From: a virus | DNA: 64,000 nucleotides | Strand: one strand, 5' to 3' | IMG/VR virus record: IMGVR_UViG_3300032070_000613 | Span: 62,001-126,000 of that record | Shown: piece after piece, positions 1 to 64,000 of the stretch | How the letters are laid out: each line of letters begins with the position of its first letter | Position numbering within the stretch: the first letter of the stretch is position 1 | Notes under the pieces: generated by a model | Database searches by the model: none | What the model was told of the DNA's origin: nothing | Seen by the model: only the letters and a program-made list of their open reading frames with translations | Position numbers and translations under genes: made by a program

Positions 1-1
1 C

Positions 2-3000
2 GTCACAGGCACTATACGGTACTCGAGTCTGCCGGTACACACTGAGGGAGACACCAGGCTCCCCTCTCAATACCTCACCCTCCTGAGTCCTACGCAGCCA
101 GCGTTTACTCTGAGCTATCAGGCTCCTACGGGGTTCGAGGGTAGCGCCAAAATCCTGATAGATAATAAAAAAATTGTGATTACAGAGGCCATCCGCGGTA
201 TCGTGAATCCCGTGGCATATACCTACACGATAGCGGACTACACTGACCTATACTCCCTGGCAAAAGCCATCCAGGCGACTCCCTCTACCTATCGGACCAA
301 TGTCCCGTGGGCGGGAGTGCCTGACTATAATCCGTTTACGATCTCTCCCGCAGGCGGCGCTCAGGAGGATTATTATCTCTCGGCAGGGGCCTGGAGTGCT
401 GATTTGATCATACCGTTTGAGGACAGTACGCCTATAGATCTCCCCTATACGATCCAGATAGTGCCCGAGCTATTCAAATGGACTCTCCTCCAGGCTTTTG
501 TATCTGAGTCCTCATTCCTGATAAAAAATGCTGACAGGACTGGTATGTTTCTCTCGGGTAACCTGCTGGCGTTTAGGAGCAGGATAGATGGAAAAATTTA
601 TTTCTTCGAGGTAGATAAATCAAAACTCGTAGATGATCCTGATGACAGCACTAAAAAAAATACAGAGGTCGATCTAAAAGATTCTTTCAGGGTGAATTTG
701 CTGAATCCTACAGTCTATAAGTACGACTCGGTATCCTGGGTCGATACAGACAATAGGATTTCAGATTTTGATTATGATCAATCTACACTGACTTTTGCAG
801 GGGCTCCACAGGGTAATTTGAGAAAGGGCACTCTGCTGCAGATAGGCGGGAGATATATCTATCAGGTCACTGGAGTGACCGTCGATACTGACTCCTACAC
901 TATAAAAATGTCCCCCGATCTTTCTACCGGGATGTCTTTAGAGAGCTATCCTGGTTTTATAAAACAGAGTACAGTCCCTGTCTATCTGGATGACATAGGT
1001 CCTCAGCCTTTCATGGCGCTACAGTATACTGTCCCTAAAGGGCATACTGGTAGTGCAAAAATAAAAGTAGACGTAGATAGTGTCACTCTGGTAGAGACTG
1101 TAGATAATTTCAGTACCAAGAGTACGACCCTCTTTTTTGAGGACTATGCTGATATCATCGAGCTCTCGAGTGCTTTAAAGGATGTGCCTTCATATGTCAC
1201 TCCGGATAAACCGTATACGGTCGTGATACCGGAGACCTATGTAGCATCTCTCAAAGGGGATGGTTTCAGCAATTTCAAACTGAGGCCTACATACGGTAGT
1301 TTTGTAGCGCTCCCGAGTAATATACTCATAGCGGTGTCTGCTTTTGAAATAAATTACACTGCTCCTGCGGGCTATGTAGGTGATGCAGAGGTCAAAATAT
1401 CTGATACTCGGATCCTCCTGAAAGAGACTATCGTAAATTATCATGCCGGGCAGGATGTCTCTAAAGAGATCAGGATAGATTACGCTGGCACTAAAGATCT
1501 GCAGGACATCGCGCTCAATTTGATCCCAGCGATTACATCTCTGGTACCCGGAGACGTCAAACCCTACTCCTGTACGCTTCTAAACGGGGCTCTATTCGAT
1601 AGGGGTCCGTGGGGGAGTACTCATGTGGTCCCGTACTCAGAGGACTATCTGGCGGCTCCTGTGAAGGTTTCAGGGGCTATAGACGGGGCCTACTGGTATG
1701 TGCTGGGGCCTCTGAATGAGCGCAGGCTGGTACAGGGTACTGATTACACGATAGAGACGGGTACTGTCACACTCACGAGTCCTATTATCGCGCTCGATCG
1801 TTTTAGATACAGCTATATGGGTCTGTGGAATCTGGCGGAGGATGAGGGGTCGGCTGTCACGTGCTCGTGTCGATATTTTACGACGCTGTCCACGGGGTCT
1901 CGTGTAGATGTTTACATGGACTACCTGAACATAGATCAATTTTATTTGCAGAAGCTCACTGAGAGGTTGTTTTCCCAGATAGTAGTAGCGCCTCAGATAA
2001 CGGAGATCCTGTCTCAGATGGGTAGTGGAGGACAGAGTAATGACAGCGGGGCCAATAATAATGCTGTGCAGAACTATGTGGGTGGACTGGCGGACCTGAA
2101 TTATGCTCTACGTGATGAGCAGATAAAAAAGCAGCTCTATCTCAGATTTTATCAGTGGTATAAAGATCGATTACGGAATCTATCCGCGGAGCTCCAGCTC
2201 ACTCTGGGATTCAAATTCGCTCATAGTAACTCTCTGGGTTTGAATAATGGTCAGTATACTTTGGACGATGAATATGTAGAGGATGAGGATTATACTCTCA
2301 CTAAAGATGAGGATATTGATCAGATCAGTAATGGTTTCTCGGATTTTTTCCCGGTAGGGTATGATGGGACGGCCCCTAAATATTATGACAGGTTTGGGAG
2401 GGAGTATCTCTCCTACAACTCTGTCTATTGCTGCAATATCAAACGTACTAATGCGGATCGATCTGTGTCTACTGTGGGTATGATAAAGTCTGAAAATCCT
2501 TATTGGAATAGAGGTCTCGATTTCGTGGTATGGGATGATGCGTATGTCACTAAAAATCTGGTAGCTAATTATAGTGTAGATGTGCCCGCTGCGGACAGGA
2601 CTTTTAGTAGTGGGACGTATACTTTCCTGAAGAGGGTATCTGTAGGGGATAAAGTACGCGTATCAAAATATAAGGATTATTATGAGATAGATCAGATAGT
2701 GTCTCCTCCGGGAAAAAATTATGAATATCTGATCCTCAAGACAGCGTTCACGTCTGGGTTGAAGAAGAAAAAAAAGAAAAGGGGTATAAAGACTTTTGAT
2801 GTGCATTTGGGGAGTGACGGTCAGTCGGTTATGAAAAACAGAGCGGGTACTCATATTTATTTTGATCAGCTGATGGATGCGCTCCCGCCTGATGGATTCA
2901 GTATTTATGTGCAGCGGCAGGAAAAAGAGCCATTCCCTATGGCGGATGATTACGGCAGTCTGGGGGCCTCCGCGTATGGTGAGCAGATCGAGGGTCAGGT

Positions 3001-6000
3001 CACCAATACGCGCCGTATCAAAAAGCCTTTTTTGAAATTGCTACTCGCGTTGTTGTTCCCTCTATCAGATTCGATAGCGGAGGAGACCAAGAATTTTAAA
3101 ATTCAAGTGAAGAAAGACTCCGAGGGTCCCTGGGAGGATCTTGATCCTATCGATTTGAGTAAACTCAGTTTCAAAGAGGAACGCAATGTAGATGATGTTT
3201 TGGATAGTCTGCGATATGATTTTACAGAGATAGCATCCCTGCCTGGAAAAAAGTTCTATGATATCAAAGAAGATGAAACTAAAGGATTTCACCAGCAGTT
3301 TTATTTGAGTTTTGAGAAGATTTATGATGCGGATACCCCTGGTGGATATTTCGAGGGCATCGTGCTGCGGGCGAAAGACAGGGCATGGTGGTTTAGGATA
3401 GTGGATGGTGGTACTGAGGATATCATAGACAATTATGGGTTTGACTCCTCTAATGAGTACAGAAATTTTTATGATCCCGATAACATTTTCAAAAAAATGT
3501 TGAAGGAAAAACAGGCCTGGGAGACAGAGAGTCTCATAATAAAAGATCTCTATGACCATAGTGATAAATTAGCGCGTGCTTTTGATCAGGGAGACATGAA
3601 TCGGGCTAATAGTAGATATCAGGGATATCTCGCTAAACAGGACATTTCCACTCTTTTTACTACTACTTTCTCGGTCACCAAAGAGATATCAGGTATAATC
3701 TCCGATATTCTCACTACCGGTATAAATATTCCATCAGGCACGTTTGTCACTGTGAGCAGCACCGGTGGCACTCTACCAGTCCCTTTGAAAGAAGGCACCG
3801 TCTACTATGTGATAAATACGGGTGATAAAAAATGTAGACTGGCTACCGTGACGAGTAATAATCAGCAGGGGTCGGATGTCAATATCACTGCTGGGGGGAC
3901 TAAAGATAGCAGTAAAAAAACGGATACTGTACCATATTCGCTGAAAATGGACCAAGCTAATCCTGAGGGTATCTCTGATGTACTCACCGCCAGTATACCC
4001 GCCTATGAGCCGCAGCTGGGATTTTTGATAGATGGTCAGGGCCCCGTGTATAGGACTCTCTATCCTGATCTGGTCCACCCAGAGGATAGTGCCTCTCGGT
4101 CTATTGCTGCCACCTACCAGCAGACGAGTATGGCTCTCGGTATATATAGTGGTGCGTGGCAGAAAGAGCAGTTTTTCAAGAATCTCAATTATACGAATAA
4201 TAGTACATGGAAAAATGATTATATCCGGTGGGTGCTCGGTTTTTCTCCTGGTTTGATTTATCAAAAAGATGCCAAGCAGATGTATGAGCAGAATCTCGGA
4301 GTGATTACGGTAGGTTTAAAAGAGCTGCCCGCTTTGAGATTCAGACTGGTCCCTAGCACTGTTTTCTCGGTAGAGAACGCCACGCTGACGGTGTCCTGGG
4401 ACAATAGCGGCAAATATATACGAGTCATTTTTGATGTGGTCAATATAGCTGATCCATCTGATGTAGATATCGGTGTCTCTGTCGTGTTCAAGCTCTATGA
4501 CATAGTCTCAGTAAAAGGTATCGATACTCTCATATATAAAATGTTGGGAGAGGTCTGCGCTGATATTAATGCCTATAGATTTTATAAGTATAGTGGGGTG
4601 CCTTTATTTTCCTGTGAGGACATTTTTGCATATTACGAATACAATATCACTTCGAAAATGCTCGCTGTATACGGCATCCCGGTAGATGTCGCGACAGGGG
4701 CCGTTTTGAGTGTGACTACGGTGGAGGACCATCGTAGCTCAGACCCGAGAGTGTTGTTTCTCAATAAAGGTATAGAGGATAGGCTCTATACCCATGTGAT
4801 TCGTAACATACCGGCGTTTAATCTCGGATATACGGGGGATTACTATAGACAGAGTCTGGATGGTCCTGCTATACAGATCATCAATATAGCGCCTATGCCA
4901 AATATGTCCTATAGCGTAAATTTAGATGGAGCAGGTAAAAAGCAGTTGGTAATAAAGTATGGGGCTCCGTCACTGAATTTGTCGGCGGTGTTTCCTATTT
5001 ATAATGCATCGACTGACACCTACAAGACACTGAGTGAGCTGGCCCAGAGTATCAATGGATATCTTTATCGTACGTATAATATTTTTCGTGCCACTGTTTT
5101 GTATACTACTTATCCCGCGGCCAATCTATCCGCTGATTGTTTGTCTCTGTGTAATGATTTTATCCCGGCTACACTGTCAGCGGGGCATCTGACAAACATT
5201 GTGTATGTGCATGTACAGACCGGTCTGGATGATATCGACCCGGAGATCAATCAGGGTATTTACCGGGTGTTTTATGATACAGATGCCAGGAAAAAATTAG
5301 AGATACGATTCAATGAGATAATAGTAAATGGGTCTCGCATTGAGGAAACCCGTAATACCGGTGCTCGTTTCGTGATTGATTTTCAAAATCCCGATGGGAC
5401 TTTCAAAACTCTTACGAAGTTCTGTACTGATGTGTCAGTCACTGAATATAAACATACAAAATTATTTACGGCTACGCCTGCCCATACAGACAGTCCTGAG
5501 GCCACTCAGTATATAATCGTGGATAATACCGATCGATTCCTGGGGTTTGATAAATCTGATACTGTGTATATGGATACGTATACAGTGGATATCAATGACC
5601 CCGCGACAGCTCGGAGTGTGCTCAACACTCAAAATGCATATTTTTCTCATCCGATATATACCTCCAACGGTAATCCTAATAAATTACCCATAGACGGTAT
5701 ACCGGTGTCAGGTGAGTGGGACACTACTGTGAGTGAGCAGGTGCTCTCATTGAGCTGTAAAAACGGTACTACCTGGGAGGTGACTTTCAATGATTATGAG
5801 AGTGGCTCGAATAAAAGTTTCAAACCTACCCAGGAGATAATCAATCTGATAGATACTGCGCATAGTTTGACTGAGGGGCAGTTCCAGAGTATAGGTAATG
5901 TCGAGGACCGCCCTGTAGTAGCGATGATTAAAGAGCTCGTACTGAGGAGGATCCCCTACGCAGATGTTACTATAATATCAGAAATTTTTACCGTTGATAT

Positions 6001-8644
6001 ATCTACTGATGAGTTGTCGGTGGCATTGCCTGATTGGTCTGTAGGAGATGTGGTAAAATTTATTACGACGGGTACGTTACCTGATCCATTTGTCGTGAAT
6101 AATATTTATTATGTGATCAGCAAAACCGGTACTGGTAATAGTATCAAATTAAAAGTGTCATCTACATCTGGAGGGCCAGTAATAGACATAACGACTGTAG
6201 GGACAGGTATCCATACTGTTACGAGACAGTCTGTAAATGTACTGAAGATCAGTCTGAGGGAAAATGACACGATCAATAAACTGGCGGCGGCTATAAATAA
6301 CGCCAGATTTAATACTGATGGACAGGTAGATTCTGATCCTGATAAAGGCATCATCCAATATTTTACTGCGACCGTTTTGGGAGATACTGCCATCCAGGGA
6401 GAATATAAAAGCTATGAGCTCGCGGCTGAGTATTTGCCCATAATCAGGAGTTTCTCTGTGGTGAGCGCTACAGGGAGTACTTTTAAACAGAATTATCTCA
6501 TAGGATGGGAGATTGCTACTACCAATCTCACGGTAGATCAGACGGATGCTCTGACCATGTCCGCTAAAAGATACAGTCCAGGAGACACATATAAATTCAC
6601 GGTGAGCCCTCCTGATGTGGCATATACTGATACTCTGTTAAATAATCCTCAGGGATTCAGGAGGGACATCCTGGCTTTTGACGTGTACTGCTGGGACATC
6701 AGTGGCTATTTTGAGATAAAGGACAACTGGATTTATTTCAGGAGCGCCCTGGTAGGATATACCGCGGAATCCGACATGGGACAGCCTGATAAAACGATAG
6801 GGCATGGTATACCCCTGGCAGGGTCCGGACACGCGCTAGCCCCTGCGAATGAAAGTATAGGGGCTCTGGTCGCCAGGATGAATGCTGATAGTGTAGTGAA
6901 AAAGTATTTCTATGTGAAACTCAATTTTTCCAGATATCAGGATGCTACACAGAAAACGCTGCCGGAAAATCCTGGATTTTTTGAGTATGGCTATCTGCCT
7001 AATTATCATGTTACAGTGCCCCAGTCTCAGCTGGATAAGGTCATGCTCAGGAACGACTCCGTGATGACGCTGGGGCCGGGAGTAGGATATCAGTTTACTG
7101 CGTCGTCCTATGCTATAAATGACGCAGCGGACACGATGGATTTGTCGTGTAGCTGGCAATATAGCTATGAATATTCTAAAGAATATGTTTTGACATCAGC
7201 ATTACTGGATACTATATCTGAGCTGGTAGGAGTGATAAATACGGAGACAGCGCCGTATGTATCGACTTCTATTTTTGAGGCATATGTAGTGGGTACTCAC
7301 GGGTCTGATGCGAGTAATACTTTGATGACTGGTACTGGTGTCATAGAGGAAAAAGATGAACACTTCACAGCCAATGTATTTACAAATCAATTATCAGTAT
7401 CTAGAACGGACTGGGCTGTAAATGATGTCGTGAGATTCAGCTCTACATTTCTGCTGCCGACACCATTGGTAGCAGGCACTGATTATTATGTAGTGAGTAA
7501 AACAGGTACAGGTACGAGTATAAAGTTGAGAGTCTCTACTACATTTGGAGGGAGTCCTGTAGATATTCTCACTCCTGGAGCTGGTATCCATACTATCCAT
7601 AGGAGATACACCAATATCTACATAGCGACAGCAGTGAGTGCCATACAGATAAAAGTGAGGAATCTCACTGGAGTAAATTTCAGTATATCTAGCGCCAGTT
7701 TTAATAGGTCTCCAGCTAGGAATAGTCTCATTTTACGCTGCAGAATATCATATAATGATACTTCTTCTTTTCTAGGTCAGAATATTAATATGACTATGAA
7801 AGATCTGGCTCAGACCATATCTGATTTGAGGGGCTATACGGATTCGATCTTTCCTCCTTTATTCAGCTCCACCGTGATAAATGATATGTATCTCTATATG
7901 GGAGCTGATCGATTGTTGGATGTTGTTACTGGGACTATATCTCCGGGGACTGTGCTCTACGCCCACCTGAATGATCTCGTCGCTATGTATATGCTGAATA
8001 TGAATGCTCAGGCTAACTACACTGTGACGAATACTGTTTTTACAGCAGCATCCTATAAAAGATTTCACGAAACGCTACCCGCGGATAAAGATCTCCATAG
8101 CTGGATCGATAGCGTAATCATGGGGGACTATACGACAGGGATGGTCCAGATAGACATACTGCCTATAAAGGTAGAGGCCGTGGACTATGGACTGCTGGAG
8201 ATCATTCCTAAGACTCAGATGGTCACGGGTAATACGCCTGCGCATGGATATTTTGGTATACTGGGGGATATCCAGTGGATACAGATATCCGATCAGAATT
8301 TGCATGTACAGCTGAATTATATAAAGGAGAGGCTGGGGCAGCCCTGGAAGGATGCTCAGGGTAATGTACTCCTGGATAACTATACTCCAGAGAGATTTGA
8401 TACGCGCCCCGGCTATAATAATTTTTATGCGATTGATATGTCTAATTTTTTGGGGTATATGAAGACAGTGCGGTATAATCAGATCAAAAACAGTTTCGTC
8501 AATGAGGCCATAGTAAATAATAATTATTTCTGGCTGTACATGAAATTTCATAAGGAGTTCGGATGCGATCAGAGAGTGATAGCTCTGCAAAAACAGATAG
8601 CCTCAAAGAGCCAGGACCAGGAGACGATCGGGGATCTGGGCTGA
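2..8644 (+). CDS. giant tail/baseplate structural protein, C-terminal part (5' truncated)
   Basis: The frame is open from base 2 with no stop, so the gene begins upstream of the window; the GTG at 176 is only the first in-window start-like codon. The visible part is 2,880 residues. It is a modular virion protein with two sets of internal repeats. One set carries a motif like APTGFEGSAKI or VPKGHTGSAKI near residues 36, 338 and 447. The other carries YYVI/YYVVSKTGTG followed by a GIHT motif, near residues 1235-1310, 1995-2080 and 2455-2538. A six-lysine run lies near residue 923. No enzymatic motif was recognised. It lies upstream of gp25- and J-like baseplate genes, which suggests a tail or baseplate component; that role is inferred from context and size. 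Its end overlaps the next small gene. Confidence 0.75.
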   Translation, partial: VTGTIRYSSLPVHTEGDTRLPSQYLTLLSPTQPAFTLSYQAPTGFEGSAKILIDNKKIVITEAIRGIVNPVAYTYTIADYTDLYSLAKAIQATPSTYRTNVPWAGVPDYNPFTISPAGGAQEDYYLSAGAWSADLIIPFEDSTPIDLPYTIQIVPELFKWTLLQAFVSESSFLIKNADRTGMFLSGNLLAFRSRIDGKIYFFEVDKSKLVDDPDDSTKKNTEVDLKDSFRVNLLNPTVYKYDSVSWVDTDNRISDFDYDQSTLTFAGAPQGNLRKGTLLQIGGRYIYQVTGVTVDTDSYTIKMSPDLSTGMSLESYPGFIKQSTVPVYLDDIGPQPFMALQYTVPKGHTGSAKIKVDVDSVTLVETVDNFSTKSTTLFFEDYADIIELSSALKDVPSYVTPDKPYTVVIPETYVASLKGDGFSNFKLRPTYGSFVALPSNILIAVSAFEINYTAPAGYVGDAEVKISDTRILLKETIVNYHAGQDVSKEIRIDYAGTKDLQDIALNLIPAITSLVPGDVKPYSCTLLNGALFDRGPWGSTHVVPYSEDYLAAPVKVSGAIDGAYWYVLGPLNERRLVQGTDYTIETGTVTLTSPIIALDRFRYSYMGLWNLAEDEGSAVTCSCRYFTTLSTGSRVDVYMDYLNIDQFYLQKLTERLFSQIVVAPQITEILSQMGSGGQSNDSGANNNAVQNYVGGLADLNYALRDEQIKKQLYLRFYQWYKDRLRNLSAELQLTLGFKFAHSNSLGLNNGQYTLDDEYVEDEDYTLTKDEDIDQISNGFSDFFPVGYDGTAPKYYDRFGREYLSYNSVYCCNIKRTNADRSVSTVGMIKSENPYWNRGLDFVVWDDAYVTKNLVANYSVDVPAADRTFSSGTYTFLKRVSVGDKVRVSKYKDYYEIDQIVSPPGKNYEYLILKTAFTSGLKKKKKKRGIKTFDVHLGSDGQSVMKNRAGTHIYFDQLMDALPPDGFSIYVQRQEKEPFPMADDYGSLGASAYGEQIEGQVTNTRRIKKPFLKLLLALLFPLSDSIAEETKNFKIQVKKDSEGPWEDLDPIDLSKLSFKEERNVDDVLDSLRYDFTEIASLPGKKFYDIKEDETKGFHQQFYLSFEKIYDADTPGGYFEGIVLRAKDRAWWFRIVDGGTEDIIDNYGFDSSNEYRNFYDPDNIFKKMLKEKQAWETESLIIKDLYDHSDKLARAFDQGDMNRANSRYQGYLAKQDISTLFTTTFSVTKEISGIISDILTTGINIPSGTFVTVSSTGGTLPVPLKEGTVYYVINTGDKKCRLATVTSNNQQGSDVNITAGGTKDSSKKTDTVPYSLKMDQANPEGISDVLTASIPAYEPQLGFLIDGQGPVYRTLYPDLVHPEDSASRSIAATYQQTSMALGIYSGAWQKEQFFKNLNYTNNSTWKNDYIRWVLGFSPGLIYQKDAKQMYEQNLGVITVGLKELPALRFRLVPSTVFSVENATLTVSWDNSGKYIRVIFDVVNIADPSDVDIGVSVVFKLYDIVSVKGIDTLIYKMLGEVCADINAYRFYKYSGVPLFSCEDIFAYYEYNITSKMLAVYGIPVDVATGAVLSVTTVEDHRSSDPRVLFLNKGIEDRLYTHVIRNIPAFNLGYTGDYYRQSLDGPAIQIINIAPMPNMSYSVNLDGAGKKQLVIKYGAPSLNLSAVFPIYNASTDTYKTLSELAQSINGYLYRTYNIFRATVLYTTYPAANLSADCLSLCNDFIPATLSAGHLTNIVYVHVQTGLDDIDPEINQGIYRVFYDTDARKKLEIRFNEIIVNGSRIEETRNTGARFVIDFQNPDGTFKTLTKFCTDVSVTEYKHTKLFTATPAHTDSPEATQYIIVDNTDRFLGFDKSDTVYMDTYTVDINDPATARSVLNTQNAYFSHPIYTSNGNPNKLPIDGIPVSGEWDTTVSEQVLSLSCKNGTTWEVTFNDYESGSNKSFKPTQEIINLIDTAHSLTEGQFQSIGNVEDRPVVAMIKELVLRRIPYADVTIISEIFTVDISTDELSVALPDWSVGDVVKFITTGTLPDPFVVNNIYYVISKTGTGNSIKLKVSSTSGGPVIDITTVGTGIHTVTRQSVNVLKISLRENDTINKLAAAINNARFNTDGQVDSDPDKGIIQYFTATVLGDTAIQGEYKSYELAAEYLPIIRSFSVVSATGSTFKQNYLIGWEIATTNLTVDQTDALTMSAKRYSPGDTYKFTVSPPDVAYTDTLLNNPQGFRRDILAFDVYCWDISGYFEIKDNWIYFRSALVGYTAESDMGQPDKTIGHGIPLAGSGHALAPANESIGALVARMNADSVVKKYFYVKLNFSRYQDATQKTLPENPGFFEYGYLPNYHVTVPQSQLDKVMLRNDSVMTLGPGVGYQFTASSYAINDAADTMDLSCSWQYSYEYSKEYVLTSALLDTISELVGVINTETAPYVSTSIFEAYVVGTHGSDASNTLMTGTGVIEEKDEHFTANVFTNQLSVSRTDWAVNDVVRFSSTFLLPTPLVAGTDYYVVSKTGTGTSIKLRVSTTFGGSPVDILTPGAGIHTIHRRYTNIYIATAVSAIQIKVRNLTGVNFSISSASFNRSPARNSLILRCRISYNDTSSFLGQNINMTMKDLAQTISDLRGYTDSIFPPLFSSTVINDMYLYMGADRLLDVVTGTISPGTVLYAHLNDLVAMYMLNMNAQANYTVTNTVFTAASYKRFHETLPADKDLHSWIDSVIMGDYTTGMVQIDILPIKVEAVDYGLLEIIPKTQMVTGNTPAHGYFGILGDIQWIQISDQNLHVQLNYIKERLGQPWKDAQGNVLLDNYTPERFDTRPGYNNFYAIDMSNFLGYMKTVRYNQIKNSFVNEAIVNNNYFWLYMKFHKEFGCDQRVIALQKQIASKSQDQETIGDLG

Positions 8645-8805
8645 AAAGAGCCCCTGCCTGGCAGATAGTGGAGGCTGGAGAGAGTAATGGTTTTGCAAAA
8701 GAGTTTGCAGAGCCTATACTCATATTGATGGCCAGTCTGTTGAAAAAAGAAGTAGAGGCGATGGAGCAGCAAATAAAAAGGGAAAAACATGTCCGTGCGC
8801 GTTAA
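8563..8805 (+). CDS. small overlapping protein of unknown function
   Basis: An 80-residue frame that overlaps the end of the giant structural gene by 82 nt and the start of the next gene by 17 nt. The start is supported by a good Shine-Dalgarno AAGGAG at 8552-8557, five bases before the ATG. It fills the only gap between its neighbours, which argues for a real gene. The N-terminal half is charged and Gly/Pro-rich. The C-terminal half looks helical (EPILILMASLLKKEVEAMEQ) and ends in a basic tail. No family was recognised; a small tail-assembly or chaperone-like role would be a guess from position alone. Confidence 0.6.
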   Translation: MRSESDSSAKTDSLKEPGPGDDRGSGLKRAPAWQIVEAGESNGFAKEFAEPILILMASLLKKEVEAMEQQIKREKHVRAR

Positions 8806-10534
8806 GTTTGATCTGATACCAGAGATAGTAAAGCCTAAACTGGATGGTTTAGATATCACTACTATCACTTTTTCTGATATGCTCCCCAACTCTACTCTGG
8901 CTAAAAAATCCGGGGTCCTGGCTACTAACAAAACGTCTCAGCCCAGCGGTCAGCAGCAAAAACAAAAAGGATATAAATGGGACAGCTGGTCCATGGACCT
9001 GAGCCTGTCTAATATGGCGGCTGCTGCAGAAGCTATAGAGATTTTCCTGCAGAAAGTAGATCAGCTGTCTAAAGTAATCACTCAGACTCTCAAAGTAATG
9101 CGGCTGCTCAGTGGTAATGTGAAATCCATAGCGATGTTTTTGAATTTCCTCATTAAAAAGGTAGCAGAGGCGCTGAAAACTTTTCTGAATTCTTTTTCAT
9201 CTACTGGCGTCTACATGAGTGTGGTGTGGCCGAGTATCGATCCTAAAGCCACTCCCAAATACACTATCCCGGTATATGGGGGATATCGAGAATTCATCAG
9301 CCGTGTGAATTTTGTTCTGACGAGCAGTAAGGATCCAGACGCCCCTAAATTTGATGATCCGAAAGATAAAGTGGGCGGTGTGATCCTAGCCATGATAGGT
9401 GGTGTCAGTGATCCCGAATTTCTTACGGACGCACTAGATAATTTCAGGAAATTGAGCCAATTTTTTGGATTTGCGTCTCCGCAGCCCTCCCCACCAAAAA
9501 ATTTAAAAGCTGTATCAGGATTTTACAAGAAGCCTACAGTATCTGAAAAGGTCATGGGAGTACAGCTGACCTGGAGTGCGCCGGATACCCCTGTGACTAA
9601 ATTCAGGATATATAAATCTACTACTACCAGGTCCAGAGCTAAAAATGCAAAAGAGGATGGTGAGGACATAGTAGTGAGAGTTTTTGGGGAAAAATTATGG
9701 GATGATCCCGCCGCGGAGTATGTGGAGATACCTCACATCTTCGGTAAATTTTATTTCAGATATACTGATTTCAAAGTAGAGAGTGGTAAGAAATATTATT
9801 ACAAAGTGTATAGTATGATGGGGGATAAATATTTTGAGACCAATCCCTCTAAAGAGGATATAAACAGTCCTGTAGCCAGCCCTATAGTATCATCCCAGCC
9901 CCGTAACTGTATATCTACGGATGAGTTGAAAAATTATACGACTCTGGGTATCAACGGGGAATTGCTGACACCATTCGATATGGAGGGAGACTGGCAGTCT
10001 GTCACTGTGCGTAGGCTGCTCGGTAAATCTCTGGATAGTATGTTCACGCAGATAGACGCTCTGGCGGACAAACTGACGGGACTGGTAAATACGGGCAGTA
10101 AGGCCATGACTGACTATCTCAAATATTATAGCGATAGAGTGGCATCTCTACTGGATTTAATATCGGAGTTTAGGACTATCGTGGAGAGGCTCTCCGCATA
10201 TAGTCTGCGTGGGACGTTCATGCTCCTCAGATTGAATATAGAAGAGGGAGGCATGAGACATTTCGTAGATAGATTCAATCAGGCCTGCCAGATAGATAAT
10301 ACTAAAGTGGATGATAAAAAAGGTCCCGCAGTGATTTCTAATAATTCAGGGATAGCCAAATATACTGAGAGAGGGATAATGCTCGGCGTGGTCCTTTTAA
10401 CAGGGATCCCCGTAGTCACTACAGCGAGACTCCTGGAGGAGGTATCCCCCAGTGAGGTAGATTCTCTGAAGAAAAATATTGAGAATACTGAGAAAGCGAT
10501 CACTACACTCATGAAGATGCTGGGACTGGGGTAA
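8789..10534 (+). CDS. structural protein with fibronectin type III-like domain
   Basis: A 581-residue protein preceded by an AAGGG-type ribosome site. Residues about 70-130 are helical (mixed hydrophobic and polar, QKVDQLSKVITQTLKVMRLL). Residues about 230-365 read as a fibronectin III-like beta sandwich: a PSPPKNLKAV opening, GVQLTWSAPDTPVTKFRIYK, then SGKKYYYKVYS. The rest is helical and ends with a hydrophobic stretch (GIMLGVVLLTGIPVV). FN3 modules are common in phage tail proteins. Being between the giant protein and the baseplate genes, it is probably a tail or baseplate component. The fold call is made by eye; the exact role is unknown. Confidence 0.6.
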   Translation: MSVRVKFDLIPEIVKPKLDGLDITTITFSDMLPNSTLAKKSGVLATNKTSQPSGQQQKQKGYKWDSWSMDLSLSNMAAAAEAIEIFLQKVDQLSKVITQTLKVMRLLSGNVKSIAMFLNFLIKKVAEALKTFLNSFSSTGVYMSVVWPSIDPKATPKYTIPVYGGYREFISRVNFVLTSSKDPDAPKFDDPKDKVGGVILAMIGGVSDPEFLTDALDNFRKLSQFFGFASPQPSPPKNLKAVSGFYKKPTVSEKVMGVQLTWSAPDTPVTKFRIYKSTTTRSRAKNAKEDGEDIVVRVFGEKLWDDPAAEYVEIPHIFGKFYFRYTDFKVESGKKYYYKVYSMMGDKYFETNPSKEDINSPVASPIVSSQPRNCISTDELKNYTTLGINGELLTPFDMEGDWQSVTVRRLLGKSLDSMFTQIDALADKLTGLVNTGSKAMTDYLKYYSDRVASLLDLISEFRTIVERLSAYSLRGTFMLLRLNIEEGGMRHFVDRFNQACQIDNTKVDDKKGPAVISNNSGIAKYTERGIMLGVVLLTGIPVVTTARLLEEVSPSEVDSLKKNIENTEKAITTLMKMLGLG

Positions 10535-10540
10535 AATTTT

Positions 10541-11983
10541 ATGATTGCAAATATAAAGAAAGATTCGGTACATGGTTTTCAATCCATAGGTGAACTGCAG
10601 CACCTGGTGGATCTGGCCTCTAATAATAAAGAGGAATTTGACTATACTCTCGATTATTTAAAAGCTAAAATGGCGAATCAGGCTGCTGCGATAAAATCAA
10701 AAAGAGAAAGTCTGATCACTTTTCTGAAGCAATACGATCTGGATCCAGGTATGTTCCCGATAATAGCTGACGTATATAGCGATGATATCTATCCGGATAC
10801 CACGGCTGAGCAGAATATAGGTACCGTAGAAGTAGAACAAGCCATGGGGGCTAAAAAATTTCCTAATAAATTTTTTGATATCCTGTATCAAAAATTGGCA
10901 GTCACAATACAGAACGGGATCAATAATCGTATAGATGAATTGAGAAAGATGAAACTCTATGCATCACAGCTGGAATATCAGTATGCTAAAATCACTAATC
11001 TGAAAAAGGACTATGCGGATATCCAGGAGGCTCATGGGGATGCCTATAGGGCAGTACGAAAAGATCTGGAGGATTTTTATTCTCTGTGGGATAACCTGGG
11101 ACATTTTAAATATATACTCACTATCGCGCCCGGATCATTCACGTCTAATGATAGAGCAAAAAGCCACGATAGTGCTGTGGCATACTACAGCACCTATTAT
11201 ATAGGGCAAAAGAAAACCATAAAAACTCAGTCAGATAAACTACAGGAAAATTTTGATGATGTCTCTAGATATGATGGAGTCGGTAGCACGGTACATCCCG
11301 AGAACATAGTGCCCGATTTATTGGCTATATCGAAATATTTCAGCGACCAGGGGGATGCCGTGTCCTCTGATAGTGTGCCGCAGCACTACGTGGATGCTCT
11401 GCAGGTAAAAAGCGCTGTAGTCGCTAAAGTGGATATTTTTTTGAAAACTATAACTACCTATACGACAGGAATCAAGAAGGCTCTGGATGCGTTATGCAGC
11501 ACGACGGGGCTGGGTAATAAAGAGTTGGAGAGTATTTATTCTAATGTCATTGAGATGGCCAGGTCGCCCGTGAATGCCCGTATATTGGATCCCTCTACTA
11601 CGAATGAGCTGGCTGCTAAAAATAAGACGGGACTGGATAAATTGGAGCAGGAAGTAAATAATTTTCAGTTTAATCTGCAGCGAGGTATAGAAAAACTGGA
11701 CGCTAATTTCCTCAAATTTCAAAAAAATGCCCTGATCACGATGGCTAGTATGATAGGTTTTCCAGTCACCTATATAAAAGATAGGGGTCAATCTCTGGAG
11801 GATACCGTACGGGAGAAGGTGAGGAGTCAGTATGGAAAGATACCTTTCTGCGACGAAGTGCTATATAGTGATGGTACGTTTGTTAAAAAGTCGGAGATAG
11901 ATCCAAAAACCGGCAAGAAGAAAACTGATGCTGATGCCAAAAGTTTATTGGAAAAGGCGCTGTTACAAGAGCCGCCTAAATAA
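10541..11983 (+). CDS. predicted helical structural protein, unknown function
   Basis: A 480-residue, mainly helical protein rich in Lys, Asp, Ala and Leu. Coiled-coil-like stretches occur near residues 35-70, 120-165 and 360-395. It starts seven bases after the upstream stop in the same co-directional cluster. There is no signal peptide, membrane segment or catalytic motif that I recognise. The C-terminus is very basic (KKSEIDPKTGKKKTDADAKS). Its place just before gp25- and J-like genes suggests a tail or baseplate component, but this is context only. Confidence 0.55.
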   Translation: MIANIKKDSVHGFQSIGELQHLVDLASNNKEEFDYTLDYLKAKMANQAAAIKSKRESLITFLKQYDLDPGMFPIIADVYSDDIYPDTTAEQNIGTVEVEQAMGAKKFPNKFFDILYQKLAVTIQNGINNRIDELRKMKLYASQLEYQYAKITNLKKDYADIQEAHGDAYRAVRKDLEDFYSLWDNLGHFKYILTIAPGSFTSNDRAKSHDSAVAYYSTYYIGQKKTIKTQSDKLQENFDDVSRYDGVGSTVHPENIVPDLLAISKYFSDQGDAVSSDSVPQHYVDALQVKSAVVAKVDIFLKTITTYTTGIKKALDALCSTTGLGNKELESIYSNVIEMARSPVNARILDPSTTNELAAKNKTGLDKLEQEVNNFQFNLQRGIEKLDANFLKFQKNALITMASMIGFPVTYIKDRGQSLEDTVREKVRSQYGKIPFCDEVLYSDGTFVKKSEIDPKTGKKKTDADAKSLLEKALLQEPPK

Positions 11984-12016
11984 AATTCAATACTCTCTTA
12001 ATATAGATGGCTTTAT

Positions 12017-12763
12017 ATGTCATACGATCCTAAATTACAGAATAAATGTGATCATAAAATAAACTGGGAGAGCTATCCGCTCGAGTCTGATCGGATCACA
12101 GTCAATTTAAAGTATCCGGTGTCCTCAGTCTATGGCCTGTCTCTGAGGATAAATAATGCTGTCATAGCGCCAAACAGATATACAGTAATATCATATAAAC
12201 AGGCACAGTCTCTAAATCCAGCGTCTAGTGTCAGAATGAGCTATAAAGTACCGGATTGGGAACCTCTGATAGAAGTAAACTATACTACCTACGCGAACAA
12301 CTGCCCTAAGTGTCTCGCAGTCAAATATGTCGATGACGTCATCTATACTCCCTCCGGGGATTTTCAAATGGCCCAGAAAGAATATCTTTTAATGCAGACG
12401 GTCGAGAAAGCTATCATCACTAAAATAGCCTCTAATCCTTTCCACGACTGGTATGGGACTGGGCTGCAGTCGCTGATAGGTACGAAGATAACAGACCTGA
12501 GTTTTATGAAAAATAAAATCATAGAGCAGGTGTCCGCCTCGATAGAAAAAATTAAAAATGTACAGAAACAACTCGTGGCCTCGAATAGGAAAGTGGATCC
12601 AGGGGAGCTTTTCGGGCAGCTTTTGAATGTCGATGTACAGCAGATGGATGATCCGACTATCATAATGGTGACCGTGGTGTTTACGTCACAAAGCAATAAA
12701 CAGATGGAATTCTCTCAACTGATAGACCTATCCTCTGTGAGAGAAAGGGTCGCATTCGCATGA
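12017..12763 (+). CDS. zinc-knuckle baseplate wedge protein (gp25/W-like, putative)
   Basis: A 248-residue protein. The middle has a CPKC knuckle (NNCPKCLAVKYVDDV) followed by NPFHDWYGTGLQSLIG and a helical stretch. This order (Cys knuckle, short linker, then an N-P-[FY]-H-x-W-Y-G motif) resembles a family of phage baseplate proteins related to gp25/GPW. Its stop overlaps the start of the J-like gene as ATGA, so the two are probably translationally coupled. A W/gp25-then-J order is standard in contractile tails. The family assignment is from motif memory, not from a search. Confidence 0.55.
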   Translation: MSYDPKLQNKCDHKINWESYPLESDRITVNLKYPVSSVYGLSLRINNAVIAPNRYTVISYKQAQSLNPASSVRMSYKVPDWEPLIEVNYTTYANNCPKCLAVKYVDDVIYTPSGDFQMAQKEYLLMQTVEKAIITKIASNPFHDWYGTGLQSLIGTKITDLSFMKNKIIEQVSASIEKIKNVQKQLVASNRKVDPGELFGQLLNVDVQQMDDPTIIMVTVVFTSQSNKQMEFSQLIDLSSVRERVAFA

Positions 12764-15700
12764 TACCAGCACCAGTAATCCTATATCCTAAAACTGACTG
12801 GACCACTACAGCAGATACCTACTCATCGGATAACCTGATCCAGATGATATCAGGAGATATCCCTGTAGTACCGGCAGACATAGTAATCAATACTTTTTTC
12901 AGTATACGATATCGCTATAGGATCGAGAATACCTCGGGCCCAGGCACCTGGACGGCTTTCTCGTATGTGGGTATCACTGTCGGTAGTACAAACGCTAATA
13001 TGACTGCCATCCCCTGGTCATTCAATAGTGATGGAGTCTTTCAGTATGTGGCGGGGGACACCCTGCATTTCGAGTACAAGACAGTGAAATTGAGCAGCTA
13101 CTACGGAGAAGTAGGCCCTATCCTGGATGAGAGCTCAGTATCTAATCTCATCGTGAATATCGTGACACCCTCGGAGATTACAGCCTCCGCGGACCCCGTC
13201 ACTGGAGTAAAAATAAAACGATATACGGACCATATCAAAGTGATCGCCCCTCAATCAGGGATATTCCTGAATCCGGACTGCGATTTCGCGGGATGCAATT
13301 TTTACCTGAGCCTCACCGCGGGCGGCGGGACTACTGGCTACGTCCTGATGAATAACGTGCTGGTCACTAGTGTGGACGACTCGGAAACAGAAGACGTAGT
13401 CATACAGGATACATCGACTACGGACACTGTAAATAATTTGACGGTACAGACTCTGAAGACTCGTCAGGTGACAAACCTGTACTATACGTATACTCTCGAT
13501 AAGGCGGTCATAGCCCATCTGGTCGTCGATGGAAAAATACCGAATATTTTTCTATCAGACGGTCAGACCCTGAGCGAGGATGTCGTCTACTATTTCATAG
13601 TGACAGCTATGATATTTGATAAAACTCTGAATGAGACGGTAGAGAGTCCTTATTCTATAGAGCTCGAGGGCACGTTTTTAAGATACACCACGACCTATCA
13701 GACTCTGCCTAAAAGATCACGCAGTGATATACTGTTTTCCATATCTCAGGACATGATGACTAACAATGAGCTGATCAGTGTCATACCGGGATCTGTCATC
13801 AGAGATATGCTCGACCCGGTCTCTTTGGAGTTTGAGAAATTTTATGTGATTGAAGATTTCATTTTTACCACCCTATCCATAGATACTCTGTTAAATTTTG
13901 ACGACCAGGATGGAGATGGGGAGAGTGATCCTGTGGAGCTCAACCCCCGTAAGAGCGCCCTGATGAATGCTCTGGGTATCACAGACCCGGTCAATCTGCA
14001 GCTGCTGATAGATGAGCAGTTCGATAAACTGGCGGCTAATTTTAATATCAAAAGGAAACTCGCTACGAAAGCCGTGGGTACGGTATTGTTCTATACGAAC
14101 ATACAGCCCACTCAGAATATCCTGATCTCAGACGGCCTCATCGTATCCTCCCAGGCTAACCTGGACCTGAATATAGCCTCTATCTCTTTCTCTGTGCAGG
14201 GTAGTCAGATAATCGATATAACGAATCTGGTACATTACTATAACCCCACTACGAAGCAATATGAATTAGAAGCCAATATACAGGCGCAGCTAGTGGGGAG
14301 TAGGGGTAATGTCCCTGCAGGATCAATCATAGTATCGAATAGTCTCCCGCCTACTATAGCGGTGACAAATAGCGCTCCTACGCGTTTTGGTACGGACAGG
14401 GAGACGAACCAGGACCTGGCGAATAGAATAAAATTAGCCAAAATATCTTTCGACTCTGGCACAGAGGGTGGATATAGTGATACCGCCTACAATGTGCCGG
14501 GGGTCCTACAAGCCCGTATCCAGAAAGCTGGAGACCCTCTGATGATGAGGGACTACGATCCTGAGACAAAAAAGCATATAGGCGGTAAAGTAGACGTTTA
14601 TGTAAAGGGTATAAACAATGTCCAGCTGATGGACCAGGTAGCTTTCAAATATGATTATCCTACGGATACCTTCGGGAATAAAGTGGGGGAGCAGGCATCT
14701 ATAATAAATGCCAATGAATATACAGTGAGGACCACGAACTCAAAAGTGACCGACCTCAGCCCTATAGTCTCTGTGAGTAAAGTCCGAAACCTCACAAAAG
14801 CTAAAGACTACAGTCTGGTAGGACTACAGATCATAGGAGATGGAGATACGATAGTACTCGAAAAGAACTACCAGAACCTGTCCATAGGTATGGCTACTCT
14901 GGACGTGATAGAAATAAATTATCTGTATAGGAGCTCGAATAGCATCGTCCTGACCAGTCAGCCTGTAGAAGAGATAGTGTCTGTGGTGTCCTCTACTGGA
15001 GTCGTGATAGATACATCTAAATATACTCTGGTAAAGATTGAGGACCCCCTGCAGAACGGTAGATCGAGTATAGCCAGTGACTCTATTAAATTTTTCTTTA
15101 ATGAAAATGATGACATACCGGAGTTTATCCAGATCACTAATGAATCCCATACTATGCTTTTGGATACGCCCACCAGGCTGTCTCTAAAAGGTGTAGATAT
15201 TTCCACTATAGTGGTCGGGCCTGGGAGTGGTACGGGTCCCGCCTATTTGCTGGACGTCGATTACTCTGTGACAGTGGGCAGTGAGTCTGCCTATACGTAT
15301 CTCAATTTACTCCAGCATGGTAAAATCCGTCATGGGGACACCGTCCTGGTGTCATATAAAGCCAGTGAAAATTACAGTGTCACCTATATCCACAATGGTT
15401 TGATACCGGAGGTGCAGGACGCGATAGATGTCATGAAGCATGCCTGCGCGGATACTGTCGTGAAAGAATCTGTGAGGAATCTCATAGATCTCAGTTTTAG
15501 AGTAGTCCGTGAGACGGGTACTGGTAAAGGTGGTGAGACGAATTACAGTCTGCTCAAATCTCGTATACAGACGGCGGTAGCCAACTATCTGGCCAATTTA
15601 AAAATGGGAGATACGTTCACTCAGGGTGAACTCATCAGCGTCATACATGGAGTGGATGGAGTGAAAGAAATAAAGATACCCATGACGCGCATGATGAAGC

Positions 15701-16146
15701 GTAATGGATCTTTTATATCTCTGGATGATCTGGGTCATTTGACTTTCGAGGTATATCAGAAAACCAGCGGTAGTGGAGTCACATCGTATCGTACGATGGA
15801 AAATGTGCTCAGCTATAAGACATCGAATGGCGGGGGAGACCCCAATTTGTTTCGAGGGATATACGAGGACAATATCCTCCTCACCACAGTCACCTCAGCG
15901 TCGGACGTCGCCAAAGGACAGGGCAGAGGCTATATACAGGCTGATGGGAGGATCGTGGTGAGTACGACGGACGGGTACGCTCCTCAGTCTAAATATTACA
16001 AAGCGTCCTATTACACATACTATGCCGCGGATGAGAATATTGTACAGGATCTCGTGACCAATGAGGTGGAGTATCTGGATGTGGATAGTGTCAGTATGAG
16101 GGATATAGAGATTTTGGATGAGAGAGTAACAAAACGAGGACTATAA
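12760..16146 (+). CDS. baseplate J-like protein (gp6/gp47 family)
   Basis: A 1,128-residue protein with the J-family hallmarks. A GSVIRDMLDPVSLEFEKFY segment near residue 344 matches the conserved entry helix. VGSRGNVPAGSI lies near residue 511 and a TDRETNQDLANRIKLAK motif near 544. J proteins form the inner ring of contractile baseplates. Residues 1-310 are an extra beta-rich, Ig/FN3-like N-terminal part, and the C-terminus is long compared with ordinary J proteins (about 300-500 residues). It is coupled by an ATGA overlap to the gp25-like gene and followed after one base by a fibre gene. Confidence 0.8.
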   Translation: MIPAPVILYPKTDWTTTADTYSSDNLIQMISGDIPVVPADIVINTFFSIRYRYRIENTSGPGTWTAFSYVGITVGSTNANMTAIPWSFNSDGVFQYVAGDTLHFEYKTVKLSSYYGEVGPILDESSVSNLIVNIVTPSEITASADPVTGVKIKRYTDHIKVIAPQSGIFLNPDCDFAGCNFYLSLTAGGGTTGYVLMNNVLVTSVDDSETEDVVIQDTSTTDTVNNLTVQTLKTRQVTNLYYTYTLDKAVIAHLVVDGKIPNIFLSDGQTLSEDVVYYFIVTAMIFDKTLNETVESPYSIELEGTFLRYTTTYQTLPKRSRSDILFSISQDMMTNNELISVIPGSVIRDMLDPVSLEFEKFYVIEDFIFTTLSIDTLLNFDDQDGDGESDPVELNPRKSALMNALGITDPVNLQLLIDEQFDKLAANFNIKRKLATKAVGTVLFYTNIQPTQNILISDGLIVSSQANLDLNIASISFSVQGSQIIDITNLVHYYNPTTKQYELEANIQAQLVGSRGNVPAGSIIVSNSLPPTIAVTNSAPTRFGTDRETNQDLANRIKLAKISFDSGTEGGYSDTAYNVPGVLQARIQKAGDPLMMRDYDPETKKHIGGKVDVYVKGINNVQLMDQVAFKYDYPTDTFGNKVGEQASIINANEYTVRTTNSKVTDLSPIVSVSKVRNLTKAKDYSLVGLQIIGDGDTIVLEKNYQNLSIGMATLDVIEINYLYRSSNSIVLTSQPVEEIVSVVSSTGVVIDTSKYTLVKIEDPLQNGRSSIASDSIKFFFNENDDIPEFIQITNESHTMLLDTPTRLSLKGVDISTIVVGPGSGTGPAYLLDVDYSVTVGSESAYTYLNLLQHGKIRHGDTVLVSYKASENYSVTYIHNGLIPEVQDAIDVMKHACADTVVKESVRNLIDLSFRVVRETGTGKGGETNYSLLKSRIQTAVANYLANLKMGDTFTQGELISVIHGVDGVKEIKIPMTRMMKRNGSFISLDDLGHLTFEVYQKTSGSGVTSYRTMENVLSYKTSNGGGDPNLFRGIYEDNILLTTVTSASDVAKGQGRGYIQADGRIVVSTTDGYAPQSKYYKASYYTYYAADENIVQDLVTNEVEYLDVDSVSMRDIEILDERVTKRGL

Positions 16147-16147
16147 A

Positions 16148-19100
16148 ATGGCTATCAATCAAGGTGAAAATGTATCGACGTCCTATGAGGGTAGTGGGTA
16201 TGCTTTCGATAAAGTTTATTTTCAGCCTGGGAAGCCTATTCTCAGCTCTGAATTGAATTTATCACAGGAGCAGCTCGAGACACTGACTCAGAAATCCACG
16301 GCGCATATGCCGTCCGGATGGCTCAGCTATCGTCCTATCTATACCGCCAAAGATCTCGGGAACAGTTTCTATACGCAGGACCCTGACGCTCCCAAGCCCG
16401 AGGTGGCTCTGGTGAATGGATGGCCTGTGTATGTCACGAATACCAATACTCCTTTAAAGCATATAAATAAAATATCGTTTGATGATAATGATCTCCGCTC
16501 CGGGTCTCGTGTGGATGGAGTGTTTCTGGAGGTATGGAGATCTCTCATATCTCCTCAGGATTCATCTGAGACAGTCGATGGTACAGTAAAACCCCAGCCG
16601 ATAGTGAGAGTGAGTACTCTCAATAGTGTGTGGATCTACAATGAAAACATCGGGTGGTCGGTAGGAGAGAACGGTACTATTCTGAAAACCATCGATGGAG
16701 GCAACAACTGGAAAACCATAAACACTCCCATCAATGTCAATTTCAAAAAAGTAAAATTTCTGGATTTGGATATAGGCTATGCCGTATCTGATAAAGGGCA
16801 TATCATCAAGAGTGTGGATAGTGGTGAGTCCTGGTTTTCATTAGATACTCCTATCACGGATGATCTGAATGATTTGTATATCATAGATGCTCAACATGTC
16901 TGCGTGGTCGGCAATAATGGTACCATACTGCTGTCGATTGATGGTACGCATTTCAATTTGGTATCTCAGACCGCGGGTAACATTGATAATCTGTATGGAG
17001 TGACTTTTTTTGATACCTCGGTGGGATGGACGGTGGGAGACAACGGTGCCCTACTGATGACGAAAGATGGGGGAAACTCCTGGCAGAAATATATCGTCAA
17101 CGATTCATCTACCAGCACGGTAATCACCGAGAAACTGCTGTCTGTAGCTTTTTACAATCTGAATGACGGTATCATAGTGGGAGCCGATGGTCTGCTGCTG
17201 CGGTCTACCGACAGTGGATTCACGTGGGCTAATATGTCATCGAGGATATGGCATGATGGGTCATATCAGACTATACAGGAGATATTCCCGGGTAGCACTA
17301 TAGATTTCAACAGAGTGTTTATCAGGGAAGAGTTTCCGATACGTTTTACTATCGCGGTATATCCTGACTCTAAGAATTTTTTCAAAAATCTGCTGTATAA
17401 GATATCTCCCACGAACTATCCGAACTCTCTGGTTTTGGAGTTCACGGGGACGCAGGATAATATCAACTACGTAAAAGTCCTCGATCTGGATAGCTACGCT
17501 ACCTCAGAAGCCCTACGGGATGCTATCAACAATCTGACGAGCGCCTATAGAGCGGACGACGCCTCGCTGCCTGATGTGCAGCGTCAGAAGGTGCGCGTAT
17601 TCGAGGCCTCTATAGAATATGAATCTTTCTCCAAACCGTCTGATTTCCGGCCTACGTCGGGGAGTTTCTCCAGTATCAATCCTGCGCAGATATCTTTTTC
17701 CGTAGAGGATAAAGCATGGATAGCTGGCAGCAATGGAGTAGCTCTCGTCAGCAGCAACAGTGGATCTAAATGGGAGGTCCTCGACCTCAGCACGGGATAT
17801 GATTTACAGGATGCGTATTTTGTATCGGATACCAAAGGATGGTTTTCGGGGGCCCAGGGCACTATCATAGGCTATGACGGTGGACTAGTCTCCCCCATAG
17901 AGACGCAGAGTACTGATCTGATCACCAGAGTGCAGGGTAGAATTTTCCCAGAGGGTAACGTACTCTCCATGGCTGAAGATTATTTGAAAGATAATATCAT
18001 AGATCCTCAGGTGGGTGTAGAGACTACCAAGAGAGTGCAGATACAGTATAGGATCAGGATAGTCAGCGGTATAGATCCTTTTAATCATCCTGAGGCTGGG
18101 CTGGGGCATGACTACGTGTATAGTATGGGTCCTAGCACCAGTGTGACCTCCGCAGGTAACTATACCTTTACGAATATGGGTCAGGAGAATGGGGACTATG
18201 GTCTCTGGCGTGCCCGGTGTCGGAGTACGTATGATGGGTATAGCTGGGCCATACCGATGTTTTTTGTTTCTCGCAGGAACTCAGGTGCTTTCAATGTCGA
18301 TAACAATATCAACGGGTCCACCTATTTTGATCTGAGTGCTATACGTCCTGATGGATTGACGTACGAGCAGATCACTGATGATGATGTGACTGACATACGC
18401 AGGCAGGTGGTCATACAATCTTATAGTCATTTTCTGCAGAAAAATCTGGAGAAGCTGCTATCGAATAATCTCAAAACTAGTCTGAGTGATAAAGATCAAC
18501 GGGGTCTGCAGTATGGTACCTCTATTTTGATGGCTGATCAATATACCGGTACTACAGATATTGAAAATCTCGTCCGAGGAGGAGTGTCTTCAGCCGCGGT
18601 CATCGTGGAGGATCAGAAACTGCTGGACCCGAATATACAGATCACGGAGGCGGAGCTGACATTCGGACCGCGGGATAACGGTCTGTATCATAATGACCCG
18701 GCATATTATAGTGCCTATGTAGTGAGGGACGGTACGCCTACAGCGGAGCCTGTGCAAGGTACGTGGGAAGGGCTGGGCACGAATACGGTCATTTTTCATA
18801 TAGCTGATAATTTCACTCCAGCGGGTGGGACTCTGGATGGGATACAGTATCAGGTGACTGCTCATTACATTGATTACTCTCGTGTAGGTCTCACGAGAGT
18901 GCCGCAGACTCCCATATCCGTGAAGTATCAAGCGGATCCTGTAAACTCTGCTCAGACCTATTATTTCAATGGTGTGGATGCTCGTGGTGATAGGCGGATA
19001 CTCGAGTATCTGACTGAGAATGTGTCTGGGTATATGGATTATACGTATATCTATTCCGCCAAAACGGTACTCGATAATGTACAGGATCAGAATCTTTATG

Positions 19101-20581
19101 AGCTTTTGGGGCATACGGCTATAAATGATCCTGACGCTCAAAAGAGTTTGAGAAAATATGAGGGGCAGCAGTTTCGAGGGTCGCTGGTAGAGTATCATTA
19201 TTTCATGCAGACGACGGTCTCTACTGACGTACTCCGTATCCCGAAAAATTTAAATGGGTATGCTATTTATGGTGTGCGCTCCGTCCATAATGTGACTGGG
19301 GCCTCATACAAAATCTCCATAGATTTCGCGGGAGATCTCTCCATGCGGGATAGAGAGATAGTGGGAGTCACTCTCGATAAAGATAACATCGTCGTCTATC
19401 TGGATGAGGCTTTTACCATACCTGCTAATGCTATCCTGGAGGTGACTCTGGAGGCGTGCGTACCGGGGAGTGCTCTCGGTGGTGCTACAGCAGATACAGG
19501 TATCACGGTGTCTAGCACTGGAGAGAATCAGGATGCTCTGAGGACCTCGTTTACGTCTAATTTTAATGTAGCGTCTAGAGGAGTGGGTGGGATGTATGTA
19601 GGAGTGCTATATCCTGTTACTCTTACTGGTCTCACTACAATTTTTCCTATAGACCTCGATACTTCTGCGGTATCAGGGCTGGTCGGTGGTACTATACTGG
19701 GTATGATATCGTGTGAGACCAAGGAGAAAACTTATCAGCCATATTTGTGGTATCAGGCGTCGTCACTCCCTCCTCAGAATAATTATTTCACGATGGTGCC
19801 TGTGTCTTCTATTGATCAGCTGGGGACGTCATCGATTATAGTGACTATAGATCCCAGGAAAGCCGTGCAAGCTGGGACGATACTAGTGCCTCTCCTGGTG
19901 AAACTGGCGACGCTGCCGTATCTGGCCGCCTCGTCTGTAGCTACTGCGTTTTATAAGTTTGTGCCGTATCAGACAGTGGGCAATTTGCCTGCTGAGCTCA
20001 CTGTAGAGATCCTGAACATGTCCGATTTCGTATATATCACTAATCTAGGTACTGGAGCCAGTGAGGTGATACGTGGGGAGCCTTATGAGATACCCGCGGA
20101 GCATATAGCAGTGAATGATGACTCCGTGCAGAATGATAATACATTCTCAAACGTGGATGATCTCGATTTTAATAATTTCAGGATAGATACCGGATTCGTG
20201 AAAATGCCTGGTATCCTGTCTCAATATGTGGGAGAGGATATTACTTTATCGAGCCCTAATAACATAGGGGACAAAGTCGGCAGGTCTTTTTATGCGGTCA
20301 GTTCTGTGGATGTCGTAGCGCAGTCTGAGAGTATGACTATAGGTACTCCCAGGAAAGTTTTTGTGCCTATGGTCGCTAGAGTACGATCGGATGTCACGTA
20401 TCCATTCGTAAGGGGTGAGATAGTCCTGCTGATTTTCAGTAAAGTCTATAAAGCCCGTCTCGATAACAAGACAGGATATTTTGAGGATACTGATACGGAG
20501 TATGCTCCTGGGTATATAGAAAACGCTGAGACTGCAGTTTCAGTGTATAGATTGGTTAATAGGCCTCTCGTCCGGAAATAA
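16148..20581 (+). CDS. large tail fibre-like protein with inserted YCF48-type beta-propeller
   Basis: A 1,477-residue protein that begins one base after the J-like gene. Residues about 165-370 and 520-580 contain repeats such as GWSVGENGTILKTIDGG and GYAVSDKGHIIKSVDSG, typical of YCF48/BNR beta-propellers. The flanking sequence is paralogous to the gene at 49179: both share an N-terminal PSGW motif, an FLEVWR motif, a TKRVQ(I/L)QYRIR motif, and a final Y(R/E)LV(N/G)RP. Here FLEVWR and TKRVQ are about 500 residues apart; in the paralogue they are about 40 apart, so the propeller is an insertion. Likely a fibre or baseplate appendage. Confidence 0.7.
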   Translation: MAINQGENVSTSYEGSGYAFDKVYFQPGKPILSSELNLSQEQLETLTQKSTAHMPSGWLSYRPIYTAKDLGNSFYTQDPDAPKPEVALVNGWPVYVTNTNTPLKHINKISFDDNDLRSGSRVDGVFLEVWRSLISPQDSSETVDGTVKPQPIVRVSTLNSVWIYNENIGWSVGENGTILKTIDGGNNWKTINTPINVNFKKVKFLDLDIGYAVSDKGHIIKSVDSGESWFSLDTPITDDLNDLYIIDAQHVCVVGNNGTILLSIDGTHFNLVSQTAGNIDNLYGVTFFDTSVGWTVGDNGALLMTKDGGNSWQKYIVNDSSTSTVITEKLLSVAFYNLNDGIIVGADGLLLRSTDSGFTWANMSSRIWHDGSYQTIQEIFPGSTIDFNRVFIREEFPIRFTIAVYPDSKNFFKNLLYKISPTNYPNSLVLEFTGTQDNINYVKVLDLDSYATSEALRDAINNLTSAYRADDASLPDVQRQKVRVFEASIEYESFSKPSDFRPTSGSFSSINPAQISFSVEDKAWIAGSNGVALVSSNSGSKWEVLDLSTGYDLQDAYFVSDTKGWFSGAQGTIIGYDGGLVSPIETQSTDLITRVQGRIFPEGNVLSMAEDYLKDNIIDPQVGVETTKRVQIQYRIRIVSGIDPFNHPEAGLGHDYVYSMGPSTSVTSAGNYTFTNMGQENGDYGLWRARCRSTYDGYSWAIPMFFVSRRNSGAFNVDNNINGSTYFDLSAIRPDGLTYEQITDDDVTDIRRQVVIQSYSHFLQKNLEKLLSNNLKTSLSDKDQRGLQYGTSILMADQYTGTTDIENLVRGGVSSAAVIVEDQKLLDPNIQITEAELTFGPRDNGLYHNDPAYYSAYVVRDGTPTAEPVQGTWEGLGTNTVIFHIADNFTPAGGTLDGIQYQVTAHYIDYSRVGLTRVPQTPISVKYQADPVNSAQTYYFNGVDARGDRRILEYLTENVSGYMDYTYIYSAKTVLDNVQDQNLYELLGHTAINDPDAQKSLRKYEGQQFRGSLVEYHYFMQTTVSTDVLRIPKNLNGYAIYGVRSVHNVTGASYKISIDFAGDLSMRDREIVGVTLDKDNIVVYLDEAFTIPANAILEVTLEACVPGSALGGATADTGITVSSTGENQDALRTSFTSNFNVASRGVGGMYVGVLYPVTLTGLTTIFPIDLDTSAVSGLVGGTILGMISCETKEKTYQPYLWYQASSLPPQNNYFTMVPVSSIDQLGTSSIIVTIDPRKAVQAGTILVPLLVKLATLPYLAASSVATAFYKFVPYQTVGNLPAELTVEILNMSDFVYITNLGTGASEVIRGEPYEIPAEHIAVNDDSVQNDNTFSNVDDLDFNNFRIDTGFVKMPGILSQYVGEDITLSSPNNIGDKVGRSFYAVSSVDVVAQSESMTIGTPRKVFVPMVARVRSDVTYPFVRGEIVLLIFSKVYKARLDNKTGYFEDTDTEYAPGYIENAETAVSVYRLVNRPLVRK

Positions 20582-20589
20582 AATAGCAA

Positions 20590-21699
20590 ATGGATAACAC
20601 AAATCTCATATATGAAATCCGTAATGCGGATGGCACTATAGATTATGTAGTAAATCTGGGGGCCGTCCTTTATAATGAGCGTGTGCTGAATATCAGCAAT
20701 CTGATCATTCCTCTACGCAGTCAGTCTTTTTTTACGCTCCCTGAGGATAAAGGTAAATTTGCCGCGGTCAATGTTTATTATAATCCGGATGATGGAGTGT
20801 TCGTTTTTGATCCGGTTATAAAATCAGATATTTTTATCCAGAACGTATCCTCAGATGCTCTCTCTAACTATCTCCCTATAGCTCAATTCATCATTCAGGA
20901 AGCCTATGGTAGTTTCGACGTACTCGTCGTCAATCAATTTTCTAAAATGTCGACTTTTTCCATCACCCAGCAGTTTGAGCAGGGTGATAGAGGCTCACAG
21001 GGGCCCGTAGGAGACACGGGACTCGCCGGATATGTGGGAGTGAGGGGATTGACGGGTCTCGATGGTTTGGCGGGGTTTACGGGCTTCCAGGGAGTCACTG
21101 GGATGGGGACGCAGGGTGCGAGGGGTCCTCAGGGGGAGACTGGTTTATATCCGTCTACAGAGTTACTTTATTACAGTAAATTCAAATCTGATAGTATACA
21201 GCTCGTGGATTATTCTGTTTTTGAAAGAGATCTCGTATGGGGTTCTACGGGGGCGGGGTATACGGGGATAGGATATACGGGTGTAGGTTTAGGGGATACA
21301 GGAGAATTTTTTGTTCCTCAGACTTTATCAGCCTATGTAGTTGAGGATGGTATCGTTGATCAGTGTCAGTCGATTACGTATAGAGGTGGGGTGTCTTCTT
21401 ATACGTGTACGGGATTTATAGGGTTCACGGGGACTATTCAGGCGTGGGTGCGTTTAGACGTGCCACCGCAGGCGGATTTTTCTTATGTAGTGAGTACGAG
21501 TAGTTCTTTGAGATATACGTTCACGGATATTTCTACGATGTCTCCTACTCGGTGGGAGTGGGATTTAGGGGATGGTGGAGGGACTGTTACGGCATCCAGT
21601 TTTTCATATTTGTATTCGGCGCATGGGGATTATATAGTGACGCTCCGGGCGTATAATGCCGCGGGAGTTTCTGAGCGTTCTAAAGTCATTACTGTTTAG
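20590..21699 (+). CDS. collagen-like fibre protein with C-terminal PKD domain
   Basis: A 369-residue protein. An N-terminal domain of about 130 residues, possibly a virion-attachment head, is followed by a short collagen-like Gly-X-Y stretch (GSQGPVGDTGLAGYVGVRG) around residues 138-185. Further GYTG motifs come next (GAGYTGIGYTGVG). The C-terminal 80 residues form a PKD domain with WEWDLGDGGG and a final beta strand. The N-terminal-domain-then-collagen plan resembles the genes at 35027 and 35711. It probably acts as a trimeric tail-fibre subunit. It ends with TAG. Confidence 0.65.
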   Translation: MDNTNLIYEIRNADGTIDYVVNLGAVLYNERVLNISNLIIPLRSQSFFTLPEDKGKFAAVNVYYNPDDGVFVFDPVIKSDIFIQNVSSDALSNYLPIAQFIIQEAYGSFDVLVVNQFSKMSTFSITQQFEQGDRGSQGPVGDTGLAGYVGVRGLTGLDGLAGFTGFQGVTGMGTQGARGPQGETGLYPSTELLYYSKFKSDSIQLVDYSVFERDLVWGSTGAGYTGIGYTGVGLGDTGEFFVPQTLSAYVVEDGIVDQCQSITYRGGVSSYTCTGFIGFTGTIQAWVRLDVPPQADFSYVVSTSSSLRYTFTDISTMSPTRWEWDLGDGGGTVTASSFSYLYSAHGDYIVTLRAYNAAGVSERSKVITV

Positions 21700-21710
21700 T
21701 AGGTTTTTAT

Positions 21711-22367
21711 ATGGCTATTGTAGCTGATTTCACGGTATCGAGTAGAGTGGGTGACAGTTTCAACACTGTTACTTTCGCTGATGCTTCTACGGGTGTTATT
21801 ACGTCCAGGAAGTGGATATTGGGTGATGGGGAGGTAGTGGAGGGGAATGAGACTACCGTAAAACACACTTATTTGGCTGCGGGTACGTATGATGTGACAC
21901 TCGTTGTACAGGATAGTACGGATCAGGATAGTGAGACTAAAGTCGGGTATATCATAGTCAACGATATTAGGCCTACGCCGAATTTCATTATCATGCAATC
22001 TTTTGAGAGATCTTCTGGATCATACTGGAGGTTTTATATAGACACTGCGTTTCATCTGGTTTTTGAGACGCATCAATATATTTATCGTTCGAACGATAGG
22101 GTGATAGATATCAGGCAGTGGGCTTTAGTGCAGTTTGATTTTCTTTCTGAGAAAATGCACTGGGGATCGTATTTGGGTCATTATAAGGAGATAGGGTCTC
22201 ATAAATCAGTGAATGCGTCTCCTTTGGTTCTTTCGAGGTCGGGGACGGACATAGCTCCTGACAGTACTGTAAAGTTAGATGAGCTTAAAGTGTGGTCGGT
22301 AGAGAAAAATTTGAGTGAGTATCACAGCGCCACTCGAGGTCGAGCGGGCTATTTAGATTTGAGGTGA
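21711..22367 (+). CDS. PKD plus LamG-like domain protein
   Basis: A 218-residue protein. Residues 1-85 are a PKD-like beta sandwich with a degenerate WILGDGE in place of WDFGDG and a closing TKVGYIIV strand. Residues about 90-218 look like a concanavalin A/LamG fold (WALVQFDFLSEKMHWG and LDELKVWSVEKNLSEY). PKD and LamG modules bind glycans or mediate protein contacts in surface proteins. It sits in a run of similar small modules, eleven bases after the preceding stop, and could be a separate fibre-tip subunit. The domain calls are by eye. Confidence 0.55.
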   Translation: MAIVADFTVSSRVGDSFNTVTFADASTGVITSRKWILGDGEVVEGNETTVKHTYLAAGTYDVTLVVQDSTDQDSETKVGYIIVNDIRPTPNFIIMQSFERSSGSYWRFYIDTAFHLVFETHQYIYRSNDRVIDIRQWALVQFDFLSEKMHWGSYLGHYKEIGSHKSVNASPLVLSRSGTDIAPDSTVKLDELKVWSVEKNLSEYHSATRGRAGYLDLR

Positions 22368-22371
22368 GTAC

Positions 22372-22860
22372 ATGGTCACTGCAGACATTCTTTTATACAA
22401 GAATGGGGAGACGGGGCCGAGCGGAGAGAGCGGCCTTTTTTTGTATGCTGCCCCATTATCCGCTCAGTTTAAAGTCAGTGTGACGAGCGGTATTCCCACG
22501 GCGTTTCATTGGGATTTTGGGGATGGGGGGATTAGTGATGTGCGGGAGCCTTATCATACTTTCAGTTCTTATGGGCGGCATCGGATAGTATTGACTACGA
22601 CTGATTCTGTTGGTACGGATATTTTTATTTTCGATCTTATTCTAGGCAAATTAGATTTTTATGCTGATGTTGTGAGGGGATTGAGTCCTTTGACGGTGCG
22701 GTTTGAGGATCAGAGTGTAGCGCCGCTTGGGTGTCATTTCACCGGGGCTGTCTGGAATTTTGGGGATGGTTTGACGGGTATGGCTCCTAGCATTAGTCAT
22801 GTTTATACTGAGAATGGTAAATATAATGTGAGTCTGAGTGCTTTATTTACTGATGTGTGA
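22372..22860 (+). CDS. small two-PKD protein
   Basis: A 162-residue protein made of a short NGETGPSGESG collagen-like linker and two PKD domains with the signature FHWDFGDGG near residue 45 and VWNFGDG near 125. The ribosome site AGGTGAG overlaps the stop codon of the gene before it. It has no signal peptide. It is probably a fibre accessory or tip module. It may have split from, or may be able to fuse to, its neighbours, which carry the same modules; that is inference. Confidence 0.55.
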   Translation: MVTADILLYKNGETGPSGESGLFLYAAPLSAQFKVSVTSGIPTAFHWDFGDGGISDVREPYHTFSSYGRHRIVLTTTDSVGTDIFIFDLILGKLDFYADVVRGLSPLTVRFEDQSVAPLGCHFTGAVWNFGDGLTGMAPSISHVYTENGKYNVSLSALFTDV

Positions 22861-22883
22861 TGGATGCCTAAATGAATCAATGA

Positions 22884-25640
22884 ATGAGCTGTAGTATGTA
22901 TCGTTTTCCAATCACAATAGATAAGACAAAAGTCAAAGGTACAAATACCAATTTCGTGTATTTGTTTTCAGAACTCTGCTCTTCTATTCCTTCCGGATTC
23001 TGGTCCCATGTTGTTGATACTGTTTCAGGTTTAGATATTCGATTTTTTGATACAGATGGTCTTACAGAACTCAAACGAGAGATAGTATTTTTTGATGTTG
23101 GTGGTCATAAAATAGAGTCATGGGTACTGGTCCCTTCCCTGAATGACGCTTCCGACAAAGTTATTTACTGTCAGTATGGGGTATTAACAAAAGCAAATGA
23201 CTATGACCTCTGGACGATTATCGGGGCCGTCGCAGTATACCATTTTCAAGGAACATCCGACAGCACTCCCAATGCGAATAATGGAACAAACCACGGGGTC
23301 AATTTTCAGGCCGGAAAGATCGGAAACTGTGCGAATTTCGATAGGGTCGACAGCGATTGGATCGACGTACCGAATGCTCCGTCTCTTTTATGTCACACTT
23401 GGAACTATGGGATCACCGCCTGGGTGAAAAATAAAGTTGGGTCGTTGGCGGGGGGAAATACGTATGCGCAGATGTGGAGTGACCCTGTTTCGATGATGAA
23501 TTTTGTAGTTTATGGAGACCCGACCTGGGCCCATATTCTATTAATGATGACGGACACCGGGTCATTTAAATGGGGAGGACACTTTGATTCTCTTAAACCC
23601 TTGACGGAGGACGTCTGGCATCACCTCACGGAGGCAAAAGCTGATGCATTAGTACGCCTTTTAATTGACGGAGAACCAAAAAACACAAATCTTGATTACG
23701 TCGGAGTGCCGTTCCCAACAAATTTAAATCTTGAGATAGGTCGTAGTCGCGCTCCAACTTACATGGATGGAATGATTGACGAGTTACGAATATACTCAGA
23801 TGGTACAATTCCGACAGCAGACTGGACGAATACAGAATACAATAACCAAAACGATCCAGCAACATTTTCTTATTGTGGTCCGGAAGAACATGAAGACATC
23901 AGAATTTTATCTGCTGGTGGTGCTTTTAATTTAGGACCCTACGGTGCTCACAGAAGGATAATGGTTTCTGATGATAATGGGGTAACGTGGAGTACCATTT
24001 ATATAGATGATATTGATGATAAGTTTGTAAGTATCACTAAAGGCGATGGTCAAATAGTTCTTGCTTTAACAGTATCAGGAAAAATTTTTAGATCTACAGA
24101 TAATGGAATAAGTTGGACTGATCTCGGGGATGTTACCGGACCATGCATGCCATTCTTTTTATCTAATAATCCTACAGGACAAGTAAAACATTTAAGTGGG
24201 AGTACTTTTTTAGCTGGTGGGACTCATTTATATAGAACTACTAATAATGGAGATACGTGGACACAGATTAATTTTACGATTCCTGTAGGTTTAGATTTAT
24301 TGCCTGGAATGTATATAGGAGCTATTAAGAAATTAGATAATGGTGATATTTTAATAACTTCAGATATTGACCCGTTTTCTCAATATACACCTAAGATGTA
24401 TTGTTTAAAGTCAGTGGATAATGGATTAACATTTTCCCATATTCCATTGTTAGATACAACATTCACATACCGTCTGCTTTTAAATATAACAGATTTAGGT
24501 AGTGGTAGAATTCTTATAGCTGGGCCTGTATTTGATATTGGCGATCCTAATTTTTATGCATCGGTATATTTGACTACTGATTATGGGTCTACTTGGAATA
24601 GAGTGTGTAAGGAACTTGATACATTACCTCCGGGTAGCGCTTTTACAGATATAGTTAACATAGGATCTGGGACTTTATTTGCTGTCGGATTCAAAAAATA
24701 TTATTTTGGAAGCAATTATTTTTTAGTTGAGGTATCTCATGATAATGGTAGTACATGGTTAAAGGTCAGTGGATATAATAATGGAAAAATTATCTGTGCA
24801 TCTTATATACCATCGATAGGGTTAACTTTTGTCGGAATTGGTGATTACTCAACATTAGGGTATCTTGCAGAGTCAGCCGATCTTGAAGATGGATATAGTT
24901 GGATAGGACTTACCCCCACTGATAAACCAGAAAGAACAAACTCCATAATATTTTTTACTCCCACGTTTCCATCTCTTATCGCCGATTTTATAGGCACCCC
25001 ATTATCAGGTTATTCCCCTTTAACAGTTCAATTTACAGATACTTCTACCGGTTCTCCCTCTACATGGGACTGGGATTTCGGTGATGGTTCTGTATCTACG
25101 GAGCAAAATCCTTCTCATGTCTATACAGTAGCTGGGGTCTATACCGTGACATTGTCTGTCAATGGGGGAGCTAGTACTAAAACAAGAACAGATTATATCA
25201 CTGTTAATATAGCGGCTGATTTTACAGGGTTCCCTATTGAAGGGGAAGCGCCTCTATCTGTTGTTTTTACTGATACCTCTACAGGCTCTCCGGATACGTG
25301 GTTGTGGGAATTTGGAGACGGTACTACATCTACTAGTCATAATCCCACCCATATCTATACGACATCTGGAGCATATACCATCAAATTGACGGCATCTAAA
25401 GGGGCTATTTCAGATATTAAAATAAAAACTGAATATATCATAGTTCTGGTCAATTATCCTACTTTAGTCACTGAAGATTATGCTGTCTCACCGGAAAGAC
25501 TTGATGTCAGGACAATGCATGCCAGTTCTGTAGGGAATTATCTGTTTATAAAAAAAGGTATAAGAATAATTCTTAAGTCTCAAGATACGGGCGATAGCGG
25601 ATTTATACGACCGAACGGACCGACGGTTGTATTTGATTAA
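22884..25640 (+). CDS. DUF2341-LamG-BNR propeller-PKD fibre protein
   Basis: A 918-residue multidomain protein. The paralogues start at MYRFP, so the true start may be the ATG at 22896. Order: DUF2341 (residues 5-115, YRFPITIDKTKV and FFDTDG motifs), LamG-like sandwich (118-325), sialidase/BNR-like propeller with Asp-box motifs such as STDNGISWTDLG and TTDYGSTWN (335-690), two PKD domains (about 698-865, WDWDFGDGS and WLWEFGDGT), and a C-terminal GNYLFIKKGIR module shared with the gene at 33547. The architecture suggests a glycan-binding tail fibre; enzymatic activity is not shown. This gene starts the AT-richer island. Confidence 0.7.
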   Translation: MSCSMYRFPITIDKTKVKGTNTNFVYLFSELCSSIPSGFWSHVVDTVSGLDIRFFDTDGLTELKREIVFFDVGGHKIESWVLVPSLNDASDKVIYCQYGVLTKANDYDLWTIIGAVAVYHFQGTSDSTPNANNGTNHGVNFQAGKIGNCANFDRVDSDWIDVPNAPSLLCHTWNYGITAWVKNKVGSLAGGNTYAQMWSDPVSMMNFVVYGDPTWAHILLMMTDTGSFKWGGHFDSLKPLTEDVWHHLTEAKADALVRLLIDGEPKNTNLDYVGVPFPTNLNLEIGRSRAPTYMDGMIDELRIYSDGTIPTADWTNTEYNNQNDPATFSYCGPEEHEDIRILSAGGAFNLGPYGAHRRIMVSDDNGVTWSTIYIDDIDDKFVSITKGDGQIVLALTVSGKIFRSTDNGISWTDLGDVTGPCMPFFLSNNPTGQVKHLSGSTFLAGGTHLYRTTNNGDTWTQINFTIPVGLDLLPGMYIGAIKKLDNGDILITSDIDPFSQYTPKMYCLKSVDNGLTFSHIPLLDTTFTYRLLLNITDLGSGRILIAGPVFDIGDPNFYASVYLTTDYGSTWNRVCKELDTLPPGSAFTDIVNIGSGTLFAVGFKKYYFGSNYFLVEVSHDNGSTWLKVSGYNNGKIICASYIPSIGLTFVGIGDYSTLGYLAESADLEDGYSWIGLTPTDKPERTNSIIFFTPTFPSLIADFIGTPLSGYSPLTVQFTDTSTGSPSTWDWDFGDGSVSTEQNPSHVYTVAGVYTVTLSVNGGASTKTRTDYITVNIAADFTGFPIEGEAPLSVVFTDTSTGSPDTWLWEFGDGTTSTSHNPTHIYTTSGAYTIKLTASKGAISDIKIKTEYIIVLVNYPTLVTEDYAVSPERLDVRTMHASSVGNYLFIKKGIRIILKSQDTGDSGFIRPNGPTVVFD

Positions 25641-25666
25641 ATAAAAATGTTAGTTTTATTTAATTT

Positions 25667-26281
25667 ATGAACAAATGTATACATGTTGTTTGTGTTAATA
25701 ATTATAGACTAGATATAGTATGTAAAACTATTCCTTCTCTTCAATTTTACGCTAAAAGGATCGGTGCTAATTTTAATTTGATAACTGATCGTAAATATCC
25801 AGAATGGCCCGTGACCTATGAAAAAATGCAGGTATATGATATAGGAAAAAAATATGACTGCAACATACTGTTAGATTGTGACATATTATTAGATCAAAAA
25901 ATGTATGATATTACAGAGATAGTACCTTCAAATTGTATTGGTACCTGGATGGTATATGATCCTGCTATTACAATTAAAGAGGATGAATTTATTAAACTGG
26001 ATGGGTCTGATAGGATACCTGTGACTAATTGTATTGTTACCAGGCAGTCTCAGCATGAATTTTGGAAGCCTTTTGATAGCATATCGATGGTGACAGCTTT
26101 GTCTAGAATGAAAAGGGAATTTGTTATAGATGAGTATTGTGTAGGAAGAAATACTAAAAAAAATAATTTTTCTATAGTTGGAATTATAGAAAAAAGAGCG
26201 GAAAATAAACTGTTTTTTCATGGAAATATTACAACAGAAAGTAATTCTGAATTTTTTTCACAATTAAATAACATTAAATAG
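25667..26281 (+). CDS. putative glycosyltransferase (GT-A fold)
   Basis: A 204-residue protein with a Rossmann-like start, a YEKMQVYDIGKKYDC motif and LLDCDILLD near residue 69, which fits the metal-binding DxD of GT-A glycosyltransferases. It resembles the N-terminal half of the next gene (FEKFQLYYLLNKYDRIIYLDTDLIL). It is clearly AT-richer than the tail genes. It is probably a nucleotide-sugar-using enzyme that modifies phage fibres or a host surface glycan; the substrate is unknown. It may be too short to be a complete GT8 enzyme. Confidence 0.55.
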   Translation: MNKCIHVVCVNNYRLDIVCKTIPSLQFYAKRIGANFNLITDRKYPEWPVTYEKMQVYDIGKKYDCNILLDCDILLDQKMYDITEIVPSNCIGTWMVYDPAITIKEDEFIKLDGSDRIPVTNCIVTRQSQHEFWKPFDSISMVTALSRMKREFVIDEYCVGRNTKKNNFSIVGIIEKRAENKLFFHGNITTESNSEFFSQLNNIK

Positions 26282-26290
26282 GATGGATTT

Positions 26291-27871
26291 ATGAAAACAG
26301 CAGTAGTTACCGTTACGATTGGTGTCAAATTTGAAGAGATGAGCAAACTAACACATCCATCTATTAAAGTTTATGCTGATAAGATTGGGGCTGAGTTTAT
26401 AGTTCTTAATAAACAAAATCAGTTGTCTCCCACCCCTCATTTTGAGAAATTTCAGCTATATTATTTATTAAATAAATATGATAGGATCATTTATCTGGAT
26501 ACTGACCTTATATTACGAAAAGATTGTCCAAATTTATTTGATATAGTTCCAGAATCAAAATTTGGAGCTTTTAATGAAGGAGCCTTTTGTGAACGAGTTC
26601 AAGCTTTTCAAATGGCTCAGCAGCAGCACAAAATTTTTATCAGAAATTGGAATGGGAAGTATTTCAATTCCGGTGTGATGGTTATCTCGCGTATGCACAA
26701 ATTTTTATTTAAGTTACCTGAAAATACTGATCTTAATTTCTACGAACAAAGTTATTTAAATCTCATGTTACATAGCAACCAAGTAGAAATGTTCGATTTG
26801 GATTCAAATTTTAATAGAATGAGTTGTATCGATAGCAAAACAGGATTGCACAGATTAAATAGTTATATTGTTCATTATGCTGGTGCGCCGGATTCAATGG
26901 ATGTAAATCAGATTATCCGAGCAGATTTTGAAGTTTGGGAGAAAGATAATTATCCACGAAAAAGAAATATTTTATATAGACCTCAAGGTGGTCTTGGAGA
27001 CGTAATATGCTCTGAGCCTACTGCTAGACATTTGTTGAACACCATGTATAAAGATACAAACTTTTTAATAGAAACTTGGTTTCCTAGAGTATTTAGCCAT
27101 TTACCTTGTAGAGTTTTTAAAGTAGGTCAGTTTCAACCAGAGCGGGATATTCCATATTATGTTATAGTTTCTATGACTCCGCCGGAGCATATATCGTGGC
27201 AGTTTATGTCAGTAAATTTAATGCACACTATCGATTTTTCAAGTCTTATCAGTTGTCGTAAGATTTTACCTGACAATGAAAAGAATATTAAATTAGCTGT
27301 TAGTTTAGAAGATATAAAGGAAATCACTGAGATTATTGGTATAACATCTTTGATTGATTTTGTTTTAATACATCCGGGTAAAGGTTGGCCTAGTAAAACT
27401 TTTCCGAATAATTTCTGGTCTGATATAATCGATGGATTGGTGAAAGCAAATAAAAAAGTTATTTTAATAGGAAAATACGTATCAGGTGAACAAGGAGTGA
27501 CTGATATCAAATTCGATCATGAGAATGTACTCGATCTTAGAAATTTAACCAGTCTAGGTGGATTAATTGGTTTAATCAGCCAAGCTAAAATTCTTATCTC
27601 AAATGATTCAGCCCCCATACATATTGCGGGTGCTTTTGATAATGAAATAATATTAATTCCAACGTGTAAGCATCCTGATTGGTGCTTGCCCTATCGTAAT
27701 GGTAACAAATATTACAAAACTCAAGCTTTATATAAAAAAGCTTTATGGGATACATATGATTCAGCCCCTACTAATATTAATGGTGAGGCAGTAGATCGAG
27801 TTAATGGTAATTATGAAGATTATTTACCAGATCCTCAAACTGTCATAGATGCCGTTATTAAAATAGGATAG
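26291..27871 (+). CDS. GT8-GT9 fusion glycosyltransferase
   Basis: A 526-residue fusion. The first 230 residues look like a GT8/glycogenin-type transferase with YLDTDLILRKDCPNLFD (DxD). Residues about 230-526 match GT9 (heptosyltransferase family): RPQGGLGDVICSEP near 230, HPGKGWPSKTFP near 360 and SNDSAPIHIA near 436. The start has a good AGGATGG site. Two transferases in one chain would suit two-step glycan building. Being next to a GT gene and near collagen-like fibres, glycosylation of fibre Thr residues or alteration of host surface sugar is plausible. The acceptor is not identifiable. Confidence 0.7.
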   Translation: MKTAVVTVTIGVKFEEMSKLTHPSIKVYADKIGAEFIVLNKQNQLSPTPHFEKFQLYYLLNKYDRIIYLDTDLILRKDCPNLFDIVPESKFGAFNEGAFCERVQAFQMAQQQHKIFIRNWNGKYFNSGVMVISRMHKFLFKLPENTDLNFYEQSYLNLMLHSNQVEMFDLDSNFNRMSCIDSKTGLHRLNSYIVHYAGAPDSMDVNQIIRADFEVWEKDNYPRKRNILYRPQGGLGDVICSEPTARHLLNTMYKDTNFLIETWFPRVFSHLPCRVFKVGQFQPERDIPYYVIVSMTPPEHISWQFMSVNLMHTIDFSSLISCRKILPDNEKNIKLAVSLEDIKEITEIIGITSLIDFVLIHPGKGWPSKTFPNNFWSDIIDGLVKANKKVILIGKYVSGEQGVTDIKFDHENVLDLRNLTSLGGLIGLISQAKILISNDSAPIHIAGAFDNEIILIPTCKHPDWCLPYRNGNKYYKTQALYKKALWDTYDSAPTNINGEAVDRVNGNYEDYLPDPQTVIDAVIKIG

Positions 27872-27875
27872 TTAT

Positions 27876-30800
27876 ATGGCGTGGTCAACTCTTACTTCTG
27901 GTGATAATACCCAAGGCGTAGTTGCTTCTGCAGCTCTCTTTTCTCATAAGGGTCTTATAGGAGAAATCCTAAAACCCGGCTCTTTCCAGCAAGCTGCTTT
28001 AAAATACAATCATGCTGCTATTATAGATAATCAAGGAATGATATGGACTTGGGGAACTAATACTTATGGTCAGATAGGAAATAATTCAGTAACAGCTGCT
28101 ACGTCACCTATCTCTATAGTTAGAACAGGCTCATATATTTTTGTTAAAACAGGTTATAGTTTTAGTTTAGCTATTGATGCCTCTACAGGTAATATATGGT
28201 CATGGGGTTATAACAACTATGGCCAGTTAGGGGATAGTACTACAACAAATAGATCGTCATCGGTGATCATAGTCAGAACGGCATCTTATTCTCAAATATC
28301 CGCTGGATATGATCATTCTCTGGCCATAGATGCTACCACCGGTAATATATGGGCATGGGGTTATAATAATGTTGGTCAGTTAGGTGATGGAACTACTAAT
28401 AATAAATCTTCTCCTATAGCCATAGTTCGAACTGCCTCTTTCTCACAGATATCCGCAGGTTATCAATATAGCTTAGCAATAGATGCTACTACCGGTAATA
28501 TATGGGCATGGGGTTATAATAATGTTGGTCAATTTGGAGATGGAACTACTAATAATAAATCTTCTCCTATATCTATAGCTAGAACATCATCTTATTTTAA
28601 AATATCTGCTGGATATAACCACAGTCTATCTATCGATGCCTCTACTGGGAATGTGTGGGCATGGGGTAGTAATGGGGCTAATCCAAATAGCACTAATTAT
28701 CTTGGTAAATTGGGTAATGCTCCAACAGTTTATAGTTACAAATCAATGACGTTTGGTTATTATTCTTTTATTCTTTTAGATTCAACAGGTACAATTTGGA
28801 CTGGCGGTGGTAATACTTATGGTCAAGTAGGTGATGGTACAGTTATTGATCGTTCATCTCCTGTCTTGATTTTGCGATCGGCTTCTTACTCTAGTGTCAC
28901 GGCTGGAGCGTATACGGCAATGGCTATTGATGGCTCTACTGGTAATATTTGGGCATGGGGTTATAATAGTTCAGGACGATTAGGTGATAATACTACACAA
29001 AACAGGTCTTCTCCTGTAGCTATAGCTAGAACAGCATCATATTCTGTATTAGCTCCTTTGTATAATAGTAATCATTGTTTAGCTATTGATGCTTCGACTG
29101 GAAATATCTGGGCATGGGGATACAATAATTATGGACAGCTTGGAATAAATACCACGACAAATAGGTCTTCTCCTGTAACAATAGTTAGAACTGCTTCCTA
29201 TGTAGCAATAGCTGCAGGACCAGATTACAGTTTGGCCATAGATGCTACTACTGGTAATATATGGGCATGGGGCAGAAATTCGTATGGACAGCTAGGAGAT
29301 AATACTACAACAACAAAATCTTCTCCAGTCGCAATAGTTCGCACAGATTCTTATATAGCTATATCTGCAGCAGGAGATAGTTCTGGGCTTGGTTATGGTG
29401 TTAGCATGGCTTTGAATAGTTCAGGTACCGTTTACTGCTGGGGATATAATAATTATGGTCAGATAGGAGATAACACCATAACAAATAGATCTTCTCCAGT
29501 TGCTATAGCTAGTAATTTATCTTTCTCACAAATATCAGCAGGTTCTTATCAGTGTTTTGCCATAGATATTTCTACTGGTAATATATGGGGTTGGGGTGCT
29601 AATTCTGGTTCAGACTTGGGTGATGGAACATTCATAAATCGATCTTCTCCTGTTATGCTAGCAAGACAAATATCGTTTTCTGCGGTTAAAGGTGCTCCTG
29701 TTATTCCATCAGCTATTGAAGCAGAAACTGGATTTTTATGGATATGGGGACAAAATCTATATTATTATGATAGTCAATTACAATATTTAGTTTCTGGAAA
29801 TTTTACAGATGTAGGTTGGTACTATACTTCATATACAGTGCCTCAGTTTATTAGTAAGAATATAGCATTAGATAACCAATCATCTCCTGTAGCTATTACA
29901 AGAACAGCTTCTTACTCCAATATTTCAGCAGGATATCAACATAGTTTAGCCGTAGATGCTACCACCGGTTCTGTTTGGTCTTGGGGACAAAATATTGCTG
30001 GCGAATCTGCTATTGGGTATAATAATTCATCAGTATTAGTCCCCACAGCTATAGCAGGAAGTCGTTCTTATAAAAGTTTAAAAATAGCATATCAATCTAC
30101 TTGGTTACTTGATTCATCTGATTATTTATATGAAGCTAAGGTTTTAGCTACTCCACCAAAAATTAAAAATGGTACTTTCTCTGATATGTGTTTAGGGACC
30201 TGGTGTTCCTATGTAATTGATAAAAATACAGGAAATATATTAGTGCAAGGAACTAATGAGTATGGACAATTAGGAGACAACACCACAGAGAATAGGTATG
30301 TTTTGGCATCAACTGCGAGAACAGCATCTTATTCTAAAATTGTTTGCTCGATGCAACCTCCGACTGCTACGACAATGTCAGCTATGGCTATCGACGCCTC
30401 GACTGGAATGATTTGGAGTTGGGGATATAATAATTACGGTCAGTTAGGAGATGGCACTAGAACTGATCGTTCGTCTCCTGTAGCAATACAAAGAACAGCT
30501 TCTTATATCAGCATAGCACGGGGATATGCTCATAGTTTAGCTATTGATGCGTCTGATGGATCAATATGGTCATGGGGACATAATGAGGAGGGTCAGTTAG
30601 GAGATAATACTACACGACATAGATCTTCTCCTGTATCTATAGTTCGATCTGGATCGTATAAAACTGTTACAGCAGGATTTACGTCTAGTTTTGCTATTGA
30701 TGCTTCGACGGGTATGGTATGGGCTTGGGGGCTTAATGTAGGTGGTCAGCTTGGCGATAATACTATAATAAATAAATCTTCTCCTGTATCTATAGCGAGG

Positions 30801-32474
30801 GTCGGGTCGTATTCAGAAGTTGTTTCAGGGTATTATACTAGTGGAGTGATCGATGCATCTACTGGTATGGTTTATATGTCTGGTAGTAATACTAATGCTA
30901 GTCTTGGGAATGGTACAAATATTAATAGATCTTCTCCAATAGGTATCAGTCGAATAGGATCTTATAGAAATCTTACTATCAGTAATGACCAATATATTAA
31001 TGGGGTCGGAGTAATTGATGCGGCAACAGGGTATGCTTTTGTGTGGGGTTTAGGTCTTGATGTACCTTTCCCAGGGACGTTACTTGCAAATGATTTTAGA
31101 TCGGGGCTTCTATGGTTTAATATTTCTCCTCAGCAAGTTATAAATACTAATTCGTTTGCTCAAATAGCTGCCGGATCTAGTGCATCTCTCTTTTTACCGC
31201 AGAATTATTCTGTATGGGCAAATTTTACCAAAGATACTATACATACAAATACAATGTCAGATGTTCATTTTACATCCACTTTTATTAACAATCCTGTTAG
31301 TTGGACATGGTACTTTGGAGATAGCACTTCAGTAGATGCAAACCCTACTCATGCTTTTACTATCTTTGGTTCACCTTTGCCTATTTCTTTAGTAGCACAA
31401 GGATCATTTGGAGATCCCTATACGGCTACTGATTCTATTAGTATATACTCACCTACTCAGATATCCAACAAAAACACAGTTTATATGTGTGGTTGGGGTA
31501 ATGCCTGGGCTTCGAATGGCTATGGGAATATTAATTTAAATTATCTCGCCCCACTAACTGCAACAGCAATAGATATAGGATATAGACAATTTACTAATCT
31601 ATTTATAGAGAAAGATACTAACTTTGTATGGGGGTTCGGTAATAATAATGCAGGTCAATTAGGAGATAATAGCTTAACTAATAGGACTATTCCTACTTTG
31701 ATTAAATCTGAATCATTTAGTAAAGTAGTTTGTGGCTATAATAATTCTGCTGTTATTGATTCTAATTATATGCTATATGTGACTGGATTAAATACCTATG
31801 GTCAAATTGGTGATGGAACAACTATTAATAGGTCTACTCATGTAGCTGTAGTTCGCACAGGATCTTATGCTGATACTGTTCTTAGTCTGTATCATTCGTT
31901 AGCTTTAGAAAAATCAACAGGAAATATCTGGGCGTGGGGTTATAATAACTACGGTCAGTTAGGTGATAATACTACACAAAATAGATCATCTCCTGTAGCT
32001 ATAGTTAAAACAAGTTCTTTTATTAAAGTTACAGCTGGAGATTATTTCTCAGCTGTTTTGGAAGATACAGGTATAGTATGGACATGGGGTTATAATAATT
32101 CCGGGCAATTAGGAATAAACAATGTTTCATCAATGTCATCTCCTATGAGCATAACACGATCTTCATCATACAGCGATATATCAGCTGGTAATTCGCATAT
32201 GCTAGCACTGGATGGTTATACTGGAATGATTTGGACTTGGGGTCTTAATACATCGGGTCAGTTAGGAGACGGCACTATTCAGAATAGATCTTCTCCTATA
32301 GCTATAATTAGAACAGCATCATATATAGCAATTGCGGCGGGGGTATCTACATCGTATGCTGTGGATTCTACTGGTCTTGTTTTTGGATGGGGTATTAATT
32401 CAAATAATGAAATTGGTAATTATTCTGCCATTAATTATTCATCTCCAGTTATAATAGCTAAGGTTACTTTTTAA
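27876..32474 (+). CDS. RCC1-repeat beta-propeller fibre protein with embedded PKD
   Basis: A 1,532-residue protein built from many RCC1-type repeats, roughly 51 residues each, of the form AIDATTGNIWAWGYNNVGQL followed by GDGTTNNKSSPIAIVRT. Residues 1-1110 and 1193-1532 are RCC1; residues about 1114-1192 are a single PKD-like domain (VSWTWYFGDS). Each RCC1 propeller normally has seven blades, so several propellers would form. Two adjacent repeats are almost identical at DNA level (around 28320-28570), which suggests recent tandem duplication. RCC1 proteins usually make protein contacts; here the role is most likely receptor binding or fibre display, inferred from context. Confidence 0.75.
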   Translation: MAWSTLTSGDNTQGVVASAALFSHKGLIGEILKPGSFQQAALKYNHAAIIDNQGMIWTWGTNTYGQIGNNSVTAATSPISIVRTGSYIFVKTGYSFSLAIDASTGNIWSWGYNNYGQLGDSTTTNRSSSVIIVRTASYSQISAGYDHSLAIDATTGNIWAWGYNNVGQLGDGTTNNKSSPIAIVRTASFSQISAGYQYSLAIDATTGNIWAWGYNNVGQFGDGTTNNKSSPISIARTSSYFKISAGYNHSLSIDASTGNVWAWGSNGANPNSTNYLGKLGNAPTVYSYKSMTFGYYSFILLDSTGTIWTGGGNTYGQVGDGTVIDRSSPVLILRSASYSSVTAGAYTAMAIDGSTGNIWAWGYNSSGRLGDNTTQNRSSPVAIARTASYSVLAPLYNSNHCLAIDASTGNIWAWGYNNYGQLGINTTTNRSSPVTIVRTASYVAIAAGPDYSLAIDATTGNIWAWGRNSYGQLGDNTTTTKSSPVAIVRTDSYIAISAAGDSSGLGYGVSMALNSSGTVYCWGYNNYGQIGDNTITNRSSPVAIASNLSFSQISAGSYQCFAIDISTGNIWGWGANSGSDLGDGTFINRSSPVMLARQISFSAVKGAPVIPSAIEAETGFLWIWGQNLYYYDSQLQYLVSGNFTDVGWYYTSYTVPQFISKNIALDNQSSPVAITRTASYSNISAGYQHSLAVDATTGSVWSWGQNIAGESAIGYNNSSVLVPTAIAGSRSYKSLKIAYQSTWLLDSSDYLYEAKVLATPPKIKNGTFSDMCLGTWCSYVIDKNTGNILVQGTNEYGQLGDNTTENRYVLASTARTASYSKIVCSMQPPTATTMSAMAIDASTGMIWSWGYNNYGQLGDGTRTDRSSPVAIQRTASYISIARGYAHSLAIDASDGSIWSWGHNEEGQLGDNTTRHRSSPVSIVRSGSYKTVTAGFTSSFAIDASTGMVWAWGLNVGGQLGDNTIINKSSPVSIARVGSYSEVVSGYYTSGVIDASTGMVYMSGSNTNASLGNGTNINRSSPIGISRIGSYRNLTISNDQYINGVGVIDAATGYAFVWGLGLDVPFPGTLLANDFRSGLLWFNISPQQVINTNSFAQIAAGSSASLFLPQNYSVWANFTKDTIHTNTMSDVHFTSTFINNPVSWTWYFGDSTSVDANPTHAFTIFGSPLPISLVAQGSFGDPYTATDSISIYSPTQISNKNTVYMCGWGNAWASNGYGNINLNYLAPLTATAIDIGYRQFTNLFIEKDTNFVWGFGNNNAGQLGDNSLTNRTIPTLIKSESFSKVVCGYNNSAVIDSNYMLYVTGLNTYGQIGDGTTINRSTHVAVVRTGSYADTVLSLYHSLALEKSTGNIWAWGYNNYGQLGDNTTQNRSSPVAIVKTSSFIKVTAGDYFSAVLEDTGIVWTWGYNNSGQLGINNVSSMSSPMSITRSSSYSDISAGNSHMLALDGYTGMIWTWGLNTSGQLGDGTIQNRSSPIAIIRTASYIAIAAGVSTSYAVDSTGLVFGWGINSNNEIGNYSAINYSSPVIIAKVTF
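28320..28570 (+). repeat. near-identical tandem RCC1 repeats
   Basis: Two neighbouring RCC1 units share long nearly identical DNA, including GGTAATATATGGGCATGGGG and the following Asn/Thr-rich loop. This points to recent duplication inside the RCC1 gene. Confidence 0.6.
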
Positions 32475-33469
32475 TGTCTTCCTTAATATTAAGAGGTGGG
32501 CCGGGACTCAGAATTCTTTTAACAGAGAATGCTATAGCAACAGCTGATTTTTCCGGTACACCACTTTCAGGTGATGCTCCATTAACAGTTAATTTCACTG
32601 ATTTGTCTACGGGATCCCCTGCTTCATGGGACTGGGATTTCGGAGATGGCTCTTCGCATTCTACAGAGCAGTATCCTACTCACATTTATACGGTAGCTGG
32701 AGTTTATACAGTAATCCTATCTATTAATGGAGGGGCCAGTACTAAGACACAAACAGACTATATTACTGTAAATTTAGTAGCTGATCTTTCCGGCACCCCA
32801 ACTACCGGTAAAGTGCTTTTAACAGTTAATTTTACGGATCTGTCTACAGGAGTCCCTACATCATGGGACTGGAATTTCGGAGACGGTAGCTCTCACAGTA
32901 CAATTAAAAATCCGCAACATATCTATTCCACAGCAGGAACATATACGGTAATTTTGACCGCATCAAAAGGGGTGATATCTTCGATAGTAACAAAAACGAA
33001 TTATGTCACTGCTCGCATTAGATCTGGATTTTCAGGATTACCTGTTATTGGTCAGCTCCCTCTTATTGCTCAGTTCACTGATGAATCTTTAGGAGGAGGA
33101 ATCACTTCTTGGGCATGGGATTTTGGTGACGATACTTCTGTTATTAGATCGCAAAGTCCTCGTCATTATTATATGCGTCCCGGATCATACACCGTCAGCC
33201 TGACCGTTTCTAATGGAGTAGAATCCGACATTGAGACTAAAACAGGATATATAACCGTATCTCCATATACATTGAGTTTTTCCGGCACTCCCAGAACCGG
33301 TAATCCCCCCATAGCAGTACAATTTATAGATACCAGTACAGGAATAACTCCTGACGAAAAACTGTGGGAGTTTGGGGATGGGGACACATCTACAGAACAA
33401 AATCCGGTGCACGTCTATCGCAGATCTCAAGTTTATTCTGTAAAAATGACTGTGCGAAAAAATCTGTAA
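32474..33469 (+). CDS. tandem four-PKD protein
   Basis: A 331-residue protein coupled to the RCC1 gene through a TAATG stop/start overlap. After a short N-terminus it has four PKD domains at about residues 22-105, 108-190, 192-270 and 272-331, each with a WDFGDG-type core (WDWDFGDGS, WDWNFGDGS, WAWDFGDD, LWEFGDGD). The first two PKDs closely resemble those in the gene at 22884, also at DNA level. PKD strings act as spacers or adhesion modules. It may be a separately encoded stalk for the RCC1 head; that pairing is inferred. Confidence 0.65.
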   Translation: MSSLILRGGPGLRILLTENAIATADFSGTPLSGDAPLTVNFTDLSTGSPASWDWDFGDGSSHSTEQYPTHIYTVAGVYTVILSINGGASTKTQTDYITVNLVADLSGTPTTGKVLLTVNFTDLSTGVPTSWDWNFGDGSSHSTIKNPQHIYSTAGTYTVILTASKGVISSIVTKTNYVTARIRSGFSGLPVIGQLPLIAQFTDESLGGGITSWAWDFGDDTSVIRSQSPRHYYMRPGSYTVSLTVSNGVESDIETKTGYITVSPYTLSFSGTPRTGNPPIAVQFIDTSTGITPDEKLWEFGDGDTSTEQNPVHVYRRSQVYSVKMTVRKNL

Positions 33470-33546
33470 ATTTTTTGTGTTTTAAAAATGAATAAGAAAG
33501 TCAGAATAATCATTTAAATTAATCAGATTGATTCTATAGGTTTGAT

Positions 33547-35016
33547 ATGTATTATTTTTCTATCACTATAGATAAGACAAAAGTTCAAGGAACTAATTCT
33601 AATTTTATATATTTATTTGATGAATCTGCTAATAATGTTCCCGTCGGTTTTTGGTCGCATGTTGTAGATTCTAATGGTCTTGACATTCGTTTTTACGATA
33701 CAGATAGTTTAACGGAGCTCAAACGTGAAATTGTGCTATATTCATCTATTACAAATACAGTTGAAGCATGGATACAGATCCCCTCTATTAGTGATATTGT
33801 AGACAAAGTAATTTGGTGTAAATATGGAGAAAGCGTTATATCGAATTCTTCAGAAGTTTGGACAGACTCTGGAATAACTCAAGTCAATCATTTGAAATCT
33901 GATGGTTCTAATGTTGCTGATAGTGCTCATGGTATAACAGGTACACTTTTTCCCCCTGCTACATCATGCTCCGGTGTTATCCATGAAGGAGTGGACTGTA
34001 CATCTGGGAGGATTCGTATTCCTCATAGTGTATATAGTAACCCTGGAAGTAATTCTTTTGCCGTTTCATTTTGGATGAATCTTGTAAATATTGCGGCATA
34101 TGATCCAATTATTCAAAAACAGAACTTTGGAAGTGAGCAGTGGGGAGTATATCGAGGTGGTTCTGATAGCTATGGAATGCCCGGGAAAAAATTGAATTTA
34201 TTTCTTTCAGCGACATCAGGTTTTAGAGGCGGTTATACAGTCAATAATTACTCAGATGGAAACTGGCATCATGTTGTTGCTATATTTGATCAAGGTTTAG
34301 ATACACTCAAATGCTATGTTGATGGGTACATAGTAGGCATGGTGATTGACCATGTTACTCCTCCGTGGCCCAATCCCGACAATACTGGGTATGAGGTGAT
34401 AAATTCCAGTTTATCTTCTGATACAATAAAAGTTGATGAAATAAGATTCTATAAAACATTGCCAACTGAAGATGATATTTTAACACAATTTAATAATCAA
34501 AATGATCCCGCTACATTTTCTTTATGCGGTCCCGAAGAATCAAATTTAGTAGCTGATTTTTCAGCTACTCCCTTGTCAGGAGTGGCTTCTTTATCAGTTC
34601 AATTCACGGATACCTCTCTAGGTACTCCTACGAGCTGGTCCTGGGACTTTGGAGATGGTATCACATCAACAGAACAGAATCCTATCCATGTTTATGGTGC
34701 TGCGGGCGTTTATACAGTAGTCCTCAGGGCGATTCGAGGGTCTTTTGAAGACACTGAAACAAAATCTGAATATATAAAAATAGGTTTTACGGACAGCATA
34801 ACAAAATATGCCTATATAATTTTAACGCCGCGTCTATCTACAGATGATGCGGCCATACCACCGAGCAGGCCTGAGCTAGGAGTCATGTATGCAGATGGAG
34901 TAGGCAATTATCTATTTATAAAAAAAGGAATACGTGTAATCCTACCCGCTCAGAGTTCTATTGAAGAAGGTAGCGGATTCGTACGATCGAGTGGCCCTAG
35001 CGTAATTTTTGATTGA
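33547..35016 (+). CDS. DUF2341-LamG-PKD fibre protein
   Basis: A 489-residue paralogue of the 22884 gene without the propeller. Order: DUF2341 (residues 1-105, YYFSITIDKTKV and FYDTDS), LamG-like sandwich (about 110-320, SDGNWHHVVAIFDQGL), PKD (about 332-415, WSWDFGDGI) and the C-terminal module GNYLFIKKGIR shared with the 22884 gene. It is likely a glycan-binding appendage. The 77 bases before it hold no recognised feature beyond A/T-rich sequence. Confidence 0.65.
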   Translation: MYYFSITIDKTKVQGTNSNFIYLFDESANNVPVGFWSHVVDSNGLDIRFYDTDSLTELKREIVLYSSITNTVEAWIQIPSISDIVDKVIWCKYGESVISNSSEVWTDSGITQVNHLKSDGSNVADSAHGITGTLFPPATSCSGVIHEGVDCTSGRIRIPHSVYSNPGSNSFAVSFWMNLVNIAAYDPIIQKQNFGSEQWGVYRGGSDSYGMPGKKLNLFLSATSGFRGGYTVNNYSDGNWHHVVAIFDQGLDTLKCYVDGYIVGMVIDHVTPPWPNPDNTGYEVINSSLSSDTIKVDEIRFYKTLPTEDDILTQFNNQNDPATFSLCGPEESNLVADFSATPLSGVASLSVQFTDTSLGTPTSWSWDFGDGITSTEQNPIHVYGAAGVYTVVLRAIRGSFEDTETKSEYIKIGFTDSITKYAYIILTPRLSTDDAAIPPSRPELGVMYADGVGNYLFIKKGIRVILPAQSSIEEGSGFVRSSGPSVIFD

Positions 35017-35026
35017 AAGGGAAAAA

Positions 35027-35674
35027 ATGCTGCAATCAAATTCAGATAAAATAAAAGCTAGCACCGTACCGAATTTCTCGGACGACTCCGTACGGATAAA
35101 AGCGGGATCTTTTGTCTATGACAATAAATGGATCAATTTTAGTGGTACTGTTTTTAAGGTAAGAGATTATATAACCTCCGTCCTGGTAGGCACCCGGACT
35201 CGTTTCTTTAAAGATAGAAACTACGCGGTCTATCTCCTCATAGGGCTAGACCCCACACAAGGCATCCGAGTGATAGAGGGACAGCATGTCCCTTTTTCGA
35301 CGCTACAGGGAGTCCCGCCTCCAGATTCATATGATTTCCTGCCTCTGGTGGGAGTCATAAGTATCCAGGATGGTACGAGAGATCTCAATTTCGGATATCT
35401 ACCTTTGAAAAATGAAAATATCATATTGTTTTCCGGCTATGGTAATATCCTCGATAAAGACCTCAAAGGCGTACAGGGAGACGCGAATTATACATACGGA
35501 GAAACAGGTCTCGTAGGAGGGACTGGATTAAAGGGATCCACAGGTAATCAAGGCATTCTTGGTGTCACTGGACAGAGGGGTCATACTCCTACCCCACAAC
35601 GTGGATATACGGGTATAGTCGGGATGACTGGTATCTCTTGGAATATCCACGTACCATTTGAGGAATTTTATTAA
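35027..35674 (+). CDS. short collagen-like fibre protein, paralogue 1
   Basis: A 215-residue protein from the ATG at 35027, which has a GAAAGGG ribosome site just upstream; a TTG at 35009 extends the frame by six residues but has no such site. The N-terminal domain (SVRIKAGSFVYDNKWINF) is homologous to the gene at 35711 and ends in a (F/Y)xGYGN motif. A short collagen-like tail follows (GETGLVGGTGLKGSTGNQG). Likely a fibre subunit in which the N-terminal domain attaches to the virion and the collagen stalk projects. Confidence 0.6.
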   Translation: MLQSNSDKIKASTVPNFSDDSVRIKAGSFVYDNKWINFSGTVFKVRDYITSVLVGTRTRFFKDRNYAVYLLIGLDPTQGIRVIEGQHVPFSTLQGVPPPDSYDFLPLVGVISIQDGTRDLNFGYLPLKNENIILFSGYGNILDKDLKGVQGDANYTYGETGLVGGTGLKGSTGNQGILGVTGQRGHTPTPQRGYTGIVGMTGISWNIHVPFEEFY

Positions 35675-35694
35675 GAGAATGATAATCTCTTAAT
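35670..35694 (+). terminator. 9-bp perfect hairpin at the end of the 35027 gene
   Basis: ATTAAGAGA (35670-35678) pairs perfectly with TCTCTTAAT (35686-35694) around a seven-base loop. The TAA stop of the upstream gene lies in the left arm. There is no long T-run after it, so it is at best a weak intrinsic terminator; it could also be an RNA processing or stability element. The next gene starts 17 bases downstream. Confidence 0.35.
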
Positions 35695-35710
35695 TTATCC
35701 CTCTATTCAT

Positions 35711-36349
35711 ATGTCCCTCATAACGAAGCAGAAAAAAGATTTTACTTTAAAAACTAAAGACTCGCGTGAACATGGTGAAAATATCGTTTTCATCAAAGGC
35801 GGATCTGTAGTTTTAGAAGACAAATGGATGTTTTTCCCGGACCTCCGTATTGATGTACAGCAATTAATATTAAAGTACGTCAGCGAGACCTCGAGAAGAA
35901 TATTCAATAATTTTAACGATATCCTCTATGTTTTAATAGTTTTGGATAAAACCGGTCAAGTCAAAGTCATCCCCAGCGTATCCTATAATAAAAGCTCTTT
36001 CGGTGATGTAAAAGCTTTCCCGGATCTATCTGGTAAACTCCCTCTGATTTTAGTGCGCCTGACTCAGGATGGTAGCGCCGATCTAAAGGCTTTTAAACCT
36101 ATTCTGCCAGATGACATGGAACTCTATCAGGGCTACGGTAATTACACGAAGATGGGCCCTAAAGGGGAAGAAGGATATAAAGGTATTACGGGGATGATAG
36201 GCATGACGGGTCTACAGGGCATCACGGGCTATTATGGACTGACCGGTTTCCAGGGAGCTACAGGATTACAAGGAAATGTGTTACAGGGAGTGACGGGTGT
36301 AGAGGGGTTGGTCGGAGCAAATTTATACGCTGTGGTAGTAGATCGTTAA
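35711..36349 (+). CDS. short collagen-like fibre protein, paralogue 2
   Basis: A 212-residue paralogue of the gene at 35027. Residues 1-145 hold the same N-terminal domain (IVFIKGGSVVLEDKWMFFPD). After YQGYGNYTKMGPKGEEG comes a collagen-like run with Thr in the third position (GITGMIGMTGLQGITG). No C-terminal globular domain is present, so it may act as a short spike or trimerise through the stalk. It is followed by a strong AAAGGAG site for the next gene. Confidence 0.6.
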   Translation: MSLITKQKKDFTLKTKDSREHGENIVFIKGGSVVLEDKWMFFPDLRIDVQQLILKYVSETSRRIFNNFNDILYVLIVLDKTGQVKVIPSVSYNKSSFGDVKAFPDLSGKLPLILVRLTQDGSADLKAFKPILPDDMELYQGYGNYTKMGPKGEEGYKGITGMIGMTGLQGITGYYGLTGFQGATGLQGNVLQGVTGVEGLVGANLYAVVVDR

Positions 36350-36363
36350 AGGAGTTATGCCAA

Positions 36364-38064
36364 ATGAATATAGATCCTCGTCATATTAAGCAAATATCAG
36401 ATACTAAGGCAACATTATCTGGTGCTGGTCCAAAAAGATTAAAAAAGAAGCAGATCGCTATTCAAGAAGATCTCTCTGCTAAAAGATTGTCTTTCAGAAC
36501 ATCTCTGAATGAATATGTCGAATGCGCAAATGTAGCTGATGCCACAGGCATTACCGGTCCTGCTGGTATACCAGGACCTACAGGGCCCTCAGCGGGTCCT
36601 CAGGGAGATACAGGATTACCAGGTCCTACGGGTATAGCAGGGACTTATGGGTTAACAGGATTGCCAGGGATACAGGGGCCTACAGGAGCTTTTGGTGGTG
36701 CTCCTGGAGAGACAGGATTGCTTGGGGCTACTGGCGTCCGCGGCATGACAGGTATTAACGGTCTTATAGGCAGTACTGGATCGCAAGGTTTAACGGGTGC
36801 GTCTGGTGTGACAGGTATTTCTGGAGTGACTGGTGATCAAGGAAATACGGGCGTCCAAGGTTTAACTGGTTCTCAAGGAGCTACTGGAGTATCTGGCGTT
36901 ACAGGATTGTTTGGTGTGACTGGAGATCAGGGGAATACAGGAGTACAGGGTGCGACTGGTGTAGGTCTGCAAGGAGTCACAGGAATTGGTGTCACAGGTC
37001 TCAGTGGGGTAACCGGCTCTCGAGGAGAGACGGGATCTCAGGGTCTCACCGGATTGATTGGAATCACAGGGCTCGAAGGGAGTACGGGTGTCCAGGGAAT
37101 AACTGGTGAACCTGGTTTGACCGGTATGCCTGGAATCACTGGTCAACAAGGCGCACAAGGGCTCACAGGTATCATAGGGATTACAGGAGCTCTTGGGACT
37201 ACAGGTTTTGTAGGAATTACAGGTTTTCAGGGAATAACAGGTCTGCAAGGATCCCAAGGGATAACTGGAGAACAGGGTGCTACAGGAGCTCTTGGGACTA
37301 CAGGTTATATAGGAATCACGGGTCAACAGGGAGCTCAGGGGCTCACAGGTGTTATTGGGCTGACCGGATCTCAAGGCATTACGGGAGAGCCTGGTCTAAC
37401 AGGAATTTTAGGCATTACAGGGATTGTTGGAGTTCAAGGTTTAACGGGAGATCAGGGATCTCAAGGATTGACTGGTACTATTGGATTAACAGGAACTATT
37501 GGAATTACAGGACAGCAGGGAGTATTTGGATTAACGGGATATGCTGGTATCACAGGTCCTGAGGGAGCTGGTGGTAATACGGGAGCACAGGGAGTAACTG
37601 GGAATCAAGGAGAAACAGGAGCTGGAATTCAAGGATCGACGGGATTGCGGGGATCAACCGGGATGTCTGGTATTGGTAGTGCAGGAGGCGTCACAGGAAT
37701 GATCAATATCACATTCAACGGTAATAGCAATCCTGTGTCTACAGGCGAAAAAACCATAATAAATCTACCGTTTAATTTACAGCTGGATGGCTGGAGATTT
37801 CTAGCGAATGCGACAGGGAGTATTTCTGTTGATATGGCCATCTCTAGCTATACTAATTATCCTTTTACAGGGCCTCTTATGCATGCCGGTTCTACAGGTC
37901 CTTATATATCTGCTGGAATAAAAAATGAAGATACAGATCTGAGTGATTGGGTTAATGCAACGGGAGCGGCAGGAGAACTAATCAGAGTTAGTGTAGGATC
38001 CGTGACAGGGATTTCTATGGCATATCTTTCTTTAAATTATCATCAACTCTATAATGTCATTTAA
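36364..38064 (+). CDS. long collagen-like (Gly-X-Thr) tail fibre protein
   Basis: A 566-residue protein. A 60-residue basic N-terminus is followed by roughly 380 residues of Gly-X-Y repeats, mostly with Thr or Gln in the Y position (GITGLQGVTG style), to about residue 445, then a compact C-terminal beta domain (NLPFNLQLDGWRFLANATGS). Thr in the Y position is typical of bacterial and phage collagen-like proteins that can be O-glycosylated. The start has AAAGGAG upstream. It likely forms a trimeric fibre shaft with a C-terminal tip. Its TAA stop falls inside the left hairpin of the IscB element. Confidence 0.75.
   Translation: MNIDPRHIKQISDTKATLSGAGPKRLKKKQIAIQEDLSAKRLSFRTSLNEYVECANVADATGITGPAGIPGPTGPSAGPQGDTGLPGPTGIAGTYGLTGLPGIQGPTGAFGGAPGETGLLGATGVRGMTGINGLIGSTGSQGLTGASGVTGISGVTGDQGNTGVQGLTGSQGATGVSGVTGLFGVTGDQGNTGVQGATGVGLQGVTGIGVTGLSGVTGSRGETGSQGLTGLIGITGLEGSTGVQGITGEPGLTGMPGITGQQGAQGLTGIIGITGALGTTGFVGITGFQGITGLQGSQGITGEQGATGALGTTGYIGITGQQGAQGLTGVIGLTGSQGITGEPGLTGILGITGIVGVQGLTGDQGSQGLTGTIGLTGTIGITGQQGVFGLTGYAGITGPEGAGGNTGAQGVTGNQGETGAGIQGSTGLRGSTGMSGIGSAGGVTGMINITFNGNSNPVSTGEKTIINLPFNLQLDGWRFLANATGSISVDMAISSYTNYPFTGPLMHAGSTGPYISAGIKNEDTDLSDWVNATGAAGELIRVSVGSVTGISMAYLSLNYHQLYNVI
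37184..37330 (+). repeat. internal duplication in the collagen-coding region
   Basis: A segment reading ACAGGAGCTCTTGGGACTAC begins near 37184 and again near 37283, and each copy runs on into closely similar sequence. This indicates slippage or recombination that changes stalk length by about 33 residues. Confidence 0.5.
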
Positions 38065-38079
38065 AAATGACGTTGTGGG
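38048..38079 (+). other. left-boundary hairpin of IscB copy 1
   Basis: TCTATAATGTCAT (38048-38060) can pair with ATGACGTTGTGGG (38067-38079), 13 pairs including four G-U pairs. All four become Watson-Crick pairs in copy 2. The fibre gene's TAA stop (38062-38064) lies in the loop. Confidence 0.6.
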
Positions 38080-38251
38080 AGTCTAGGGAGCTTATTCAAT
38101 AAAATGAATATGCAGACGTTACAACCAAAGTTCAAGAACGTACCTACGGATGCTTCACTAGTCCGTAGCTCTACAACTCTACCATTAAACAGGAACGAAA
38201 GCGCCAGTGTGGTAGAGAAAGTACTGAGTTGTAACAATCCCGAAGTGAATC
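38048..38251 (+). ncRNA. putative omega RNA (HEARO-like) scaffold, copy 1
   Basis: This segment lies just upstream of and overlaps the 5' part of the iscB frame, where IscB guide RNAs are encoded. Foldable stems: GCTTATTCA/TGAATATGC (38090-38098 with 38105-38113, one mismatch), ACGTT/AACGT (38116-38120 with 38137-38141), CTACGGA/TCCGTAG (38144-38150 with 38162-38168), and CTCTACCA/TGGTAGAG (38177-38184 with 38210-38217) enclosed by ACAA/TTGT. Over 38080-38251 it differs from copy 2 at only three bases; two are in a loop and one turns a G-C pair into G-U. In IscB systems the guide is the sequence directly 5' of the scaffold, here inside the 3' end of the fibre gene. Confidence 0.75.
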
Positions 38252-39462
38252 TACGGAAACAGGTATCCGGACTTACAGTCATTGTACCTGTACTCTCTTT
38301 GGAGGGGAGTCCTCTAATGCCGTGCACTCCAGTTAAAGCACGGCACCTTTTAGAAAAAAGGAGAGCCCATGTCGTAAAACTAAATCCTTTTATTATTAGA
38401 TTGAATTTCAAGTGTGAAAGCATAGTTCAGGAAATCAGTTTCGGAATGGATGCCGGATACAAAAATATTGGATATTCAGCGATTACAGATACAAAAGAAA
38501 TTTTATCAGGTGAAATAGCTCTGGATAATAAAACTAAAAGCAGAATGAACGAAAGAAAAATGTATAGAAGAAATAGAAGGTATCGTCTGAGGTATAGAAA
38601 ACCAAGATTCGATAATAGGGTAAAACCCGAGGGATGGCTCCCTCCCTCTATAAAGAGAAAATTTGATACCCATATAAATTTCATAAAAGGGCTCAAAAAA
38701 ATGTTACCTATCAAAAAGGTCACAGTTGAGATAGGAAATTTTGATATTCAAAAGATAGAGAATCCCGATATCTCTGGAGTCCAGTATCAGCAGGGTGATT
38801 TATACGGGTATTATAATTTGAAACTCTATCTTTTGGAGAGGGAAAAAGGAAAGTGTCAACTCTGCGGGAAAAAATTCACTAAAGAAAATAAACCCCACAT
38901 GCACCATATAAAACAAAGGAGTGAGGGTGGTACTAGTAGAGCTGAGGGTATCGCTCTTATACATAAAAGTTGTCATGAAGATTTGCATAAGAAAAAATTA
39001 TTTCATAAATTGAAACCAGCTAAAGCTTATAAAGCAGAAACTTTTATGTCTATAGTTGGAGGGATGTTCAAGAAATTTTTAGATTGTGATGTTACTTACG
39101 GATATGAGACGTGTGCTAAAAGAAAAGAGTTAGGTTTAGAGAAATCTCATGTGAATGATGCCTTTGTTATAGCCGGAGGGACTATTCAAACTAGATGCCT
39201 ACCTAGTATGATAGAGCAAAAGAGAATTAATAACAGGACTCTGCAGACGAATAGAAAAGGTTTTTCTTCTTCTATTAGGAAACAGAGGCATAAAATACAA
39301 AATAGAGATTTTATTTGGATTAGTGGTAAAAAATATTTGAGTGGAGGCGTGGCTAGTAGAGGGACTCAGGTATATTATTTTGATGGGAGTGAGAAGAAAC
39401 TCATCCCTTCTAAAAAGATTGAAAAAATTTATAATACTGATAATTTGATTTGGCTAGATTAA
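38104..39462 (+). CDS. iscB: IscB-like RNA-guided HNH/RuvC nuclease, copy 1
   Basis: The open frame starts at 38104 but its first part overlaps the RNA scaffold. IscB homology (VPVLSLEGSPLMPC, the PLMP motif) begins near residue 60, so translation more likely starts at GTG 38245 or at ATG 38317, which has GGAG seven bases upstream, conserved in copy 2. Motifs (numbered from 38104): RuvC-I FGMDAGYKNIGYSAI (D116), Arg-rich bridge helix 155-168, RuvC-II VEIGNFD (E209) followed by SGVQYQQGDLYG, HNH with CQLC (251-254), HMHH (265-268) and CH (290-291), RuvC-III HVNDAF (H349, D352), and a C-terminal domain. The Asn usual in the HNH loop appears replaced (EGIAL). Predicted to cut DNA guided by the adjacent RNA. 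From 38317 it has 381 residues, a normal size. Confidence 0.85.
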   Translation: MNMQTLQPKFKNVPTDASLVRSSTTLPLNRNESASVVEKVLSCNNPEVNLRKQVSGLTVIVPVLSLEGSPLMPCTPVKARHLLEKRRAHVVKLNPFIIRLNFKCESIVQEISFGMDAGYKNIGYSAITDTKEILSGEIALDNKTKSRMNERKMYRRNRRYRLRYRKPRFDNRVKPEGWLPPSIKRKFDTHINFIKGLKKMLPIKKVTVEIGNFDIQKIENPDISGVQYQQGDLYGYYNLKLYLLEREKGKCQLCGKKFTKENKPHMHHIKQRSEGGTSRAEGIALIHKSCHEDLHKKKLFHKLKPAKAYKAETFMSIVGGMFKKFLDCDVTYGYETCAKRKELGLEKSHVNDAFVIAGGTIQTRCLPSMIEQKRINNRTLQTNRKGFSSSIRKQRHKIQNRDFIWISGKKYLSGGVASRGTQVYYFDGSEKKLIPSKKIEKIYNTDNLIWLD

Positions 39463-39476
39463 ATGTCGTTATAGAG
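39461..39476 (+). repeat. right-end sequence of IscB copy 1
   Basis: AAATGTCGTTATAGAG follows the iscB stop. Its reverse complement matches 38047-38062 at 14 of 16 positions; it also resembles the hairpin right arm AAATGACGTTGTGGGAG (38065-38081) in direct orientation. Probably marks the element's right end. Confidence 0.45.
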
Positions 39477-39487
39477 TTAAAAACAAT

Positions 39488-42148
39488 ATGTACCGTTTTC
39501 CTATAACAATTGATAAAACCAAAGTCCAGAGCGTCAATAACAGCACGAGCTTTATTGACGTATCAGGCAAAGTTTGGACTGCCGCTGGTAACGCCAAGCT
39601 GAGTACCGGAGACTATGAATTTGCTCCAGCTTCTGGTGTATTTGATGGCAATGGTGATTACATATCTACGCCAAGTCACACCGACTTTAACATGACGGTT
39701 TCTGATTGTACGATAGATTTTTGGTTTAAAGCAAACTCATTTACTAATGGTTATCCTTTTTATACTACATCGGATACGCCAAACCCTACTTATGATAATA
39801 ATACCATGATATACCCATATAGTGATGGGCGTATTGGTATAGGTAAGCAAGGGTTAAATGAGATTGCATCTGCTGCAGGTACAATAACTACAGGAGTATG
39901 GACCCACGTAGCTGTAACAAGAACACAGGCTACAGGAGTTACTAAGATATATGTTAATGGCGTAGAGAAGGCAAGCAATACTACCGCTGTTTGGTCAAAT
40001 TCATCCAAATCTACTTATATTGGCGGTATGCCAACTGTCCGATTTTTTAATGGCATGATTGATGAGTTTAGAATCTCGAAGGACATCGTTCGTTGGACTT
40101 CCGATTTTTCCGTTCCTACAGCCAGGCACACTTTAGATTCATATACAAAAGTTTTACTTCATTTTGGCGATGATATTACTAACTTTCCGTTTTTATTCAA
40201 TGAAGGATGTAGCAGTATTCCTTCCGGATTCTGGTCGCACGTCGTCGATACTGTTTCAGGTTTAGATATTCGATTTTTCGATACAGACGGAGTAGCTGAA
40301 TTAAAGAGAGAGATCGTTCTATATAATTCTGGAACGAGTAAGGTTGAAGTATGGGTACAAATCCCATCACTGGGTACCGCTTCCAACAAAATTATTTACT
40401 GCCAGTATGGGGGTGCTACTAGAGCTAGTGACTATGATTTATGGAACGTTTTCACGCCCAAAGGAATTTATCACCTACAGAGTTTATCTGATTCTTCCAC
40501 GCAGAGTGTTAACCTGACCAATGTGGGCGCTTCTTCTACTACAGGAAAGATAGAAAATGGGTATAATTTTGATGGAAGCCACTATGTTTATAGGACGGAT
40601 ACAGATGATAAACAAGATATAACAGGCTCATTTACCATGAGTGTTTGGGTAAATCCTACTAGTTTACCTAGTATAGTAGGAACTATCATAGCTAAAAGAC
40701 TAAATGGTAGCGGAACACATAATTATATATTTGATGTTACATCCACTGGAAATGTAATTATCTATAACAACGGCCTTACTCCAGGATCTTTGACATCAAC
40801 GACAACCATATCAACTGGAATTTGGTCTTATGTAGCTGCTGTTTACAATGGCTCTACAGTAAAATTGTATATCAACGGAATTGAACGAGGGTCTCAATCT
40901 GTAACAGGAGCTCCTGTAGCCGATTCTGGACCCTTTGGGATAGGGGCAGATTATCCAGGCTCGTGGACAGATTTCTTTTCTGGAAAAATAGACGAAGCAC
41001 GAGTTTTTGCATCCGCTTTTTCGGCTGATTGGATAAAAACGGAATATAACAATCAGAATGATCCCTCTACTTTTTCATTATGTAGTGCAGAAGAAGATGT
41101 TACAAGAGTATACAAATTTCCTATAACAATTGATAAGACTAAGGTCCAAGGTACAAATACAAATTTCGTGTATTTGTTTTCTGAACTCTGCTCATCTATC
41201 CCTGCCGGTTTCTGGGCCCATGTAAAAGATTCAGGAGGATTAGACATAATATTTTTTGATACAGACGGTGTGACTGAGTTAAAAAGGGAAATAGTCCTGT
41301 ATTCTACCGGCACGAATAAGGTCGAGGCATGGGTACAAATCCTATCACTGGGTACCGCTTCCAACAAAATTATTTACTGTCAGTATGGGGGCGCTACCAG
41401 AGCCAATGATTCTACTCTATGGTCAGATGCCGAAGTAGTCAGTACATTCCACTATCAGGGAAATGCTAATGATTCTGGAGATAGCAACAACGGGACAGTA
41501 ACAGGAGCTGTACAAAATGACGGTAAAATACAGAAATGTTATAGTTTCGATGGTACAGGTAATAAAATCGCATCCGCTCATAATGCAAATCTAATACCAG
41601 CGAATATTTCACTATCTGCCTGGGTATATTGTAGGAGTTTTGTTGGAGCTACCGGTGGATATATGTGTGTCGTTAATAAAGGGCATGATGATGGTCTACA
41701 TGGGTATGATTTTGAAGTAAAAGAAAATGGAACTAAATTTAATGTAGCTTGGTATATGGCACATAATGGAGACTACTCCACTCCACTTTCTTCTACTAAT
41801 ACCTACGACAAAAATGCGTGGTACCATCTCGCTGTAACTTTTGACGGAACAGATGAAAAGATTTTTGTTAATGGAACATCGGACGGCACTAGAACAGATG
41901 CTTTATCATCTACACAGAATACGGGGAATTTCACTGTAGGTCGATTTGCAACTGATGGCGTGGGTCTCAACAGATATTTTGATGGACTCATAGAAGAAGT
42001 AAGAGCCTATAATGTGGCTAAAACTACTGATTGGTTTAAAACAGAGTATAACAATCAAAACGATCCCGCCACATTTTCATCCTGTGGCGCAGAATCATCT
42101 GTCATAGGAGAAGAAATTTTTACCGTATGGATACCAGGAATAATTTAA
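39488..42148 (+). CDS. LamG/DUF2341 fibre protein with nested domain
   Basis: An 886-residue protein. It begins like its paralogues with MYRFPITIDKTKVQ, but after 15 residues a complete LamG-type domain (about 16-225, VWTHVAVTRTQATGVTKIYV) interrupts the DUF2341 domain, which resumes at FNEGCSSIPSGFWSHVVD. A second LamG (about 330-530), a second full DUF2341 (from YKFPITIDKTKVQGTNTNFV near 541) and a third LamG (about 650-865) follow. Two DUF2341 stretches are almost identical in DNA (around 40361 and 41336). It is probably a carbohydrate-binding appendage; it lacks PKD domains. Confidence 0.65.
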   Translation: MYRFPITIDKTKVQSVNNSTSFIDVSGKVWTAAGNAKLSTGDYEFAPASGVFDGNGDYISTPSHTDFNMTVSDCTIDFWFKANSFTNGYPFYTTSDTPNPTYDNNTMIYPYSDGRIGIGKQGLNEIASAAGTITTGVWTHVAVTRTQATGVTKIYVNGVEKASNTTAVWSNSSKSTYIGGMPTVRFFNGMIDEFRISKDIVRWTSDFSVPTARHTLDSYTKVLLHFGDDITNFPFLFNEGCSSIPSGFWSHVVDTVSGLDIRFFDTDGVAELKREIVLYNSGTSKVEVWVQIPSLGTASNKIIYCQYGGATRASDYDLWNVFTPKGIYHLQSLSDSSTQSVNLTNVGASSTTGKIENGYNFDGSHYVYRTDTDDKQDITGSFTMSVWVNPTSLPSIVGTIIAKRLNGSGTHNYIFDVTSTGNVIIYNNGLTPGSLTSTTTISTGIWSYVAAVYNGSTVKLYINGIERGSQSVTGAPVADSGPFGIGADYPGSWTDFFSGKIDEARVFASAFSADWIKTEYNNQNDPSTFSLCSAEEDVTRVYKFPITIDKTKVQGTNTNFVYLFSELCSSIPAGFWAHVKDSGGLDIIFFDTDGVTELKREIVLYSTGTNKVEAWVQILSLGTASNKIIYCQYGGATRANDSTLWSDAEVVSTFHYQGNANDSGDSNNGTVTGAVQNDGKIQKCYSFDGTGNKIASAHNANLIPANISLSAWVYCRSFVGATGGYMCVVNKGHDDGLHGYDFEVKENGTKFNVAWYMAHNGDYSTPLSSTNTYDKNAWYHLAVTFDGTDEKIFVNGTSDGTRTDALSSTQNTGNFTVGRFATDGVGLNRYFDGLIEEVRAYNVAKTTDWFKTEYNNQNDPATFSSCGAESSVIGEEIFTVWIPGII
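40361..41405 (+). repeat. duplicated DUF2341 segment
   Basis: About 69 bases starting near 40361 (CAAATCCCATCACTGGGTAC) recur near 41336 with only a few changes, inside the same gene. Related but more diverged copies occur in the genes at 22884 and 33547. The copies are likely sites for homologous recombination among fibre genes. Confidence 0.5.
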
Positions 42149-42171
42149 TAAAATATGGATCGTGAAAAATA

Positions 42172-45100
42172 ATGGATATAAACGTTTTAAATAAAATCAA
42201 TAATAAAAAATTCAAGAGCGGTATCGAATATCAAAAGCAGCTCCTGCAGATCACACGCTCTATTCAGGATATGCTGCTGCAAGGCCTCCCCAGCAACTAC
42301 TCCAAAGATCATAATACAAACCTGGCTGAATTTTTCAGAGCAGTATCTAAAGAATTCGCCCGACTCCAAACATCATCCTCCGACGTAAATGAAGACAAAT
42401 ATAATGATGAAACACGTGTAGAATATCTATATCAGATCCTGGGAGACTCGCTCTTCCTGGGAGAAAAAGCAATCAATGAAAACCTCAACGACGCAGCCTA
42501 TAGAGATTTCCTGCTCAAAGTAAGAAACGCCTACTATGAAGGCAGCCGCAAACAAAACCTGGAAGACGCCGTCTCAGATATCATAGGCCTCCCCGTCACT
42601 ATAAAAGAACTCTATCTGGACCTGAGAAAAAAGAACTCTTTCTATGGCCTCAAAGATACACACAAAATGTTCTTCGATATCCTCATGGATGACGTCACCG
42701 CCGCCTCATCCATAGGCCTCATACTCGAAGATATAAAATTTTTCATAGACCTCATAAAACCCGCCCACACTATCTACGACACCCGCCTGATATGGACAGA
42801 CACCCTCACTAACAGAGACGGTGAATGTAAACCGTCCTATATAAAAGAGGACATGGACTATGTAATATACGGCACGTCCCGTATCTACCAAGTCACCTAC
42901 CTCGCTAGCAAAATTTATAAATTCTCGGGCACAGACCCAGCAGAAACCTGGGTAGAAGGCACTATCCAGACCATAGACCTGAATAAAGGAATATTCTATC
43001 TAACCGACAATAGAATACTCGTCTATAACGCTGACACCCTCCTCTATTTGAGAGACGGTACCGGAGACCACGAAATACTCCCTGAGGCATTCTCTGTAGG
43101 AGACGTGATCAAATACTATGCCACTAAAGATGCCGCGGCCAGCTCTGAGATCATAGACAGCACCTGGGGATACACGGGAATAATAGATGATTTTTATCTA
43201 TCAGAAAATTTGATCACACTAACGGATGGATCAGGAATAATTTTCAATAACGATACTCTGGCCTATACGAGAGACTATAACGGAGAATATCGTATAGAGG
43301 TAGAGGATCTGACCTCAAATCGTGAGATAGCGTATAAAGCTGAAAGAAATACTCAATCCTATAAGTTCTATAGGAAACCAGCAGCAGTACAGAGTAATTT
43401 TTTCAAACAATTCGATAGCGCCGTCATAGAAAAGCCCTCTTTTCAAGACTACGTAGAAAAAAATAAAGAGATACCCCCAGGGACTCATGAAGGATATGAC
43501 GTCTATGTAATAGACGGCGTAGCGACAATAAAAAATATCTCTACGATGTTTTATAAGAGGGATGACTCCAAAAGTAATAAAGAAATTGAGATCAACAAAT
43601 ACACACTCTATATAGACAATGAGCTCCAGAAACAATTCGAGATGGATGACGCCCCGAGGACGCTGACTCAGGATGAAGCTAAAAATGTTTTTATTACCGC
43701 CTACGGATATACTGGGCTGCAGGAGCCCGACGTCAATTATAGAATAGACATAACAACGACCGGGGAGCTGATCCAGGACGGTCCCTCATCTACAGTGCAG
43801 ACTATAGGCGATCATACTGAGATGTGCGATCGAAAAGCTGCCTGTCAGCTGGTACCCCTGTATGAGGATACCCGTAAATATTTCACATGGCCTGATCTGC
43901 AGCTGACCTCCGGATTTTTTGATATAACATTTGGATTTACTGGCGGCGTGGGTATAGAGGACACCATAGACGATACCCTACCTATCACAGAAGATGTCGT
44001 GGATGAAGATGTAGACACGATAGAAGACATCGTGGAATACGGTATGGGCTCGGGTGATGACGCATATGATGTACCGGGAGCCTATTATACTTTTACGGGT
44101 ATCAGTGAGCTATCCTCGAGTACTATATATTTCGGACCGAATCCTTTAAACGTACCCACATGGCATTATATATCCTCTGATCCTAATTTATACCAGATGC
44201 CCTACCTGCCTATGCTGGGGGCTGACGGACTCCCTGCAGAGGCCAGCGATGTGACAGTGTATGTCAGCGGTAAAAAGGTAGATGATGCTATATCCTCTAT
44301 CGATCCCTGGAATGGTATAGTCTCTCTGAATTTTATACCGCCCTACGATACTAAACTCAGGATTGATTATTACTATTCCAAGAGATATCCGGATCCAGTT
44401 TATTATCTGAAACAGGTGATTTCTAAAACAATCCAGGCCGCGCCAAATAATATAGCAGGCATTTTTAACGTGATCAATCCAGGCGGTCTGGTATCACACC
44501 TCACGTGGCCTTTTGCAGTGACGGATCCGGCACTCTACGGAGATGACCAGGACTATCAGATGAACAAGTTCCCGATGCTGAATAATAAAGGGGAACTCGT
44601 CACAAAAGAAGAAATATCGGTTTTCGTGGGATCCGCTATAGTATCCGGCACAATAAAAGTCACCGAAACCGACGAAACCGGCAGCACTCTGAAAAATATG
44701 AGTGGTGAGGACTGGACTCCCGTGGCAGATGGTGACGTGATCATCATACAGGCAGAGAACTATCTGGATAATACGCTGATCTATGTAATCGAAAGCGTAG
44801 ATGCTGTAAACGACACTCTCCGCCTGCCGAATTCTCTACCAGTGCTGGACGCCAGCTATCCCTATACTATTATACGTTTCATAGAGGTACCGGACGCCGT
44901 GGACGACGTCCGTCCTCTGCTGGGACACGTGCGACTGAATTTCATACCCCCAGTGAATAGCTATATACGGGTCAATTATTATTATACTCCGTATGAGAGA
45001 GATTATCTCATGATGCCTGATGCTCCTGTCACGGGTCTCACTCCTGGAGTGGACTATGGAGCTAGTAGCTATACGCCTGATACGTTCTATGGATCGAAAA

Positions 45101-47145
45101 ACAACTATACCATGTCTGTGGATGCCTCCCCTGACCTGATGGACGTGCCCTATTGGAGTTTTGATGAGTTGCTGAAAGTGGGATATCGATACAGGGCTTT
45201 TGATCTAGCGCACTCCGCGGCACTGGACTCCGAGCAGCTCCGACTGGATGATTATGTGGCTCATAAAAACAGGGCGTCTTTTAATAACAGGCCTGGTCTG
45301 TTAGACAGATATGATTTGATGTTCAGCCCGGAATTTTTGACGGATAAAGATAAAAATGTCATCCTGAATGATAAATATCTGCAGAAGGACCTGCCCGCGG
45401 TCACGGTCCTCAATCCCGGCACGCCTGTATTTGAGAAAAGCTTTACTGATGATGCGCATCACACGAATGCTCTCTATCCCGTATCAGAGGATACCTATGA
45501 TCCTGATTTGATGGATGGAAAAGATTTGAGAGCCAGTTTTACTATTATAGATCCGGATGATTCAGGGATCATCGATTATAATCCTGTCTGTCAGATTTTA
45601 GACAATCGTCAGATAAATCTTTATTCTGATTTCAAACAGGTAGAGTACCCTAACGGAGGTTTTGACGCGCCACTGTCCACGATAGATGAGGGTGGTACCT
45701 CGATACCTTTCAAAACTACTTTCATTGATCAATACTACCCCAACCGAGAACTCCGTCTCACGGATTATATGGACTATATCAATCAGGTGCCTACTGAGTA
45801 TCGTTTTGGTAGCCTGAGAGTTTTGAATGGATCTACTATTGTTAAAAATGTAATAAGTGAGACCGGACTAAAAACTTTCAAAGCTCTGAATGTCGGGGAT
45901 ATGGTCACGGTAAAAGGTATACCTTATGAAGAAGAGACAGGATATACCGGCTATGTAGGATATTCGAAAGCTCAAGATTTACTAGGATACGTGATGGAGT
46001 ATAGTCTTGGATATGGTGAGACAGGACTAGGAGAGACTGGTTTCAATGTAAGAAGATATAAAGATCTGGACCACACTCTGGTAGATATAATCGATTTTGA
46101 GACCGCTCAGATCAGTCCGGTTTTTAAAGGACCGGGTGGTACGTATGATTATGAGCTGACCCGCAGCAAGACATATGCTGTTGATGTATCCCTTTTTGGT
46201 GGATATGGTGAGACTGCGCCTGAGTTTATGGTAGGTAATCTCAACAGGACTCTGGTCCTCAATGGGCTGCTCGGTTACACATACAGTCTACCAGACGCTA
46301 TCCTGCAGCATTTGCCGGGATATGGGGATACGGGTACTAATTTTGAGTTGCATTTTCCGGATCCTGATCCAGATCCCTATCCCGCGAATCCGGATAATCC
46401 ATGGATACCAAATCCTACGGGTATATCCTATTTCGATATGGGATATCAAATAGAGTACAGATTCACGGGGAGCATCACTGGTGGGTATACTGGGGTCTAC
46501 TCAGTGCGGTCTAATCGTATCAATGCCACTACAGGCCTCGTGCGGACGTCTCAAATCATCGATGAAGAAGGTAATAGCTACGGATATACCGGGCTGCTAT
46601 CAGGGTTTACAGGGCCTTCTGGAGCGTTAGATCTGGGGATCACAGGGCCGGTGGGGGATGTCAATCCTCGTGTGTATAAACTCAGTGACTCGTATGTGAT
46701 ACCGTCTGGGGATACGGGAATTTTTATATCTTACAGTGAATCTGAGTATCGGGTGCAGTGGAGGAACTGGGACCAGGACATGATAATAGTCGGGCTCGGG
46801 ACTACGGGTAGTGTGATGATTGAGGATCCTGTGAACCTCATGGATGATATAGGTGATGGTATCAAGCGTAGTTTCTGGAGTGTGTCTGGGGCTGTGTTGA
46901 GAGAGATGCGTTTCCAGGGGACTGTGATAGAGACTGCCGAGAAAATTTATGATAGTGTGCTGGCGTCGTCTTACTCGAACGGTCTGATCTTGTTGACTCA
47001 GGATCAGGTGGATTTGATAAATGCTGGGCATCCTCCGGCTCATTTGAATGATGTCAGCTATCAGCTCAATAGGAGGATCATACGGGAGTTGCTGCATGAC
47101 GGGTCGATAAAGGTGACTGAGGTGCAGGAATTCATACCATTGTGA
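42172..47145 (+). CDS. large tail/baseplate protein with scattered GxTG motifs
   Basis: A 1,657-residue protein. The helical N-terminus (about 1-200, LLQGLPSNYSKDHNTNLAEF) resembles baseplate or tail-spike attachment regions. The rest is beta-rich with several related modules, each ending in a YYY motif (LRIDYYYSKRYPDP, IRVNYYYTPYERD). Collagen-like G-x-T-G fragments (GYTG, GETG, GITG) are scattered through the second half. No catalytic motif was recognised. Codon use returns to the GC-richer style of the tail core, so this is probably a conserved phage gene bordering the accessory island. Confidence 0.6.
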   Translation: MDINVLNKINNKKFKSGIEYQKQLLQITRSIQDMLLQGLPSNYSKDHNTNLAEFFRAVSKEFARLQTSSSDVNEDKYNDETRVEYLYQILGDSLFLGEKAINENLNDAAYRDFLLKVRNAYYEGSRKQNLEDAVSDIIGLPVTIKELYLDLRKKNSFYGLKDTHKMFFDILMDDVTAASSIGLILEDIKFFIDLIKPAHTIYDTRLIWTDTLTNRDGECKPSYIKEDMDYVIYGTSRIYQVTYLASKIYKFSGTDPAETWVEGTIQTIDLNKGIFYLTDNRILVYNADTLLYLRDGTGDHEILPEAFSVGDVIKYYATKDAAASSEIIDSTWGYTGIIDDFYLSENLITLTDGSGIIFNNDTLAYTRDYNGEYRIEVEDLTSNREIAYKAERNTQSYKFYRKPAAVQSNFFKQFDSAVIEKPSFQDYVEKNKEIPPGTHEGYDVYVIDGVATIKNISTMFYKRDDSKSNKEIEINKYTLYIDNELQKQFEMDDAPRTLTQDEAKNVFITAYGYTGLQEPDVNYRIDITTTGELIQDGPSSTVQTIGDHTEMCDRKAACQLVPLYEDTRKYFTWPDLQLTSGFFDITFGFTGGVGIEDTIDDTLPITEDVVDEDVDTIEDIVEYGMGSGDDAYDVPGAYYTFTGISELSSSTIYFGPNPLNVPTWHYISSDPNLYQMPYLPMLGADGLPAEASDVTVYVSGKKVDDAISSIDPWNGIVSLNFIPPYDTKLRIDYYYSKRYPDPVYYLKQVISKTIQAAPNNIAGIFNVINPGGLVSHLTWPFAVTDPALYGDDQDYQMNKFPMLNNKGELVTKEEISVFVGSAIVSGTIKVTETDETGSTLKNMSGEDWTPVADGDVIIIQAENYLDNTLIYVIESVDAVNDTLRLPNSLPVLDASYPYTIIRFIEVPDAVDDVRPLLGHVRLNFIPPVNSYIRVNYYYTPYERDYLMMPDAPVTGLTPGVDYGASSYTPDTFYGSKNNYTMSVDASPDLMDVPYWSFDELLKVGYRYRAFDLAHSAALDSEQLRLDDYVAHKNRASFNNRPGLLDRYDLMFSPEFLTDKDKNVILNDKYLQKDLPAVTVLNPGTPVFEKSFTDDAHHTNALYPVSEDTYDPDLMDGKDLRASFTIIDPDDSGIIDYNPVCQILDNRQINLYSDFKQVEYPNGGFDAPLSTIDEGGTSIPFKTTFIDQYYPNRELRLTDYMDYINQVPTEYRFGSLRVLNGSTIVKNVISETGLKTFKALNVGDMVTVKGIPYEEETGYTGYVGYSKAQDLLGYVMEYSLGYGETGLGETGFNVRRYKDLDHTLVDIIDFETAQISPVFKGPGGTYDYELTRSKTYAVDVSLFGGYGETAPEFMVGNLNRTLVLNGLLGYTYSLPDAILQHLPGYGDTGTNFELHFPDPDPDPYPANPDNPWIPNPTGISYFDMGYQIEYRFTGSITGGYTGVYSVRSNRINATTGLVRTSQIIDEEGNSYGYTGLLSGFTGPSGALDLGITGPVGDVNPRVYKLSDSYVIPSGDTGIFISYSESEYRVQWRNWDQDMIIVGLGTTGSVMIEDPVNLMDDIGDGIKRSFWSVSGAVLREMRFQGTVIETAEKIYDSVLASSYSNGLILLTQDQVDLINAGHPPAHLNDVSYQLNRRIIRELLHDGSIKVTEVQEFIPL

Positions 47146-47158
47146 GAAGGATATTTTT

Positions 47159-47524
47159 ATGATACAGGTTTCTGAAAAGATAAAGAAAATGGCCATGAAA
47201 ATAGTTTCGGGTTGGTTGGATGTTGAGGCTAATACTGATATGGCATGGGTGGAATATGTAAAAGGGGATCCTAAAGGAATGAAGACACAGATATGCAAAA
47301 GCTGCAGAGAGGGCAAGCACATGTCGTACGGGAGTCATCATTTACCTACAAATTTTAAAGTAGAGTTGCAAAAAGTAAAAAATAATCCAGAAGATTTAGA
47401 AGAATATATTTATGATGTCGGGAGATATAGCTGTAAAAATGTAGGCATGCTAGATGGAAAACAAGTACAATGTATGTGCAGTGCATCGTCATTAGCTGAA
47501 GGGACACTAACTTTACCATTTTAA
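47159..47524 (+). CDS. small Cys-rich protein, unknown function
   Basis: A 121-residue protein with a GAGAAGGA ribosome site. Seven Cys residues include a CKSC pair, then CK, then CMC, with nearby His (SHH); this could bind zinc, but the spacing fits no finger that I recognise. It sits between large tail genes and is followed by a 98-base A/T-rich gap that may hold a promoter. The function is unknown. Confidence 0.55.
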   Translation: MIQVSEKIKKMAMKIVSGWLDVEANTDMAWVEYVKGDPKGMKTQICKSCREGKHMSYGSHHLPTNFKVELQKVKNNPEDLEEYIYDVGRYSCKNVGMLDGKQVQCMCSASSLAEGTLTLPF

Positions 47525-47622
47525 TACAAAAATAAACATTGTTTCTATTTTAGTTTAATAATCTCTTGATAATTAATGCTTATTATGTAGCATATAAAAA
47601 ACCAAATTAAAAGGAATGTCGT
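47525..47622 (+). promoter_or_regulatory. A/T-rich intergenic, possible promoter
   Basis: 98 non-coding bases, one of the few gaps in the tail region. It contains TTGATAATTAATGCTTATTA followed by CATATAAA. The hexamer spacing is not ideal for a sigma-70 promoter. An AAAAGGA ribosome site lies before the ATG at 47623. No clear terminator is visible. Confidence 0.3.
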
Positions 47623-48201
47623 ATGAGTTTTTTTAAAGAGAGCGTAAAAAAGATGGGTAATCTTTTTCACATGGGATCTATTATGAAAGAACGAGAGACT
47701 TTCAGATGTATGAAAGGTCAACTCTTTTTAAAAGCCTACGAGAATGGAGTGCTGGTACATGAGTATACCAGCTCCAATATCATTGTTAATACGGCTTCTA
47801 TTCTGATCGCCCGTCTTTTGAAAGACAGCTCGGAGCCCACGTGGGGTATATCCTATTTGGGGATCGGTAGCGGTAGTGGTGAATGGGACCCGTTTGATCC
47901 TCCTGCTCCTACGACTTCTCAGACTCGCCTCGAGAATGAATTTTACAGAAAAGCTATTGATCTAGCCACATTCGTGCATCCAGAGACTGGAGAGCCTACC
48001 ACTGTTTTCACGAACATCGTGGATTATTCCGTATCGTTTGGGGAAGGTGAAGCTGTAGGGCCTCTGCTGGAGATGGGGCTGTTTGGAGGAGATGCTACAT
48101 CTGAGCTCGGATCGGGTACGATGGTGAACTGGAGGACATTCCCGGTGATCAATAAAACGAGTACGATGACGCTGACGATTATTTTCCGTATTACCGCGTA
48201 A
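47623..48201 (+). CDS. putative tail fibre/tip-associated protein
   Basis: A 192-residue protein. The order of short motifs, IIVNTASILIARLL, YLGIGSGSG, then TTSQTRLENEFYRKAI and a beta-rich end (STMTLTIIFRITA), resembles small conserved phage structural proteins that lie near tail fibres. It is followed three bases later by the next gene. The role is inferred from context and motif resemblance only. Confidence 0.5.
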   Translation: MSFFKESVKKMGNLFHMGSIMKERETFRCMKGQLFLKAYENGVLVHEYTSSNIIVNTASILIARLLKDSSEPTWGISYLGIGSGSGEWDPFDPPAPTTSQTRLENEFYRKAIDLATFVHPETGEPTTVFTNIVDYSVSFGEGEAVGPLLEMGLFGGDATSELGSGTMVNWRTFPVINKTSTMTLTIIFRITA

Positions 48202-48204
48202 TCA

Positions 48205-49170
48205 ATGAAGCATCTACTCAAAAAAATTTCCGCGTCGAAATCCAATATCATCGCTCATATAAAAATGGGCGATGATACTTTTAATTTGACTACTCGAGAG
48301 GATAAGGTACAGGCCACCTATAACGGCTGTGATGTGCTGAGTGCTTCCAAAACGAAGGAGTCTACTGAGAAAATAACGCATGTCGTTCAGGATTTTATAG
48401 GATATTATTTAAAAGATTCTAAAAATGCTAGTGTATCTGTTTTTAAGAATAAAGAGAGTGGAGATTTTGACTCGTTGATGGAGCAGCTGAAAGATATCCC
48501 GGGTATCAAAAAAATAGTCATTAAAACGCTCCCTGATAATGCTCGTGATATAGAGAAGACTTTGCATCCTGATTTTAGTCCTGAAAAAGGTATAAGAAAC
48601 AGTGCTATCATAAAATGTTTAGAGGATTTTTCTAACATCGTAGGGGAGATATGCACGCTGCTTAATGTGTCTCGAAATGATGCCCTGACGATCACTCAGG
48701 GCAGGCTAGTGGGTACGATGTGGGGCGCGAAGCCGATGCAGGAGATGCTCGAATCGATACATCAGGAGATAGCTGATAACGATAAATGGGACCGTATAGA
48801 ATTTTTTTCTAATATTATTATCAAGTCTATTGATAGGCTCATACACAAGCTGGCGACTGAGTTGAGTAGCGTGTGTATGGAGGAGAAGAAAGTCATTTAC
48901 AATATTCTTATCCCTAACATACTTGATGGTTATGAGCAATTTAAGCAGGTAGTCGGCAGCGCTCTGATGTCTTTATCTTCTTTAGTTTATATAGATGTTA
49001 TTTTCAAAAAGATGACTAGTTACCCGGCCACGTTGTTTATGAGTAGCAGTATGCTGGGAGATTTGAATCAGGATTATCAGAAGCTTTTGGGATTGCTCAA
49101 GGACATGCCTCGGATAGAGCGGCAGGTCATTTATCCGCTCGATATGATGAGACTGCAAAATTTTAAATAG
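48205..49170 (+). CDS. conserved phage-like protein, unknown function
   Basis: A 321-residue protein that starts three bases after the preceding stop. The first 90 residues look alpha/beta; the rest is mainly helical (ECF- or adaptor-like helices such as LVGTMWGAKPMQEMLESIHQ) with no catalytic motif. It is situated between two tail genes, so a virion or tail-assembly role is possible. I do not recognise the family. Confidence 0.5.
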   Translation: MKHLLKKISASKSNIIAHIKMGDDTFNLTTREDKVQATYNGCDVLSASKTKESTEKITHVVQDFIGYYLKDSKNASVSVFKNKESGDFDSLMEQLKDIPGIKKIVIKTLPDNARDIEKTLHPDFSPEKGIRNSAIIKCLEDFSNIVGEICTLLNVSRNDALTITQGRLVGTMWGAKPMQEMLESIHQEIADNDKWDRIEFFSNIIIKSIDRLIHKLATELSSVCMEEKKVIYNILIPNILDGYEQFKQVVGSALMSLSSLVYIDVIFKKMTSYPATLFMSSSMLGDLNQDYQKLLGLLKDMPRIERQVIYPLDMMRLQNFK

Positions 49171-49178
49171 GATCATAT

Positions 49179-52100
49179 ATGGCAGATTATTTTGGTGATC
49201 AGCAAAACAGGGTGCTCAGCGTTACTCAGCGTAGTCTGGATAACGTGGTTTTTCAATATCGAAAGCCTCCGCTGACTTCCGAATGGAATCTCATTAATCA
49301 GATCAGCAATGAAAAAATACAGGAGATCACTAAAGCTTCATATCCATCGGGATGGATGACGGTCGGTGAAATTTTACAGGATTGGTCTGAGAGTGACGTA
49401 CAGACAGGACAGGTCAATTGTTCCGCGACATATACGGCTAATAGTTTTAAATTGTTCTCTAAAAAAGATAACGTGGCTATCGTAAATGGATGGCCTCTCC
49501 TGATAGAGGGGACGAATTCGCCGGATTCGAATAATATTATTACGCTGGGGACTCCTGCGGGGCAGCTTTATGATTTTGTATTTCTAGAGGTATGGAGAAA
49601 ACTAGTAGGGAAAGATGATCCGATATATCCCTGCGGCAATGTTTTGTCAAATCCTTATTCTGATAATGAAATAGAATGGCCTGCCATAGGTACTGAGACT
49701 ACAAAGAGAGTGCAGCTCCAATATCGGATTCGAGTAACGGGTATAAATAGTCCGGTAAATCCTACTCATGACGGTTTTGATATAGAAGATATCCATCCTG
49801 TAGGTGGTAGGACAGATGGAGAATATACACCATATAAATTTGCAAAATATGGCGCATCTGATATTGGTCTGTATATCTCTGGTGATGGGTCGAGTACGAG
49901 TCAAACTGTTTTGAATACTGTCGATGGCTATGTGTATGCTATCCCGATGCTCATGGTGTGCCGTCGTCAGAAATGGGATGATATTTTTACAGCGTCTACG
50001 ATGCGTCGGACATTTGTAGATAAAGCGGGGCTAGTAGATGGATATGTCCCTGACCGTCCTGACGGTGCCCTAGCGGATGTGATCTATAAAGATGATATCG
50101 TAGATTTCAGACATAAAGTTTTGAGCTCCGGTAAAGATGTGGAGATGCTGCTGGATCAGACAGTATCCAAACTGGTAGCTGGAGAGCTCACTACGGCTGT
50201 GAAAAGAGGTTTTGGTACTGATGGTGATACGAATATTACTGCTAGTATAGGTGGTGGGACTCTCACTAAAGTAGAATGCTTAAATGCTAGCTCTGGGATA
50301 CCTACTATAGGTACTGGTAGTGGGACTACTGATTATGATTTTAAGCGTAGAGTTTTCTCTAATGCGGAATATACACACGATCATAATGTGATCAGAGTCC
50401 CTGTAAATGGATCTGGTGTGTGGGCTGTCGGTACTTTTTCAGTAGCATCTGTTTTGTCTACCGCTCCTACAGGGACAGTGGTGTCTGTTGATGGTTTTTA
50501 TATGCCTGATGAGAGCAGTCCTATTCCTACGGGGGTCACTGCTACTGCAACTACTATCACTATAGCGAATACCGGTATAAACCCCATTGTGGGTTCTTCT
50601 AAGAAACTCATGATGGAATTTACGTTTAAATATGACTCATCGAGTGCAGGATTTAAAGATGTACCGCGGGAGTTTTTGGAGGCGGGTAAAGGTACCCTCC
50701 TCCCGATAGCTACATGGGATAATGACGTCCCGCTGCGTTTCAATAATGGTGGATATCTCCTGAATTACGGTCTCAATCCTGGGCTGCATCTCCCGGGTAA
50801 AACAGATCCGAGAGATTTTTTGAGATATAAAGGCGGTAACTACACTGAAAATTCCGCATTTGGTCATGAGATGGTAGTATATCGTACTACAAACGGGTCC
50901 GGTATAGTCATTATTAATTTGTCTGATAGTAAATATAATGGCTATCATATTTTGGGTGTGAAATCCATAGAGCCGGAGAACACGCCAGGCACCTACTATC
51001 TACCAGTAGATTTCACAGTACAGAGGGTCCTTACTACCAGTAGCCCATATGTGATCGAATTGTATAGTATCGCTACGGTATTATACCCTAATAGAAATGT
51101 AAGAATTGTACTTTATGTTGGTAGCAAAATCCCTGATGATTATGATTTCGACAAAGTTACTCGAATACCTCATACTGACTCTTTAAAATTTTTCGAACTG
51201 TCTAAACAAGGTAAAGGAGTGATCGATACTTATGAAGTGATAGAAGCTGTAGGCTCTGAGAATCCTTTATCCTCAGGTGTTTTCTGGATAGATACGGGAG
51301 ATAAACCCATAATCGCGCTGCTCACAAAGGCAGTAGCATCAACTCCGACTACGCAGCCTATTGTTGGATCTCCTTTTGTTTGGAAATATGATAGCACAGC
51401 TTTTTCCGTATCTATAAATAATCCTATGATTAATCAGGAAATACCAGTGTTGGTTTCCTCGGTTTATACATCCTCGTTGATGCCTACAAAGATGGCGATT
51501 ACAATTTCTACAGAAGCCGGTAATCCGTCCGGAAGAATACGTGTACCTTTATTGGTACATAGCTATGTCACTCAGACTGAGACCCCCTATAATTTCTTTT
51601 ATAAGACGAATGCTTATCAGGGGCTACTCGATAGCGGCACGGCGTACTATGGTAAAGTCATAAAAGAGGGTCCTGCGATAATAACGACGTTGGGATCTGG
51701 TGCGGTGTCTAATTATACCTATGCGACAGTGGGTAAAGCAATTTTTCAATCATCTAGTAGGACTGTAGCGGGAGTCATATATAGCGGTAGTCTGCCTAAG
51801 TGGACAGCTTATGTAAGAGCCGGTGACTATATCCATCAAGCGGCTAGCAGTCAATACTATCGTATTTTGTCTGTGGACAGCGATATTCAATTGACTCTGG
51901 CAGAAACATTTGTAGGTAGTGGCGGGACGCCGGTAAATTATGAAATAATACGGATAGATGTCCCCCACGATAACATTTCGAACGTAGTCGATCGTCTGCC
52001 TGCATTGAATATAACAGCTTTGACCACTGATGACTTGGTAGACTACCGGTGCTATTCGGATAATTTTTTCACTAGCCCTTTTTTCTTTCATGGTATATAT

Positions 52101-52508
52101 CTCACTCAACCAAAACAGAAAATGCAGGACCCTCTGAATACTCTGACTAATGATTTTGTTTTGGGATCCAGTAGTACGAGTAAGAGGGGTAGAAATAATT
52201 TCCTTTTGACTAACGGCCAGAATAGTATATTCAAATTATCTGATACGCCTCGACCTCAGATACTGTACGAATATGCAATAAATTTGCCGGAGTCGGGTCA
52301 CAACAGAAAAGTCTATCAGATATATCTATTCAATCAATCTGCGAAAGATACTGGGGAGTCTGATCTAACGGGTAGACTCTATCTCATGGTAATCAGCGGT
52401 GAGACAAAACCCGTAGATCCGACCGAGACATCCCTGAATGGATTTTTTAATAGAGATACTGTAGATATTTATGAACTCGTGGGCAGACCGATCATTAAAA
52501 TGGGATGA
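49179..52508 (+). CDS. large tail fibre-like protein, propeller-free paralogue
   Basis: A 1,109-residue paralogue of the gene at 16148: shared PSGW near the start, FLEVWRKLVG (about residue 134), TKRVQLQYRIRV (about 174), and a C-terminal YELVGRPIIK. It lacks the YCF48 propeller found in the other copy. Beta-rich throughout, with Gly/Thr-rich loops (GGGTLTKVE, GTGSGTTDYD). The pair probably arose by duplication and are related fibre or baseplate appendages; the copy without insertion may represent the ancestral form. Confidence 0.65.
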   Translation: MADYFGDQQNRVLSVTQRSLDNVVFQYRKPPLTSEWNLINQISNEKIQEITKASYPSGWMTVGEILQDWSESDVQTGQVNCSATYTANSFKLFSKKDNVAIVNGWPLLIEGTNSPDSNNIITLGTPAGQLYDFVFLEVWRKLVGKDDPIYPCGNVLSNPYSDNEIEWPAIGTETTKRVQLQYRIRVTGINSPVNPTHDGFDIEDIHPVGGRTDGEYTPYKFAKYGASDIGLYISGDGSSTSQTVLNTVDGYVYAIPMLMVCRRQKWDDIFTASTMRRTFVDKAGLVDGYVPDRPDGALADVIYKDDIVDFRHKVLSSGKDVEMLLDQTVSKLVAGELTTAVKRGFGTDGDTNITASIGGGTLTKVECLNASSGIPTIGTGSGTTDYDFKRRVFSNAEYTHDHNVIRVPVNGSGVWAVGTFSVASVLSTAPTGTVVSVDGFYMPDESSPIPTGVTATATTITIANTGINPIVGSSKKLMMEFTFKYDSSSAGFKDVPREFLEAGKGTLLPIATWDNDVPLRFNNGGYLLNYGLNPGLHLPGKTDPRDFLRYKGGNYTENSAFGHEMVVYRTTNGSGIVIINLSDSKYNGYHILGVKSIEPENTPGTYYLPVDFTVQRVLTTSSPYVIELYSIATVLYPNRNVRIVLYVGSKIPDDYDFDKVTRIPHTDSLKFFELSKQGKGVIDTYEVIEAVGSENPLSSGVFWIDTGDKPIIALLTKAVASTPTTQPIVGSPFVWKYDSTAFSVSINNPMINQEIPVLVSSVYTSSLMPTKMAITISTEAGNPSGRIRVPLLVHSYVTQTETPYNFFYKTNAYQGLLDSGTAYYGKVIKEGPAIITTLGSGAVSNYTYATVGKAIFQSSSRTVAGVIYSGSLPKWTAYVRAGDYIHQAASSQYYRILSVDSDIQLTLAETFVGSGGTPVNYEIIRIDVPHDNISNVVDRLPALNITALTTDDLVDYRCYSDNFFTSPFFFHGIYLTQPKQKMQDPLNTLTNDFVLGSSSTSKRGRNNFLLTNGQNSIFKLSDTPRPQILYEYAINLPESGHNRKVYQIYLFNQSAKDTGESDLTGRLYLMVISGETKPVDPTETSLNGFFNRDTVDIYELVGRPIIKMG

Positions 52509-52511
52509 AAA

Positions 52512-53660
52512 ATGATATCAACAAAAAATGTATGCAATGTTTTGAGAATGGTGTCTGCTGGAAAAGATCCTGCCGATCCAGGGCAAGCTCCGGGGATCCT
52601 TTCTGTCTCAAGGCCTATAGAGAAAAGCTATGTCCTCTATATGTATTATGCTCCAGAGGATAAAGCTATTGATTTCAAAAACATTTCAAATGATCTAGAA
52701 AATTCTGCGAAAAGCGATGCTCTTGTACAGAAACTTGAGAGCAAAGGTGAAAAAGGTATAACGGAGTTTAGCGCGGGATATTTCTCTTGGAGAAAAGTAG
52801 TCGTAGTAACGAATAAATACGACCAAACTAAAAAAAATTACATAGTTTACTCAGCGGATGTAGATAATATGGGTAAAATTATACCAGGCAAAGAAGAAAT
52901 AACCCCGGACACTAAATATCCTACGACAGATGAAATCAAAAACACGTTTAACATTTTTAAAGATGGTGTTCTGAACATACAGACTGATTCTCCAGGCAGC
53001 TATGAGGTCTATTATTTCAATGGAGATCCTCAGGCAAATATCGTACAGCGTCTATTGGCGAAACCTGAGGAGGCTACCAGGGGTGAGCGTTACAATGATT
53101 TTGTGAAGAAAATGGATCAGTTTAGGATTTGGACGGGAAATGGACTTATTAGACCTGATTTCCGTAAATCTAGAAATGATGGAGTAAAAGGGAATTATTA
53201 CCCAGGCGGTAAGGATGCTTTTAACGAAATGATTCTATCGCAGGTTAAAAATAAAAAGAAGAAAACTCTTTTTAAACCCTATGAGCCTGAAAATCCGTCT
53301 CTGGGTGAAAAGGTGGAGGAGAAAGAAGAGAAATCTATTTTCGAGCCTGTGACGAGAAGTACCGAACCCGTAAAGGGGGATTATCTGGATACGCCCTCGC
53401 AAGGAGTAAAAATGGCCAATAAAAAATCCGTACGTAATGTGATGTTCGCCTATCTGAAAGACGCCGCCTATAGTACAGTGACTCCTGGTACGACTACTCA
53501 AATGCAAGGTATGCCAAAACCGGGTGAGATGGTATCACCAATGACTACGGATACTGTTAAAAATAAAAGAGAATTTGAAAAAAGGAATAAGGCTATCGAG
53601 GATATGAAGAAAAGAATGAGTCCGACGACTACCGGAACCGGCACTCCTGGCAAATATTAA
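52512..53660 (+). CDS. unknown protein with internal translation start
   Basis: A 382-residue protein. The N-terminal part (MISTKNVCNVLRMVSAG) is mirrored by a segment near residue 300 (MANKKSVRNVMFAYLKDAAY), which also begins with Met at 53412 and has a perfect AAGGAG five bases upstream, so a shorter in-frame product may be made. The C-terminus is low-complexity (Pro, Thr, Gly, Lys). It ends the late gene cluster. No family was recognised. Confidence 0.5.
   Translation: MISTKNVCNVLRMVSAGKDPADPGQAPGILSVSRPIEKSYVLYMYYAPEDKAIDFKNISNDLENSAKSDALVQKLESKGEKGITEFSAGYFSWRKVVVVTNKYDQTKKNYIVYSADVDNMGKIIPGKEEITPDTKYPTTDEIKNTFNIFKDGVLNIQTDSPGSYEVYYFNGDPQANIVQRLLAKPEEATRGERYNDFVKKMDQFRIWTGNGLIRPDFRKSRNDGVKGNYYPGGKDAFNEMILSQVKNKKKKTLFKPYEPENPSLGEKVEEKEEKSIFEPVTRSTEPVKGDYLDTPSQGVKMANKKSVRNVMFAYLKDAAYSTVTPGTTTQMQGMPKPGEMVSPMTTDTVKNKREFEKRNKAIEDMKKRMSPTTTGTGTPGKY
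53412..53660 (+). CDS. possible in-frame internal product (82 aa)
   Basis: ATG at 53412 follows AAGGAG (53401-53406) at ideal distance inside the 52512 gene. The encoded 82 residues begin MANKKSVRNVMFAYLK, a repeat of the parent protein's N-terminal motif. This may be an independently translated isoform; it has not been shown. Confidence 0.4.
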   Translation: MANKKSVRNVMFAYLKDAAYSTVTPGTTTQMQGMPKPGEMVSPMTTDTVKNKREFEKRNKAIEDMKKRMSPTTTGTGTPGKY

Positions 53661-53839
53661 TGGGAAAACTTCGATTTTTGGAAAAATAAATTTATTTGAA
53701 AAACGTATAGCATTTTTTGAAAAAATTACTTTATTTTTGGCGTCCACGATAGTATATTGAAAAAACGCCGAGCGGTCGCCGACCTATTCCGAGTAGGGCT
53801 GCGGCTGAAGTTTTTGGAACTATACCCAGGGATTTCCTG
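53661..53839 (+). promoter_or_regulatory. intergenic region before the replication module, possible promoter/regulatory region
   Basis: 179 non-coding bases between the late-type and replication genes. The first half is A/T-rich with three variations on TTTTTGAAAAA (from about 53675) and a TATATT at 53753-53758, but no well-spaced -35 box. The second half is GC-richer, with a small GGTC/GACC hairpin. Likely the control region for the replication genes; a transcription start or replication origin cannot be decided by eye. Confidence 0.4.
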
Positions 53840-55588
53840 ATGGGATTTGCTGAAAAGCCCTCCAATGCTGCTTTTCTGCTACAGTTGCGGCAGAGTAAAA
53901 AAGCGGCCCTCAAACCCTGCCCTCTCCTGAAATCCTCCACGGTACTGCGTACCTATCAGGTTGTCGGATGCATACATCTCATATCTCTGTCCAGGATGGT
54001 CCTGGGAGACGGAACCGGACTCGGAAAAACGATTTGCGGAATCGCTGCCTATGCATATCTCCTACAGAAAGACCCTACATTAAAATTACTCGTAGTCACC
54101 CCCAAATCCGCTATGGATCAATGGGCTGAAGAATTCGATAAATTTTCGTCAGGTATCACTACCCACGTACTATCCAACGTGTACGGTAAAATAAAGGGCA
54201 AGGATGAATACGGGCATGTGAAGCTACTCGAGGAGAGGGGCACTCCCTACACGATCCTACGGGGCTTCCAGGCGCGTCAGGCGCAATACAATACGGTCTC
54301 AGCTCACGTGCTGATCTGCAACTACAATGCCGTCATGGATGATTACGTTTTTCTGATACAAAACCGTATGCCGAATTATATGGTGATCCTGGATGAAATA
54401 CAGGCTATAAAAAACCATAAATCCCAAACTCATTTTGGCGCGAATGAAATAGCCCAGTCCGCTAAACGTGTGTATGGCCTCAGCGCTACTCTGATAAAAA
54501 ATAAACTGGAAGAAGCCTATAACATATACAACGTCGTAGTGCCAGGACTTTTCGGGGGAAGAAATAAATTTCTGGCTGAGTATACCGTCCGTAAAAAGAT
54601 GGTGATTTTCAGAAAGGGTAAAAGAAGACGATTTAATAAAATTGTGGGATACCAAAATCTTAAAAAATTCAAAGACGTCATAGAGCCTTTTTTCCTCATT
54701 CGACGCACCCGTGAGGTCGCGGATGAACTCCCTCGCCTCATATCGAAAAAACTCATATTGGAATGCACCAAAGAGCAGGACGCTCTCTATAAACTGGCCC
54801 TGAGTGGAGAGCTCTATAAACGTCTGATCAAGGACAAGTTTTTCAAATACGACAAGTATATGTCAGGCAACAGCTCCCCTACGACAAAAGAACTGGAAAC
54901 TCTGGAAAAACTCCGTGAGAAATATGATGAGTCCCTGACGAAAGATGGGATGCAGAAAAATAAAATAGCGGGGCTGTCCTACTGTCAGATGGTGAGTAAC
55001 GGACCGGGATGGATACATGAACCGGGAGAGAGTTCGAAAGAGACTGAGTTCTCAAGACTTTTCGAGCAGGAACTGATGGGGGAGAAAGTCATAGTATTCA
55101 GCAGGTTTAAATCCGGCATCCCCCGTCTGGAAAAAATATTGGACGGACTGGACGAACCAGCTAAACACGTGAAAATCACTGGGGATGACACGTCAGACGA
55201 ACGTAATATCGCCAAAAAAATATTCCAGGACACGGAGAGCGGCGTCAATGTGATTTTTATCACGCAGGCAGGATCCGCGGCTATCAATCTGCAGGCCGCT
55301 AAAATAATCCTGTTCTATGACACTCCATGGTCCTATGGAGACCTGTATCAAACCATAGGACGTGCCCAACGCATAGGCAGCGTGTATGAGCACATATGTC
55401 TCATGCACATGATAAATAGAGATACTATAGACGAGCATGTTTTAAGGATCCTGGAATCAAAAAAGAGCCTGATCAATGAAGTCATGGGAGATATCGCTGA
55501 GGGTGCTATCGAGTTTAAAGATGATGCAATATTGTTTAAGGACGAAGAAAGTTCTATAGACGCTTTATATTCTTCGGTTTTTGGATAG
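53840..55588 (+). CDS. SNF2-family (SF2) helicase/ATPase
   Basis: A 582-residue SF2 helicase. Motif I GDGTGLGKT (about residues 56-64), motif II LDEIQAIKNH (DEIQ, near 184), motif III GLSATL (near 213), and C-terminal motifs VIVFSRF (near 417) and IGRAQRIGS (near 505) are all in order. Snf2-type proteins in phages are linked to recombination, replication restart or transcription; they use ATP to move on duplex DNA. It opens the replication module after a 179-base gap. The length is normal for a phage SNF2 protein without accessory domains. Confidence 0.8.
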   Translation: MGFAEKPSNAAFLLQLRQSKKAALKPCPLLKSSTVLRTYQVVGCIHLISLSRMVLGDGTGLGKTICGIAAYAYLLQKDPTLKLLVVTPKSAMDQWAEEFDKFSSGITTHVLSNVYGKIKGKDEYGHVKLLEERGTPYTILRGFQARQAQYNTVSAHVLICNYNAVMDDYVFLIQNRMPNYMVILDEIQAIKNHKSQTHFGANEIAQSAKRVYGLSATLIKNKLEEAYNIYNVVVPGLFGGRNKFLAEYTVRKKMVIFRKGKRRRFNKIVGYQNLKKFKDVIEPFFLIRRTREVADELPRLISKKLILECTKEQDALYKLALSGELYKRLIKDKFFKYDKYMSGNSSPTTKELETLEKLREKYDESLTKDGMQKNKIAGLSYCQMVSNGPGWIHEPGESSKETEFSRLFEQELMGEKVIVFSRFKSGIPRLEKILDGLDEPAKHVKITGDDTSDERNIAKKIFQDTESGVNVIFITQAGSAAINLQAAKIILFYDTPWSYGDLYQTIGRAQRIGSVYEHICLMHMINRDTIDEHVLRILESKKSLINEVMGDIAEGAIEFKDDAILFKDEESSIDALYSSVFG

Positions 55589-55610
55589 TTTGCAATAGTT
55601 TGAGGAAAAA

Positions 55611-56324
55611 ATGTCCGCTGAAAAGATACCGTGTCCCTACTGCAAAGGGGCGTTATTTATAAATACGGGATATACAGAGAAAATCCAAAATGGACGACTC
55701 ACTCTTTATCCATTTGCCCAACCCTGCTACTGTGAGCTGAATCATTCTATAGGTAAAAAATTCGGGATGCTCTATGCACTCCCAGACGCTACTCCTGAGG
55801 ACTCCGAGGCAGTCCACAAAAAATATAATGAGAAAGGTAAAAATAAAGGCAATTTTATTTTTTACGGTGATGAGCCTGCTTTTCGATATACTGTCAAGAG
55901 CTATTTCTTGAAAGGGTTCACGCATAGCAGCTATGAACTGCTCGAGGGCGTGAATATCGTAGATAAATATAATCGCCCCGACTCCGACACCGGCGCACGT
56001 TTATCCATAGGGCTACTAGATCAGTATGATCTGGTCGTCATACTTTTCACGTCGAGGTCAGAGCCCCCTACCCTGAAAGCCTGCGTAGCGGATGTCGTGA
56101 AAAACAGGCTGAGGATAGAGCGTCCCACGTGGATATATGCTCCGGATAAAACTTTAGATACTACAAAGGAGTACAGCAAAGATCTGGCACCTTTTCTGGA
56201 AACGTTTTTGTATGTGGAGATAGGATCGACGACCTATGCTGGTTTTTCCAACGGTGACTCTGAAAAAGTAAAGAACCAGAAAGCCCGTGAATTACAGGAC
56301 GCTCTGGGGAGTTTAAAACGATGA
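55611..56324 (+). CDS. Zn-ribbon protein upstream of helicase, possible helicase loader
   Basis: A 237-residue protein with an N-terminal zinc-ribbon pattern (CPYCKGALF ... CYCEL) and an alpha/beta body (LLDQYDLVVILFTSR) without a Walker A motif. The start has GAGGAAAAAA upstream. Its stop overlaps the start of the DnaB-like helicase gene (ATGA), which suggests the products work together. A helicase-loader or primosome role is possible from position only; the sequence does not prove it. Confidence 0.5.
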   Translation: MSAEKIPCPYCKGALFINTGYTEKIQNGRLTLYPFAQPCYCELNHSIGKKFGMLYALPDATPEDSEAVHKKYNEKGKNKGNFIFYGDEPAFRYTVKSYFLKGFTHSSYELLEGVNIVDKYNRPDSDTGARLSIGLLDQYDLVVILFTSRSEPPTLKACVADVVKNRLRIERPTWIYAPDKTLDTTKEYSKDLAPFLETFLYVEIGSTTYAGFSNGDSEKVKNQKARELQDALGSLKR

Positions 56325-57868
56325 CAGAACTAGATACCATTTTCAGATCTATAGTAAATTTCCGTAACGCTAAAAATGAAGAGACGGTCTCTCAAAAAGA
56401 TCTGCTCAAGAATTTCAGGGCACTCCAGCAGATAGTGCCGGAGCCCCCGGAGGAGAACGTCTATAAAATCCTGTATTATTTCATATGGGACTATGTAAAA
56501 TCCAGTGACACTGAAGAGACCGAGCTGCCCTCATATGAATTTATCAGGAATCATTTTCAGGTCAAAGAAGGGAACGAAGCTGTCGTAGGAGTGCTGGATA
56601 GGATCAAAAGCCAGCAGCCCTATGTAGGTCAGGACTATAGAAAAATATTACGGTCATATAATAAAGATCAGAATGCCCTGAAATTAGAAAGAGTGCTGAG
56701 TAACTCAGGGAAAATAGCTTCGACAGGGATGGAAATAGGGCACGGCAAAAACAAAGTCAGATTAGAAGGGGTCCTGGATGCGATAAGCTATTTCGCCCGA
56801 GAGACGAAGGACCTCCAAAGGAGTATCACTCATATAAAGACTGAGTCTCAGATAGTCAGTGATGAGGACTCCAATGAGGTCATAGCTGAATATAAAAAAG
56901 CGGAGGCGGATCCCACTGAAGGTATCGGTATCAATACGTGGCTCAGAGAAATAGATGATGATACCAACGGTTTAAAAAATAACGAACTCATGATGGTCAT
57001 GGCATATACGGGTCACTGTAAAACCACTTTTTCGATGAATATGGCCTATAGGGCTCTCTATGGTGGCTGGAATACCGCCTATGTGACATTAGAGATGTCG
57101 TTTGATGAAATACGCAGGCATATGTTTACTCTGCACTCCTGTAACCCCCGGTTTAAAGAAAAATATCCAATATATAAAGACCTAGTAGGTAATATCTCCT
57201 ATAATGATGTGCTATACGGCCATCTGCATGATGATGAAAGAAAATATTGGTATGAGATATGCAAAGATTTTAATAAAGCCTATAGTGAAGAAGCTGATAA
57301 ATACGGCAGGCTTTTTGTCTGGAGGCCTGAAAAAACGATCACTACCGTATCTGATATAGAGTTTAAACTCAGGACCTATCAGCAAGAGTTGCAGATGATG
57401 GGTCGGAATCTGGAGTTTGTGATCATCGATTATATCAGCCTGATGGGAGCTGATAAAGAGGAGCGTACGAGGGACCCGAATGAAACTACAAATAATATCA
57501 TAAAGTCCCTCAAGCAGCTGTGCCTCACGTTTAATAATGGTAAAGGTATCCGTATTCTGTCTCCCCACCAGGCGAATCGTGAGAGCTACAAAGAGGCCAG
57601 GAAAAATGAGGGACTATATAATCTGACCGGTATGTCCAATGCTCATGAGGCTGAGCGCTCCTGCGATATAGTCATATCCATTTACAAATTTGATGAGGAT
57701 GGAGATAATAATCGTTTGAAATTCTGCTGTCTGAAAAACCGCAGGAACAAACATTTCAGGCCCTTTGATGCGTGCATAGATTTTGAGTCCGGGTTCATTT
57801 ACAACTATGCTCATGCTATAGAGCAGTCGGACAGCCTGGTAGATGTCAGCGCGGTGGTGAAAGCATGA
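56321..57868 (+). CDS. DnaB-like replicative helicase
   Basis: A 515-residue protein with a helical N-terminal part and a RecA-like C-terminal ATPase. Walker A reads AYTGHCKTT (about residues 228-236), where the usual Gly before Lys is Cys. VTLEMS follows the first strand, Walker B is FVIIDYISLMG (near 366), and HQANRES fits motif H3. It should unwind DNA at the replication fork as a hexamer. It is coupled by ATGA overlaps to both neighbours, the zinc-ribbon protein and the primase-type zinc finger, which supports a primosome operon. Confidence 0.8.
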   Translation: MTELDTIFRSIVNFRNAKNEETVSQKDLLKNFRALQQIVPEPPEENVYKILYYFIWDYVKSSDTEETELPSYEFIRNHFQVKEGNEAVVGVLDRIKSQQPYVGQDYRKILRSYNKDQNALKLERVLSNSGKIASTGMEIGHGKNKVRLEGVLDAISYFARETKDLQRSITHIKTESQIVSDEDSNEVIAEYKKAEADPTEGIGINTWLREIDDDTNGLKNNELMMVMAYTGHCKTTFSMNMAYRALYGGWNTAYVTLEMSFDEIRRHMFTLHSCNPRFKEKYPIYKDLVGNISYNDVLYGHLHDDERKYWYEICKDFNKAYSEEADKYGRLFVWRPEKTITTVSDIEFKLRTYQQELQMMGRNLEFVIIDYISLMGADKEERTRDPNETTNNIIKSLKQLCLTFNNGKGIRILSPHQANRESYKEARKNEGLYNLTGMSNAHEAERSCDIVISIYKFDEDGDNNRLKFCCLKNRRNKHFRPFDACIDFESGFIYNYAHAIEQSDSLVDVSAVVKA

Positions 57869-58410
57869 AAGACTTATCGAGTCTCATAGAGCATATAAAA
57901 AATAACGTGTCCCTGCGGGACATGCTGGTCGCTAAAAATCGTATACGAGGCGGTCTCTCGGAGGAGCAGTTTTCGTGTCCGTTCCATGGAGCGGATAGAA
58001 AGAAAAGCGCCAGATATTACAAGCATACTGATACGGCGTATTGCTGGGTGTGCAAAGAGAAATGGGACGTCATATCCTACACCCAAAAAGATGAGGAGAT
58101 GTCTTTTGCTCAGGCTATAAATTATCTGATCAGAGAGTATAGGATAGATATCTCGAAGCTACCTGACGCCCCGGAGGCTGAGGCAGAGAGGATAAAAGCT
58201 AAAGATGTAATAAAGATAGATGCCAGGAAATTGAGTGTGGAAAAATTGTCTCAGGCTATACAGGCGGTGCGGGATGAGGTCCCCGCAGTCACCTATGATA
58301 AATTTGTTTATACGTATATGATGCTCAAATATATAGTGCCTGATGAGAAATTTACGGAGACGTTCGGGAAATTTAAAGAGGCGATGCTGCGGATTTTTAA
58401 TAAAAAATAA
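57865..58410 (+). CDS. primase-type CHC2 zinc-finger protein
   Basis: A 181-residue protein with a CHC2-type finger: CPFH near residue 37, a basic linker, then CWVC, in a DnaG-like context. No TOPRIM catalytic domain is present in it or obviously fused elsewhere in this window, so it may be one half of a split primase or a template-recognition subunit. The rest is helical. Overlap with the helicase gene (ATGA) supports joint function in the primosome. Confidence 0.7.
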   Translation: MKDLSSLIEHIKNNVSLRDMLVAKNRIRGGLSEEQFSCPFHGADRKKSARYYKHTDTAYCWVCKEKWDVISYTQKDEEMSFAQAINYLIREYRIDISKLPDAPEAEAERIKAKDVIKIDARKLSVEKLSQAIQAVRDEVPAVTYDKFVYTYMMLKYIVPDEKFTETFGKFKEAMLRIFNKK

Positions 58411-58425
58411 CATGGGGATCAAATT

Positions 58426-61053
58426 ATGTCTGGAATAGCGATAGCCACTGGATTACTGAGCGATTTTACTGAAATAAAAGTAAAAGAGCTTTTGGAAAAA
58501 AGAAAATGGATGGAGGGTAAGAAATTTATTCTCCTCACTAAAATAGCGGATATAGAGCAGTATATAGATCACTGTATTGAAAAAGGGCTGTGTGTACTGG
58601 ACCTCGAGACTACCGGCCTCAATACTCGTATCAATAAAGATGGGGAGTCCTGTTCTAAAATAGTGGGTATGTGTCTGGCGACGAATGCAGACGAGGGAGT
58701 ATATATCCCTGTAGCTCATGAGGACAAAGAATTCAATGTACCCCTGAAGTTGGTCCTCAGAGAGATCGCCCGTCTCTGTGCCAACTGCCGGTGTATCTTT
58801 CATAATTTTAAATTTGATGGTCAGATGCTCAGGAATTACGGGATAGTTATAGAGGATGATGATAAATATGAGGATACGTATCTGATGGCTGCTATCTGGG
58901 ATGCCTCATTGAAACCTCAAGAGAGAGGTTTAAAATTCCTGGTAGAAAAATTTATAGGTCGTGAGATGATAGAGATAAACGAGCTGGGTATCGAGGGGAG
59001 TAAAAAAAATACTGTAGCATTCGATATGGTACCACCTCAGAAAGCCGTATACTACGGGGCTAGTGATGGTATGTGTACGTTCGCTCTTTATGAATTTTTA
59101 AAAGCTAAAATAGATGAGCAGGATCCCACCGGTAAAAAGGGCCCCTGGGCTATTTATGGGATAGAGAAGCGCTGCATGTTTGTTACGATGGAGATGGAGC
59201 GTAGTCTGGCTAAAATTGATCGTGTTTATTTTGAGAAATGCAAAGAAGATGTGATCGATCGCATGAATAAACTCGTGACTGGTATCTATAATATAGCTGG
59301 TAGGGAGTTCGATGTAAATAGCCCCAAGCAGCTGGGTACACTGCTGTTTGAAGAGTTGAAAATACCGTATCCTATTAAAGAGATGACAAAAACCGGTCTC
59401 TATATCACCAGTGAGAAGATTCTAGAATTGCTGGAGGGAAAATATCCGATCATCGATATGATATTGACCTATCGTGGATATGGAAAAGTAATGGGTACCT
59501 ATATTGAAAATTTTCTTAAAAATGCGGATGAGAATGAAGAGGTGAAATTCAGTCTGAATCAAATAGGGGCTGACACAGGGCGCTATAGTGCGTCGGGAGG
59601 TCAGGGACTCAATGAGGACGGCTATAGTGGAGTAAACTGTGAAAATATCCCGAACTATGATCCTGATAATCCTAACTCTGTAAATTTAAGAAGAGGTGTG
59701 ATAGCGCGTCCCGGCTATAAAATGGTCTCCATTGACTACAGTGGAGAAGAGCTGAGGATCGCGGCGAACTATTCCAGAGAGCCAAAATGGATAGATGAAT
59801 TTTTAAACGGCACTGGAGATTTACATACAAAAACAGCTCAGGCTGTGACGGGTAAACAAAAAGTATCTAAAATGGAGCGTAGGAATTCGAAGACCTTAAA
59901 CTTCCACATTCTGTACGGGGGCGGGGCTGGAGGATTCGCGGCGAGGGCGAAACTCCCCTATCATGTAGCTAAAAAAATGCTGATAGATTTCTTTAGAGAA
60001 TATTCCTCTTTGAAAAGATGGATAGATAAAGAAGCCAAAGCAGCCAAACTGCGGGGATACAGCCTGACAGCACTAGGCAGGAGACGTCCTCTGGGAGAAT
60101 TCTATAATAATCCTGATCCTAAAATAGCTGCTAAAGGAGACCGCTGCGCAATTAACAGCGCTGTCCAAGGTGCAGCGGCGGATCTCATAAAAATTGCTCT
60201 TTATAGAGTTTGGAAATGGATACGAGATAGTGGCCTACAAAATGATATACGTATACTCGCTCCGATCCATGATGAGATATTGTTCGAGGTAAAAGAGGAT
60301 AAGCTCGATGCTCTGATACCTGAGATGTGTAATATAATGCGTCTACCGGATATCACGAAAGCATTAAAATGGCCCGTGCCTTTAGATGTGGATGCGGAGT
60401 ATGGGGACAGTTTCTATGTCGATCATAATTTCTGGGAAGAACAGAAAGAAAAACAAAAAATGACGCCAGCGGAAACTCCTAAACCAGATAGCACGGAGAC
60501 TCCGGTGGATAGGCCCCCAGTAGCTCCACCTGTAGAAACTATACCACAGCCTGAACCGGATCCCGTGGAGGAAATAAAACCTGCAATCATTAAGGAGGCC
60601 CAAGAGAAAAAAAATGATAATGTTTCTGTAATCTCTGTGGTAATGCCTGATAAAATGCCGAGTACGGTCACAGCCAGTGACATGATGCCGTATTTTTATA
60701 ATGTCACGGTAAAGAAGTCTGTGACTGAGGGGGTCGATAAAAAGAAGGATATACAGGATATTTTGAATCAGACAGGGGTATCAAAAGACTCCAAGCCTGC
60801 TTTTCAAGACGCCCATATAAAAGATAGGATCGATGAAAGAGGGTATTTTAACTATCCTCTCGAGATCGACTCCATATCGGCACGGAAACTGAAATTTATT
60901 TTTGACACGCTCGTATCGGCTGGAGACAACGTCTTTATAGGTCCGAAGTATAAAGTTTGTCTCTTAAGCAAGGAAGGAGAGGTCTATTTCAGGTCGTCCG
61001 AGATCGTGGCCATAGACGCTTTTGTAGCGCTGTGTCTCGCGTTTAACATATAA
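58426..61053 (+). CDS. family A DNA polymerase with 3'-5' exonuclease
   Basis: An 875-residue protein. Exonuclease motifs: LDLETTG (about 59-65), HNFKFDG (near 126) and YYGASDG (near 208). Polymerase motifs: A SIDYSGEELRI (near 437), B RRNSKTLNFHILYGGG (near 486), C HDEILFE (near 615). It replicates phage DNA with proofreading. Residues about 671-875 are an extra, unusual C-terminal extension: a Pro/Glu/Thr-rich linker and a small globular domain (ARKLKFIFDTLVSAGDNVFI) of unknown role. The start has GGGGAT upstream. Confidence 0.88.
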   Translation: MSGIAIATGLLSDFTEIKVKELLEKRKWMEGKKFILLTKIADIEQYIDHCIEKGLCVLDLETTGLNTRINKDGESCSKIVGMCLATNADEGVYIPVAHEDKEFNVPLKLVLREIARLCANCRCIFHNFKFDGQMLRNYGIVIEDDDKYEDTYLMAAIWDASLKPQERGLKFLVEKFIGREMIEINELGIEGSKKNTVAFDMVPPQKAVYYGASDGMCTFALYEFLKAKIDEQDPTGKKGPWAIYGIEKRCMFVTMEMERSLAKIDRVYFEKCKEDVIDRMNKLVTGIYNIAGREFDVNSPKQLGTLLFEELKIPYPIKEMTKTGLYITSEKILELLEGKYPIIDMILTYRGYGKVMGTYIENFLKNADENEEVKFSLNQIGADTGRYSASGGQGLNEDGYSGVNCENIPNYDPDNPNSVNLRRGVIARPGYKMVSIDYSGEELRIAANYSREPKWIDEFLNGTGDLHTKTAQAVTGKQKVSKMERRNSKTLNFHILYGGGAGGFAARAKLPYHVAKKMLIDFFREYSSLKRWIDKEAKAAKLRGYSLTALGRRRPLGEFYNNPDPKIAAKGDRCAINSAVQGAAADLIKIALYRVWKWIRDSGLQNDIRILAPIHDEILFEVKEDKLDALIPEMCNIMRLPDITKALKWPVPLDVDAEYGDSFYVDHNFWEEQKEKQKMTPAETPKPDSTETPVDRPPVAPPVETIPQPEPDPVEEIKPAIIKEAQEKKNDNVSVISVVMPDKMPSTVTASDMMPYFYNVTVKKSVTEGVDKKKDIQDILNQTGVSKDSKPAFQDAHIKDRIDERGYFNYPLEIDSISARKLKFIFDTLVSAGDNVFIGPKYKVCLLSKEGEVYFRSSEIVAIDAFVALCLAFNI

Positions 61054-61083
61054 ATACAAATTCATACCCGGGGAGACTAGTGT

Positions 61084-61779
61084 ATGATAATCGTTAAAAC
61101 TGTTAAAGAGTTCGTGAAACAAAATGAGAAACATCTCATATGGTTTTTGCAATATAAAACGGGTATCAACGATAGAGAAATGATCGATGATACTCTGCAG
61201 GAATTTTATATGCGTCTGTACCAGACAAAAGCTCTGGAGTCCTATGATGAAAAACGAGGTACTTTTGATACCTATATCGGCAATCTTTTCTGCTGGATGC
61301 TACCTTTCTTATCCAGGAAAAATTTCAAATACAGGCACACTCTGATGCCTAAACGGTATCGGGATAAATATCTGGATAAAAATGAGAAAGGCATTAGTAA
61401 TAATCATATGTATGATTATAGGATGATGTCCTATGTGAATAAGGATAACAGCAAAATGTGGGTGGATGGGGATGATGTTTTTAACTACGTCCACGAGAAT
61501 AGTGCCACATTTAAAATCAGCAAAGCATACGAAACATCTTATTTTGATACAGATGAAGATCCAGCCCTATCCGGATATCTGGAGAGTTTTAAAACATATA
61601 TCCGTGAGACAGAGTCCCCCAGGAGTGCGGAGAAAATGATACTGTTTTTGGAGCAGAGGGTGGCGGGATGCAAAGGCGTCGAGATAGCAGGTATGATGAA
61701 AGTATCAAATAACATGGTAAAAATCATCAAACATACTCTAAAAAGGAAATATGATACATGGCAGACGATAGACGCATAG
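61084..61779 (+). CDS. sigma-70-like (ECF-type) transcription factor
   Basis: A 231-residue protein. An N-terminal region-2-like helix set (DDTLQEFYMRLYQTKALESY, then GTFDTYIGNLFCWMLPFL) and a C-terminal helix-turn-helix resembling region 4 (VAGCKGVEIAGMMKVSNNMV) give an ECF sigma layout with a long middle. The start follows GGGGAG. It could redirect host RNA polymerase to phage late promoters. The assignment is by eye. It overlaps the next small gene. Confidence 0.6.
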   Translation: MIIVKTVKEFVKQNEKHLIWFLQYKTGINDREMIDDTLQEFYMRLYQTKALESYDEKRGTFDTYIGNLFCWMLPFLSRKNFKYRHTLMPKRYRDKYLDKNEKGISNNHMYDYRMMSYVNKDNSKMWVDGDDVFNYVHENSATFKISKAYETSYFDTDEDPALSGYLESFKTYIRETESPRSAEKMILFLEQRVAGCKGVEIAGMMKVSNNMVKIIKHTLKRKYDTWQTIDA

Positions 61780-61952
61780 ATAAAAATCTGACACGAGAGG
61801 CTATCGTAGCTGAGATAGCCGTACTCCAGGATATCATTAAAAAATATCAGGCTGGAGAGCCTGTGATTGGAGTATACTCATATCCAGCTGCTCTCCAACG
61901 TTTGATGTATTTACGCCATAAACTGACACAGATCAAAAAGAAAATAAAATGA
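61758..61952 (+). CDS. small helical protein
   Basis: A 64-residue, highly helical and basic protein (AVLQDIIKKYQAGEP, then LMYLRHKLTQIKKKIK). Its start overlaps the sigma-like gene and follows AAAAGGA; its stop overlaps the next start (ATGA). The placement supports a real translated gene. No family was recognised; a small regulator or accessory factor is possible. Confidence 0.55.
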   Translation: MADDRRIDKNLTREAIVAEIAVLQDIIKKYQAGEPVIGVYSYPAALQRLMYLRHKLTQIKKKIK

Positions 61953-62464
61953 CATACTATACCGGGGTCGGCTCTCGTCAAACGCCTACAGATATCTCAA
62001 CCCTAATGACCGACATCGCTAAATTTCTTAGCGAGACTGGTTATGTTTTGAGATCGGGTGGAGCGAAGGGGGCCGATTCTTTTTTTGAAGCGGGCGTATC
62101 AGACCCGACAAAGAAAGAGATTTATCTCCCGTGGAAAGATTTTAATGGCAATAAATCCCCTCTGTTCAGAGTCACGGATGAAGCCCTCAAACTGGCTAGC
62201 AAATACCATCCTGCATGGAATAAATTATCCTACGGAGCTCGCAAGCTCATGGGCCGTAATGGCTATCAGGTCCTGGGATCTAATTTGAAAACTCCGAGTA
62301 ATTTTTTGATAGTCTGGACAGAGGATGGAAAAGAAATAGGCGGGACCGCTCAGGCTATGAGAATAGCTAAAGACTATAAAATACCTGTGTATAATTTATT
62401 TTTTGAAGAATGCAGAAATTTAATGAATTATTGGATAGCCAATAAAAAAGTAAAAATAGTATGA
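61949..62464 (+). CDS. SLOG-family (DprA/LOG-like) nucleotide-binding protein
   Basis: A 171-residue Rossmann-like protein. YTGVGSRQTP at the start and LRSGGAKGADSFFEAG fit the SLOG superfamily (DprA, LOG, TRPM-type), whose loops bind nucleotides or nucleotide-derived ligands. Many phages carry such small proteins of uncertain role. It is coupled by ATGA overlaps to both neighbours. Without the DprA C-terminal domain it is not a standard DprA. Confidence 0.6.
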   Translation: MTYYTGVGSRQTPTDISTLMTDIAKFLSETGYVLRSGGAKGADSFFEAGVSDPTKKEIYLPWKDFNGNKSPLFRVTDEALKLASKYHPAWNKLSYGARKLMGRNGYQVLGSNLKTPSNFLIVWTEDGKEIGGTAQAMRIAKDYKIPVYNLFFEECRNLMNYWIANKKVKIV

Positions 62465-63627
62465 CCGATGAAATAGACATCAGTGACATCCTGGAAGATG
62501 AGGTGGAGGAGAGTCCCGCTCAATCCCAAGTGACTCCGGCTATCCCCGACTCTCCAGACAGCCCCGCCCGGAAAGAAATAGCGCAGCTGAGAGATCGTCT
62601 GAGAGTATCTCACGAGCACTGCCGTGATCTTTTCGTGGATATGAGGACTGTGGACTACATAGCTACTCCCGATGACTCCTATATCGAATTTCTGGATAAA
62701 AATTATTACGACAAAAGGCTGTATTTTAAAGTGGACCCTCAGAGACCGAATGATCCTAAAATCATAATAGCCCAGCAGCAATTTTGCAAGCTGCTAGGTA
62801 TCCCCTATAAATTTTTTGCCGCTAACAGGCCCTCCCTGAAAATGAACATCGTGAAGACCTGGCAGGCAGGCCTGACCGCGGATGAGAGTAAAGCCCAGAG
62901 CGTCCTCAAAATTCGGGAGTCTAAAGATTGCTCTATCATCAGAGCATTCATACCAGTAACTAAATGCTGCGTACCTCTCTATGAACTCATAGACATAATC
63001 CTGAATGGCGTGACTATCCCTCTCACAATGGAGTTCGTGTACGGGGATGAAAGGGATGATTTGATATTACACGCCCGTTTTCTTTTTAACAAAGAATATA
63101 CGGTACTGGGATCTAAGGTGTGCGTGGGATTTTCTTTGATAGCGTCTGAGCTGGATGCCTCCCCATTCATAATAGAAATCTTTTTACATGATAAAGAGTT
63201 TGCAACTTCGTATATTAGTACATATGGCGGGGACCCCTTTTTCAAGTCTAAATATGACGGTATCAAAGCGGATCAAATTAAAGATCTGATCCCTAAAATG
63301 TTAAACAGAATCGATAGTGAAGCTCCCGAAATGATAGAAAGGGTAGAGAAGAAAGTATCCGATACTATGCAGAGCGGATTTTTTTGTGCGGAAACTGAGT
63401 GCGTATCGCTACTGAAAGCTAAGGGTATCAACGGCAAAGTGAAAAAAGCGGTATATCATCAGATTACTGAGTGCCAGGATAAAATCAAAACTCCCTGGGA
63501 TATTGCTCGTCACGTGGGTCTGGTGGCTAAAGATTTAGATTCGATAAAGAGGCTCGCTGTAGAGCGGGCTATAGGTCAATATTTGCGACTAACTTTTTCT
63601 AACCCTACAACGTCATATAAAAAATGA
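62461..63627 (+). CDS. DUF932-like conserved phage protein
   Basis: A 388-residue protein. After an acidic N-terminus, a FCKLLGIPYKFFAANRPSLK segment and the following helical and beta parts resemble DUF932/phage-plasmid proteins of unknown function. It ends with TGA inside the sequence AAATGA, which is also the boundary of the second IscB element; the last residues (PTTSYKK) lie in the left hairpin arm. This raises the possibility that the normal C-terminus or coupling to a downstream gene was changed by insertion. Confidence 0.5.
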   Translation: MTDEIDISDILEDEVEESPAQSQVTPAIPDSPDSPARKEIAQLRDRLRVSHEHCRDLFVDMRTVDYIATPDDSYIEFLDKNYYDKRLYFKVDPQRPNDPKIIIAQQQFCKLLGIPYKFFAANRPSLKMNIVKTWQAGLTADESKAQSVLKIRESKDCSIIRAFIPVTKCCVPLYELIDIILNGVTIPLTMEFVYGDERDDLILHARFLFNKEYTVLGSKVCVGFSLIASELDASPFIIEIFLHDKEFATSYISTYGGDPFFKSKYDGIKADQIKDLIPKMLNRIDSEAPEMIERVEKKVSDTMQSGFFCAETECVSLLKAKGINGKVKKAVYHQITECQDKIKTPWDIARHVGLVAKDLDSIKRLAVERAIGQYLRLTFSNPTTSYKK

Positions 63628-63636
63628 CGATGTAGG
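63604..63636 (+). other. left-boundary hairpin of IscB copy 2
   Basis: CCTACAACGTCAT (63604-63616) pairs with ATGACGATGTAGG (63624-63636), 12 of 13 Watson-Crick pairs with one A-A mismatch. The DUF932-like gene's TGA stop is at 63625-63627 in the right arm. Confidence 0.65.
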
Positions 63637-63808
63637 AGTCTAGGGAGCTTATTCAGTAACATGAATATGCAGACGTTACAACCAAAGTTCAAGAACGTAC
63701 CTACGGATGCTTCACTAGTCTGTAGCTCTACAACTCTACCATTAAACAGGAACGAAAGCGCCAGTGTGGTAGAGAAAGTACTGAGTTGTAACAATCCCGA
63801 AGTGAATC
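63604..63808 (+). ncRNA. putative omega RNA (HEARO-like) scaffold, copy 2
   Basis: Almost the same sequence as copy 1: over 63637-63808 only three bases differ. All stems listed for copy 1 are kept; the base at 63721 is T instead of C and makes a G-U pair in the CTACGGA/TCTGTAG stem. The sequence just 5' of it (end of the DUF932-like gene) would supply the guide and differs from that of copy 1, as expected of a mobile guide-RNA system. Confidence 0.75.
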
Positions 63809-64000
63809 TTCACTGGAAACGGGTATCCGGACTTAAAGTCATTGTACCCGTACTCTCTTTAAAAAGGAGTCCTTTAATGCCTTGCGGTTTGATCAAAGCT
63901 CGTCACTTAATTAAAGGAGGTAAAGCAAAAGTAGTTAAACTGAACCCACTAGTCATTCAGCTTAAATTTGACTGTGAAAACCAGATCCAAGATGTTTCTT
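63661..64000 (+). CDS. iscB: IscB-like nuclease, copy 2, N-terminal part (cut by window edge)
   Basis: The frame is open to the window end. It contains the PLMP motif region (VIVPVLSLKRSPLMPC) followed by IKARHLIKGGKAKVVKLNP, the usual IscB N-terminus; the RuvC and HNH motifs would lie beyond the edge. The ATG at 63877 has AAGGAG seven bases upstream; the earlier frame overlaps the RNA scaffold. The coding part aligned with copy 1 after that ATG agrees at about 70 of 123 bases by hand count, so it is a diverged paralogue rather than a recent duplicate. Confidence 0.75.
   Translation, partial: MNMQTLQPKFKNVPTDASLVCSSTTLPLNRNESASVVEKVLSCNNPEVNLHWKRVSGLKVIVPVLSLKRSPLMPCGLIKARHLIKGGKAKVVKLNPLVIQLKFDCENQIQDVS

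Follow-up and report, generated by a model that had tools for sequence, protein, structure and literature searches.

An uncultured phage with an IscB nuclease frame that appears to start within the guide RNA

An uncultured phage carries an IscB nuclease gene next to its omegaRNA, and in the clade to which this gene belongs the IscB frame appears to begin inside the guide RNA itself. The stretch of DNA that was analysed (the window) is 64,000 nucleotides long and corresponds to positions 62001-126000 of a 141,095-bp virus record; coordinates are those of the window unless the record or a locus is named. Two copies of the IscB-omegaRNA element, referred to as E1 (copy 1) and E2 (copy 2), begin in this window. 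The identity of the element, the open frame, and the overlap of a pseudoknot with a ribosome-binding site can be read from the sequence. A proposal that builds on them, and that we consider somewhat probable as a whole, is that E1 is a transposase-less homing IscB translated from a start inside the omegaRNA, with each transcript serving as either guide or message.

The IscB-omegaRNA element and its surroundings

E1 is an element of the HEARO/OMEGA type located at 38045-39487 on the plus strand. Its ends were placed near these positions because E1 and E2 align at 76% DNA identity across the whole element; they are limits of homology, accurate to within a few bases, and the left end is common to a third omegaRNA in the record. 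In our reading of the E1/E2 alignment, the right end (39463-39487, plus strand) is similar to the 5' hairpin's right arm. The IscB open reading frame (38104-39462, plus strand) encodes 452 amino acids, and its conserved core spans 38281-39459. A preliminary description had placed an IscB-type gene with PLMP, RuvC motifs, and HNH at residues 60-452 of this frame and had named profile and structure searches as a check. Both searches were run, and the placement was correct. The frame matched the NCBIfam equivalog NF040563 (guided_IscB) with 300.8 bits, against a cut-off of 175, and the Pfam families RRXRR (PF14239, 5e-59) and HNH (PF01844), both above cut-off. Solved IscBs such as 7xht/8csz matched the protein by sequence and fold, and IscB was the best structural match of the predicted model (mean pLDDT 69). 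A PLMPC motif is present, and the RuvC-I Asp, RuvC-II Glu, HNH histidines, and RuvC-III H..D are invariant in 13 relatives. The assignment of E1 as a phage-borne IscB with its own omegaRNA is therefore supported, and nuclease activity is predicted. The preliminary description did not recognise residues 1-57 as a conceptual translation of the omegaRNA. Two features outside the window were overlooked as well: a third omegaRNA, which has no nuclease gene, and an IscB-like gene lacking HNH.

A structured RNA had been expected upstream of IscB, and the HEARO family (RF02033) matched at 38069-38254 with 88.7 bits (gathering threshold 83). The omegaRNA scaffold, which shows covariation within the clade, was assigned to 38045-38254 (plus strand). 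Among RNA families, only HEARO reached an E-value of 0.1 or better in the 38000-38400 region, and only HEARO reached its gathering threshold in the window, where no group I intron or IStron core was found. Likewise, no PF01797 match indicative of a Y1 (IS200/IS605-type) transposase was found in the whole 141-kb record, which may be incomplete. The putative guide (38021-38044, plus strand) consists of 16-24 nt of upstream fibre-gene sequence. It is assigned by its position directly 5' of the scaffold; elements of the same clade have their left end at the first base of the scaffold. The guide-length sequences of all three omegaRNAs each occurred once in the record (up to 3 mismatches), and no target for 38021-38044 was found there. 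The Shine-Dalgarno-like sequence AGGGAG lies at 38085-38090 (plus strand), with G38086-A38089 forming the 5' strand of a pseudoknot, and it pairs with the 3' strand AUCCC at 38237-38241 (plus strand). Two in-frame ATGs within the omegaRNA follow at 38104-38112 (plus strand), the second (38110) as part of ATGCAG. As first described, the element lies between two fibre genes. A collagen-like tail-fibre gene (36364-38064, plus strand) precedes it and has its stop codon within the element, and a fibre-type gene with laminin-G-like domains (39488-42148, plus strand) follows. A target-adjacent motif (TAM) of the form NWRRNA was considered and dropped, as the right flanks of E1 and E2 fit it but those of L065 and L067 do not.

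The second IscB locus of the preliminary description is likewise real. The scaffold and the IscB start of E2 lie at 63601-64000 (plus strand), and the copy runs past the window to ~127047 of the record. RF02033 matched E2 at 63587-63812 with 85.4 bits (gathering 83).

Several other genes and repeats in the record deserve mention. A 642-aa protein, from the third RRXRR gene of the record, is encoded after the capsid gene (L004 1659-4600, record 5158-8099). It is IscB-like but has no Pfam HNH match; it has a C-terminal DUF7487 match, and its gene is followed by one for a LAGLIDADG_2 endonuclease. Locus L240 contains, at 2181-2346, two tandem units of ~84 nt, each with a 30-nt stretch (GTCGCTCTTTGATAGAGCGTGGATTGAAAC) resembling a type I-C CRISPR repeat. 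These units recall RNA-based anti-CRISPRs; a plasmid search with them returned weak matches only. The surrounding region (L240 1710-2510) consists of repeated structured units whose family members lie 155-331 bases apart, and one unit gave a sub-threshold match to the Y RNA-like YrlA (26.3 bits, gathering 69). A DprA-like recombination-mediator gene is located at 61949-62464 of the window (PHROG match, 9e-60).

The open frame and the pseudoknot in relatives

A survey using only the protein core as a query collected 28 loci from bacterial or archaeal genomes, 80 loci from viral contigs, and 5 phage-record matches. For each locus, we determined how far the IscB frame remains open upstream of the core, and a tree was built from 99 core proteins. 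E1 and E2 fell in a branch of 40 core proteins (SH-aLRT 100). The frame was open through the whole omegaRNA in 36 of the 39 branch members that could be assessed; three were closed, and one more was cut by the contig end. Open or closed labels were assigned by a pattern on the translation, with two rows corrected by hand. Open frames also occur outside the branch (for example, L040, L042, L046, L098, L100, and L133), and L134 and L137 seem to use a TTG start. Judged from the tree, there were 7-8 gains or losses of the open frame, and its origin is not single.

Among 31 aligned members, ATGCAG is found at one place inside the omegaRNA in all 31, which were picked for having it; L093 is the one branch member tested there that lacks it. 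The same viral locus, L093, holds two HEARO RNAs (1529-1777 and 2711-2971) ~0.9 kb apart with a tRNA between them. The 31 members have no in-frame stop in 1478 codons, compared to 252 stops in the other two frames. When alignment columns were resampled with paired columns drawn together, the frame was open in 55% of trials as opposed to the 31/31 observed. Of the distinct gap runs between the ATG and the core, 12 of 16 have a length divisible by three, compared to 14 of 57 upstream of the ATG; inspection places the four exceptions (1, 2, 4, and 10) in the linker that follows the omegaRNA. A Shine-Dalgarno sequence and start directly before the core were present in only 4 of 43 open members but in 40 of 55 others. 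The sister pair L091/L095, nested in the branch, has lost the frame and ATGCAG and has a ribosome-binding site and start before the core, with HEARO RNAs retained (113 and 110 bits). In L096, the third frame-less branch member, a new start is not evident, and the locus may be damaged. A TTG with a good Shine-Dalgarno sequence follows the omegaRNA in some open members, such as L068 and L083, so the internal start may not be the sole one there. The Fisher tests and the column resampling ignore shared ancestry, and several tests use the same loci. Thresholds and groups were set during the analysis with no held-out set, and most loci are metagenomic contigs.

Is the peptide encoded by the omegaRNA itself under selection? 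Third codon positions in the omegaRNA frame were not more variable in the 31 aligned members, and the RNA-encoded residues are predicted to be disordered (pLDDT under 50). For these reasons, the claim is limited to a conserved openness of the frame and does not extend to selection on the peptide. In the usual layout, which is not strictly defining, the omegaRNA is separate from and upstream of the open reading frame; E1 departs from it.

The Shine-Dalgarno-like sequence of the E1/E2 clade is, as judged from aligned sequences, one strand of a covarying pseudoknot. The HEARO pseudoknot joins a 5' strand to a complementary one close to the 3' end of the RNA. The 5' strand of open members is mostly AGGGAG, AGAGGG, or AGGAGG and lies ahead of ATGCAG. 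Many non-open members have an AGCC- or AGTC-like strand, partnered by UUGGC or UUGAC. An all-purine 5' strand was present in approximately 40 of 43 open members versus 8 of 30 others, a count made with a pattern-based caller that found no pseudoknot in 26 loci and picked clearly wrong partners in some rows. For this count, L104 was moved to the other group, and L134 and L137 to the open group. Covariation supports the pairing: 90.6% of cells were paired, compared to 31-40% when the alignment was slid, with changes on both sides in 31 of 42 pairs. Within the pseudoknot, columns 26/249 are GC in 19 members, AU in 11, and UA in 1, and columns 28/247 are AU in 14, GC in 11, and GU in 6. In our reading, the spacing between the Shine-Dalgarno-like sequence and the ATG is 13-19 nt in E1, longer than usual, with a hairpin in between. 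It is ~5-7 nt in L089 and L099, where the hairpin between the two is shortest.

Mobility, proposed mechanism, and competing explanations

Elements of the clade appear to move. Two viral contigs, L090 (2742-4240) and L092 (16-1514), share one IscB element (97% identity) inserted at sites that are unrelated to each other, which suggests recent movement. The identity begins with GTCAAC, exactly where the scaffold starts; therefore, the sequence 5' of the scaffold is that of the host gene, as OMEGA guides require. A same-strand open reading frame of at least 80 codons ends inside the element in 10 of the 20 clade loci whose left end could be placed, compared to 11% for random positions. In L069, the upstream gene runs into the element, and in a relative (L154, 46% identical), it ends at a stop of its own after a few more codons. 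A right-end hairpin that recalls IS200/IS605 ends is present in several clade members (L090, L076, and L066) and points to transposition in trans for these members; E1 and E2 have no such hairpin at their ends. A search through relatives of the flanking genes found no empty allele for E1 or E2 and no close relative. No relatives were found of the gene upstream of E2 (62461-63627), and those of the gene at 35711-36349 were only partial (best segments of 34-87 residues in the C-terminal part, 46-55% identity). A route through the tail-tube gene upstream of L077/L082 was abandoned, as the intergenic sequence was too diverged to read a guide; blastn found the L077/L082 element only in those contigs and in a near-copy of L077.

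Filled and empty sites can be compared in Staphylococcus phages. Phage VL10 carries a distant IscB (30% identity) with a HEARO RNA of 32.5 bits. The search from VL10 matched 57 records, of which 7 span 80% or more of the query and the rest about half or less. The seven are taken to hold the element because of this coverage, and the ~50 others to represent the empty site. In a comparison with phage Romulus, the sequence to the left of the VL10 insertion is the beginning of a resolvase gene, matching the empty allele. To the right, this beginning is repeated in a second copy that differs mostly at synonymous positions (CTGACAAATTCGAAGAAAAAAGG versus ATGACAAATAGTAAAAAAAAAGG). In our reading of this one comparison, the insertion would preserve the gene but alter the target. 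A second genus provides another filled and empty pair, Golestan101 and phiSA_BS1, at a different site. The left flank matches the empty allele in both pairs, which are distant from E1 and E2. These flanks fit guide-directed homing or retention. For E1 and E2, homing would be argued by analogy with these distant relatives of at most 30% identity.

In the model that we propose, the guide at the 5' end of the omegaRNA would derive from the gene that harbours the element. IscB would use this guide to cut the same site in phage genomes without the element, and repair from an element-bearing genome would copy the element in, providing both homing and retention. IscB translation would start inside the omegaRNA, with one pseudoknot strand as the ribosome-binding site and the scaffold as the first ~57 codons. 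The folded omegaRNA would hide the ribosome-binding site, and a translated transcript would lose the fold. In other words, each RNA molecule would be a guide or a message but not both, tying the level of IscB to that of the omegaRNA. For this phage, we infer translation from the internal start, the switch, cleavage, and homing. A wider reading is more tentative, and we place it somewhat below an even chance: a largely phage-borne IscB clade has merged guide RNA and message in this manner, with folding and translation mutually exclusive, and the resulting self-limiting homing nuclease may also serve nuclease-less omegaRNAs in trans.

Could the open frame be passive, a product of shared ancestry and RNA conservation, with IscB starting downstream (GTG 38245, for example, or some unusual codon) and a separate RNA serving as the guide? 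The omegaRNA has a conserved GTG close to its 3' end, more than half of the resampled alignments stay open, and the third positions and the disordered residues give no sign of selection on a peptide. However, no Shine-Dalgarno sequence precedes the GTG in E1, gap lengths in the omegaRNA keep the frame, the Shine-Dalgarno-like pseudoknot strand accompanies the open frame, and members without the open frame mostly have a ribosome-binding site of their own. We regard a passive frame as unlikely. We judge it similarly improbable that E1 is a non-autonomous element of the IS200/IS605 type, mobilised in trans by a TnpA of the host, with IscB acting in retention only and no homing between phages. The IS605-like right ends of some members agree with such movement, as do Clostridioides relatives in which, in our reading, an apparent TnpA gene adjoins IscB, and homing alone does not explain one element at the two unrelated sites of L090 and L092. 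On the other hand, E1 and E2 have no right-end hairpin, the record has no detected Y1 transposase, and the seven Staphylococcus phage elements occupy one exact site that is empty in ~50 relatives, although a single insertion followed by common descent would fit that pattern too.

The third omegaRNA bears on a different idea, namely that several omegaRNAs direct the phage's IscB against competitors, either other phages or plasmids. This HEARO RNA (record 137454-137639, 90.2 bits) has no IscB body, as the frame ends a few residues into the core. Its region (L240 1430-1690, record 137429-137690) has its own guide-length sequence and a promoter-like site (TTGACA-17-TATATT) upstream, and in our reading, its main stem stays paired through changes on both sides relative to E1; it could thus supply a guide in trans. 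Against this, its guide-length sequence occurs once in the record, promoter-like sites around it are not in excess (5 versus a shuffle mean of 3.8), and it may be a deletion remnant. A role against competitors seems very unlikely to us.

Significance and comparison with known systems

If IscB starts inside its omegaRNA, the RNA would have to be unfolded for reading and folded for guiding, a built-in limit on a nuclease that might otherwise harm its carrier. The guide-or-message decision would be testable by point mutations in one pseudoknot. For annotation, the odd N-terminus returned by gene callers would be an RNA scaffold read as protein. The Staphylococcus phages offer an isolate system for testing IscB homing. 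No description of an IscB frame starting inside an omegaRNA was found in the literature, mostly open-access, and an earlier description is possible. The preliminary description was right about a phage-borne IscB, as the profiles and the omegaRNA confirm, but not about its novelty, which publications had preceded. More than 16% of genomic fragments with HEARO/IscB were classed as likely viral or prophage (PMC9755519), and HEARO is present in Staphylococcus phages (PMC13346280). PHROGs also includes matching families. A phage-borne IscB alone is not new.

E1 shares its protein architecture and catalytic residues with IscB/OMEGA nucleases such as OgeuIscB and HEARO nucleases such as MG35-1, as well as a HEARO-type omegaRNA 5' of the core with the guide 5' of the scaffold. 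It differs from them in that its frame crosses the omegaRNA, its RBS-like sequence is a pseudoknot strand, and no transposase was detected in the record. The IscB elements of Staphylococcus phages (Silviavirus and Baoshanvirus) are, like E1, phage-borne with a HEARO-like RNA, and their patchy presence at an exact site needs no open frame to explain its position. Their proteins are only 26-30% identical to that of E1, a separate Shine-Dalgarno sequence and ATG precede the core, and HEARO scores only ~32 bits. Phage homing endonucleases (HNH, GIY-YIG, and LAGLIDADG) are likewise patchy nuclease genes at exact sites of phage genomes with proposed cutting of the empty allele, but E1 would be targeted by an RNA guide. 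In TnpB systems, the guide RNA (omegaRNA or reRNA) also overlaps the nuclease coding sequence, at the 3' end of the gene, whereas the overlap in E1 is at the 5' end and includes the ribosome-binding site. TnpB processes its own mRNA into omegaRNA (PMC10278001). If our proposal is true, E1 would parallel this overlap of guide and message at the opposite end of the gene.

Follow-up and report, generated by a model that had tools for sequence, protein, structure and literature searches.

The ωRNA of OgeuIscB consists of a guide and a scaffold, and the scaffold opens with a guide adaptor hairpin of 14 bp, which a single linker nucleotide separates from the nexus stem (Kato et al. 2022, PMC9640706). 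In the HEARO/IscB systems described so far, the RNA is located in the 5' UTR (PMC9755519). Guide adaptor hairpins as a class contact the bridge helix and the WED domain in the ribonucleoprotein. IscB is an accessory gene of one group of IS200/IS605 elements, in which, as predicted for the elements analysed here, the left flank supplies the guide. To our knowledge, IS200/IS605 elements lack inverted terminal repeats.

The window analysed here, a stretch of 64,000 nucleotides, forms part of a virus record of 141,095 bases and contains copy 1 and the left part of copy 2 of an IscB element; a third copy is located outside the window in the same genome. All three copies scored above the gathering score of 83 bits for the Rfam family HEARO (Table 1). 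The ωRNA is located directly upstream of iscB on the same strand in copies 1 and 2, and iscB has been lost from the third copy. Searches against NCBIfam NF040563 (guided_IscB equivalog, cut-off 175) gave 300.8 bits for copy 1 and 298.2 bits for copy 2, and the Pfam domains RRXRR and HNH were both matched in the IscB of copy 1. The RuvC D/E/H/D and HNH HHI..H residues are conserved. The middle Asn of the HNH domain, which is kept in the two related elements L004 and L005 from other viral contigs, is replaced by Gly in copy 1 (region about 38895-38985) and by Asp in copy 2, and the HNH activity of these two copies may be altered.

Copies 1 and 2 align with the HEARO model in the nexus, the central stem and the pseudoknot, but the first stem of the model (GUCAacua..uaguUGAC) holds two inner hairpins, whereas a single simple hairpin is present here. 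Because of this replacement the Rfam model misplaces the 5' end, at 38069 in copy 1 and 63587 in copy 2. We rejected this placement, which leaves only three pairs (GAC/GUC) in the first stem of copy 1 and enters the flank in copy 2. Aligning the nexus stem UAGGGAGC to OgeuIscB by eye, using the published numbering (PMC9640706), makes C38083 the last nucleotide of the hairpin and A38045 nucleotide 1 of the scaffold. The resulting hairpin resembles stem loop 1 of OgeuIscB, its guide adaptor hairpin: both open the scaffold immediately 3' of the guide, are about 14-15 bp long and are separated from the nexus stem by a single nucleotide. The closing position is non-canonical in both, G1:A43 in OgeuIscB and, by position, A45/C83 here (positions without their leading digits refer to 380xx). 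The two hairpins differ in sequence, in a bulged A near the base and in that the 5' arm is here also a terminal inverted repeat. The structure is a stem of about 14 bp with conserved pairing, and it immediately precedes the nexus stem in a HEARO/ωRNA that adjoins an IscB gene, which identifies it as a guide adaptor hairpin. Taken as a whole, the data are very probably best explained by a shortened guide adaptor hairpin of an IscB ωRNA, with the guide located upstream and a 5' arm that is a terminal repeat as well.

Table 1. Coordinates of the features of the IscB elements; positions are those of the window unless a prefix is given.
Feature	Position	Strand	Description	Evidence
Predicted guide, copy 1	38018-38044	+	27 nt by analogy with OgeuIscB (PMC9640706), at least the last 16-17 nt; flanking phage sequence, 3' end of collagen-like gene 36364-38064	Flank divergence (predicted)
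Guide adaptor hairpin, copy 1	38045-38083	+	38046-38060 with 38067-38082, A38080 bulged, loop 38061-38066; 38045 is scaffold nt 1	Fold z, pairs in five copies, adjoins nexus stem of Rfam HEARO match
Pairs of copy 1, outer part			T38048-G38079, C49-G78, T50-G77, A51-T76, T52-G75, A53-T74, A54-T73
Pairs of copy 1, inner part			T55-G72, G56-C71, T57-A70, C58-G69, A59-T68, T60-A67
Left terminal inverted repeat, copy 1	38045-38064	+	Overlaps hairpin 5' arm	18/20 against inverted right end
HEARO / IscB ωRNA scaffold, copy 1	38069-38254	+	True scaffold start is 38045	Rfam RF02033, 88.7 bits
IscB frame, copy 1	38110-39462	+	Open from ATG inside ωRNA scaffold (ATGCAG); conventional IscB part from about 38285-38320
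Right terminal inverted repeat and right end, copy 1	39459-39478	+	Predicted TAM side from 39479 (AAAAACAATATG)
Predicted guide, copy 2	63574-63600	+		Left-flank divergence point (predicted)
HEARO match, copy 2	63587-63812	+	Portion before 63601 is model fitting into flank	Rfam RF02033, 85.4 bits
Guide adaptor hairpin, copy 2	63601-63640	+	63602-63616 with 63624-63639, A63637 bulged, A63610/A63630 mismatch; 63601 is scaffold nt 1 and element left end	Fold z -6.9, pair count
IscB frame start, copy 2	63667-64000	+	Inside its ωRNA; runs past window to G000:127022
Right repeat, copy 2	G000:127019-127038		Beyond window
HEARO match, third copy	G000:137454-137639		Outside window	Rfam RF02033, 90.2 bits

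Read directly, the hairpin of copy 1 consists of 13 pairs, four of which are G-U. The sequence-only reading had set its limits at 38048-38079, which is too narrow, as the stem extends over 38046-38082 in the low-energy folds. The added pairs A46-U82 and C47-G81 are arranged around a bulged purine, which is A80 in the register common to all copies. Folding of the RNAs yielded z values of -7.1 for copy 1, -6.9 for copy 2 and -3.9 for the third copy relative to shuffled sequences, with no shuffle as stable. Hairpins with 13 of 13 pairs and a loop of 4-8 nt were found five times in the window and not at all in one shuffled window. All four G-U pairs of copy 1 are Watson-Crick pairs in copy 2 (63604-63636; C-G, U-A, C-G and C-G), and one pair is lost by the mismatch A63610/A63630 where copy 1 has A38054-U38073, just as the earlier reading had it. 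Its description of these differences as paired substitutions was overstated, however: the differences at the pairs are real, but they consist of U to C changes at 48, 52 and 55 in the 5' arm and a G to A change at 77 in the 3' arm. Since all four changes are one-sided, the two copies alone are consistent with a conserved stem and contain no compensatory change.

We therefore turn to the short-form set of five sequences, which consists of copies 1 and 2, the third copy, L004 and L005. A DNA-pattern search for further short-form copies yielded nothing beyond the two known contigs, apart from a chance match (L069) in a phage structural-gene region, which was discarded. Across the five copies, 87.7% of the cells in the 15 pairs are paired, as compared to 26-55% in slid registers, and four of the 15 pairs (52/75, 55/72, 56/71 and 60/67) vary on both sides, as compared to 0-2 in slid registers. 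Shuffled controls reached the two-sided count in 12 of 500 cases and the pairing percentage in 30 of 500, and because there are only five sequences, the covariation inside the short form is by itself suggestive. The three copies added to the original two all pair in this segment, although in L004 the stem has a weak inner half (z -0.75, with 46 of 200 shuffles equally stable). The fold of L005 is strong overall, with two mismatches in the inner half of the stem.

The long-form members of the clade (L006-L048) encode IscB proteins that are 46-56% identical to that of copy 1, and they share the scaffold core and, in nearly all cases, a frame through the ωRNA. They differ in having a three-way-junction adaptor, in which the first stem surrounds two small hairpins, one of them CCCC..CUAAAG..GGGG, that are absent from the short forms. 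The adaptor of the short forms is thus a shortened, compact form with a terminal repeat, a variant of a known structure. The first stem of the long forms is located at the equivalent place and is a different one, GUCAAC..GUUGAU immediately before UAG. These forms were compared in an alignment that is biased to pairing, since it was with knowledge of the 3' arm that we manually positioned the 5' arm in L012, L014 and L038 and the arm ends in L027 and L034. In its 12 distinct rows, 94% of the cells are paired and seven cells are two-sided. The covariation score of this partly manual alignment, from which L048 (3' arm without a clear partner) and L029 were left out, was 0.366 versus 0.230 (sd 0.036) in shuffled alignments, with none of 500 shuffles as high. 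The pairs with two-sided changes in the five short forms and the stem in the equivalent place of the long forms bear out the proposal that the main scaffold is preceded on its 5' side by a hairpin conserved in the RNA. Part of this conservation may serve the DNA, because the stem overlaps the DNA end of the element. On the tree, the origin of the short form needs two changes; a single origin is also compatible given the starred branches.

To locate the boundary of the element, we compared the left flanks (100 nt) of the three copies in the genome. These are unrelated up to 38044/63600, with local scores at or below the shuffled means, and the first 16 bases from 38045, 63601 and L019:3430 are 75-94% identical among the three copies. 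The copy of another phage, L005, has the same starting base and the same AACCCTA. Since homology starts at 38045 after unrelated flanks, the guide is predicted to end at 38044, and the boundary of the element coincides with scaffold nucleotide 1. The guide had been suggested to lie further upstream than an ATGA junction if the hairpin belongs to the RNA, and the divergence of the flanks supports this; the ATGA is simply the base of the 3' arm of the hairpin. The predicted guide end is 26 nt upstream of the ATGA end, and a guide set at ATGA would be wrong by this distance. The location of the guide in these phage IscB elements, required for target prediction or reprogramming, is thereby fixed. 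As in OMEGA systems, the sequence in the guide position is derived from the flank of the element and is different in each of the three copies, and we infer that these flanks act as guides. No empty site was found in viral contigs: the genes next to copy 2 had no match there, and those next to copy 1 identified L020 and L021 alone, at 28-32% identity and too distant for nucleotide comparison. The guide of the third copy, searched as a 20-mer, had no match in viral contigs. In copies 1 and 2, the element provides the last codons and the stop of the upstream phage gene (38045-38064 and 63601-63626). These genes encode a collagen-like protein, ending at 38064 with the stop at 38062-38064, and a 388-aa protein with the stop at 63624-63626.

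Copy 1 of the element covers 38045-39478 (1434 bp) and is bounded by a terminal inverted repeat of about 20 bp, in which 18 of 20 positions match in copy 1 and 17 of 20 in copy 2. In 5000 random 150-nt samples, the maximum was 15 for copy 1 and 14 for copy 2, except for 13 samples each that reached 16-18, as high as the element ends themselves. When at most one mismatch is allowed, the repeat pattern occurs in the 141-kb genome at element ends alone. The terminal repeat of L005 is weaker (p about 0.01), none was found in L004, and none in the long forms was significant, save a single case (p about 0.04) out of the many that were tested. In copy 2, CTAA is present on either side of the inner repeat (L017:2598-2605 and 4036-4045), a possible 4-bp target duplication; the equivalent place in copy 1 has TCAA/TTAA.

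The CCCC..CUAAAG..GGGG hairpins of the long forms presumably resemble the TnpA recognition hairpins of IS200/IS605, and a hairpin of this type is also present at the right end in L006, L039, L040 and L043. No right-end hairpin was found in copies 1, 2, L004 or L005. Copies 1 and 2 thus differ from IS200/IS605 elements, which have hairpins near both ends without inverted terminal repeats, in lacking the right-end hairpin and in having inverted terminal repeats, and no match to the Y1 transposase TnpA (PF01797) was found in the 141-kb record. With no such gene in the record, the element may move in trans, by homing or by means of an unrelated transposase; a Y1 transposase could act in trans from the host. 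The loss of the IS605-type sub-hairpin from the shortened adaptor and the presence of terminal inverted repeats point to a change in the movement of the element.

The overlap of the 5' arm with the terminal repeat bears on why the hairpin is conserved. It might be kept mainly as a DNA end: a transposase would recognise the 5' arm as a terminal inverted repeat, and pairing in the RNA would be a by-product of ends that resemble repeats. The match of 38045-38064 to the inverted 39459-39478 is in line with this, as are the two CTAA motifs that flank the inner repeat of copy 2, and the change at position 52 is mirrored at the right end (T-A in copy 1, C-G in copy 2) while its partner in the 3' arm of the hairpin is still G. 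However, a terminal repeat has no need of the 3' arm (38067-38082), which nevertheless pairs in all five copies and with two-sided changes. The wobbles are G-U on the strand of the ωRNA, the long forms hold a stem at the equivalent place without a terminal repeat and no Y1 transposase was found in the genome, all of which makes an origin of the conservation mainly in the DNA unlikely.

Another placement of the boundary would let the element start after ATGA (38067-38070), so that 38045-38066 is a palindromic target site and the guide ends at ATGA. This agrees with the junction of the sequence-only reading and with the start of the Rfam match in copy 1, and HEARO insertion sites have an ATGA motif. 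Yet 38045-38070 is common to three copies with unrelated flanks and to L004 and L005, which come from other phages. The right end of the element also matches it, and the first stem of the Rfam fit holds just three pairs. Moreover, ωRNA scaffolds start with a hairpin at this place (PMC9640706), and we consider a target site very improbable. The upstream genes of copies 1 and 2 stop inside the hairpin, as would be seen if it were a transcription terminator or the mRNA 3' end of the upstream gene, unconnected with the ωRNA. This is hardly credible, given that no U-run follows the stem and that the hairpin is also found in the third copy, behind a promoter-like sequence and not a coding gene, and in L004 and L005 adjoining IscB.

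If the hairpin is a guide adaptor, transcription from the upstream flank would yield an RNA whose 5' part, of a length predicted by analogy and ending at 38044, is the guide. The hairpin at 38045-38083 would join the guide to the nexus stem via the linker U38084 and help to seat the RNA in IscB. IscB with this guide would be expected to cut the empty insertion site, composed of the left flank and the AAAAA.. right flank, and such cutting may favour re-insertion or homing of the element. With the 5' arm doubling as the left terminal inverted repeat, the wobbles of copy 1 could be accounted for if the 5' arm tracks the right end and the 3' arm keeps its G, with G-U pairing retained. The changes behind this explanation are few, but the one at position 52, which follows the right end and leaves the hairpin partner as G, suggests that the G-U pairs of copy 1 arise as the 5' arm serves two partners.

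In 26 of 28 clade loci, the frame of IscB extends upstream through the ωRNA scaffold to the ATG in AUGCAG, over 71-82 codons and with no stop, and the other two forward frames contain 2-10 stops over that stretch. In an unconstrained nucleotide alignment of the 26 loci, which are related, were selected for an open frame and show few independent indels (about four in the core), 137 of 137 gap runs are multiples of three. In the remaining two loci, L033 and L038, several stops interrupt the frame upstream of IscB, and in 16 outgroup loci (L049-L064) it is open upstream for just 20-51 codons, the start in most of them being close to the PLMP motif, indicating that the RNA itself tolerates stops. 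An excess at synonymous sites is limited to the last 40% of the stretch (ratio 1.67), with none in the RNA core (1.01). Judging from this distribution, the stretch would be either a leader that is translated but whose residues matter little, or a frame that stays open because a start lies somewhere within it.

The guide RNA thus appears to lie within the frame of IscB itself. We give even chances to a model in which the ωRNA is part of the IscB coding sequence, with an AUGCAG start in the scaffold, and not a 5' UTR, so that a transcript serves as mRNA or as guide RNA, and in which a stretch of about 20 nt in the short form serves both the element end and the folding of the RNA and, in copies 1 and 2, also forms the 3' end of the phage gene upstream. 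If the frame is translated, nuclease synthesis and guide-RNA production would take place on the same molecules, a form of self-regulation. A literature search, mostly of journals open without subscription, found no published description of an overlap between the ωRNA and the IscB frame, and we regard it as the most novel lead.

The third copy (L019:3430-3680; G000:137429-137679) is a stand-alone ωRNA from which the IscB gene is missing. The IscB of copies 1 and 2 may use this RNA in trans, or the element may have decayed. A promoter-like sequence, TTGACA-17-TATATT, is located upstream of its guide at L019:3358-3386. The region downstream of the stand-alone ωRNA (L019:3700-4510), for which Rfam gave weak, sub-threshold tRNA-like and Y-RNA-like matches alone, consists of about 800 nt of diverged repeats, in which motifs of 22-26 nt recur every 155-330 nt and an 82-nt unit is present twice.

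What the first reader, a model, noticed from the sequence alone, without database searches (positions are those of the whole stretch)
38080..38251. RNA scaffold almost identical between two loci while their nucleases diverge
By hand alignment, 172 scaffold bases (38080-38251 vs 63637-63808) differ at 3 sites, but the neighbouring coding sequence (38317 and 63877 onward) agrees at only about 57% of 123 bases. Such a contrast suggests strong selection on a shared RNA, recent gene conversion of the RNA alone, or one RNA serving two nucleases.
Basis: seen in the sequence. Interest (0 to 1): 0.9.

Follow-up and report, generated by a model that had tools for sequence, protein, structure and literature searches.

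The report
Phage IscB copies sharing one guide-RNA scaffold
A phage carries two old, diverged copies of a Cas9-like RNA-guided nuclease (IscB) whose guide-RNA scaffolds have recently been made almost identical again, plus a third scaffold with no nuclease, so several guides probably share two enzymes.

Summary
The scaffold is a HEARO/omegaRNA (RF02033) and the gene an IscB with RuvC and HNH domains. With the rest of copy 2 fetched, the IscB genes are 71% (DNA) and 67% (protein) identical.

The RNA is not the only conserved part. The last quarter of the gene (39236 onward) is also 85-87% identical, so both ends match and the middle has diverged. Among 325 pairs from 26 IscB loci, this pair ranks first for RNA and for C-terminus. 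Relatives with similar central divergence have RNAs averaging 71% identity (maximum 88%). Constraint alone therefore fails. Concerted evolution (recombination or gene conversion) fits best, because trees keep the two copies as sisters in every part.

A third, complete scaffold (about 88%) with no nuclease lies at G000:137431-137680, behind a sigma-70-like promoter.

Unexpected: in 25 of 26 loci the IscB reading frame stays open through the omegaRNA from a conserved ATGCAG, so the RNA probably doubles as the 5' coding sequence.

Best reading: mobile, homing-type OMEGA elements sharing scaffolds in trans. Sharing and cleavage are untested.

The parts
38029..38045 (+). Putative guide segment of copy 1 (~17 nt immediately 5' of the guide-adaptor hairpin; lies in the 3' end of the upstream fibre-like gene 36364-38064)
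   Evidence: Position by analogy with OgeuIscB (guide of ~16-17 nt directly 5' of the guide adaptor hairpin, PMC9640706); sequence. Inferred.
38046..38082 (+). Guide-adaptor hairpin (stem loop 1) of copy 1; its 5' strand is also the left terminal inverted repeat of the element
   Evidence: 16-bp stem in the fold; compensatory and G-U changes between copies 1-3.
38083..38251 (+). omegaRNA scaffold core of copy 1 (HEARO RF02033; Rfam match 38069-38254, 88.7 bits)
38259..38292 (+). 3' terminal hairpin of the omegaRNA (CAGGTA...TACCTG; CGGGTA...TACCCG in copy 2), overlapping the IscB frame
   Evidence: homology between copies 1 and 3 runs to 38293 and stops there.
38110..39462 (+). iscB copy 1. 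Frame open from inside the RNA (in-frame ATG 38104 and ATGCAG 38110); PLMP-motif Met at 38317, which also has a Shine-Dalgarno-like GGAGG
   Evidence: RRXRR + HNH; best PDB relatives are IscBs; frame conservation in 25 of 26 loci.
38301..39235 (+). Diverged central part (67% against copy 2)
39236..39462 (+). Second homogenised tract: C-terminal region after RuvC-III, corresponding by position to the WED/TAM-interacting domains
   Evidence: domain placement inferred from the alignment to OgeuIscB ending near its residue 377 and from PMC9640706.
39459..39477 (+). Right terminal inverted repeat of copy 1 (TTAAATGTCGTTATAGAGT; 17 of 19 match the reverse complement of the left end)
   Evidence: BLAST hits on the opposite strand.
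63585..63601 (+). Putative guide segment of copy 2 (3' end of gene 62461-63627), unrelated to the copy 1 guide
   Evidence: Inferred.
63602..63639 (+). Guide-adaptor hairpin of copy 2
63640..63808 (+). omegaRNA scaffold core of copy 2 (Rfam match 63587-63812, 85.4 bits)
63667..64000 (+). iscB copy 2, start (continues to G000:C1:127022, outside the window); PLMP Met at 63877

Best explanation
These are two copies of a phage-borne OMEGA element: a HEARO omegaRNA followed by, and probably overlapping in frame with, an IscB RNA-guided nuclease. The copies are old sisters whose nuclease cores have drifted far apart. Their RNA scaffold and C-terminal region (which by position reads the guide-adaptor hairpin and the TAM) have been made alike again by recombination between the copies, i.e. 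concerted evolution. Each copy has its own guide, taken from its insertion site. Because the scaffolds are nearly identical, either IscB can probably load any of the three RNAs, including the third, nuclease-less one, which has its own promoter-like site. The likely role is homing or gene drive: the RNP cuts alleles of the insertion site that lack the element (in co-infecting phages or sister genomes) and repair copies the element in. Shown: IscB and HEARO identity, the mosaic, the sister relationship, RNA fold conservation, the third copy. Inferred: conversion as the process, cross-loading, guides, cutting, homing.
For: HEARO at both loci above the gathering score and at the third. RRXRR and HNH domains, IscB as best solved relatives by sequence and by fold; catalytic E151 (RuvC) and H210 (HNH) invariant. 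RNA 98.2% against centre 66.8% (z = 3.9) and C-terminus 87.0% (z = 5.0), both rank 1 of 325 pairs. In the C-terminus codons of shared residues are also more often identical (27/35 and 24/32, against about half elsewhere), which points away from protein selection. Copies 1 and 2 are sisters in trees of the centre (98/93), C-terminus (97/95) and RNA (94/83), with path lengths of about 0.82, 0.19 and 0.02. All 43 bases of one of the family's most variable stems are identical in copies 1 and 2, while copy 3 keeps that stem by compensatory changes. Copy 3 lies behind TTGACA-17-TATATT. Mobility: in another phage (L018) an IscB element sits between homologues of two neighbouring G000 genes that have no element between them in G000.
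Against: No related genome of the same phage species was found, so conversion tracts cannot be polarised and no empty allele of copies 1 or 2 was seen. The hairpin strands and terminal repeats are not homogenised (72-90%), so the exchange was not of whole elements. No guide target outside the elements was found in the genome or in IMG/VR (copy 3 only). The HNH Asn that is conserved in 24 of 26 loci is G in copy 1 and D in copy 2, so HNH cutting may be weakened. No Y1 transposase in the record. Nothing was tested biochemically.
Confidence: 0.62

Rival explanations
1. Purifying selection alone: the RNA evolves so slowly that two old copies still match.
For: The fold is strongly constrained (96.6% of cells paired, covariation far above shuffles), and the RNA is usually more conserved than the gene in this family.
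Against: 133 pairs with comparable central identity have RNAs averaging 70.6% and never above 88.4%; copies 1 and 2 are identical in a fast-evolving stem; constraint does not explain the second homogenised tract at the 3' end of the gene.
Confidence: 0.07
2. Recent duplication of one whole element, followed by replacement of the central part of one copy by a foreign IscB core.
For: Gives the same pattern of similar ends and a different middle. One recombination event would do it.
Against: In the centre tree copies 1 and 2 are still sisters (98/93). The ends do not share one age: RNA 98-99%, C-terminal tract 85-87%, terminal repeats 72-83%.
Confidence: 0.15
3. Assembly artefact: the metagenome assembler merged similar repeats, so the identity is not real.
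For: The sequence is an IMG/VR record, and identical runs (88 bases) are shorter than a read pair.
Against: The RNAs keep their own differences and unique flanks, the third copy is kept distinct at about 88%, and the second tract (85-87%) is too different to be a merge.
Confidence: 0.05
4. About the third copy only: the nuclease-less RNA is a deletion relic, or an RNA decoy against other IscB-like or CRISPR systems, rather than a trans-acting guide.
For: It lies in an RNA cluster with two CRISPR-repeat-like units, resembling the RNA anti-CRISPR solitary repeats of PMC10651486; its reading frame is still open, as expected after a recent deletion (read from the sequence).
Against: It keeps the complete fold with compensatory changes, extends exactly to the end of the terminal hairpin, and has its own promoter-like site. 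A decoy role is not excluded.
Confidence: 0.35

Closest known systems
IscB / HEARO OMEGA systems (OgeuIscB, TbaIscB, OrufIscB)
   Same: RRXRR/PLMP N-terminus, RuvC and HNH, HEARO omegaRNA at the 5' side, guide position, fold (PMC9640706; PMC9755519).
   Different: Phage-borne; guide-adaptor hairpin of a different sequence without the inner hairpin of the relatives; frame open through the RNA; two IscBs and three RNAs in one genome with homogenised ends; HNH Asn lost in both copies.
TnpB/IscB homing and gene drive of IS200/IS605 elements
   Same: A nuclease whose guide records the insertion site would cut element-free sites (PMC11870625 for TnpB). Occupied against empty site seen between phages here.
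   Different: No Y1 transposase in the phage; 19-bp terminal inverted repeats; drive not shown.
Stand-alone omegaRNAs reported near IscB families in bacteria (own knowledge, Altae-Tran et al. 2021; paper not held)
   Same: Scaffold without an adjacent nuclease.
   Different: Here in a phage, in an RNA cluster with a promoter-like start.
RNA anti-CRISPRs (solitary repeat units, PMC10651486)
   Same: Two I-C-like repeats beside copy 3 resemble solitary repeat units.
   Different: The omegaRNA itself is not a CRISPR repeat; no inhibition shown.

Membership tests
IscB (HEARO/OMEGA) | PLMP/RRXRR N-terminal region | tested here: met
   Pfam RRXRR 2e-59 and 3e-56; PLMP motif at 38311-38322.
IscB (HEARO/OMEGA) | RuvC-I/II/III catalytic residues | tested here: met
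   D58, E151, H291, D294 invariant across the family alignments; E151 aligned with OgeuIscB E193.
IscB (HEARO/OMEGA) | HNH domain with catalytic His | tested here: met
   Pfam HNH; H209/H210 invariant (H210 aligned with H247). The conserved Asn of the motif is G or D in these two copies only.
IscB (HEARO/OMEGA) | HEARO omegaRNA directly 5' of the gene | tested here: met
   RF02033 above the gathering score at both loci; pair covariation.
IscB (HEARO/OMEGA) | IscB fold | tested here: met
   AlphaFold model, mean pLDDT 82; top PDB matches are IscB complexes, TM-scores about 0.6.
IscB (HEARO/OMEGA) | RNA-guided DNA cleavage next to a TAM | not testable with these tools
   Needs biochemistry. Both right flanks (TAAAAA) would fit an NNRR-type TAM; inference only.
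IS200/IS605 (ISC) transposon | Y1 transposase in cis | tested here: not met
   PF01797 absent from the record. HEAROs are often without one (PMC9755519).
Homing element | Element absent from the corresponding site in a relative | tested here: inconclusive
   Met for the L018 element (empty in G000); no relative found for the sites of copies 1 and 2.

The most novel reading that the evidence does not exclude
The phage runs a small multi-guide OMEGA system: two IscBs and three interchangeable omegaRNAs kept compatible by concerted evolution, one of them a dedicated trans-acting RNA gene in an RNA cluster, and the scaffold is at the same time the first ~60 codons of IscB, so that folding as guide and being translated exclude each other.
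Probability: 0.35. Interest if true: 0.82.

Novelty: new variant of a known kind. Interest (0 to 1): 0.6.

Why it matters
It is a natural case in which guide scaffold and RNA-reading domain are kept in step while the nuclease core drifts, which bears on how single-guide OMEGA systems could become multi-guide systems like CRISPR. The frame conservation through the omegaRNA also bears on practice: in at least one IscB survey N-terminal insertions were removed by choosing a downstream start (PMC13180657), yet in 25 of 26 loci here the frame through the RNA is preserved.

Tried and rejected
Guide inside the hairpin: I first read GTCAT..ATGAC as the guide; comparison with relatives and OgeuIscB shows it is the guide-adaptor hairpin, with the guide upstream. 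Element ends as a host hairpin or terminator repeat: no other copies in the genome, and L009 and L011 share similar left ends. Empty sites for copies 1 and 2: no relatives of the 388-aa neighbour or of the ligase in IMG/VR, nor of the 388-aa neighbour in reference phages. Exact core pattern in IMG/VR: none. Copy 3 guide as an 18-mer in IMG/VR: none. Guide self-targets: none with clear support. Within-genome comparison in other phages: the other viral records tested carry one HEARO or one RRXRR each. HEARO in the order of the one bacterial hit: 1 of 295 genomes. First structure model was poor (mean pLDDT 57.5) and was replaced. Primary HEARO/OMEGA/ISC papers not held.

Full report
Observation. 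The window is bases 62001-126000 of a 141,095-base viral record, G000. Both stretches are HEARO RNAs, RF02033, above the gathering score, and the genes are IscB: Pfam RRXRR and HNH, best solved relatives nearly all IscB or IsrB by sequence and IscB by fold (model mean pLDDT 82).

Complete copy 2 and a third copy. Copy 2 continues to G000:127022. The genes are 71.0% (DNA) and 67.4% (protein) identical. A third RNA at G000:137431-137680 has no nuclease behind it. It is about 88% identical to copy 1 over 249 bases. Outside one stem it is about 95% identical to copy 1, and that stem is changed on both sides so that the pairs remain. It has a TTGACA-17-TATATT site about 45 bases upstream of its hairpin (L008:15857-15885). 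The scan finds more promoter-like sites here than in shuffles (14 against 6.1), so this is suggestive only.

What the contrast is. The similarity is a mosaic: 93.4% at 38046-38300, 67.1% at 38301-39235 and 84.9% at 39236-39486 (best segmentation). I compared 26 loci from phages and one bacterial metagenome assembly. Among 325 pairs, copy 1 and copy 2 have the largest excess of RNA identity over central identity (z = 3.9) and the largest excess of C-terminal identity (z = 5.0). The 133 pairs with comparable centres have RNA identity 0.71 +/- 0.08, maximum 0.88. The pairs are not independent, so the z-scores rank rather than test. Codons of shared residues are also more alike in the C-terminal tract. 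In trees the two copies are sisters in every part, but with path lengths of about 0.82 (centre), 0.19 (C-terminus) and 0.02 (RNA). This is what old duplicates with later exchange of both ends would look like. The outermost hairpin strands and terminal repeats are less alike (72-90%), so whole elements were not exchanged.

RNA anatomy. By comparison with OgeuIscB (guide of ~16-17 nt, then a 14-bp guide adaptor hairpin, then the scaffold; PMC9640706) the hairpin at 38046-38082 is the guide adaptor. In most relatives it has the form GTCAACTACC...GAGTTGAT with an inner hairpin. Here, and in L009 and L011, it is a plain stem of other sequence. Its strands change together between the copies. The core has 33 consensus pairs, 22 with changes on both sides, with 96.6% of cells paired and no shuffle reaching the observed covariation. 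The 5' strand of the hairpin is also 17/19 identical to the reverse complement of the right end of the element in both copies.

The reading frame runs through the RNA. From a conserved ATGCAG in the scaffold the IscB frame is open to PLMP in 25 of 26 loci. The distance varies (207 to 231 bases to the PLMP Met) but is a multiple of three in the same 25; the other two frames have stops in all 26. Several loci have AGGA-type sites just before ATGCAG. A second architecture (L022, L055, L068, L070, L082 among others) has a start beside PLMP and the frame closes within a few codons upstream. I infer that in this group IscB is often or always started inside the omegaRNA. In copies 1 and 2 the PLMP Met also has a Shine-Dalgarno-like GGAG, so both starts remain possible here.

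Function. Both guides would come from the 3' end of the upstream gene. An L018 element occupies a gene junction that is empty in G000, which shows movement between phage sites. No Y1 transposase is present. Homing by RNA-guided cutting and repair is therefore the most likely role, by analogy with TnpB drive (PMC11870625), and sharing of RNAs in trans is likely but untested. The conserved HNH Asn is lost in these two copies only; whether this makes them nickases cannot be told.

Novelty. IscB, HEARO and (from own knowledge) stand-alone omegaRNAs are known kinds. The combination here (three scaffolds, two nucleases, concerted ends, in a phage) and the frame through the RNA were not found in the papers I could search, which is a limited library.

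Noticed in passing
L008:15857-17062 (G000:C1:137357-138562): RNA cluster: promoter-like site, nuclease-less omegaRNA, four structured units with shared flanks (ATCCTTTAYCG..GGGCTTACAT ... AAGCAC..ACAACTCGGAT), and a long hairpin followed by a T-run at the end. No Rfam family above its cut-off except HEARO; a 20-base motif of the units is not in IMG/VR.
   Followed up: partly
L008:16680-16709 and 16764-16793: Two type I-C-like CRISPR repeats (GTCGCTC..GAGCGTGGATTGAAAC) followed by stretches that resemble each other (77% over 82 nt), so not a normal array; similar to solitary repeat units or RNA anti-CRISPRs (PMC10651486).
   Followed up: partly
L008:16885-16965: tRNA-like sequence with the 3' half before the 5' half (permuted); weak YrlA and tRNA matches, not called by ARAGORN.
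   Followed up: no
L026 (G000:C1:5428-7083): Third RRXRR protein of this phage, with DUF7487 and no HNH; IsrB-like, with a frame open far upstream of PLMP.
   Followed up: partly
window 38317-39462 and L008:4377-5522: The Asn of the HNH motif, conserved in the other 24 loci, is Gly in copy 1 and Asp in copy 2.
   Followed up: partly
L018:3476-5230 against G000:C1:46306-47773: IscB element present between two homologous genes in one phage and absent in the other: an occupied and empty site pair.
   Followed up: partly
window 36364-38064: Collagen-like fibre gene (G-x-T-G repeats) whose last codons and stop come from the left end of the IscB element; the same holds for gene 62461-63627 at copy 2.
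   Followed up: no
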